Below are positions 1 through 38,537 of a DNA stretch of 38,537 nucleotides, piece after piece (the stretch's first letter is position 1; the number at the start of each line of letters is the position of its first letter). The position numbers and the translations under genes were made by a program. Source of the stretch: an uncultured Bacteroidales bacterium. GTDB lineage: Bacteria; Bacteroidota; Bacteroidia; Bacteroidales; UBA932. Location of the stretch: contig ONKO01000017.1 of assembly GCA_900318445.1 (NCBI GenBank), positions 1 to 38,537 of the forward strand, read 5' to 3'. Under the pieces are notes generated by a model. That model had not been told where the DNA came from. It saw only the letters and a program-made list of their open reading frames with translations, and ran no database searches.

Positions 1-18
1 GCATAAACCCAAAAAAAG

Positions 19-90
<72 letters not shown>

Positions 91-106
91 TTATCTTATG
101 TTTTGG

Positions 107-179
107 AGCGGAAAACGAGGTTCGAACTCGCGACCCTCAGCTTGGAAGGCTGATGCTCTACCAACTGAGCTACTTCCGC
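107..179 (-). tRNA. tRNA-Gly (anticodon TCC)
   Basis: On the minus strand the gene runs from GCGGAAGTAGCTCAGTTGG to an acceptor 3' arm TTTCCGC with discriminator T, typical of bacterial tRNA-Gly. The anticodon loop CTTCCAA sits in a CAGC/GCTG stem, giving TCC. The T loop GTTCGAA is intact. It is 73 nt long and CCA is not encoded. Confidence 0.95.
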
Positions 180-193
180 TTGAAATAGTTTTG

Positions 194-274
194 TGGGAGG
201 TGGTGGACTCGAACCACCGAACCCTGAGGGAGCGGATTTACAGTCCGCCGCAATTGCCACTATGCGAACCTCCC
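194..274 (-). tRNA. tRNA-Tyr (anticodon GTA)
   Basis: This is a class II tRNA of 81 nt on the minus strand, with a long variable arm (region of CTCCCTCAGGGTTCGG) as expected for tyrosine. The acceptor GGGAGGT pairs with ACCTCCC and the discriminator is A. The anticodon loop CTGTAAA in a GCGGA/TCCGC stem gives GTA. Confidence 0.95.
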
Positions 275-306
275 AATTTGCTTTTCAATATTTCAAAGCT
301 CCTTTG

Positions 307-380
307 AGCCGATAGAGGGATTCGAACCCACGACCCCGAGATTACAAATCACGTGCTCTGGCCAACTGAGCTATATCGGC
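307..380 (-). tRNA. tRNA-Thr (anticodon TGT)
   Basis: Minus-strand cloverleaf beginning GCCGATATAGCTCAGTTGG and ending in the matching TATCGGC arm with discriminator T. The anticodon loop TTTGTAA gives TGT. The anticodon stem (CGTGA/TCTCG) has one mismatched pair. It is the promoter-proximal member of the cluster. The order Thr(TGT)-Tyr-Gly-Thr(GGT) is the one commonly found just upstream of tuf in Bacteroidetes, so tuf is expected beyond the left edge (inference). Confidence 0.94.
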
Positions 381-412
381 GCTCTGTGAATCCTTCACCT
401 GCTGAAAGGACT

Positions 413-444
413 GCAAAGGTATGAACTTTTTTTGAATCCGCAAA
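413..444 (-). promoter_or_regulatory. Promoter of the tRNA cluster (Bacteroidetes -33/-7)
   Basis: On the minus strand TTTG (441-444) is followed after exactly 19 nt by TACCTTTGC (413-421). This is a perfect match to the Bacteroidetes primary-sigma consensus TTTG-N19-TAnnTTTG. The predicted transcription start lies about 30 nt before the first tRNA. The -33 box is only 6 nt from the dxs stop codon, so there is almost no room for a dxs terminator. Confidence 0.85.
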
Positions 445-450
445 ACTTTT

Positions 451-2319
451 TTAAATATTTTTCAACGTTTCTTTGATAAGTTCGCAGAGGGACTCCGTAT
501 CCAGGCCGCAGAGGGCGCGCTGGGCTTTCTGGGTATCCTGGTGGATGAAGACGTCGGGGATGCCTGCACCTTTTATAATAGGAGCATCGGCCTGCCCGGA
601 AAAATATTCGCTCACCGCGCCGAAAAGACCGCCCTTCAGGGCGCCGTCCTCCACGGTGATGATGCGCTTGCAGCGGGAGACTTCCTGGAGGATTTCCTCA
701 TCCAGCGGCTTTACAAAGCGCATGTCATACACGGCGACGGATTTTTCCGGGCATTTATTGGCCGCTTCCAACGCCCGGTTCACAACGGGACCGACTCCGA
801 GGATAGCGACATCGGCCCCGTCCTTTAATTTCTCGCCCCTGCCGATGGGGATAGCCTCGCAGGGGGCGTTTTTCCAGTCTGTGCCTTCGCCGATTCCGCG
901 GGGGTAGCGGATGATGAGGGGACCGCCTTCCAGGGAAAGGCCGGTGTACATGAGGCGTTTGAGTTCTGTCTCGTTACGCGGCGCGGCTACGGTGACGCCG
1001 GGGATACTGCGGTAGGCTGCCATATCGAAGCAGCCGTGGTGGGTGGCGCCGTCCTCCCCTACCAGGCCGGCACGGTCAAAGCAGAGTACTACGGGCAGGC
1101 CCTGCAGGGCTACGTCGTGGATAATGTTGTCGTAGGCACGCTGGGAGAAGGACGAATAGATATTGCAGTAGGGCTTGAGTCCGGCGGCGGCAAGGCCGGC
1201 CGAGAACGTAACGGCATGGCCTTCCTCGATACCTACGTCGAAGAATCGTCTGGGGAAGGCGGCGGCAAAGGCGGTCATGCCGCAGCCGCTGGCCATGGCG
1301 GGGGTGACACCCACCACCTTTTCGTCCATCCGGGCCAGTTCCGTGAGAACTTCTCCAAAAACGTCTTGATAACGCGAGACGGGGTAATTCGTCTTCACGC
1401 GCTCACCGGTTTCGGGGTTGAAACGGCCGGGGGCGTGCCAGACGGTGGGATTGGCCTCGGCGGGGGCGTAACCGCAGCCCTTACGTGTGTGGATGTGCAG
1501 AAGGCGCGGGCCGTGGAGGTTCTTGATGCGCTCCAGCGTAGCGGTCATCTGTTCCAGGTCGTTGCCGTCGATGGGGCCGAAATAGCGGAACCCCAGCGCC
1601 TCGAAAACGGCGCCGCCGCTGGAGCGTACCAGGTTGGACTTGGTGTCAATGACGCGCTTCTGGATCCAGTCACGGGTTTTTCCCTCTCCCATGGCGTTCC
1701 ACACCCTGTTTTTGAGACGGTTGTAGAAGGGATGGGTGGTGAGATTGAGAAGGTAGTTATGAACGCCTCCGGTGTTCTGGTCGATGGAGATATTGTTGTC
1801 GTTGAGGATGATGAGGATGTCGGCCTTGGAGGAGCCGGCGTTGTTAAGGCCCTCCCAGGCGAGGCCGCCGGTAAGGGCGCCGTCTCCGATAACGGCTACG
1901 GCCTTGTCTGCGCTGCCGGTAAGGCGCGCGGCCTCGGCAAAGCCCAGTGCGGCCGATATGGAAGTGGAAGAGTGACCGGCGCCAAAAGCGTCGTACGGGC
2001 TCTCGCTGCGTTTTGGGAAACCGCTGATACCATTTTTTTTGCGGTTGGCCTTGAAGGCTTCCCGCCGGCCGGTAAGGATTTTGTGGGCATAGGCCTGATG
2101 GCCCACGTCAAACACAATCTTGTCCTCAGGGGTGTTGTAGATGGTATGCAGCGCCACAATCAGTTCCACAGCACCCAGGCTGGAACCCAGATGCCCCGGA
2201 TTCACGGCGCAGCACTCCACCATATACCGGCGAAGCTCTGCGCACAATTGTTTGAGCTGACTCATGTCCAGACCTTTCAGGTCCTCGGGGCTGTTGATGG
2301 TTTCCAGAAGTTCGTACAT
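451..2319 (-). CDS. dxs: 1-deoxy-D-xylulose-5-phosphate synthase
   Basis: A thiamine-diphosphate enzyme that condenses pyruvate and glyceraldehyde 3-phosphate, the first step of the MEP isoprenoid pathway, in the cytosol. The 622-aa product shows the N-terminal VFDVGHQAYAHKILTGR block, the TPP-binding GDGALTGGLAWEGLNNAG motif, the transketolase central domain (GIEEGHAVTFSAGLA) and a C-terminal transketolase domain ending near ITVEDGALKGGLFGAV. Length fits the family (about 620-640). The frame stays open 49 codons further upstream to 2466, but that extension is translated repeat DNA. The start at MYELLETINSPEDL matches the family N-terminus and lies just after a -7 box, so I use 2319. The gene is followed directly by the tRNA promoter. 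A polyprenyl synthetase that would use its downstream products is encoded at 16648. Confidence 0.96.
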   Translation of the reverse strand: MYELLETINSPEDLKGLDMSQLKQLCAELRRYMVECCAVNPGHLGSSLGAVELIVALHTIYNTPEDKIVFDVGHQAYAHKILTGRREAFKANRKKNGISGFPKRSESPYDAFGAGHSSTSISAALGFAEAARLTGSADKAVAVIGDGALTGGLAWEGLNNAGSSKADILIILNDNNISIDQNTGGVHNYLLNLTTHPFYNRLKNRVWNAMGEGKTRDWIQKRVIDTKSNLVRSSGGAVFEALGFRYFGPIDGNDLEQMTATLERIKNLHGPRLLHIHTRKGCGYAPAEANPTVWHAPGRFNPETGERVKTNYPVSRYQDVFGEVLTELARMDEKVVGVTPAMASGCGMTAFAAAFPRRFFDVGIEEGHAVTFSAGLAAAGLKPYCNIYSSFSQRAYDNIIHDVALQGLPVVLCFDRAGLVGEDGATHHGCFDMAAYRSIPGVTVAAPRNETELKRLMYTGLSLEGGPLIIRYPRGIGEGTDWKNAPCEAIPIGRGEKLKDGADVAILGVGPVVNRALEAANKCPEKSVAVYDMRFVKPLDEEILQEVSRCKRIITVEDGALKGGLFGAVSEYFSGQADAPIIKGAGIPDVFIHQDTQKAQRALCGLDTESLCELIKETLKNI

Positions 2320-2325
2320 AGTGTA

Positions 2326-2356
2326 CAAAGGTAAGCATTTTTCGGGCAACCTCAAA
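2326..2356 (-). promoter_or_regulatory. dxs promoter, apparently leaderless
   Basis: On the minus strand TTTG (2353-2356), a 19-nt spacer, then TACCTTTG (2326-2333), a full consensus match. Only six bases (TACACT) separate the -7 box from the dxs ATG, so the mRNA would start within a few bases of the start codon. The -33 box lies at the outer, eroded edge of the first repeat unit of the neighbouring transposase array. Confidence 0.8.
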
Positions 2357-2437
2357 CTTAGCATTTTCGCCTTTTTTGTCCGATTTTGGAAACGGTTCAG
2401 CGCCAAATCGGACATTTTTGGCGTTTTTGTCCGATTT
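2351..2437 (+). repeat. Palindromic repeat unit U1 (RAYT-associated), upstream copy
   Basis: Two hairpin modules are joined by a spacer GGAAACGGTTCAGCGCC. The first (about 2351-2390) keeps its right arm TGTCCGATTTTGG, but the left arm is eroded. The second (2405-2437) is a perfect 10-bp palindrome: AAATCGGACA, a 13-nt loop TTTTTGGCGTTTT, then TGTCCGATTT. The same two-module layout recurs at 3555-3641 and, inverted, at 7539-7634. The unit lies between the divergent dxs and transposase genes. Further degenerate arms (CACGACA...GCGCGATTTG) are seen around 2453-2493. Confidence 0.85.
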
Positions 2438-2509
2438 TTCCCGAGGCGCTTCCCAAAACACGACATTTCGGCGGTTTTTGCGCGATTTGAGCCGGGCCTG
2501 TGAGAAACG

Positions 2510-2540
2510 CAATGCGGTTTTAGCCCCTAAAATCGCATTG
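2510..2540. repeat. 13-bp hairpin in the dxs-transposase intergenic region
   Basis: CAATGCGGTTTTA (2510-2522), loop GCCCC, TAAAATCGCATTG (2528-2540). The arms pair over 13 positions with one G-T wobble. It differs in sequence from the flanking palindromic family. Function is unknown; it could be a transposition end, a terminator-like structure without a clear T tract, or an operator. Confidence 0.6.
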
Positions 2541-2591
2541 TATTTGAACGGGAATCGGACATAGAACATTCTGTGACTGCGATTTTTACGA

Positions 2592-2638
2592 TTATCCGTT
2601 TCATTTTTGAAGAAACGGATAAGTGTTTCGAACTTTGC
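2592..2638 (+). promoter_or_regulatory. Transposase promoter overlapped by an 11-bp palindrome
   Basis: TTATCCGTTTC (2592-2602) and GAAACGGATAA (2612-2622) form a perfect 11-bp inverted repeat around a 9-nt loop. TTTG in that loop (2606-2609) is spaced 20 nt from GAACTTTGC (2630-2638), a one-base deviation from the -7 consensus. The transposase ATG follows after only three more bases. The palindrome therefore covers the -33 element, where a repressor or the transposase itself could bind (inference). Confidence 0.55.
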
Positions 2639-2641
2639 ATC

Positions 2642-3547
2642 ATGGGTAAAAGAGAAACATATCGCTCGTGGAGGAAGGGTTACTACCACTTAAGTACAGA
2701 CGGGCTGTCGGGCCGGGACATCTTTACGGATGCCTCTGAATTTGCGACCGGCAATATACTGCTGGGGCTTATTTCCGTCAAGTTCAATATTAAGATCTAT
2801 GCGCATTCACTCATGCCCAACCATATTCATCTGGCACTTAGCGGAACTGGAGCAGATTGTGTCCAGGCATTCGATTACCTGAAGAGGAAACTATCGGCCA
2901 TGATGAAGCGTTCGGGGCGGGACCCGTTACCGGAGGACTACGGATTCAACCTGGAGCCGGTCGAGACGCCCGAAAAGATGCAAGGTGAGATTATCTATAT
3001 CCTAAGGAATGCTTTGGAGAAGGGGCTTGGGATGGTGGGCTCCTACTTGTGGGATTCCGGTTGGATGTACTATTCGAAGGAGTGGCCGGCCCTACTCGGC
3101 TGCGACTCTTCTTTCAAACTCTCCCAGCGGGAACTCACAAGACGGATAGGCGGTGTGGAGGATATTCCATCCAACTGGCAGTTCCACCCGTATCTGGGGC
3201 TAAATCCTTATTGCTTTGTGGACACATCGCTCGTCCATCAGCTGTTTCCTTCACCCAAGGACCTCCAGACTGCCCTGGTAAAAGACTACGAGGTTCAGTT
3301 CCAAATTGCACGTCGCCTGGGCGAACTCTCCTCTTTCAACAAAACCGAAATGGAGAGCATGGTAACCCAAATCCTGAACAGGTGTTTTGACGGCCGGCCC
3401 CTCAAAGCGCTCTCGGATGATGACAAAGCCAAACTCACCATTATCCTCCATCGTGAACTGGGCTGGAACTCCTATCAAATCTCTACCACCATCTATATAA
3501 AGGAAAAGACCATCCGCCAGCTCCTCTCCTCCAAAGAACTTCGTTAA
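2642..3547 (+). CDS. REP-associated tyrosine transposase-like protein (Y1/HUH)
   Basis: A 301-aa Y1_Tnp-family protein. It carries the HUH metal-binding motif MPNHIHLAL (His61, His63) and a candidate catalytic Tyr119 in IIYILRNALEKGL, equivalent to the YxxxNP-type helix of RAYT proteins. A YLWDSGWMYYS block follows. Residues from about 150 form an extension beyond the usual 150-220 aa RAYT size. It ends in a segment (GWNSYQISTTIYIKEKTIRQLL) that resembles a helix-turn-helix. Such enzymes nick and join single-stranded DNA at palindromic repeats and are normally single-copy and domesticated. Matching palindromes flank the gene and recur nearby. The frame is open from 2573, but family similarity begins at MGKRETYRSW, three bases past a -7-like box, so 2642 is chosen. 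Confidence 0.82.
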   Translation: MGKRETYRSWRKGYYHLSTDGLSGRDIFTDASEFATGNILLGLISVKFNIKIYAHSLMPNHIHLALSGTGADCVQAFDYLKRKLSAMMKRSGRDPLPEDYGFNLEPVETPEKMQGEIIYILRNALEKGLGMVGSYLWDSGWMYYSKEWPALLGCDSSFKLSQRELTRRIGGVEDIPSNWQFHPYLGLNPYCFVDTSLVHQLFPSPKDLQTALVKDYEVQFQIARRLGELSSFNKTEMESMVTQILNRCFDGRPLKALSDDDKAKLTIILHRELGWNSYQISTTIYIKEKTIRQLLSSKELR

Positions 3548-3554
3548 TCCTTCT

Positions 3555-3641
3555 CCAAAATCCGACATTTTTGGCAATTTTGTCCGATTTTGGAAACGAC
3601 TCAGCGCCAAATCGGACAAAAACGCCAAAAATGTCCGATTT
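3555..3641 (+). repeat. Palindromic repeat unit U2 (RAYT-associated), downstream copy
   Basis: It starts 7 bp after the transposase stop. Module one (3555-3593) has arms CCAAAATCCGACA and TGTCCGATTTTGG, 13 bp with one mismatch. Module two (3609-3641) is the 10-bp palindrome AAATCGGACA/TGTCCGATTT with loop AAAACGCCAAAAA, the exact reverse complement of the upstream copy at 2405-2437. The spacer between modules is GAAACGACTCAGCGCC. Its hairpins may also terminate transposase transcription. Confidence 0.88.
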
Positions 3642-3715
3642 CACCCGCGTGGTTGGCGTTTCAAAATAAAATACTTAATTTAGCGGTCTAAAATAAACAG
3701 ACCTTAAGAAGTATT

Positions 3716-5341
3716 ATGGCAGATTCTATCAAAACTACCCTCCGTGATTCGGCCGCGATGCGCTGGACAGCCCTGCTGCTCCTGGCCCTGGCCATGTTCT
3801 GCAGTTACATCTTCATGGACATCCTGTCTCCCATCAAGGACCTGATGCAGGAGACCCGCGGGTGGGACAGCGCCGCATTCGGCCGCGAAGAAGGAGCCGA
3901 GGTATTCCTCAACGTGTACGTCTTCTTCCTCATTTTCGCCGGCATCATCCTGGATAAAATGGGCGTCCGCTTCACGGCCGTCCTCTCCGGTGCCGTGATG
4001 CTGTTTGGCGGTATTATCAAGTATTACGCTGTGAGCGAGGCCTTCCTGGGCTCCGGCATCGAAGCCTGGTTCACTACCCATCTTAACTGGAACGGCAACC
4101 TGCCCATCCTCGGAGACGTACTTCCCTTCGTGGACGGCATGCCGGCATCGGCCAAACTGGCCGCACTCGGCTTCATGTTCTTCGGTACCGGCTGCGAGAT
4201 GGCCGGCATCACCGTAAGCCGCGGTATTGTAAAGTGGTTCAAAGGCCGTGAGACGGCGCTGGCCATGGGCTCCGAGATGGCGCTGGCCCGCCTGGGCGTT
4301 GCCACCTGCATGATCTTCAGCCCCTTCTTTGCCAAGCTCGGCGGCAGCGTGGAAGTTTCCCGCAGCGTTGCCTTTGGCGTGGTGCTCCTTTGCATTGCCC
4401 TTATCATGACCATCGTTTACTTCTTCATGGACAAGAAGCTGGACGCCCAGACCGGCGAGGCCGAAGAAAAAGACGACCCCTTCAAGATCAGCGACCTTGG
4501 CAAGATCTTCACCAGCCAGGGCTTCTGGCTGGTCGCCCTCCTGTGCGTGCTCTACTACAGCGCTATCTTCCCCTTCCAGAAGTATGCCGTGAACATGCTG
4601 CAGTGCAACCTTACGCTCAACCCCGCCGAGGCCGGCACCTTCTGGGCCAGCAATACGGTTACTATTGTCCAGTACGTCATTATGCTGCTTGTGGCCGTCT
4701 GCGCTTTCTCCAGCAACTTCTCCAAGCAGAAAGGCCTCAAGTACGGCCTCATGGGCGTTGCCATCGCGGCCCTCATCGTGTACTGCTACATGGGTTACAT
4801 GCGCGGAACCGCAGAGACCATCTTTGCCGTGTTCCCGCTCCTGGCCGTGGCCATTACCCCTATCCTCGGCAACTATGTAGACCACAAGGGCAAGGCTGCC
4901 ACCATGCTCATGCTGGGCTCCATCCTCCTCGTAGTCTGCCACCTCACATTCGCCTTCATCCTGCCTGCCTTCAAGGGTAACGCAGTAGGTGGAACCGCCG
5001 TGGCCTATATCACTATCCTGGTACTCGGCGCCAGCTTCTCGCTGGTTCCCGCAGCCCTCTGGCCTTCCGTTCCCAAGCTGGTGGACGAAAAGATTATCGG
5101 ATCGGCCTACGCCGCCATCTTCTGGATCCAGAACATCGGCCTGGGTCTGTTCCCCACCCTCATCGGCAATGTGCTGGACAGCACCAACGCCGCCGGCACC
5201 GCTGCCCACGACCTCGATTACACCTGGGCACTTGTGATGCTGGCCGCACTGGGCATCGCCGCCCTGCTCATCTCGGTTTACCTTCGCGTGGTAGACAAGA
5301 AGAAGGGATACGGTCTGGAACTTCCCAACATCCAGGATTAG
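3716..5341 (+). CDS. Major facilitator superfamily transporter, MFSD1-like (first of two)
   Basis: A 541-aa polytopic inner-membrane carrier with roughly twelve hydrophobic segments. It shows MFS loop motifs such as LDKMGVRF after TM2 and RGIVKWFKGRETALAMG between TM4 and TM5. A charged central loop (about residues 235-260, AQTGEAEEKDDPFK) separates the two halves. The motif SLVPAALWPSVPKLV near residues 440-455 resembles the MFSD1 group, whose animal member exports dipeptides from lysosomes. The bacterial substrate is not known. A paralogue follows one base after the stop and an SDR gene follows that, suggesting one operon. The upstream region has only a weak -7-like TAATTTAG (3676-3683). 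The palindromic unit U2 ends 75 bp before the start. Confidence 0.85.
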   Translation: MADSIKTTLRDSAAMRWTALLLLALAMFCSYIFMDILSPIKDLMQETRGWDSAAFGREEGAEVFLNVYVFFLIFAGIILDKMGVRFTAVLSGAVMLFGGIIKYYAVSEAFLGSGIEAWFTTHLNWNGNLPILGDVLPFVDGMPASAKLAALGFMFFGTGCEMAGITVSRGIVKWFKGRETALAMGSEMALARLGVATCMIFSPFFAKLGGSVEVSRSVAFGVVLLCIALIMTIVYFFMDKKLDAQTGEAEEKDDPFKISDLGKIFTSQGFWLVALLCVLYYSAIFPFQKYAVNMLQCNLTLNPAEAGTFWASNTVTIVQYVIMLLVAVCAFSSNFSKQKGLKYGLMGVAIAALIVYCYMGYMRGTAETIFAVFPLLAVAITPILGNYVDHKGKAATMLMLGSILLVVCHLTFAFILPAFKGNAVGGTAVAYITILVLGASFSLVPAALWPSVPKLVDEKIIGSAYAAIFWIQNIGLGLFPTLIGNVLDSTNAAGTAAHDLDYTWALVMLAALGIAALLISVYLRVVDKKKGYGLELPNIQD

Positions 5342-5342
5342 C

Positions 5343-6710
5343 ATGGCCGCCACTACTCAGCAGAAATTCTACAGGTCAGCAGCTTGGTTGGTGCTGGCCT
5401 GTTTGGTAGTACCCATGTTCGCATCGTACTACTTTGACGATATGTTCTCCAGCATCTCGTATCTGTTCGAAGATGCTTCCCTTACGCAGCTGGGCTGGGA
5501 CGCCGCCGGTTACGGACTGTATGCCAGCGGATACAGCGTGCTGTGCGTCTTTGGCGGCCTCGTCATCGGCGGTATCCTCCTGGACAAATGGGGTGTCCGC
5601 TTTTCCGGCAGCCTGTTTGTGATCATGATGGCCGGCGGTGCCGGACTGGTGCTGTGGGCCCTTCTCAGCGGGTCATCGGCCTCCCTTACCCTGGCCTACG
5701 TAGGCGTCATGCTCTTCGGGCTGGGCAGTGAGATTGCCGGTACCGCCGTCACGCGAAGCATCGCCCGGTGGTTCAAAGGCGGGCCGATGGCCTTCGCCAT
5801 GGGCGTCCAGCTGGCTGTCGCCAGGCTGGGCACCGCCTTCGCGCTGGTGCTGTCCCCGAAGCTGGTCCAGGAGCAGGCCGGTCATGTTTACACCCTGGCC
5901 GAAACCGCTCGCCCCGCCGTGGTGGGCATGGGCCTGATGGCGCTGGGCCTTATCCTGTGGGCCGTGTTCGTGGCCCTCGATGCATCGGCTGGAAAAAAGC
6001 GCCACGAAGAGCGCGAAACCCTGAAGACAAAAACCCCCGACAGCGCCTCCGAGCCTGCCGGTTCCCCCGAAGACGAATTCCGTTTCTCGGACGTTATCAA
6101 AGTGCTGGGAAACCGCAATTTCTGGCTGCTGGGACTGCTGTGTGTCCTCTTCTACAGCAGCGTCATCGCGTTCAAGAAGTTCGCGGGCGCCATCCTTATC
6201 CCCCGTTTTGACATCCCTGCCCAGACGGCCGGCTGGATGATTTCCATGCTGCCGTTCTCCACGGTGGTATTTGCTCCGCTTTTTGGTATCCTCGTTGATA
6301 AAGTGGGGCATGGAACCCGCTGGATGTTGGCAGGCGCTGTCCTGGCCCTGGTGGCTCATGTCCTGCTGGCTTTTGCTCCGGCCGGGGTACCGTTCTGGGG
6401 CTACCTGGCCATGGTGCTGCTGGGCTTTGGCTACTCGCTGGTTCCCGCCGCCCTTTGGCCTTCTGTCCCCAAGATTGTGCCGGACAAGGTGCTGGGCACC
6501 ACCTACGCCCTCATCAACTGGGTGCAGAACCTGGGGCTTCTGAGTTTCAAGTGGCTCTCGGGCGTCATCCTGGGAACGGGCTCCGAGGGGCCTGTCCATG
6601 TGGAAATGATGTTCAGCGCCCTGTGTGTGCTGGCTGTTGCGGTGGCGGTGATTTTCCGCCGTACGTCGGCCCGTCATCCCGAATTACAGTTAGACAAAGC
6701 CAACCGATGA
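5343..6710 (+). CDS. Major facilitator superfamily transporter, MFSD1-like (second of two)
   Basis: A 455-aa membrane carrier, paralogous to the preceding gene. The shared signatures are LDKWGVRF, SIARWFKGGPMAFAMG, the FRFSDVIKVLGNRNFWLLGLLCVLFYSS segment after a charged central loop, and YSLVPAALWPSVPKIVPDKVLGTTYALINWVQNLGL near the C-terminus. It is about 85 residues shorter than its neighbour, mainly in periplasmic and central loops. The start lies one base after the upstream stop and its stop overlaps the next start (ATGA). The two proteins may form a heterodimer or carry different substrates. Function beyond MFS transport is not evident. Confidence 0.85.
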   Translation: MAATTQQKFYRSAAWLVLACLVVPMFASYYFDDMFSSISYLFEDASLTQLGWDAAGYGLYASGYSVLCVFGGLVIGGILLDKWGVRFSGSLFVIMMAGGAGLVLWALLSGSSASLTLAYVGVMLFGLGSEIAGTAVTRSIARWFKGGPMAFAMGVQLAVARLGTAFALVLSPKLVQEQAGHVYTLAETARPAVVGMGLMALGLILWAVFVALDASAGKKRHEERETLKTKTPDSASEPAGSPEDEFRFSDVIKVLGNRNFWLLGLLCVLFYSSVIAFKKFAGAILIPRFDIPAQTAGWMISMLPFSTVVFAPLFGILVDKVGHGTRWMLAGAVLALVAHVLLAFAPAGVPFWGYLAMVLLGFGYSLVPAALWPSVPKIVPDKVLGTTYALINWVQNLGLLSFKWLSGVILGTGSEGPVHVEMMFSALCVLAVAVAVIFRRTSARHPELQLDKANR

Positions 6711-7522
6711 TCGTTCTTGTTACAGGTGCCAGCAGTGGCATCGGCTACTCGTCGGCCATCAACCTGGCCGACAAGGGGCACAAGGTATATGCCGCCGCCC
6801 GGCGCATGGAGCGCATGGAGCCCCTGCGCGAATATGGTATCGTTCCCGTTTCGCTGGACGTCACCTCGGAGGAATCCATGCAAGCGTGCATCGACGGCAT
6901 CCTCTCTGCCGAAGGCCGCATTGACGTGCTGGTGAACAATGCCGGCTACGGCTACTTCGGCGCCGTGGAGAATGTTTCCATGCCGGAAGCACGCCGCCAG
7001 CTGGAAGTAAACGTGTTTGGCCTGGCCCGTCTCACGCAGCTGGTCCTGCCCTCCATGCGCGAACACGGCTTTGGCCGCATTGTGAATGTGGGCTCCGTCG
7101 CCGGCCGCATTGTGCTGCCCTTCGGCGGCTGGTACCACGTGTCCAAGTACGCGGTAGAGGCGCTCTCGGATGCACTCCGTATTGAGGTGAAGCCTTTTGG
7201 CATTGATGTCGTCCTCATCGAGCCCGGCGGCATCGGCACCGAATGGGGCAACATTGCGGCCGACCACCTCGAGGAATCGTGTGCAGGCACGCCCTATGCG
7301 GCATCGGCCCAAAAGGAAGCGCGCCTGATGCACTTCGCCTACTCCGGCAAGTACCTCTCTGGCCCCAAGGTGGTTTCCCGCGCCATTTCCCGCGCCGTAA
7401 ACGCCCGCCATCCCCGCCACCGCTACCACCCGGGCACCGGCTCATACTTCCTGCTGTGGCTCCACGCCCTGCTTCCTGCCCGCTGGTGGGATTCGCTCAT
7501 GCGCTGGGCCGTAAAAGCATAG
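6707..7522 (+). CDS. Short-chain dehydrogenase/reductase (classical SDR)
   Basis: A 271-aa NAD(P)-dependent oxidoreductase of the classical SDR family. It has the cofactor motif TGASSGIG (from residue 6), NNAGYGYFG, the catalytic serine in NVGSVAGR and the active-site YHVSK. The C-terminal tail (GTGSYFLLWLHALLPARWWDSLMRW) is hydrophobic and could touch the membrane, a pattern seen in SDRs acting on lipids or steroids. The ATG overlaps the stop of the preceding MFS gene, so translational coupling is likely. The frame is open upstream inside the MFS gene, but MIVLVTGASSGIG is the normal family N-terminus. The substrate is unknown. The gene ends 16 bp before palindromic unit U3. Confidence 0.9.
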   Translation: MIVLVTGASSGIGYSSAINLADKGHKVYAAARRMERMEPLREYGIVPVSLDVTSEESMQACIDGILSAEGRIDVLVNNAGYGYFGAVENVSMPEARRQLEVNVFGLARLTQLVLPSMREHGFGRIVNVGSVAGRIVLPFGGWYHVSKYAVEALSDALRIEVKPFGIDVVLIEPGGIGTEWGNIAADHLEESCAGTPYAASAQKEARLMHFAYSGKYLSGPKVVSRAISRAVNARHPRHRYHPGTGSYFLLWLHALLPARWWDSLMRWAVKA

Positions 7523-7538
7523 CGCAACGTCTCATAAG

Positions 7539-7634
7539 TCAGCGCCAAATCGGACATTTTTCGCGGGTTTTGTCCGATTTGGCGCTGAGTCGTTTCCAAA
7601 ATCGGACAAAAAAGGCAAAAATGTCGGATTTTGG
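7539..7634 (-). repeat. Palindromic repeat unit U3, inverted relative to U1/U2
   Basis: Read on the minus strand, this repeats U2 almost exactly outside the loops. Hairpin 7596-7634 has arms CCAAAATCGGACA and TGTCGGATTTTGG with the same single mismatch as U2. Hairpin 7539-7588 has a longer, perfect 18-bp stem (TCAGCGCCAAATCGGACA and its complement at 7571-7588) around a 14-nt loop. It lies 16 bp after the SDR gene and could terminate that operon. Confidence 0.86.
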
Positions 7635-7649
7635 AGAAAGTCACCAGAG

Positions 7650-7682
7650 AAATCGGACAAAAACGGCGAAAATGTCCGATTT
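7650..7682. repeat. Single palindromic module of the RAYT-associated family
   Basis: AAATCGGACA (7650-7659), a 13-nt loop AAAACGGCGAAAA, TGTCCGATTT (7673-7682). It is a perfect 10-bp palindrome of the same family. It sits 15 bp beyond unit U3 with no second module of its own. Confidence 0.85.
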
Positions 7683-7735
7683 TCAGGGAGGGAGAAGGGG
7701 CGAGGAGGAAGAATCGGCAAAGTTTTTGAAAAAAA

Positions 7736-7768
7736 TTTGGTCGTTAGAAAAAACTGTTCTATATTTGC
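7736..7768 (+). promoter_or_regulatory. Promoter of the ABC efflux operon
   Basis: TTTG (7736-7739), a 20-nt spacer, then TATATTTGC (7760-7768). This is a good Bacteroidetes -33/-7 match. The predicted 5' leader is about 25 nt and lacks a Shine-Dalgarno sequence but is A-rich. Confidence 0.8.
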
Positions 7769-7798
7769 AGTGTAATAGGATACTAATACAGCGAACAA

Positions 7799-8515
7799 AT
7801 GGCGCTCATCGAACTGAAAGACATTAACAAGACGTACAACAACGGTCAGCCGCTGCACGTGCTCAAGGGCATCAACCTCAACATTGAAAAGGGAGAGTTC
7901 GTGTCCATCATGGGGGCTTCGGGATCGGGAAAGAGTACACTCCTGAACATCCTGGGCATTCTGGACAATTACGACACAGGCACATACACCCTGGGCGGTA
8001 CGCTCATCAAAGACCTCTCGGAGAAGCAGGCGGCCGATTACCGCAACCACATGATCGGCTTCATCTTCCAGAGCTTCAACCTCATCAGCTTCAAAACGGC
8101 CGTGGAGAACGTGGAACTGCCTTTATATTATCAAGGTGTTCCCCGCCGGAAGCGCCACGAGATGGCCATGGAGTATCTGGAGAAACTGGGCCTCACCCCC
8201 TGGGCAACCCACTTCCCCAACGAAATGAGCGGCGGCCAGAAGCAGCGCGTCGCCATTGCCCGCGCCCTCATCACCAGCCCGCAGATTATCCTGGCCGATG
8301 AACCCACCGGCGCCCTGGATTCCAAAACCAGCGTGGAGGTCATGCAGCTTCTCAAAAAACTCAACGAAGAAGAAGGCATCACCATCATTGTGGTCACCCA
8401 CGAGAGCGGCGTTGCCAACGAAACCGACAAAATTATCCACATCAAGGACGGCGTCATCGGCCAGATTGAAGAAAACACGCACCACGACGCCTGGGGCGGT
8501 CCCCTCATGAAGTAA
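7799..8515 (+). CDS. ABC transporter ATP-binding protein, MacB/LolD-type
   Basis: A 238-aa cytosolic ATPase. It has Walker A GASGSGKST (about residues 39-47), a Q-loop in GFIFQSFNLIS, the signature MSGGQKQRVAIARAL, Walker B IILADEPTGALDS and the switch histidine in VVTHESG. This sequence class powers MacB- and LolCDE-like systems that export lipoproteins, peptides or drugs from the periplasmic side. It is the first gene of a five-gene operon. Its stop overlaps the first permease start by one base (TAATG). Unlike enterobacterial MacB, ATPase and permease are separate proteins. Confidence 0.95.
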   Translation: MALIELKDINKTYNNGQPLHVLKGINLNIEKGEFVSIMGASGSGKSTLLNILGILDNYDTGTYTLGGTLIKDLSEKQAADYRNHMIGFIFQSFNLISFKTAVENVELPLYYQGVPRRKRHEMAMEYLEKLGLTPWATHFPNEMSGGQKQRVAIARALITSPQIILADEPTGALDSKTSVEVMQLLKKLNEEEGITIIVVTHESGVANETDKIIHIKDGVIGQIEENTHHDAWGGPLMK

Positions 8516-9780
8516 TGAGAATCGAGATCATTCACGAGATAGCCAGTTCCCTGAGGAACAACAAGCTCCGCACGGCCCTTACGGGCTTTGCGGTGAGCTG
8601 GGGCATTTTCCTCCTGGTGACCCTCCTCGGCGCCGGAAACGGCCTCATGAATTCCTTCGCGGGAAACATGCAAAACTACATTTCACAAAGCATCGAAGTC
8701 GAAGGCTGGCGTACCTCCAAACCCTACAAGGGATATAAGGAAAACCGCATCATCGAACTGGACCAGAAAGACGTGGACTATACGGACGGCCCGACGTGGG
8801 AAGGCATCATCGGAGATGTCAGCGTTTCCACCGGTTCCACTTCCGCCGATCTGGCCCTGGGAGACAAAACCGCGAACGGATGGCTCCGGGGCGTCATGCC
8901 CGGCTTTGAGGAGCATAACAAAATCCAGATGAGCAGCGGCCGCTTCATCAACCGGGAAGACCTGGAGCAGCGCCGCAAGGTGATTGTCATCGCCAGTTCC
9001 CACGCCCGGGAGCTCATTCCCGGCAACCCCGACGCCGTCCTGGGCGCCTGGATTGCAGCCGGAAAAATCGCTTACCGCGTAGTGGGCATCTACCACACGG
9101 ACGAAAGCGACTTCCGCCGCGGCTGCTATATCCCCTACACCACCTACAAGGGAATTTACGACCATTCCGACAAGATTGACAACATTTCCTTCACTGTAGA
9201 CGGGCCCACTACCCTCCAGGATCACCAAGCCTTCGAAGACGCCTACACAAGCGTTCTCAAACGAAACCATGACATTGCTCCCGACGACAGCCGCGGCCTC
9301 TGGATCAACAACGGCTACACCCGCAACCTGCAGATGAGCGAGGGCAACCGCATCCTCAACATCGCCCTCTGGATCCTGGGCCTCCTTACCCTGGTGAGCG
9401 GCATCGTGGGCATTTCCAACATCATGCTCATCACCGTGAAGGAGCGCACCCACGAATTTGGCATCCGAAAGGCCATCGGCGCCCGTCCCGGAGCCATCCT
9501 CAAGCTCATCATCGCCGAGAGCATTGCCATCACGGCCCTCTTCGGCTACGTGGGCATGTTCCTGGGGATGGTAGCCTGCCAAATCCTGGATAAAACCGTA
9601 GGACAGAGCGGCGTGAACATCGGCATGGAAGAAATCCACATGCTGGTGAACCCCACTGTAGGACTGGACGTAGCGCTCGAAGCCACCCTCCTTCTGATTA
9701 TTGCCGGCACCCTCGCCGGGGCTATCCCCGCCTGGAAAGCCTCCCGTGTAAAACCCATTGAAGCCCTGAGAGCAGACTGA
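8515..9780 (+). CDS. MacB/FtsX-family ABC permease (first)
   Basis: A 421-aa permease of the MacB topology. One TM helix near the N-terminus (RTALTGFAVSWGIFLLVTLLGAGNGLM) is followed by a large periplasmic MacB_PCD domain (about residues 45-260). Three C-terminal TM helices carry the FtsX motif SNIMLITVKERTHEFGIRKAIGA. The protein ends with the typical PAWKASRVKPIEALR. It works as a mechanotransmitter driving the fusion protein and outer-membrane channel rather than as a classical pore (family knowledge). It overlaps both neighbours by one base, so the complex subunits are co-translated. It is paralogous to, but clearly different from, the next gene. Confidence 0.93.
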   Translation: MRIEIIHEIASSLRNNKLRTALTGFAVSWGIFLLVTLLGAGNGLMNSFAGNMQNYISQSIEVEGWRTSKPYKGYKENRIIELDQKDVDYTDGPTWEGIIGDVSVSTGSTSADLALGDKTANGWLRGVMPGFEEHNKIQMSSGRFINREDLEQRRKVIVIASSHARELIPGNPDAVLGAWIAAGKIAYRVVGIYHTDESDFRRGCYIPYTTYKGIYDHSDKIDNISFTVDGPTTLQDHQAFEDAYTSVLKRNHDIAPDDSRGLWINNGYTRNLQMSEGNRILNIALWILGLLTLVSGIVGISNIMLITVKERTHEFGIRKAIGARPGAILKLIIAESIAITALFGYVGMFLGMVACQILDKTVGQSGVNIGMEEIHMLVNPTVGLDVALEATLLLIIAGTLAGAIPAWKASRVKPIEALRAD

Positions 9781-11036
9781 TGAAAAAGTGGTTTGATACA
9801 GATACGTTCCGGGAAATCCTGGACAGCATCCTGCGCAACAAGAGCCGCAGCATCCTCACCGGCTTCGGCGTGTTCTGGGGCATCTTCATGCTGATGCTCC
9901 TGACCGGCGGCAGCCAGGGACTCAAAGACCTCCTGAACAAGAATTTCGAAGGCTTTGCACAGAATACCTGCATCGCTTTCTCCAACTCTACCTCCAAGCC
10001 GTTCAAGGGCTTCAAGAAGGGCCGCACCTGGGAAATGACCTATTCCGACGTAGACCGCCTGCGGAACCTGATGCCGGAACTGGAGACCGTCACCCCCACC
10101 GTAGGCCTGTGGGGCAAGAGCGTCACCCGCGACGAAAACTCCTCATCGGAAGCCGTCGTGCGCGGGGCGCGGGCCGATTACGTGAATATCGAGACGCCCC
10201 AGATGATGTATGGCCGATACCTCAACGAGGCCGATGTAGCCCAGGAGCGGAAAGTGTGCGTACTGGGAAAGAAAGTGTACGCCGACCTTTTCCCCGAGGG
10301 CGGAGATCCCTGCGGCAAACGCATCTGCATCTCCGGCTCCTACTATAATGTCATCGGCGTGGACTGGAGAGAAGGCGGCGGTATCCAGATCAACGGCAGC
10401 AACTCAGACCTCGTGACCATTCCCCTTACCCAGGCCATCAAGGCCTATAACCTGGGAAACACCATCCAGCTCCTGTGCTTCACGGCCAAGCCGGGCTACA
10501 CCATGAGCGACCTCACCCCGCGCGTCCGGGAGATCCTGGCCCGGGCCCACTACTTTGACCCCACGGACGAGCAGGCCCTGTTCCTGCTCAACACCCAGCT
10601 TATCTTCGGCATCGTGGACAACCTGTTCAAGGGCATCAACTTCCTGGTCTGGCTCATCGGCCTGGGAACGCTGCTCGCCGGTGTCATCGGCGTATCCAAC
10701 ATCATGATGGTGAGCGTGAAGGAGCGCACCACCGAGATTGGCATCCGCCGCGCCATTGGCGCTACGCCCCGCCAGATTCTGGGCCAGATCATCTCCGAGA
10801 GCATCGTGCTTACGCTGGTGGCCGGCATGGGAGGCATTGTCCTGAGCGTACTCATCCTGGCCGGCGTGGAGATGGGAATGACCGAAGACGGCATTCTCAA
10901 GGCAGCCTTCCAGGTGCCCTTCGGAACAGCCATGCTGGCGGCGTCGCTCCTGACTGTACTCGGCGTCGTAGCCGGCCTCATGCCTGCCTCCCGCGCCATG
11001 CAGATCAAACCCGTAGATGCAATGAGAGACGAATAA
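9780..11036 (+). CDS. MacB/FtsX-family ABC permease (second)
   Basis: A 418-aa permease with the same four-helix plan. The N-terminal helix lies in KSRSILTGFGVFWGIFMLMLLTGGSQGL, with a periplasmic domain to about residue 270. The FtsX block SNIMMVSVKERTTEIGIRRAIGATPRQIL precedes the C-terminal helices, and the end is PASRAMQIKPVDAMRDE. The ATG overlaps the upstream stop (TGATG). Two non-identical permeases beside one ATPase suggest a heterodimeric membrane part. The fusion-protein gene follows after 15 bp. Confidence 0.93.
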   Translation: MKKWFDTDTFREILDSILRNKSRSILTGFGVFWGIFMLMLLTGGSQGLKDLLNKNFEGFAQNTCIAFSNSTSKPFKGFKKGRTWEMTYSDVDRLRNLMPELETVTPTVGLWGKSVTRDENSSSEAVVRGARADYVNIETPQMMYGRYLNEADVAQERKVCVLGKKVYADLFPEGGDPCGKRICISGSYYNVIGVDWREGGGIQINGSNSDLVTIPLTQAIKAYNLGNTIQLLCFTAKPGYTMSDLTPRVREILARAHYFDPTDEQALFLLNTQLIFGIVDNLFKGINFLVWLIGLGTLLAGVIGVSNIMMVSVKERTTEIGIRRAIGATPRQILGQIISESIVLTLVAGMGGIVLSVLILAGVEMGMTEDGILKAAFQVPFGTAMLAASLLTVLGVVAGLMPASRAMQIKPVDAMRDE

Positions 11037-11051
11037 AAACAAATTACAGAT

Positions 11052-12146
11052 ATGAAAAAGTTTGGTAAAATTTTGATGGTCCTTGCGATTGCAGCCGTTT
11101 TCATCGGCACCTTCGCTTACCTTTTCCGCCGGTCCCAGCCCAAGGAAATCCAGTATCAGGAGCTGGTCCCCGAGACCGGCAGCATCTCCAAGAGCACCGT
11201 TGTCACGGGCAAGATCCAGCCCCGCGACGAGGTGAACGTGAAGCCCCAGATTAATGGCATCGTGGCCGAACTCTACAAGAAGGCCGGCGAGACCGTGCAG
11301 CAGAACGAGGTCATCGCCAAACTCAAGGTCATCCCCGACATGAGTTCCCTCTCCAGCGCCCAGAGCCGGCTGCGCCTTTCCGAAATGAACCTCAAACAGG
11401 CCCAGATCAACTACGACCGCGAAAAGGCCCTCTACGACCAGAAACTCGTGAGTGCCGAGGAATTCGAGAAAGTGAGCCAGGCCCTGCAGCAGGCAAAGGA
11501 AGAGAAAGCCGTCTCCCAGGAAACCCTGGAAATCGTGCGCGACGGCGTATCGTCCTCCAACAAGAGCGGAAGTACCACCCTGGTGCGTTCCACCATCTCC
11601 GGCCTCATCCTGGATATCCCGGTGAAGGTAGGTAACTCCGTCACCATGTCCAACACCTTCAACGACGGTACCACCATCGCCACCGTGGCCAACATGGACG
11701 ACCTCATCTTTGACGGCAACATTGACGAGACCGAGGTGGGACGCCTCCACGTGGGCCTTCCCGTCCGCATCAGCGTAGGCGCCCTGCAGGATGTGCACTT
11801 TGACGCGGCCCTCGAATACATCGCTCCCAAGGCCACCGAGTCGGGCGGCACCAACCTGTTCGAGATCAAGGCTTCCGTGAAGGTTCCTGCCGGCATCACC
11901 ATCCGCAGCGGTTACAGCGCCAATGCCGAGATTGTCCTCCAGGAAGCCCACGATGTAGTGACCGTCGCCGAGAGCGCCATCCAGTGGGAAGGTGACAGCA
12001 CCTTTGTCTATGTCATGGACGGCGGAACCTGGAACAAGCGCGTCGTGGAAACCGGCCTGTCGGACGGTGTAAACATTGAAGTGCGCAGCGGCCTCGCCGC
12101 CGGTGAAAAAGTACGCGGTCCCCAGATTATCACTAACACCAAGTAA
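11052..12146 (+). CDS. Periplasmic membrane-fusion (adaptor) protein, HlyD/MacA family
   Basis: A 364-aa adaptor that bridges an inner-membrane pump to an outer-membrane channel. An N-terminal signal anchor (KILMVLAIAAVFIGTFAYLF) is followed by a lipoyl half-motif (VVTGKIQPRDEVNVKPQINGIVAELYKKAGETV). A short coiled-coil hairpin spans about residues 95-165 and is rich in Gln and Glu (SSAQSRLRLSEMNLKQAQINYDREKALYD is its first helix region). The second lipoyl half and beta-barrel follow. The C-terminal membrane-proximal domain ends VEVRSGLAAGEKV-like. The start ATG lies after an A-rich stretch typical of Bacteroidetes initiation. The channel gene starts 3 bp downstream. Confidence 0.93.
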   Translation: MKKFGKILMVLAIAAVFIGTFAYLFRRSQPKEIQYQELVPETGSISKSTVVTGKIQPRDEVNVKPQINGIVAELYKKAGETVQQNEVIAKLKVIPDMSSLSSAQSRLRLSEMNLKQAQINYDREKALYDQKLVSAEEFEKVSQALQQAKEEKAVSQETLEIVRDGVSSSNKSGSTTLVRSTISGLILDIPVKVGNSVTMSNTFNDGTTIATVANMDDLIFDGNIDETEVGRLHVGLPVRISVGALQDVHFDAALEYIAPKATESGGTNLFEIKASVKVPAGITIRSGYSANAEIVLQEAHDVVTVAESAIQWEGDSTFVYVMDGGTWNKRVVETGLSDGVNIEVRSGLAAGEKVRGPQIITNTK

Positions 12147-12149
12147 GCC

Positions 12150-13460
12150 ATGAAAGCCTTATTCATAGCCCTTGCCCTCCTGCAGACGCCGCAGGAGGAG
12201 CCCAGCCTCGACCACCCCTGGACCCTTCAGGAGTGCACGGAGTGGGCCCTTGAGCACAATCTCACCATAGCCGCACAGGCAGCCAGCGTAGAAGGCCGGG
12301 AGATTGAGAAAAACACCGCCGACATGTCCTGGCTTCCGTCCGTGAACGCATCGGCCAGCCAGAACTGGAGCTTCGGCCGCGGCCTGGGCGGCAACAACAC
12401 CTACGAGAGCGGCAATACCTCCAGCACCAGCTTCAACCTGGGTGCCAGCATGAACCTGTTCGACGGACTGGCCACTCCCCGCCGCATACAGCTGGCCGCC
12501 CTCAACCTGGAGGCTGCCACCGCCGACCTGGAAAAAGCCCGCAACGACATCCGCGTGCAGGTAGCGCAGGCCTATGTCCAGATCCTCTACAATTACGAGA
12601 TAGCCGATGTCGCCCGCGAGCAGCTCTCCATCGATTCCCTGCAGGTCGCCCGCCTGGAAGGTCTCTTCGCAACCGGAAGGGCCTCGTCCGCCGAACTCTC
12701 CCAGCAGAAAGCTTCCCTGGCCCAGAGCCAGGTAACCGTCATCCAGGCACAGAACAACGTGCGCACATCCCTGCTCACGCTGGCCCAGCTGCTGGAACTT
12801 CCAAATTGGGAAAGCTTCTCGGTGGTGCGTCCCGAGGTATCGCTCGAAGAGGTGGTCATCGGCCATCCCGACGACATCTATGCCGATGCCCTGGGCATCC
12901 GCCCGGAGATTCAGGCCGAGCAGATTCGCCTCCAAGGTGCTGCCAGGCAGCTCCAGATTGCCAAGGCCGCGTATTCTCCCTCGCTCTCGCTGAGCGGAGG
13001 CATGGGCAGCAACTACTACACGTCCTTTGGCTCCCAGGGCTTCTGGAACCAGCTGAGCAACAACTTCAGCCAGTATGTGGGCCTGTCCCTGAGCATCCCC
13101 ATCTTCAACAAGTTCTCTACCCGCAACCAGGTTCGCAGCGCCCGCCTGCAGCAGAGCACCCAGGCGCTCCAGCTGCGCCGTGCCGAGCAGACGCTCTACA
13201 AGGAAATCCAGCAGGCCTGGAACGGAGCCGTAGCCGCCCGCGCCAAGTGGGAAGCCTCCCATACGGCCGCCGATGCCGCCCTGGATGCCTTCGTGCTCAT
13301 GCAGGGCAAGTACGAGAACGGCAAGGCCACCCTCACCGAGTTCAATGAAAGCCGCAACCGCCTGGTGAAAGCCCAGTCCGATGCCGTACAGGCCACCTAC
13401 GAATATGTGTTCCAGACCCGCCTGGTAGAGTTCTACCGCGGCGGCGCCCTCACCCTGTAA
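12150..13460 (+). CDS. TolC-family outer membrane efflux protein
   Basis: A 436-aa outer-membrane factor with two OEP repeats. The first contains WTLQECTEWALEHNLTIAAQ and SFNLGASMNLFDGLATPRRIQLA. The second contains ALGIRPEIQAEQIRLQGAARQLQIAKAAYSPSLSLSGG and YVGLSLSIPIFNKFSTRNQVRSARLQ. The N-terminus (MKALFIALALLQ) is a short signal peptide. As the last gene of the operon it would complete a MacAB-TolC-like tripartite pump spanning both membranes. Substrate is unknown; drugs, peptides or lipoproteins are possible. The coding sequence ends at a GC-rich hairpin and the long-hairpin element. Confidence 0.93.
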   Translation: MKALFIALALLQTPQEEPSLDHPWTLQECTEWALEHNLTIAAQAASVEGREIEKNTADMSWLPSVNASASQNWSFGRGLGGNNTYESGNTSSTSFNLGASMNLFDGLATPRRIQLAALNLEAATADLEKARNDIRVQVAQAYVQILYNYEIADVAREQLSIDSLQVARLEGLFATGRASSAELSQQKASLAQSQVTVIQAQNNVRTSLLTLAQLLELPNWESFSVVRPEVSLEEVVIGHPDDIYADALGIRPEIQAEQIRLQGAARQLQIAKAAYSPSLSLSGGMGSNYYTSFGSQGFWNQLSNNFSQYVGLSLSIPIFNKFSTRNQVRSARLQQSTQALQLRRAEQTLYKEIQQAWNGAVAARAKWEASHTAADAALDAFVLMQGKYENGKATLTEFNESRNRLVKAQSDAVQATYEYVFQTRLVEFYRGGALTL

Positions 13461-13485
13461 CGTCGGAGGCGCCCGGCCTCCGACG
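13461..13485 (+). terminator. GC-rich hairpin directly after the efflux operon
   Basis: CGTCGGAGGC, loop GCCCG, GCCTCCGACG: a perfect 10-bp stem starting at the base after the tolC-like stop codon. There is no T tract directly behind it. It may work with the larger hairpin that begins 2 bp later. Confidence 0.6.
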
Positions 13486-13487
13486 TA

Positions 13488-13569
13488 TAACGCGAAAAAC
13501 CCGGAAAAGTGCGTTACTGCCTCCCCCTAGTGGGAACGTGTAACACGTTTTTCCGGGTTTTTCGCGTTA
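13488..13569 (+). repeat. 82-bp long-hairpin element, copy 1
   Basis: The outer arms are 21 bp and perfectly complementary (starting TAACGCGAAAAACCCGGAA; ending with its complement). The inner arms GCGTTAC and GTAACAC pair with one mismatch, leaving a loop containing CCCCCTAGTGGG. The stem contains A5-CCCGG-A4 and T4-CCGGG-T5, the shape of a bidirectional intrinsic terminator. The reverse complement of copy 2 (15229-15310) is identical at 80 of 82 positions. The two differences are positions 5 and 78, which pair with each other. Confidence 0.9.
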
Positions 13570-13599
13570 CTGGTCTAATATGCATTAGCACATTTTTTG

Positions 13600-13608
13600 T
13601 ACCTTTGC
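13600..13608 (+). promoter_or_regulatory. -7 box of the S41 protease gene
   Basis: TACCTTTGC is followed by CCAGTT and then the ATG at 13615. This implies a leaderless or nearly leaderless mRNA. No good TTTG is seen at the expected -33 position, which falls just after the end of the 82-bp hairpin element. Confidence 0.65.
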
Positions 13609-13614
13609 CCAGTT

Positions 13615-15219
13615 ATGAAACGATTCTTTGTTGCAGTGGCCGCCCTGGCGGTCACTTTGAGCGCCTCGGCGCAGTCAAAAAGCTTTACCCTGGGCAAGTG
13701 GGTAGAGGTTGAAAATGCCATTTTGAAAGAACTCAACCGTTCCTATGTGGACTCCCTGGAGGTGGGACGCATTGAGCGGGCCGGCGTCGATGCCAAGCTG
13801 GAGGCGCTGGATCCCTATACCGTCTATGTGCCGGAAGAGGAGCAGGAAGACTTCCAGATGATGCTGAGCAATACCTACGGAGGTATTGGCGCCATCATCT
13901 ATAAGCCGGACGTGAACGGAAACGTCATCATCAACGAGCCTTATGCCGGATCTCCCGCCGCCAAGGCCGGTCTCCGCTGCGGAGACGAGATAGAGGCCAT
14001 TGACGGCGTTACCACCCACGGCCTCACCAGCCAGCAGAGCAGTGACCGCATGCGGGGAAAGCCCGGTACCCAGGTGGTGTTCCGTGTGAAAAAGCTGCGG
14101 GGAGAGACCATTGACGTTCCGGTAACGCGCGAACGCATCGTGCTGCCTTCCCTCTCCTATGTGGGCATGCTCAATGAGAAGGACGGCTACATCCTTCTGG
14201 ATAAGTTCACCGACGGCGTGGGCCAGGGCATCCGGGATGCCTACCACACCCTTAAGGCCCAGGGCATGCAGCGCCTGGTGCTGGATCTTCGCGGCAATGG
14301 CGGCGGCCTTATGAACGAGGCCGTGAACATTGTTTCGCTCTTTGTCCCCAAGGGTTCGGTTGTGGTAAGTGCCAAGGGCCGGGCCGCGGGATCGGCTGCC
14401 ACATATAAGACCACCACAGACCCGGTAGACACCGAGATTCCCATCCTGGTGCTGGTAGACAGCGGCAGTGCATCGGCCAGTGAGATTGTCTCCGGCGCCC
14501 TGCAGGACTACGACCGCGCCACCATTGCCGGTACGCGCACCTTCGGAAAGGGCCTTGTGCAGAGTATCCGTCCGCTGCCCTACAATGGCCAGCTCAAGGT
14601 GACCACCGCCAAGTACTATACGCCTTCGGGTCGATGCGTGCAGGCCATCGACTACAGCCACCGCAACGAGGACGGCAGTGTGGGACACATCCCCGATTCC
14701 CTCACCCACAGCTTCACAACGGCGCACGGACGTACGGTGAAGGACGGCGGCGGCATTACCCCGGATTTTGAAGTGAAGGCCCACCGCTATTCCCGCCTTA
14801 CCTACTCGCTGGTTTACAGTGGCATCACCGAGCAGTATGCCCTGGAGTATGTGAGAAAGCATGAGTCTATCCCGGCGGCAGATGATTTCCGCTTCACAGA
14901 CTACGAAGACTTCATTGCTTTTGCCAAGGACAAGGAGTTTGACTATCGTTCATCGGCCCGGGCCCTCTTTGACGAGATGAAAAAGAGCCTGGAGGAAGAC
15001 GGTCTCACCGAGGCCATGGGCTCGGAACTGGATGCCCTGGCAAAATCCCTGGACATGGACAAGGAAACCTTCCTCCGCCTCAAGAAAGACGAAATCATTC
15101 CCTTTATCGAAGAAGAGATTGTGGTACGCTACTACTTCCAGGAAGCCGGCGTAAAGGTGCGAATTCGTTACGATGAGCAGCTTGCCAAGGCATTGGAGGT
15201 GCCGGCTATCACTTATTGA
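13615..15219 (+). CDS. S41-family C-terminal processing peptidase (CtpA/Prc-like)
   Basis: A 534-aa exported serine protease. The signal peptide is MKRFFVAVAALAVTLSASAQ. A tail-recognition PDZ domain spans about residues 85-170 (GGIGAIIYKPD; SPAAKAGLRCGDEIEAIDG). The protease core holds the nucleophile Ser287 in SGSASASEIVSGALQD and the general-base Lys312 in GTRTFGKGLVQ, 25 residues apart as in CtpA. The C-terminal 150 residues are helical and charged. Such enzymes trim or degrade periplasmic proteins from their C-termini. The frame is open to 13597, but the signal peptide starts at 13615, seven bases after the -7 TTTG. The gene stands alone, with inverted copies of the 82-bp element on both sides. 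Confidence 0.95.
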   Translation: MKRFFVAVAALAVTLSASAQSKSFTLGKWVEVENAILKELNRSYVDSLEVGRIERAGVDAKLEALDPYTVYVPEEEQEDFQMMLSNTYGGIGAIIYKPDVNGNVIINEPYAGSPAAKAGLRCGDEIEAIDGVTTHGLTSQQSSDRMRGKPGTQVVFRVKKLRGETIDVPVTRERIVLPSLSYVGMLNEKDGYILLDKFTDGVGQGIRDAYHTLKAQGMQRLVLDLRGNGGGLMNEAVNIVSLFVPKGSVVVSAKGRAAGSAATYKTTTDPVDTEIPILVLVDSGSASASEIVSGALQDYDRATIAGTRTFGKGLVQSIRPLPYNGQLKVTTAKYYTPSGRCVQAIDYSHRNEDGSVGHIPDSLTHSFTTAHGRTVKDGGGITPDFEVKAHRYSRLTYSLVYSGITEQYALEYVRKHESIPAADDFRFTDYEDFIAFAKDKEFDYRSSARALFDEMKKSLEEDGLTEAMGSELDALAKSLDMDKETFLRLKKDEIIPFIEEEIVVRYYFQEAGVKVRIRYDEQLAKALEVPAITY

Positions 15220-15227
15220 TATAAGCA

Positions 15228-15311
15228 ATAACACGAAAAACCCGGAAAAACGTGTTACACGTTCCCACTAGGGGGAGGCAGTAACGCACTTTTCCGGGTT
15301 TTTCGTGTTAT
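15228..15311 (-). repeat. 82-bp long-hairpin element, copy 2, inverted
   Basis: An inverted copy of the element at 13488-13569. The core is 15229-15310 and a further A-T pair at the ends extends it to 84 bp. The outer arms read TAACACGAAAAACCCGGAAA and its complement. It starts 9 bp after the S41 stop, and its last three core bases are the stop codon of the convergent U32 gene. Position and A-tract/GC-stem/T-tract shape suit a shared bidirectional terminator. Confidence 0.9.
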
Positions 15312-16597
15312 ACGTCTTTCCAGATATACACCTTGTCTCCCTTGCGGGGGTGAATGCGCTCGCCGGGGGCATCGGGAGAGACTTTATCTTCCGGCATGGC
15401 GGTTAGCGGCACAGCTACCGAGCAGCGGATGCCCTGCGGGGCCACATCGGCCCTCTCATAATCTACACGGAGGTCCTCCAGCGTCATTTCCAGCATACCG
15501 GTCTTGTTGCCGATGAAAAGGAGGCGGTCTCCCCTATGGAGCGGCGTGGCGTCTACCTGGATCTCGGCTACACCCAGCCGGGCATACCAGTTGGTGACAG
15601 GGCCCACATACACCTTGGTGCGGGTGGCGCTGCTGCCATACTTGGCGCTCCACTCTCCCATCTTGGTTCCAAGGTAGTACCCGTCCCAGAAACCGCGGTT
15701 GAACACCGTGGAAAGGCGGTCCTTCATGGATGCGCCGAGGGACGGGGTGAAGGTACCGTCGGCCACGGCATCGGCCGCTTCCCGGTAGCATCCGGCCACC
15801 GTCTTGACGTAGTCGGCGCTGCGGGCACGGCCCTCAATCTTGAACACCTTCACGCCGGCTTCCACGAACTTGTCCAGGAACTCGATGGTGCAGAGGTCCT
15901 TCGGGGACATGAGGTATTTGTTGTCCACGTGGATGGCATCTCCGGTCTCGTAGTCGGTAAGGAGATAGCCGCGGCGGCAGGCCTGCAGGCAGTTGCCCCG
16001 GTTGGCGCTTTCGCCATAGGCCGACAGCGAGAGGTAGCATTTGCCCGAAACCGCCATGCAGAAGGCACCGTGCGCGAACATCTCGATGCGCACGAGCTGC
16101 CCGGAGGGTCCTTTGATCTGTTCCTTCTGAATGCCCTCGTAAATGACCTTCACCTGCTCCAGGCTCAGTTCCCGGGCCAGCACCACCACATCGGCCCACT
16201 GCGCATAGAAGCGAAGGGCCTCGAGGTTGGAGATGCTCAGCTGCGTGGAGATATGCACCTCCAGGCCGATTTTCCGGCAATAGAGAATGCACGCCATGTC
16301 GGAGGCGATGATGGCATCCACACCGGCAGCCTTGGCGGCATCCAGGGTGGCATAGGCTTCCGCAAGCTCCTCCCCATACAGGGTGATGTTGAGGGTCATG
16401 TAGGCCTTGATGCCGTAGGCGCGGCAGATGCGCAGGATCTCCGGCAGGTCTTCCTTTGAAAAATTATTGGCCGAGTGCGACCGCATATTGAGGTGGCCGA
16501 TACCGAAATACACGGAATCCGCCCCTCCTTCGATGGCGGCCATGAGGCATCCGAAATTGCCGGCCGGCGCCATTATCTCCAGTTCCTTTCTCATCAT
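15308..16597 (-). CDS. U32 family peptidase-like protein (RNA hydroxylase TrhP/RlhA type)
   Basis: A 429-aa protein with the U32 core: ELEIMAPAGNFGCLMAAIEGGADSVYFG at the N-terminus, STQLSISNLEALRF, and the family signature EMFAHGAFCMAVSGKCYLSLSAYGESANRGNCLQACRR with its conserved cysteines. A DNKYLMSPKDLCTIEFL and KIEGRARSADYV section follows. Members once called collagenases are now known as prephenate-dependent tRNA or rRNA hydroxylases (TrhP, RlhA), where the cysteines bind an iron-sulfur cluster. Which RNA is modified cannot be told here. Two adjacent ATGs exist; the first is used. It is transcribed divergently from the polyprenyl synthetase gene, and its stop codon lies inside a repeat element. 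Confidence 0.9.
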   Translation of the reverse strand: MMRKELEIMAPAGNFGCLMAAIEGGADSVYFGIGHLNMRSHSANNFSKEDLPEILRICRAYGIKAYMTLNITLYGEELAEAYATLDAAKAAGVDAIIASDMACILYCRKIGLEVHISTQLSISNLEALRFYAQWADVVVLARELSLEQVKVIYEGIQKEQIKGPSGQLVRIEMFAHGAFCMAVSGKCYLSLSAYGESANRGNCLQACRRGYLLTDYETGDAIHVDNKYLMSPKDLCTIEFLDKFVEAGVKVFKIEGRARSADYVKTVAGCYREAADAVADGTFTPSLGASMKDRLSTVFNRGFWDGYYLGTKMGEWSAKYGSSATRTKVYVGPVTNWYARLGVAEIQVDATPLHRGDRLLFIGNKTGMLEMTLEDLRVDYERADVAPQGIRCSVAVPLTAMPEDKVSPDAPGERIHPRKGDKVYIWKDV

Positions 16598-16601
16598 GGC
16601 C

Positions 16602-16633
16602 GCAAAGTTAGCACTTTTTCGTATCTTTGTAAA
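16602..16633 (-). promoter_or_regulatory. U32 gene promoter, apparently leaderless
   Basis: On the minus strand TTTA (16630-16633), a 19-nt spacer, then TAACTTTGC (16602-16610). Four bases (GGCC) later comes the first ATG. A transcript starting at the usual distance would begin at about the start codon. It overlaps the divergent promoter of the next gene. Confidence 0.7.
16622..16629 (+). promoter_or_regulatory. -7 box of the polyprenyl synthetase gene
   Basis: TATCTTTG matches TAnnTTTG, 18 bp before the ATG. It lies back to back with the divergent U32 promoter in only 50 bp, so the two may compete. No clear -33 box is seen. Confidence 0.6.
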
Positions 16634-16647
16634 CTAAACGTTTTACC

Positions 16648-17622
16648 ATGATTCCTGAGCACACCCTGGACGAGGCCCTGAAGGACCTTTTCGCGAACAT
16701 TCAGTTCCAGCCCACCCCCGAAGGTCTCTACGACCCTCTCCGCTACATGATCTCCATTGGAGGCAAACGCATCCGTCCCCGGCTGTGCCTCACCACTTAC
16801 GGCATTTACCAGAGCGAGCTCACGCCCCAGATTCTGGAGCCCGCCGCCGGCCTGGAAGTGTTCCACACCTTCACCCTCATCCACGACGACATCATGGACC
16901 GCAGCCCTCTTCGCCGCGGTCACGACACCGTCTGGAAAAAATGGAACGAAGACACCGCCATCCTAAGCGGAGACGTCATGTGCATAGACGCCTACAAACG
17001 CATTGCCAAAGCGCCCGCCGCCGTGCTGCCGGAGGCCCTGGCGCTCTTTTCGAAAACGGCCTCGGAAGTGTGTGACGGCCAGCAGCTGGACATGGACTTT
17101 GAAAAGCGCAGCCGCGTCTCCATGAACGAGTACATGCAGATGATCGGGCTCAAGACCGGCGTGCTCCTGGCCTGCTCGGCCCAGATGGGCGCCCTCATCG
17201 GAGGGGCCGACAAATGGAGCCAGGAATGTTTCTACGAGTTTGGTTACTACCTGGGCCTCGCTTTCCAGGTGGCCGATGACTACCTGGACGCCTACGGAGA
17301 CCAGAAAGTATTTGGAAAGCCCATCGGAGGAGACATCCTCAACGGCAAGAAGAGCTGGCTCACCGTAAAAGCCCAGGAAATGGGTGCGGATGGGCTGGAA
17401 GAAGCCCTGGCCGCCCCCGCCGTGACCGAGGAGGAAAAGAGCGCAAAGATTGCCCGCGTCAAGGCCATCTATGACTCGGTGGGAATTGCCGATGCCGCCC
17501 GGAAAGCCATCGGAGACCTCTCCACGCGAGCCGTCTTCAAGGGAACCGACGCCGGAATGGATGCCAGTGGCCATCAGGCGCTTAAAGATTTTGCCCACAG
17601 CCTTATCGGCCGCACAATGTAA
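16648..17622 (+). CDS. Polyprenyl (isoprenyl) diphosphate synthase
   Basis: A 324-aa trans-prenyltransferase that extends allylic diphosphates with isopentenyl diphosphate in the cytosol. It has the GGKRIRPRL substrate loop, the first Asp-rich motif LIHDDIMDRSPLRRG (Asp80, Asp81, Asp84) and the second QVADDYLDAYGD (Asp210, Asp211). The first motif is the short DDxxD form. An aromatic residue sits five positions before it (HTFTLIHDD), which often limits chain length to C15-C20. I therefore favour FPP/GGPP rather than long-chain quinone tails, without certainty. It would consume products of the dxs pathway encoded earlier in the window. Confidence 0.93.
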   Translation: MIPEHTLDEALKDLFANIQFQPTPEGLYDPLRYMISIGGKRIRPRLCLTTYGIYQSELTPQILEPAAGLEVFHTFTLIHDDIMDRSPLRRGHDTVWKKWNEDTAILSGDVMCIDAYKRIAKAPAAVLPEALALFSKTASEVCDGQQLDMDFEKRSRVSMNEYMQMIGLKTGVLLACSAQMGALIGGADKWSQECFYEFGYYLGLAFQVADDYLDAYGDQKVFGKPIGGDILNGKKSWLTVKAQEMGADGLEEALAAPAVTEEEKSAKIARVKAIYDSVGIADAARKAIGDLSTRAVFKGTDAGMDASGHQALKDFAHSLIGRTM

Positions 17623-17654
17623 TTAATAAATTTTTTTATTATTGGATTTTTTCG

Positions 17655-17663
17655 TAACTTTGC
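17655..17663 (+). promoter_or_regulatory. -7 box upstream of rdgB
   Basis: TAACTTTGC, 22 bp before the rdgB ATG, in an AT-rich 63-bp gap. A T-rich run (TTTTTTT, from about 17631) lies at the -33 distance. It probably drives rdgB-recO. Confidence 0.65.
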
Positions 17664-17685
17664 GCCGGTAAAAATTTTGAGCTAT

Positions 17686-18306
17686 ATGAAGATCGTATTT
17701 GCAACGGGCAACCCCGGAAAGGTCCGGGAAGCTGCTGAAATCCTGGGCGAGGGTTTTGAGCTCGTTACCCCCGCAGAGCTCGGTATCACCGAGGAAATCC
17801 CCGAAACCGGCAACACCTTAAGGGCCAACTCCATGCAGAAGGCCGACTACATCTATAAAAAGACCGGCCTCAACTGCTTCGCAGACGACTCCGGCCTGGA
17901 AGTGGACATCCTGGGCGGCGCGCCCGGCGTGGAGACCGCACGTTATGCCGGTCCCGAGCACAACGCCGACGCCAACATTGACAAGCTCCTCTCGGAGATG
18001 GCCCGCCGTGAGAAAGAGGCCGCCATGGCCCGCACCAACGGCATCACCACGGCCCGCGCCACCCGCTCGGCCCGCTTCCGCACTTCCGTCACCCTTATCA
18101 TAAACGGCCAGCATCACTTCTTTGACGGCGTCATGGAGGGCAGCATCGCCCCCGCCCGCGCCGGCAAAGGCGGCTTCGGCTACGACCCCGTCTTCATCCC
18201 CCAGGGCTACGACAAAACCAACGCCCAGCTGGGAGAAAAAGAGAAAAACGCCATTTCCCATCGTGGCAAGGCGCTGAGGGCCATGGCCGAATTCCTCAAA
18301 AAATGA
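17686..18306 (+). CDS. rdgB: Non-canonical purine NTP pyrophosphatase (dITP/XTP diphosphatase)
   Basis: A 206-aa RdgB/HAM1 enzyme that hydrolyses dITP, dXTP and their ribo forms to monophosphates, keeping deaminated purines out of nucleic acids. Diagnostic parts are the N-terminal IVFATGNPGKVREA, the catalytic FADDSGLEVDILGGAPGVETARYAG block, GKGGFGYDPVFIPQG, and the C-terminal EKNAISHRGKAL. Length is typical. A TTG at 17677 would add three residues, but the ATG at 17686 gives the standard family start. The stop overlaps the recO start (ATGA), implying coupling. Confidence 0.97.
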   Translation: MKIVFATGNPGKVREAAEILGEGFELVTPAELGITEEIPETGNTLRANSMQKADYIYKKTGLNCFADDSGLEVDILGGAPGVETARYAGPEHNADANIDKLLSEMARREKEAAMARTNGITTARATRSARFRTSVTLIINGQHHFFDGVMEGSIAPARAGKGGFGYDPVFIPQGYDKTNAQLGEKEKNAISHRGKALRAMAEFLKK

Positions 18307-18956
18307 CGGGAGACGCTGTAGAGTTCATCGTGCTCACCACCACCAAAGTGGGCGAAAACGCCCTGGTGGTACACACGCTGTCACGCGAATGGGGGCGCCG
18401 GGGCTTTCTGGTACGCAGTGCCAAAAAGACCGGCACCACTTTGTTTCTGCCTCTGAACATCCTGGAGGCCGATGTCGTGGAGAACAGCAAGAGCGAACTC
18501 TGGACCCTCAAAAACATCACGCTCAAGGACGCCCTGGAAGGAATCCGGGGAAACCTGAAGAAAAACACCATGACGCTGTTCCTCTCGGAAGTTCTCTTCC
18601 GAACGGTAAGGGACGGTGCCAATGAAGACGGCCTGTACGAGTGGTGCGTAGGAAGCATCCTTACCCTCAACGCATTGGAGGCCGATTTTGCCAACTTCCC
18701 CGTCCGGTTCCTTCTGGAACTTGCGGGCGCCCTGGGCTTTCGGCCCACCTTTGACGACATCGCCCCCTTTGCCGGGGAGCATCTGAGTCAGATGAAGGCG
18801 CTCACTGCGGCCAGCTTCAGCGAGTCGCTCCTCCTTCCCCTGAACGGTTCCACACGCAATGCACTCTGCGAGGAGCTCCTCCAGTACCTTTCCTATCACA
18901 CCGAAGCCAACATTCAGGTAAAGTCCCTTGCCGTCCTACGGGAATTGTACCGATAA
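18303..18956 (+). CDS. recO: DNA repair protein RecO
   Basis: A 217-aa RecO homologue that loads RecA at gaps with RecR. The N-terminal OB-fold is recognisable (EFIVLTTTKVGENALVVHTLSREWGRRGFLVRS, then LFLPLNILEADVVENSKSELWTLKNI). A helical C-terminal domain follows (ALNALEADFANFPVRFLLELAGALGFRPTF). The zinc-finger cysteines of some RecOs are not present. The start overlaps the rdgB stop by four bases. The next gene has its own -7 box just after the recO stop. Confidence 0.9.
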   Translation: MTGDAVEFIVLTTTKVGENALVVHTLSREWGRRGFLVRSAKKTGTTLFLPLNILEADVVENSKSELWTLKNITLKDALEGIRGNLKKNTMTLFLSEVLFRTVRDGANEDGLYEWCVGSILTLNALEADFANFPVRFLLELAGALGFRPTFDDIAPFAGEHLSQMKALTAASFSESLLLPLNGSTRNALCEELLQYLSYHTEANIQVKSLAVLRELYR

Positions 18957-18961
18957 TTGCT

Positions 18962-18970
18962 TATCTTTGC
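18962..18970 (+). promoter_or_regulatory. -7 box of the Gate-domain membrane protein gene
   Basis: TATCTTTGC, 5 bp after the recO stop codon and 19 bp before the ATG at 18990. A purine-rich AAAGGAA precedes the start codon. No clear -33 match is seen. Confidence 0.6.
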
Positions 18971-18989
18971 GTACTCAACCACAAAGGAA

Positions 18990-20135
18990 ATGAAATCGGA
19001 GAAAACACGCCGTTCCACCATTGAAGCCATTGTCTTCCTCACCCTTCTTGTCAGCGTATTCAGCTTTCTGGGCTACAAGATGGGCGGGAGCAACATGCTC
19101 AAGACCCTCATGAACACGGCCCACGACCTTCTTCTCAACACCGTGTTCTACCTCATGGGCATCACCGTGCTCACGGGCGCGCTGTCCAAGCTCATGTCGG
19201 AATTTGGCGTAGTAAACCTTCTGGAGCGCATCCTGCGTCCCCTCATGAAGCCGCTCTACAACCTTCCCGGCGTGGCGGCCCTCGGCGCCGTCATGACGTT
19301 CCTATCCGACAACCCGGCCATCATCGCCCTGTCCAAGGACCGCAACTTTGCCTCCTTCTTCAAAAAGTACCAGCTCATCTCCCTCACCAACTTCGGTACC
19401 GCCTTTGGAATGGGATTCGTGGTCATCATCACCATGGTGGGCTATGTCCAGATTACCGGTGCGCTGGTGGGTCTCGCGGGTGCCTTCTGCGGTTCCATCA
19501 TCTCCACGCGCGTCATGCAGCGGAAATGCCTGAAGGCCTATCCCGAGCTGGACAGCCCCGTACTGGAAAGTGCAGCCGGTGAATCCTTCGAGGAGCAGCC
19601 CGAAGAAGAAAACCAGGACGGCATCTTCATGCGCTTTCTCAACGCCGTACTGGACGGCGGAAAGAACGGTGTGGAACTGGGCCTGCAGATTATCCCCGGC
19701 GTCCTTATCATCACAACCGCCGTCATCATGCTCACCTTCGGCGCCGGTCCAGAAGGCGTGTACAACGGCTCATCCTCACAGGGCGTTCCCGTCCTTCCCT
19801 GGCTGGCGGAGAAAATCCACTGGGTGTTCGAGTGGCTCTTCGGCTTCGAGCACATGGAGCTCATCGCCTTCCCCATGACCGCCCTCGGTGCAGTCGGAGC
19901 CGCCCTCGGCCTTCTGCCCACCTTCAACGCCGCCGGTTTCCTGGACGGAAACACCGTGGCCGTCTTCACCGCCATCGGCATGTGCTGGAGCGGATTCCTC
20001 TCCACGCACACCGCCATGCTGGACAGCATGGGCTACCGCAAGGTCATTTCCAAGGCTATTGGCGCCCACGCCGTCGCCGGCCTGTGCGCCGGTGTCATCG
20101 CACACTTCCTTTATTTACTCATTTCGTTAATCTAG
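18990..20135 (+). CDS. Nucleoside-recognition (Gate) domain membrane protein, SpmA/SpmB-like
   Basis: A 381-aa inner-membrane protein with two Gate (nucleoside recognition) modules. The first (about residues 40-175) contains FYLMGITVLTGALSKLMSEFGVVNLLERILRPLMKPLYNLPG and FLSDNPAIIALSKD. The second (about 220-380) contains ELGLQIIPGVLIITTAVIMLTFGAG and GFLSTHTAMLDSMGYRKVISKAIGAHAVAG. A charged acidic linker (SFEEQPEEENQDG) joins them. In spore formers SpmA/SpmB act in core dehydration, but this organism class does not sporulate, so an unknown transport role is more likely. The open frame begins at 18957, but the promoter position and charged n-region MKSEKTRR support 18990. Confidence 0.8.
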   Translation: MKSEKTRRSTIEAIVFLTLLVSVFSFLGYKMGGSNMLKTLMNTAHDLLLNTVFYLMGITVLTGALSKLMSEFGVVNLLERILRPLMKPLYNLPGVAALGAVMTFLSDNPAIIALSKDRNFASFFKKYQLISLTNFGTAFGMGFVVIITMVGYVQITGALVGLAGAFCGSIISTRVMQRKCLKAYPELDSPVLESAAGESFEEQPEEENQDGIFMRFLNAVLDGGKNGVELGLQIIPGVLIITTAVIMLTFGAGPEGVYNGSSSQGVPVLPWLAEKIHWVFEWLFGFEHMELIAFPMTALGAVGAALGLLPTFNAAGFLDGNTVAVFTAIGMCWSGFLSTHTAMLDSMGYRKVISKAIGAHAVAGLCAGVIAHFLYLLISLI

Positions 20136-20139
20136 TTAT

Positions 20140-22146
20140 ATGTCCAAAAGAAAATACAGTTCCAATAGGAAAAACCATAAAAAGAAAAAGATCGTTCCCG
20201 AGTATGAGGGAAAAGCCATCATGTCCCGTGACGGCTTCATCTTTGTCCGCGTAGAAGGGCAGGAAGAAGACATTTACGTAAAAGCCTCCAAGACGCGCGG
20301 CGCCCTCAACGGAGATATCGTAAGGGTAGCCGTCACACAGGAGAAAACCGGCCAGGCCAAACGCCGCAGCGGCGAGGTTGTCGCCATCGTAGAACGCTCG
20401 GGCCGCCCGTTCGTGGGAATCCTGCACATTGTGGGAGACCAGGCCTGGGTGCTCATGAGCTCCAAGACCATGCCCTACGACATCTCCGTCCCCGTTCCGG
20501 AAGGCGGCGTCAAGGGCATGAAGGTAGCAGCCGTCGTGGACGGCTGGGAGCGCGGTGCCGCAGGCCCCTTCGGCCACGTGGTGGACGTGCTGGGCATGCC
20601 CGGAGAGAACGACACCGAAATGCACGCCATCCTGGCCGAGTTCGGCCTTCCCTACCGCTTTGAGAAAGAGGTGGAGAATGCGGCCGACAGCATCCCCGAG
20701 ACCATCACCGACGAAGACCGCGCCCACCGGAGGGACTTCCGGGACACGCTCACCTTCACCATCGACCCCACCGACGCCAAGGACTTTGACGACGCCCTCA
20801 GCTTCCGGAAGCTCGAAAACGGCAACTTCGAGGTGGGCGTGCACATTGCCGATGTAACCTGGTACGTGCGCCCGGACACCGCCGTGGACAAGGAGGCCCA
20901 GGCCCGCGGCACATCCGTATACCTTGTAGACCGCACCGTGCCCATGCTGCCGGAGAAACTCTCCAACAAGCTGTGCTCTCTGCGCCCCAACGAGGAAAAG
21001 CTGTGCTTCAGCGCCGTGTTTGAACTCACGCCCCAGGCCAAGGTCATCAACCCCTGGTTTGGCCGCACCAACATCATATCCGACTACCGCTTCGACTACG
21101 AGGGCGCCCAGGCCATCATCGAAGGCGCAAAGCCCGAGGAAGTGCCGGCCGATATCCAGGAAGCCATCCTCATCCTCAACAAACTGGCCCTCAAGCTCAG
21201 GGACCGCCGCTTCAAGGCCGGCGCCGTGAACTTCGAGCGCCCGGAGATGAAGGTAGACGTGGACGAAAACGGAAAGCCCGTTGGCGTACACCAGAAAGTC
21301 TCCAAGGAAGCCAACTGGCTCATCGAGGAGTTCATGCTCCTGGCCAACCGCAACGTGGCGGAGTTCGTGGCCACCGCCGGCAAGATGGGCGGCAAAGCAT
21401 CGGCCAAAGCCAAGACCTTCGTCTACCGTATCCACGACGAGCCCAACATGGAGAAGCTGAACGGCCTCCGGGACTTCGCCGGCCACTTTGGCTATAAGAT
21501 GGGCCCCATGGAAGGCGGCAAGGAGATTGCCAAGAGCCTCAACAGCCTCATGAAGGCCGCGGACAACAAGCCCGAGCTGGGCGCCATCCAGATCCTGGCC
21601 CTGCGCTCCATGGCCAAGGCCTGCTACAGCACCGACAACATTGGCCACTATGGCCTGGCCTTCAACTTCTATACACACTTCACCTCCCCCATCCGCCGCT
21701 ACCCCGACATGATGGTACACCGCCTCCTGGCCCGCTACCTCAAGGGCGGGGAGAGCGCAAACAAGGACTACTATACCCTCCAGTGCAAGCACGCCTCCGA
21801 GCGCGAAGTCATCGCCGCCGAGGCCGAGCGCGAGAGCATCAAGTACAAGCTGGTGGAATTCATGCAGGACAAAGTGGGGCAGGAGTACGACGGACACGTT
21901 TCCGGCGTTACCGAGTGGGGCATCTACGTGGAGATTGAGCCCACCAAGATTGAGGGCATGATCCCCTACCGCACCATCAAGAGCGACTTCTTCATCTACG
22001 ACGAGGAGCACTACCGCGCCGTGGGCCGCCGCAGCCACCGCTCCATCCGCCTCGGAGACCCGCTCCGCATCCGGGTAAAGGGTACTTCCCTGGAGCAGAA
22101 ACTGCTGGACTACGAACTCGTAGAAAACCTGCCCGAGAAGCAGTGA
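20140..22146 (+). CDS. rnr: Ribonuclease R
   Basis: A 668-aa RNB-family 3'-5' exoribonuclease that degrades structured RNA in the cytosol. A basic N-terminus (SKRKYSSNRKNHKKKKI) leads into cold-shock/OB domains (GFIFVRVEGQEEDIYV; RPFVGILHIVGDQAWVLM). The RNB catalytic region starts TIDPTDAKDFDDALSF, with the Asp cluster, and continues VGVHIADVTWYVRPDTAVDKEAQARGTSVYLVDRTVPMLPEKLS and FTSPIRRYPDMMVHRLL. A C-terminal S1 domain follows (YDGHVSGVTEWGIYVEI). It is shorter than the E. coli enzyme, mainly because N- and C-terminal tails are reduced. It starts 4 bp after the Gate-domain gene, so the two are probably co-transcribed. Confidence 0.96.
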   Translation: MSKRKYSSNRKNHKKKKIVPEYEGKAIMSRDGFIFVRVEGQEEDIYVKASKTRGALNGDIVRVAVTQEKTGQAKRRSGEVVAIVERSGRPFVGILHIVGDQAWVLMSSKTMPYDISVPVPEGGVKGMKVAAVVDGWERGAAGPFGHVVDVLGMPGENDTEMHAILAEFGLPYRFEKEVENAADSIPETITDEDRAHRRDFRDTLTFTIDPTDAKDFDDALSFRKLENGNFEVGVHIADVTWYVRPDTAVDKEAQARGTSVYLVDRTVPMLPEKLSNKLCSLRPNEEKLCFSAVFELTPQAKVINPWFGRTNIISDYRFDYEGAQAIIEGAKPEEVPADIQEAILILNKLALKLRDRRFKAGAVNFERPEMKVDVDENGKPVGVHQKVSKEANWLIEEFMLLANRNVAEFVATAGKMGGKASAKAKTFVYRIHDEPNMEKLNGLRDFAGHFGYKMGPMEGGKEIAKSLNSLMKAADNKPELGAIQILALRSMAKACYSTDNIGHYGLAFNFYTHFTSPIRRYPDMMVHRLLARYLKGGESANKDYYTLQCKHASEREVIAAEAERESIKYKLVEFMQDKVGQEYDGHVSGVTEWGIYVEIEPTKIEGMIPYRTIKSDFFIYDEEHYRAVGRRSHRSIRLGDPLRIRVKGTSLEQKLLDYELVENLPEKQ

Positions 22147-22162
22147 TTTCGTTAAAAATGAT

Positions 22163-22171
22163 TATATTTGC
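22163..22171 (+). promoter_or_regulatory. -7 box for the GH3-GH2-GH29 operon
   Basis: TATATTTGC, 27 bp upstream of the GH3 ATG and 16 bp after the rnr stop. No good TTTG is found 19-21 bp upstream, as the position falls inside the rnr end. An activator may be needed (inference). Confidence 0.6.
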
Positions 22172-22198
22172 AGCCTGAACACCACAAGTGCGTGCTGC

Positions 22199-29303
<7,105 letters not shown>

Positions 29304-29309
<6 letters not shown>

Positions 29310-29335
29310 GATTCTTCGCTTCGCTCAGAATGACA
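29304..29335 (-). repeat. Short dispersed repeat at the GH29/DUF1573 junction
   Basis: On the minus strand this reads TGTCATTCTGAGCGAAGCGA and continues AGAATCTC. It is a short sequence I recall as widespread in unrelated bacterial and metagenomic assemblies, where its translation gives spurious peptides such as SERSEE, LSEAKNL or MRFFASLRMT. Here it overlaps the stop of one gene and the start of the next. Only one copy is seen in the window. Confidence 0.7.
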
Positions 29336-30049
29336 GCTGCAGCAATGCTGCTGGTGATTTCCTGTGGGCCCGGGGACGGTGTGCGTACACTTCGCGTAAC
29401 CACCTCCACAGAGGCCAACCTCGGTAAAATCAAGGAAATAGAGGGACCTGTCACGTTTAAGCTGGTTTGCAAAAACGATTTGGCCGATACGCTGTATCCG
29501 GTGCAGCTGCACACCCCCTGCGGATGCACCCAGGTGAGCTTTGACCGCAAGCCCGTGGCGCCCGGCGAAGACGAGGTGCTTACGGTCACCTACGACCCCG
29601 CCTACCGGCCCGGTCCCATGATGGAAGAGATTGTGGTGTACTACCGCAATTCCCCCGTGAGAAGCCGCAGCATGGTCATCAAGGGAGAGGTCATCGGCTA
29701 TAACCACCCCATCGAGGAAGACCGTCCGTATGCCTACGGCGAAGGCCTTTTCATGAGCCACAAGGTGCTGAACTTCGGCGGTCGCCGTCCCGGCGAGACG
29801 GCCGACATGTTCTTCCGCCACGGCAACGGAGGCTCCCGGAAGGCCGATATCCGCTTCGACATTCCCCCGGAGTGGCAGCCCTACGTGCGCATGCGGCAGC
29901 CCGGCCGCATGAAGGCCGATGAAAGAGACACCATCCACGTCAAGTTCACCATGCCGGAAGGCATTGATACCGTGTCCTTTGCGATACAGCCCTACGTGAA
30001 CGGAAAACCCACGGATGAAGCTTTATGTCTAAAAGCTACAAAAAGATAA
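29306..30049 (+). CDS. DUF1573-like lipoprotein
   Basis: A 247-aa predicted lipoprotein with lipobox VISC at Cys20. The core resembles DUF1573: LVCKNDLADTLYPVQLHTPCGCTQVSFDRKPVAPGEDEVLTVTYDP, with the typical CGCT motif and the PGE turn of an Ig-like beta-sandwich. A second beta-rich domain follows (NFGGRRPGETADMFFRHGNGG). Function is unknown; the domain is common in Bacteroidetes envelopes. The start overlaps the GH29 stop. The first ten residues MRFFASLRMT come from a short dispersed repeat and provide the positive n-region of the signal peptide. Starting at Met9 instead would leave a signal peptide without charge, so 29306 is preferred. Confidence 0.75.
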
Positions 30050-30091
30050 TAATCAAGGAATGATAGATATTTTTTTCTGAATTATTATTTG

Positions 30092-30100
30092 TATATTTGC
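30092..30100 (+). promoter_or_regulatory. -7 box of the SusCD operon
   Basis: TATATTTGC, about 54 bp before the SusC ATG, in an AT-rich 104-bp gap. A T-rich run (from 30070) sits near the -33 position. The leader contains an A/C-rich 18-mer (30127-30144) that recurs before the last gene of the window. Confidence 0.7.
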
Positions 30101-30126
30101 GTGCTAAAACATTTAAGCAAAAATAC

Positions 30127-30144
30127 AACCAATACATAACCAAC
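30127..30144 (+). repeat. A/C-rich leader motif, copy 1
   Basis: AACCAATACATAACCAAC in the 5' leader of the SusC gene, ending 9 bp before its ATG. A 17/18 match lies at 37246-37263, again directly before a start codon of the same locus. Confidence 0.6.
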
Positions 30145-30153
30145 CAAATCTTT

Positions 30154-33100
30154 ATGCGTTACCAACTCAAGAAAGCTCTGGCAGTGGTGCTAGCCGCTGC
30201 GGCAGGGTTGTTTGTTTCCGGTAGCGTGGCCCTGGGTCAGAATCGCACCATCCAGGGTACCGTTACCGACGAGTTCGGCGAGCCGCTCATCGGCGCCAGC
30301 GTAACCGTAGAAGGAATCACCCCCACCATCGGCATCATGACCGACCTGGACGGCCACTATGAACTGGCCGTTCCGGCCGAGGCCGCCGTGCTGCGTTATT
30401 CCTTCATCGGCATGCAGGATGCCCTCGAGACCATCGGCAGCCGCAACGTCATCAATGTAACCCTCACGGAGGCCAACAACGTGCTCAACGCTACGGTGGT
30501 CACCGCCATGGGTATCAAGAAAGAGGAAAAGTCCCTTTCCTACAACGTACAGCAGGCCAAGCTGGAGAGCGTATCTCCGGTGGGTTCCTTCGTGAACAGC
30601 CTCAACGGTAAGGTGGCGGGCGTTTCCATCAGCCAGTCCTCCACGGGCGTGGGTGGTTCCTCGCGTATCGTCATGCGTGGTTCCAAGTCCATCTCCAACA
30701 ACAACAACGCCCTCTACGTGATTGACGGCGTGCCCATGCAGTCCCTGCGCGGCACGCAGCCCGAAGGTGTCTATGCCGGTGCCGGCCAGACGGGTGATGT
30801 CCTCGGTTCCATCAACCAGGACGACATCGAGAGCATTTCCGTGCTCTCCGGTCCTTCCGCCGCCGCCCTGTATGGTGCTTCCGCCGCCAACGGCGTCATC
30901 ATCATTACCACCAAGAAGGGTGACAAGGACAAGCTGGAGGTAAACTACTCCAACAACACCAGCTTCTCCAGCGCCTATGTGATGCCGCAGTTCCAGAACA
31001 CCTACGGCGCCACCGCTCCCGGCTCCTACTACAGCTGGGGCGCCAAGCTGGCCACTCCTTCCACCTACAATCCCCGGAACTTCTTCCAGACGGGCGTGAA
31101 CGAGGTCAACTCCGTGTCCGTCTCTACGGGTAACGAGCGCAGCCAGACCTACGTATCGGCCTCTGTCGCCCATGCCCGCGGCATTGTCCACAACAACAAC
31201 GTGGACCGCCAGAACATCAGCTTCCGCAACACCACGGACCTTCTCAAGGACATCCTGTCCATGGACATCAACGTCACCTACGGTCATGTGGCAGAGCAGA
31301 ACATGATTGCACAGGGTGAATACGGCAACCCCGTGGTTCCCGTGTACCTCTTCCCGGTAAGCGAAGACTGGAGCAAAGTCCAGATCTACGAGCGCTACAA
31401 CACCGGCCGCGGTCTCAAGACCCAGTTCTGGCCCTACGACTTCGAGCACTCCATGCAGAACCCCTACTGGATCACGGAGCATCAGAAGTGGCAGAATGGA
31501 AAGAACCGCCTCATGGGTAGCGCCCAGCTCTCCTACAAGCCCCTCAAGTGGCTCACCCTGAGCGCCCGCGCCAAGTACGACCGCACCGACGAAGTGCAGG
31601 AGCAGAAGTTCGACGCCGGTACCAACACCCTCTTCACCGAGGGTTCCAAGCACGGTAAGTACGGCCGCAACAACCAGTACACCGAGCAGAAGTTCGGCGA
31701 GGTGCTGGCTACCTTCAACAAATACTGGGGAGACAACCTGTTCAACCTCTCCGGCGTGGTGGGTGCCAACATCGACGACGTCACCTTCCGCACCGACAAC
31801 ATCAACGGTCCCCTCCTCACGGTGAACAACAAGTTCGACCTCAACAACATTGACCGTAACAGCGCCAACACGGTGCTCCTCACCGACGGTTACCGCTACC
31901 AGAACCAGTCCGTCTTCGCCAACGCCCAGCTGGGCTGGCGCAGCCGCGTCTACCTGGACGCCACGTTCCGTGCCGACTGGAACTCCACGCTGTGGACGGC
32001 CGGCGCCATCACCTATCCCACCATCGGCCTGTCCGGTATCGTCACCGAACTCATCCCCGGTCTCAAGAGCATGGCTTTCCCTTACTGGAAGGTCCGCGCC
32101 TCCTATTCCGAGGTTGGTAACTCCCCGGATCCCGCCCTGTATCTGCTGGATCCCCGCGCTGTCCAGAACAACGGTGCCGTGACGCGTAACACCCGCCGCC
32201 GCAACACCAATCTGCAGCCGGAGCGCACCAAGTCCTTCGAGCTGGGTACCAACATCCACTTCTTCGACAGCAAGCTGCAGATCGATGCTACCTATTATAA
32301 GGCCAGCACCCTCAACCAGTTCTACAATCCCCGTCTGTCCTCCACCTCCACCACCAGCAACATTTACCTCAACGGCGGCCGCGTGGACAACCAGGGTGTG
32401 GAAATGTCCCTGCGTTTCAACGACAGCGTGGGTAAGTTCAACTACGGCACGTATCTCACCTGGACCTGGAACGAGAACAAGATCGTAGACCTGCACTTCA
32501 CCGATCCCGAGACCGGCGAGGTCCATGACGGCAACGGTCTCCCGATGGGCGGCTTCGGCGGCCTCAACACCTTCCTCTATGAAGGCGGCTCCCTGGGTGA
32601 TGTCTATGTGACCACCCTCGCCACCGACGAGCACGGCTACTACAAGCTCACATCGGCCGGTATGGTCATGGCCGACTACGATGAGAAGGATATGATCTAT
32701 GCCGGTTCCACCGACGCCAAACACAGACTGAGCTGGGGCGGCCACATCGGCTATGCCGGCTTCACCGCCAGCTTCCTCTTCACGGCCCGCCTGGGCGGTA
32801 TCGCCATCTCCAAGACGCAGGCCATCCTGGACTACTACGGTATTTCCCAGGACACCGCCGATGCCCGCGAGAAGGGTTATCTGGAGTTCAACGGCATGCG
32901 TTCCTACGATATCCAGGGCTACTACCAGACCCTGGGCGTGCGCGACGGTGTCATGAGCCAGTATGTGTATGACGCCACCAACGTGCGTCTCGCCGAGGTT
33001 TCCCTGGGCTACGACTTCCCCGTTTCCAAGTGGGGCGCTCCCTGGCTCAAGGGCCTCAACGTTTCCCTCGTCGGAAACAACCTGGCCATGCTCTTCCTCA

Positions 33101-33237
33101 AGGCTCCTTTCGATCCCGAAATGACCTCCAACGTAGGCACTTACAACCAGGGCGTGGACTACTTCATGCAGCCCTCTACCCGCAGCCTGGGCTTCTCCGT
33201 CAAGGTGAAGTTCGGCCATGTAAGCAATGTTAAATAA
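30154..33237 (+). CDS. SusC/RagA-family TonB-dependent outer membrane receptor
   Basis: A 1027-aa TonB-linked oligosaccharide importer. The signal peptide is MRYQLKKALAVVLAAAAGLFVSGSVALGQ. A carboxypeptidase-regulatory-like domain (about 30-110, TIQGTVTDEFGEPLIGASVTVEG) precedes the plug domain (SVSPVGSFVNSLNGKVAGVSISQSSTGVGGSSRIVMRG; ALYVIDGVPM; DIESISVLSGPSAAALYGASAANGVIIITTKKG), and the rest forms the barrel. The frame opens at a TTG at 30097, but the signal peptide starts at 30154. SusD follows after 10 bp. It imports the products released at the cell surface. The adjacent GH18 and fucosidase genes suggest host-type glycans. Confidence 0.97.
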   Translation: MRYQLKKALAVVLAAAAGLFVSGSVALGQNRTIQGTVTDEFGEPLIGASVTVEGITPTIGIMTDLDGHYELAVPAEAAVLRYSFIGMQDALETIGSRNVINVTLTEANNVLNATVVTAMGIKKEEKSLSYNVQQAKLESVSPVGSFVNSLNGKVAGVSISQSSTGVGGSSRIVMRGSKSISNNNNALYVIDGVPMQSLRGTQPEGVYAGAGQTGDVLGSINQDDIESISVLSGPSAAALYGASAANGVIIITTKKGDKDKLEVNYSNNTSFSSAYVMPQFQNTYGATAPGSYYSWGAKLATPSTYNPRNFFQTGVNEVNSVSVSTGNERSQTYVSASVAHARGIVHNNNVDRQNISFRNTTDLLKDILSMDINVTYGHVAEQNMIAQGEYGNPVVPVYLFPVSEDWSKVQIYERYNTGRGLKTQFWPYDFEHSMQNPYWITEHQKWQNGKNRLMGSAQLSYKPLKWLTLSARAKYDRTDEVQEQKFDAGTNTLFTEGSKHGKYGRNNQYTEQKFGEVLATFNKYWGDNLFNLSGVVGANIDDVTFRTDNINGPLLTVNNKFDLNNIDRNSANTVLLTDGYRYQNQSVFANAQLGWRSRVYLDATFRADWNSTLWTAGAITYPTIGLSGIVTELIPGLKSMAFPYWKVRASYSEVGNSPDPALYLLDPRAVQNNGAVTRNTRRRNTNLQPERTKSFELGTNIHFFDSKLQIDATYYKASTLNQFYNPRLSSTSTTSNIYLNGGRVDNQGVEMSLRFNDSVGKFNYGTYLTWTWNENKIVDLHFTDPETGEVHDGNGLPMGGFGGLNTFLYEGGSLGDVYVTTLATDEHGYYKLTSAGMVMADYDEKDMIYAGSTDAKHRLSWGGHIGYAGFTASFLFTARLGGIAISKTQAILDYYGISQDTADAREKGYLEFNGMRSYDIQGYYQTLGVRDGVMSQYVYDATNVRLAEVSLGYDFPVSKWGAPWLKGLNVSLVGNNLAMLFLKAPFDPEMTSNVGTYNQGVDYFMQPSTRSLGFSVKVKFGHVSNVK

Positions 33238-33247
33238 CTAGAGCGCC

Positions 33248-34825
33248 ATGGATATGAAACATATTTTCAAAGCAATCATCACCCTTGCCGCCGCTACTAC
33301 CCTCGCCTCCTGCACCAAAGGATTCGAGAACATCAACAAGGACCAGTACGGAGTGTCCGACGAGCAGATGGCTCAGGACGGTCTGGCCCTCGGCGGCATG
33401 TTCCAGCAGCTGGAGCGCTCGGTCATCATCTTCCGCGACGGAACCTATCTGGATTCCGACTACCAGATCATGTATAACCTCTGCGCCGAAACCTGGTGCG
33501 GATATATGGCTCCCACCCTCTCCGACGGTCACAACGCCGGTTGGGATGTAAACGACGGCTGGCACCGCCGCATGTTCACCGTCAAGTACGAATACGGTAT
33601 GGGCGGTTACCAGGACTTCGAGAAAGAAGCCCTGGAACTGAATATGGTCAACGAGCTGGCGCTTGCCAAGGTGCTCAAGGTGGCCACCATGCATCAGGTG
33701 GCCGACTACTACGGCCCCATCGCCTACTCCCACTTCGGCGAGCTCACCAACCTCTACGACCCGCTTGACGAGGTTTACGCTCAGTTCCTGAGCGAGCTGG
33801 ACGAGTCCATCGCCATCCTGGAGAAAGTGGCCGCTTCCGGTTCCAAGCTCCTGGAGGACTACGACCTCGTGTACGGCGGTGACACCGCCGCATGGGTCCG
33901 CTTCGCCAACTCCCTCCGCCTCCGTCTTGCCATGCGCATCCGCTATGCCGATGCCGCCCTGGCCCGCACCGAGGCCGAAAAATCCATCGCCAGCCCCTTC
34001 GGCGTTATCGTAGCCAACAGCGGCAACGCGGTTATGAGCGGCGTGGGTCACCATCCCATCTATGAGATCAACACCAACTTCAACGATGCCGATACCCAGC
34101 TGGGTGCTTCGCTGGAGGTTTACCTGAACGGTTACAACGACCCCCGCATGTTCAAGTATGCCAAGCCTGCCTCCGACGGCAAGCTGCATGGCGTGCGTCC
34201 CGGTATCGCTCCTTCTACCTGGACCAACTACAAGAATACCGCCAACAAGGTATCGGCCCCCAATGCCTCCATTTACAACATTTGCTGGCTCAACGCCGCC
34301 GAGGTCGCTTTCCTGCGTGCCGAGGGTGCCCTCCTGGGCTGGAGCATGGGCGGAACTGCCAAGGAGTTCTACGAAGAGGGCATCAAGCTCTCCTTCGAGG
34401 AGTGGGGCGTAGAAGGTGCTGCCTCCTACCTGGCTAATACGACGGCTGTTCCCGCCGCCTACAAGGACAATGTGGGCCGCGCCCACGCAAACGCTCCTTC
34501 CACCGTTACCATTGCCTGGAACGAGGCACTGAGCGAGGAGAAGAAGCTGGAGAAGATCGGCACCCAGAAATGGCTGGCCCTCTTCCCCAACAGCTGCGAG
34601 GCATGGGCCGAGTACCGTCGTCTGCACTACCCGGTACTCATCACTCCCGCCAACAACTTCTCCAACGGTGTGGTCAACACCGACCAGGGTATCCGCCGCG
34701 TGCCTTACCCCGTGTCTGAGCAGTCCGACAACGCCGCCGGTTATGCCTCCGGTGTAGAAGCCCTCGGTGGCAACGACAACGCAGGCACCCGCCTGTGGTG
34801 GGACCAGAAGCCGTTTAACAACTAA
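33248..34825 (+). CDS. SusD/RagB-family surface glycan-binding lipoprotein
   Basis: A 525-aa lipoprotein, lipobox LASC with Cys22, that caps the SusC barrel and binds glycan. The N-terminal FENINKDQYGVSDEQMAQDGLALGGMFQQLERS and the internal helical TPR-like part (NELALAKVLKVATMHQVADYYGPIAYS; AWVRFANSLRLRLAMRIRYAD) place it in a SusD-like subgroup (SusD_2/SusD-like type). The tail EEKKLEKIGTQKWLALFPNSCEAWAEYRRLHYPVL is characteristic. A second in-frame ATG two codons later (33254) is an equally good start. Next in the operon is the GH18-like gene, 14 bp downstream. Confidence 0.95.
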   Translation: MDMKHIFKAIITLAAATTLASCTKGFENINKDQYGVSDEQMAQDGLALGGMFQQLERSVIIFRDGTYLDSDYQIMYNLCAETWCGYMAPTLSDGHNAGWDVNDGWHRRMFTVKYEYGMGGYQDFEKEALELNMVNELALAKVLKVATMHQVADYYGPIAYSHFGELTNLYDPLDEVYAQFLSELDESIAILEKVAASGSKLLEDYDLVYGGDTAAWVRFANSLRLRLAMRIRYADAALARTEAEKSIASPFGVIVANSGNAVMSGVGHHPIYEINTNFNDADTQLGASLEVYLNGYNDPRMFKYAKPASDGKLHGVRPGIAPSTWTNYKNTANKVSAPNASIYNICWLNAAEVAFLRAEGALLGWSMGGTAKEFYEEGIKLSFEEWGVEGAASYLANTTAVPAAYKDNVGRAHANAPSTVTIAWNEALSEEKKLEKIGTQKWLALFPNSCEAWAEYRRLHYPVLITPANNFSNGVVNTDQGIRRVPYPVSEQSDNAAGYASGVEALGGNDNAGTRLWWDQKPFNN

Positions 34826-34839
34826 CAAGACGGACCAAG

Positions 34840-35979
34840 ATGAAAAAGATTATCTATATCCTTTCTGCTGCCCTGGCCCTCGCTGCCTGCGACACCAAGG
34901 TGGAGAAACTGAAAATTCAGGATATCAAGACCTACTCCCTGGACGAGAGCGCTCTCTCTGCCGAGGACCAGGCCTACTATGAGAACCTGAAGGAATGGAA
35001 AAAGAGCAAGCACACCATTTCCTACGTATACTTTGCTGCATGGGCTCCGCCGGAGGGCGCTACCAGCCTGTTCATCGAGTACAAGAACATGAAACCGCGC
35101 CTGATGTCCCTGCCGGATTCCCTGGACATCGTGAACCTGTGGATGGGTACTCCCATGAAAGAGGAGTACACCGACGCCTGCTTTATCGGCAACGTCAAGA
35201 ACGAGGAAACCGGTGAGATCGAGCGCGCTCCCATGCACACCTACGACTACTCCCCCAACGCCTACTTTGACCTGGAGTACTGCCAGAAGTTCAAGGGTAC
35301 GCGCTTTGTAATGCACGCCGATGCTTCCCACTACGGACAGGAGTTCGAACTGGACGGGAAGAAATGGACGGTTTCCGCCTCTGACGAAGAATCCATCCGC
35401 GCCTACGGCCGTCTCATCGTGGACATCGTGAACACCCACGGCCTGGACGGTGTGGACTTCGACTACGAAGGCTGGGGCGACACCCAGATTTTCTGGGTCA
35501 TCGACGAGGTGGGCAAATACTTCGGCCCCAAGGGCAAGAATCCCGAAAAGCTCCTCATCATCGACTACTTTGGCGGCTATCCCGGAGCCAATGTCGAACC
35601 TTATATCGACTACCTTGTGAAGCAGGCCTATTCTGCCCAGGGTGCCGGTGTGGGTGGTCCCGGCTGGTGCCCTGCAGAGAAGATGGTTTACTGCGAGCAG
35701 TATGAGCAGTCTTCCGGCGAAGGTCCCAACTACCTCAACGGCGGCTATCCCACCAACATGACCAACCCCGACGGCGAGAAGATGTACATGCTGGAGCGTT
35801 ATGCCCGCTACTCTTCCGAGGCTACCGAGGGCCAGGGCGGCGGATTCGGCGCCTACTACATTGACAACGACTACGACAATGGCGTAACGGCTCTGCAGAA
35901 CAAGGGCTACAAGGACTGCAACTATGAGTCCTACGGCTTCCTGCGCCGCGCCATCCAGATTATCAACCCGCACAAATAG
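34840..35979 (+). CDS. GH18-like lipoprotein (endo-beta-N-acetylglucosaminidase type)
   Basis: A 379-aa lipoprotein, lipobox LAAC with Cys17. It carries the GH18 signature DGVDFDYEGWG (Asp203 to catalytic Glu210), with upstream barrel strands TISYVYFAAWAPP and LDIVNLWMG. The Asp-Asp-Glu motif is complete, so the enzyme is probably active. Members encoded next to SusCD in Bacteroides (BT1044- or BT3987-like) cut the chitobiose core of N-glycans at the cell surface; that substrate is inferred from context. Downstream, 9 bp away, is a DUF1735+LamG lipoprotein, the usual partner in such loci. Translation starts at MKKIIYIL after an A-rich stretch. Confidence 0.88.
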   Translation: MKKIIYILSAALALAACDTKVEKLKIQDIKTYSLDESALSAEDQAYYENLKEWKKSKHTISYVYFAAWAPPEGATSLFIEYKNMKPRLMSLPDSLDIVNLWMGTPMKEEYTDACFIGNVKNEETGEIERAPMHTYDYSPNAYFDLEYCQKFKGTRFVMHADASHYGQEFELDGKKWTVSASDEESIRAYGRLIVDIVNTHGLDGVDFDYEGWGDTQIFWVIDEVGKYFGPKGKNPEKLLIIDYFGGYPGANVEPYIDYLVKQAYSAQGAGVGGPGWCPAEKMVYCEQYEQSSGEGPNYLNGGYPTNMTNPDGEKMYMLERYARYSSEATEGQGGGFGAYYIDNDYDNGVTALQNKGYKDCNYESYGFLRRAIQIINPHK

Positions 35980-35988
35980 TAAACGGCC

Positions 35989-37239
35989 ATGAAAAAGTAT
36001 ATCATTCCTATGCTGGCCATGGCACTGGTCTTTACCGCCTGCAACCAGGCCGATAAATTCAAGTACGGTCAGGAGATTGTCCTCATCACGGGGACAGACT
36101 CCTCCCCGGTATCGGCCGACCGCATCCTTGCCGACCAGGTGCCCATCACCTATAACTTCTCCATCTCCGCTACCGGCGTGGCTCCCGAAGACATGAAGGT
36201 CCACATCCAGTACGACTCCCTGGCCATGGTGGCCTACAACAAGGCCAACGGTACCAGCTATGTCAACGTTCCCCGCGACGTAGTCCTTGTGAACGACGAG
36301 TACGTGACCATCTCCAAGGGTACGGCCGTCTCTTCCATGACGTCTGTCACCATGACCGACAACACATTCATCGAGGAAGGTGTCATCTATGTGATTCCCC
36401 TCTCGGTGGCTTATGTGGAAGGGGGTAACGCAGAAATCCTGGAGGGTTCCAAGAGCCTCTTTATCAAAGTGGGCAAGACCATGGAGACCTTCTCCCTGGA
36501 TATCCCGAATACCGGCGTGTACAGCACCTACAACCTGGGCAAGGGCAACTACGACCTGGGTGATGCCTGGACCCTGGAGATCAAGGCCCACCCCTACAAC
36601 ATGAAAAAACGCGGAAGCGACCAGCTGTGCCGCCTGGCCTGCTGGAACGAGGACGGCGGCGGACAGGTGCTGCTCCGTTTCAACGAGAACGGTAAGCCCT
36701 GGAAGACGCTGGATATCGTAGCCCCCAACGGCCGTTACGTCACCGGTGCCACCGGCGAAGGTGACAGCGCCGAGGGTGCTTTCAACGAAAACCAGTGGTA
36801 CATGATTTCCATTGTCTGGAACGGTTCCGACATGAATGTCTACGTCAACGGTGAGAAGGATACGCCCTGGCAGAACACCATCTCCGGCAGCCAGGCCTTC
36901 AAGCTCAACCGCTTCGAGATTGGCATGTCCTGGGGCGGTTACGGCGGTTCCCAGAGCTACACCGGTCGTATGGCCGAGATGCGTATCTGGAACATCGCCC
37001 GTTCCCAGAGCGAGATTGCCTCTACCCTTTGTTCGGTGGACGCCAAGTCCGAGGGTCTTCTGGGTTACTGGAAGATGAACGAGGGCGAAGGCCACATCTT
37101 CAAGGATTCCGTGAACGGCAACGACATGGACTGGGACAAGTCCGAGCGTCAGAAGAACGAAAAAGACTACACCAGCACCCCCGAAGCCGGCTCTTCCGTT
37201 GCCTGGGTCAAGGATGCCAAAAACAAATGCGCACAATAA
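35989..37239 (+). CDS. DUF1735 and LamG-domain lipoprotein
   Basis: A 416-aa lipoprotein, lipobox FTAC with Cys18. Residues about 25-155 resemble DUF1735 (VPITYNFSISATGVAPEDMKVHIQYDSLAMVAYNKANGTSYVNVP). Residues about 165-390 form a LamG/concanavalin-like sandwich (WTLEIKAHPYNM; NQWYMISIVWNGSDMNVYVNGEKD; GRMAEMRIWNIARSQSEI; LLGYWKMNEGEG). Such proteins accompany GH18-type SusCD loci and probably bind glycans at the cell surface. No catalytic motif is visible. It is fourth in the SusCD operon. Confidence 0.85.
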   Translation: MKKYIIPMLAMALVFTACNQADKFKYGQEIVLITGTDSSPVSADRILADQVPITYNFSISATGVAPEDMKVHIQYDSLAMVAYNKANGTSYVNVPRDVVLVNDEYVTISKGTAVSSMTSVTMTDNTFIEEGVIYVIPLSVAYVEGGNAEILEGSKSLFIKVGKTMETFSLDIPNTGVYSTYNLGKGNYDLGDAWTLEIKAHPYNMKKRGSDQLCRLACWNEDGGGQVLLRFNENGKPWKTLDIVAPNGRYVTGATGEGDSAEGAFNENQWYMISIVWNGSDMNVYVNGEKDTPWQNTISGSQAFKLNRFEIGMSWGGYGGSQSYTGRMAEMRIWNIARSQSEIASTLCSVDAKSEGLLGYWKMNEGEGHIFKDSVNGNDMDWDKSERQKNEKDYTSTPEAGSSVAWVKDAKNKCAQ

Positions 37240-37245
37240 TTTAAT

Positions 37246-37263
37246 AACCAATACACAACCAAC
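37246..37263 (+). repeat. A/C-rich leader motif, copy 2
   Basis: AACCAATACACAACCAAC, two bases before the ATG of the last gene. It differs from the SusC leader motif at 30127-30144 by one base. No -7 box is seen here, so it belongs to the mRNA leader rather than the promoter. Confidence 0.6.
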
Positions 37264-37265
37264 TT

Positions 37266-38537
37266 ATGAAGAAAGTTTTATCTGCTTTTGCTGTAGCCCT
37301 CGCCCTGGTGGGCTGCGCCAAACAGTACGATGACTCGGACCTCAGAAACCGTGTCACCACCCTTGAAACCAAGGTAGGCAATCTGGAAGCCCAGATGAAG
37401 GCTGCCAATGCCGTGGCTCTGGGCCAGTATGTCCAGAAGGTAGAAAAGACCGACGAAGGCGTCACCGTTACCTACGGAGACGGCACCGTGGTCACCCTCA
37501 AGATCTCGGCCGGCGGCGCCGGTTCCCTCACCGTGGTGAAGAACGCCAAGCAGGAGCTGTGCTGGGCCATCGACGGAGAAATCCTCCAGTTCGAAGGCAA
37601 GGACCTTCTGGTGAGCCAGGTAACCAACATCTATGTGGAGAACGGCAAGCTGTATGCAGTGATTGCCGGTGAGAAGAAGGAGCTGGGCGGCTTCGAGAGC
37701 GGCACGGCCCTCAAGGACGGCATCTTCAAGAACATCGAAGTCACCGCTACCCACGTGGTGCTCACCCTCTCCGACAACTCCAAGGTGAACATTCCCATCG
37801 GCAGCGCCTTCAAGCTCGTGATCCCCAAGACCACCTATCAGGTAACCACCACCGATCCCTTCGACGTGAACTACACCGTGAACGCCAAGATCGACGGCAC
37901 CGAGGTTGACATCTTCACCGACGCCAACTTCAAGGCTACCGTAGAGGCCGACAAGTTTGTGATCACTCCCAAGGCCGTGGCCGAGGGTACCGCCCTTGCC
38001 TATGCCGACTCCAAGGTGGGTCTCACCTCCATCGTTAAACTCAAGTTCGGCGCCGAAGAGGAGCAGGCCTATGCCACTCCCTCCGACCCCAAGGCCGACG
38101 AGCAGAACAACATCGACTACATTGGCGAGAGCGCTAACGGCTCTGTGGATGCCCACATCGTTTCCAACGTTTCCCTGGACAAGAACTCCATCAAGCCGCA
38201 GGTGAGCTGGATCTCCGTCGTGGACGTGAAGGCTAACAACTACACCATCACCCTTGCCCTCGAGGACAACCCCACCGAGGAAATCCGTACCGGTGAAGTG
38301 TACATCTACGAGGCCGGCACCGAGAACAAGCTGCAGACGATTGTGATTGCGCAGAAAGCCGGTCAGGCCGAGCCCGACCAGGAGCTCTTTGGCAAGGTGT
38401 TCGAAATTACTCCGGAGCTCTCCGAGAACTGGCTGCTCGAGCATCCCATCGAGCTCACCAACGCTACCCTCGAATGGCGCTTCTATGCCCGCAGCTGGCA
38501 CGAGCCCGGTATGCCCAACCGTCTCAGCGGTATTGAG
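37266..38537 (+). CDS. Surface lipoprotein with BACON-like domain, partial (runs off the window)
   Basis: The frame is open from the ATG at 37266 to the window end (424 codons, no stop). The N-terminus MKKVLSAFAVALALVGCAKQ has a lipobox with Cys17. A short heptad-like segment follows (LRNRVTTLETKVGNLEAQMKAANAVA), as in DUF4988-type lipoproteins. Then come repeated beta-strand segments (VTVTYGDGTVVTLKISAG; VVLTLSDNSKVNIPIGS). A BACON-like module lies around residues 300-365 (VSWISVVDVKANNYTITLALEDNPTEEIRTGEVYIYEAG, ending TIVIAQKAG). The remainder starts another domain. It is probably a surface glycan-binding protein of the SusCD locus; ligand unknown. Confidence 0.8.
   Translation, partial: MKKVLSAFAVALALVGCAKQYDDSDLRNRVTTLETKVGNLEAQMKAANAVALGQYVQKVEKTDEGVTVTYGDGTVVTLKISAGGAGSLTVVKNAKQELCWAIDGEILQFEGKDLLVSQVTNIYVENGKLYAVIAGEKKELGGFESGTALKDGIFKNIEVTATHVVLTLSDNSKVNIPIGSAFKLVIPKTTYQVTTTDPFDVNYTVNAKIDGTEVDIFTDANFKATVEADKFVITPKAVAEGTALAYADSKVGLTSIVKLKFGAEEEQAYATPSDPKADEQNNIDYIGESANGSVDAHIVSNVSLDKNSIKPQVSWISVVDVKANNYTITLALEDNPTEEIRTGEVYIYEAGTENKLQTIVIAQKAGQAEPDQELFGKVFEITPELSENWLLEHPIELTNATLEWRFYARSWHEPGMPNRLSGIE

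Follow-up and report, generated by a model that had tools for sequence, protein, structure and literature searches.

The window studied here, that is, the whole 38,537-nt stretch of contig ONKO01000017.1 from an uncultured Bacteroidales bacterium (UBA932; assembly GCA_900318445.1), contains a RAYT-like transposase gene flanked by palindromic repeats and located between dxs and two MFS transporter genes. The features on which the argument rests are the following.

454 to 2319, minus strand: dxs (1-deoxy-D-xylulose-5-phosphate synthase), from TIGR00204 (707 bits, cut-off 466) and synteny
2354 to 2488, minus strand (by convention, from the spacers): upstream array of three palindromic 33-bp units with a step of 51 bp, at 2354–2386 (5 mismatches), 2405–2437 (0) and 2456–2488 (5)
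2642 to 3547, plus strand: RAYT-like HUH/Y1 transposase gene, 301 aa
3558 to 3641, minus strand: downstream array of two units with a step of 51 bp, at 3558–3590 (1 mismatch) and 3609–3641 (0)
3716 to 6710, plus strand: two MFS transporter genes (3716–5341 and 5343–6710), from PF07690 (75 and 144 bits) and synteny
7547 to 7682, plus strand: third array of this repeat type in the opposite orientation, with units at 7547–7580, 7599–7631 and 7650–7682

The 33-bp palindromes at 2405–2437 and 3609–3641 are exact reverse complements of each other, both without mismatch, as the first-pass annotation of this DNA had reported in position and sequence. It had also described them as inverted modules flanking the gene. 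Palindromes are indeed present on both sides, but they are no lone pair, being units of tandem arrays with a 51-bp step. Likewise, the inversion concerns the palindrome loops only, since the 18-nt spacers (TGGAAACG..TCAGCGCC, with TGGAAACGACTCAGCGCC in the downstream array) give both gene-bracketing arrays the same orientation. The MFS genes separate the downstream array from the inverted third array, whose first unit is 34 nt long with a loop of 14 and whose spacer at 7581–7598 is the reverse complement of the 18-nt spacer of the gene-flanking arrays. Single-stranded folding of six stretches of the window yielded z-scores of −2.6 to −4.1 relative to dinucleotide shuffles. Besides, two units of a different repeat, the one belonging to paralogue L025 (TAACGCG...GCGTTA), face each other in inverted orientation between two genes at 13488–13571, in a REPIN-like layout.

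The first-pass annotation had named two outcomes that would speak against its reading, namely a palindrome absent from the rest of the genome or one equally common in relatives lacking the transposase. With up to three mismatches, the pattern AAATCGGACA-N13-TGTCCGATTT occurs at 25 places in the 2.31-Mb source genome (5 in the window and 20 outside), and its reversed control occurs there at none. Among the 120 other genomes of the genus, 10 have one place each (2–3 mismatches) and 2 have a control place. Given these 25 places and the rarity of the pattern in relatives, neither outcome therefore applies. Gaps below 400 bp separate successive listed places 13 times, 12 of them measuring exactly 51 bp and one 390, and window-type arrays contain one to four units each. 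An exact-pattern search of 18 genomes returned 21 forward and 20 reverse matches in the source genome, 12 places in the genome of the orthologue L107 (55% protein identity, with similar repeats at these 12 places) and, among the 16 other genomes, which had been reached via related loci, one in each of two and none in 14. These counts refer to a source genome that is 88% complete and to compared genomes that are mostly or all MAGs.

The reading frame of the transposase (906 bp) is intact, and its product comprises a TnpA_REP-like part (residues ∼1–231) followed by a helical, HTH-like C-terminal part (∼232–301). H61, H63 and Y119 are the predicted catalytic residues; the HUH motif, the tyrosine and an asparagine are invariant in all 59 aligned homologues. 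The tyrosine of the window protein stands in the context YILRNA, of the form YxxRN, while W-Q is not conserved: a tryptophan between HUH and tyrosine is found in one column in 25 of the 59 homologues and in two other columns once each. The protein combines HUH and a single catalytic tyrosine on a TnpA_REP fold. Indeed, the Y1/HUH fold match to E. coli TnpA_REP (PDB 4ER8) spans 160 of 165 residues, and in fold comparison the protein is nearer to TnpA_REP (14.8) than to TnpA_IS608 (7.8). At the sequence level, it lies under the curated NCBIfam and Pfam cut-offs, with 15 bits for the RAYT model NF047646 (cut-off 80) and 12.8 for the IS200 model (cut-off 55); NF047646 matches 25 of 33 homologues at E 0.1 or better (best 4.3e-9). 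Weak Y1 matches were obtained against solved structures and no match in PADLOC and PHROGs, and the C-terminal part folded alone, in a low-confidence model, gave no fold match at E 0.001. The gene had been taken as single-copy, which holds inasmuch as it is the sole copy of its own type; the source genome encodes, however, six more homologous proteins, with identities from 43 down to 20% (E up to 1).

Since the units are arranged head to tail, the step equals the unit length. In the 420-bp flanks on both sides of 65 homologues, a period (called at an identity of 0.73 or more over 30 bp) of 51 was found in 15 flanks, of 52 in 52 and of 53 in 4, and no other period from 25 to 89 appeared in more than three flanks; far flanks (1.1–1.5 kb), used as control, gave 8 cases at period 52 and single matches at others. 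These 65 were drawn from 80 loci after leaving out the partial L153 and L156 and the partial L157–L169 from another phylum, and some of them have no step above the threshold. By the same measure, a step of 50–53 bp is shown by 18 of the 22 close homologues of the genus, by 10 of the 32 distant ones and by none of the 23 RAYT-model loci taken from other genera. Across the transposase family, the ∼52-bp step is a trait with distant exceptions, and the 22 distant members without it speak against a universal rule. The exact value seems to be inherited with the gene, because the orthologues L026 and L034 (84% identity, two species, similar repeats with a score of 87) share a step of 51 bp, and L025 and its relative L071 one of 53 bp. 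In L107 the loop is 14 nt and the step 52, against 13 and 51 in the window type, as if one loop base set one base of the step. A large L027-type array (L198, G000:C16:131899-132523) consists of 13 units in exact 52-bp steps with three to four mismatches per unit.

Since single-loop stem finding confuses the two symmetry centres of the units, their anatomy was analysed with a symmetry profile centred on the inner pairs only, for 63 loci (L154 and L155 also left out), 53 of them with arrays. Pairing at 18–26 bp from the centre reached 0.37 versus 0.26 in controls (53 loci, 442 cells), a value that is a family average. Outer pairing is weak in window-type units but distinct in some other types, among them the L027-type, where what looks like a spacer forms an outer stem (CAGCA...TGCTG) interrupted by an internal loop and the hairpin thereby fills the full 52-bp period. 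Many arrays have in common a loop core made of four to five A/T, GGC or GCC, and again four to five A/T. Among 53 representatives of 68 loci, where two units per array give each about two chances, the strict form of this motif was detected in 28 arrays versus 3 of 175 far-flank segments (shuffled mean 0.1 of 53), leaving 25 arrays without it, and the loose form in 45 versus 25 of 175 (shuffled mean 5.9 of 53). As for a guide tetranucleotide, none had been recognised in the first-pass annotation, and this was borne out: none of the 25 window-type units, read on either strand, has GTAG, GTGG or GGAG in the 12 nt 5′ of its stem. GTAC occurs there three times in the 25 units, both strands considered, and none of the four was retained as a guide.

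Three paralogues in the source genome (43, 39 and 34% identity) go with other repeats (the L025, L026 and L027 types), found at 24, 6 and 34 places, of which 20, 1 and 28 are away from the gene's own neighbourhood, and with steps of 53, 51 and 52 bp, respectively. Many of the 24 L025-type places are single units, and the L026-type repeat hardly leaves the neighbourhood of its paralogue, with five of its six places within 4 kb. More generally, for the 68 loci with arrays out of 70, repeat similarity tracks protein identity: a repeat score of at least 40 is reached by 20 of 21 pairs at 80% protein identity or more, 1 of 11 at 70–80%, 3 of 129 at 60–70%, 5 of 143 at 50–60% and 1 of 1974 below 50%. 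Once loci that are at least 97% identical have been merged, the counts become 16 of 17 (at least 80%), 8 of 258 (50–80%) and 1 of 1805 (below 50%). The pair below 50% is L125/L151, and L151 or L152 also takes part in three of the nine pairs at 50–80%; these two genes are frameshifted, and their protein identities are therefore too low. The window repeat is most similar to that of L107 (score 39); the runner-up scores 31, close to the upper end of the shuffled values (30). Stem sequence turns over fast, and unit length is conserved.

Homologues at E 1e-10 or better are present in 90 of 121 genomes of the genus (source genome included), with up to eight per genome. In an order-wide draw of 393 genomes from 206 genera, in many of which just six candidates were scored, three genomes matched at E 1e-20, all of this genus. 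Near full-length matches among named relatives are mostly rumen or reticulum Bacteroidales MAGs, Candidatus Cryptobacteroides faecigallinarum being one distant match. For the window itself, a Cryptobacteroides-type genus is likely. For comparison, 23 of 29 RAYT-model loci with an open frame and an HUH motif near the middle were used (12 over the model cut-off and 11 under it; homologues below 200 aa left out), and the 18 of 155 aa or longer entered a tree of 81 cores. There, a branch with a support of 100/99 parts the 63 long proteins from these 18, which come from other genera of the order. This placement, which the first-pass annotation had called for, and the lack of a GTAG guide both support its suggestion of a distinct Bacteroidales REP/RAYT lineage with different recognition rules. 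In the contig scan, a broad alignment (A1) gave no conserved stretch and a narrower one (A2) was used. The related loci include near-copies of one genome (L038/L148, 100%; L102/L103). The contig of the closest orthologue, L090 (62%), was assigned to a Fibrobacter bin, more probably by mis-binning than as the result of a transfer, since the adjoining dxs is 76% identical to that of the window.

The neighbourhood of the gene is partly preserved as well. The upstream neighbour dxs adjoins the RAYT gene in several relatives, and dxs and/or MFS genes are found within ∼3 kb of it at 8 of 17 related loci (L102 and L103 being near-copies), as expected of a resident RAYT; both are absent at the other 9, viewed up to 3 kb. 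The MFS block is flipped relative to the RAYT gene in L093 and L097 and lies upstream in L099, L102 and L103. In the genome of L107, RAYT-MFS-MFS stands on the opposite side of dxs, and the block has arrays at either end. Such arrangements would be consistent with inverted arrays acting as joints. Neighbouring arrays of the same type less than 10 kb apart form 5, 8 and 5 pairs versus 0.77, 1.75 and 0.88 expected, under a null of uniform placement on one line and not of intergenic placement. Inverted pairs account for 12 of 17 oriented neighbour pairs, which alone is not significant (window-type orientations were judged visually, with two left open). Recombination could alternatively account for the local clustering and the shared spacers. 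Nearby copies are found in both orientations, in a genome whose contigs are unordered, and inverted copies so close together are not readily reconciled with strict lagging-strand targeting.

The system is of the RAYT/REP type by fold and layout, with flanking palindromic repeats and further genomic copies, and a distinct subclass by its recognition format. It resembles the E. coli-type TnpA_REP/RAYT (subclass 2.2, Quentin et al. 2018) in the Y1/HUH fold, in a gene that is flanked by its own palindromes and does not behave as a multi-copy IS, and in further repeat copies in the genome with one repeat family per gene. Among the similarities, an unpaired bulge is likewise required in the REPs of E. 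coli (PMC8266576, 2021). It differs by the A/T-GGC-A/T loop core and the extra C-terminal domain of ∼70 residues, and also by window-type units without the GTAG foot, GT[AG]G at the hairpin foot being described for the canonical subclasses 2.2, 2.4, 2.5, 2.7 and 2.8 (PMC6006769) and found in none of the 25 units here. A further difference is the fixed head-to-tail step of 51–53 bp, as the described basic unit contains two REPs of 21–65 nt each in inverted orientation (PMC6006769).

One of the RAYT subclasses described by Quentin et al. 2018 (PMC6006769), 2.6, is reported in Bacteroidetes (TnpA_Y1; group 5 in their Table 1), and it shares with the present family atypical flanking secondary structures without GT[AG]G (also lacking in subclass 3) and copies elsewhere in the genome. 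Its proteins are described, however, with a median of 179 aa and WQ and YIH[QN]NP motifs; compared by this description, the window protein, at 301 aa, is longer than usual, as had been noted, and has YxxRN and no conserved W-Q. The available text of PMC6006769 makes no mention of a ∼52-bp step. TIRYTs (mostly subclass 2.1; PMC3733652, 2013) are, by description, likewise Y1 proteins flanked by inverted, partly self-complementary repeats, which can form small families, and subclass 2.1 has a C-terminal HTH domain (PMC6006769). Yet their GGGGWSAS motif was not seen by eye here, and the fixed-step tandem arrays set the present loci apart. Head-to-tail REP units of ∼52 bp are not announced in the open-access titles and abstract beginnings that were searched.

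These observations are best explained by a RAYT/REP system of a separate subclass with fixed-length hairpin units and no GTAG guide, which we consider probable. A unit length that is kept in relatives although the repeat sequence has changed points to an undescribed branch of a known repeat-spreading system. The window protein would be an HUH/Y1 endonuclease/ligase of the TnpA_REP type that acts on single-stranded DNA and carries an extra DNA-binding-like domain at its C-terminus. Its predicted substrates are units of 51–53 nt (50 in some distant members) that would fold as imperfect hairpins, each with a lineage-specific inner stem of ∼7–10 bp and, in many members, an apical loop of 13–14 nt built as described above; in several repeat types, a short outer pairing would absorb the apparent spacer. 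We infer that the enzyme binds the folded unit on single-stranded DNA and that cleavage and rejoining at or between units spread and multiply them, often locally. The choice of strand and cleavage site may come from the loop core and unpaired positions instead of a 5′ GTAG, and possible roles of the C-terminal domain are the binding of array DNA in duplex form or the regulation of expression. The gene itself would mostly stay in place and be inherited by descent.

An unlikely alternative is that the arrays serve mainly as duplex sites, operators or architectural elements, for the HTH-like C-terminal domain, in autoregulation or chromosome organisation, and are spread by recombination. A step near 52 bp would fittingly place the sites on one helical face (five turns), but a protein that did no more than bind DNA would not be expected to keep HUH, tyrosine and asparagine invariant, the low-confidence model of the isolated C-terminal part found no fold match at E 0.001, and three of the four repeat types have dozens of copies, beyond the needs of autoregulation. 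We find it rather improbable that this is a canonical RAYT/REP system lying wholly within the known subclasses: fold, REPtron-like layout, genomic copies and one repeat per RAYT are as described (PMC6006769), against which stand the missing GT[AG]G foot, a protein far from the 179-aa median of subclass 2.6, the low RAYT-model score, and the 100/99 split from RAYT-model proteins whose loci lack the 50–53 bp step. An ordinary IS200/IS605-type insertion sequence with the palindromes as its ends would account for the HUH/Y1 fold and for palindromes on both sides. It is nonetheless very improbable in view of one gene copy of the type versus 25 repeat places, the conserved dxs/MFS neighbours in 8 of 17 relatives, the low IS200-model score and a fold nearer to TnpA_REP; near-identical gene copies moving as a unit were not found in the 88% complete genome, the closest paralogue being at 43%. 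A CRISPR-like array, suggested by a 33-bp repeat and 18-nt spacers of constant length, can be practically dismissed given spacers that are alike within an array and in part recur in others or belong to the hairpin in other repeat types, window-type arrays of one to four units and a protein without a PADLOC match.

Starting from the separate RAYT subclass favoured above, a more far-reaching proposal can be made, on which we are evenly divided. The family may be a separate RAYT class that, in the draws made, is confined to one Bacteroidales genus, and in which the GTAG-guided REP is replaced by a head-to-tail hairpin unit of about five helical turns. The A/T-GGC-A/T loop would then act as the common recognition element and the fast-changing stem as a private key, with several enzyme/repeat pairs per genome and inverted arrays as joints for operon flips.

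Well-studied REP transposases share a common GTAG guide. With homologues in 90 of 121 genomes of the genus, the present family is an extensive natural series that lacks the guide where tested and combines a fixed unit length and a common loop core with a stem that can vary freely, so that the recognition code could be read from covariation. It is relevant to the question of how REP transposases recognise and spread their repeats, and also to the influence of short repeats on local gene order among the little-studied bacteria of rumen and gut. Finally, GGTGGACCAGGTCCAA runs adjoin the arrays in L094, L095 and L101, and the two most distant paralogues of the source genome (L029:700-2900 and L030:700-3100) are flanked by short tandem or inverted repeats of ∼21–22 bp, of the GGCGCAGGTTCC and GGACCTGGTCC types, which perhaps represent a second repeat format.
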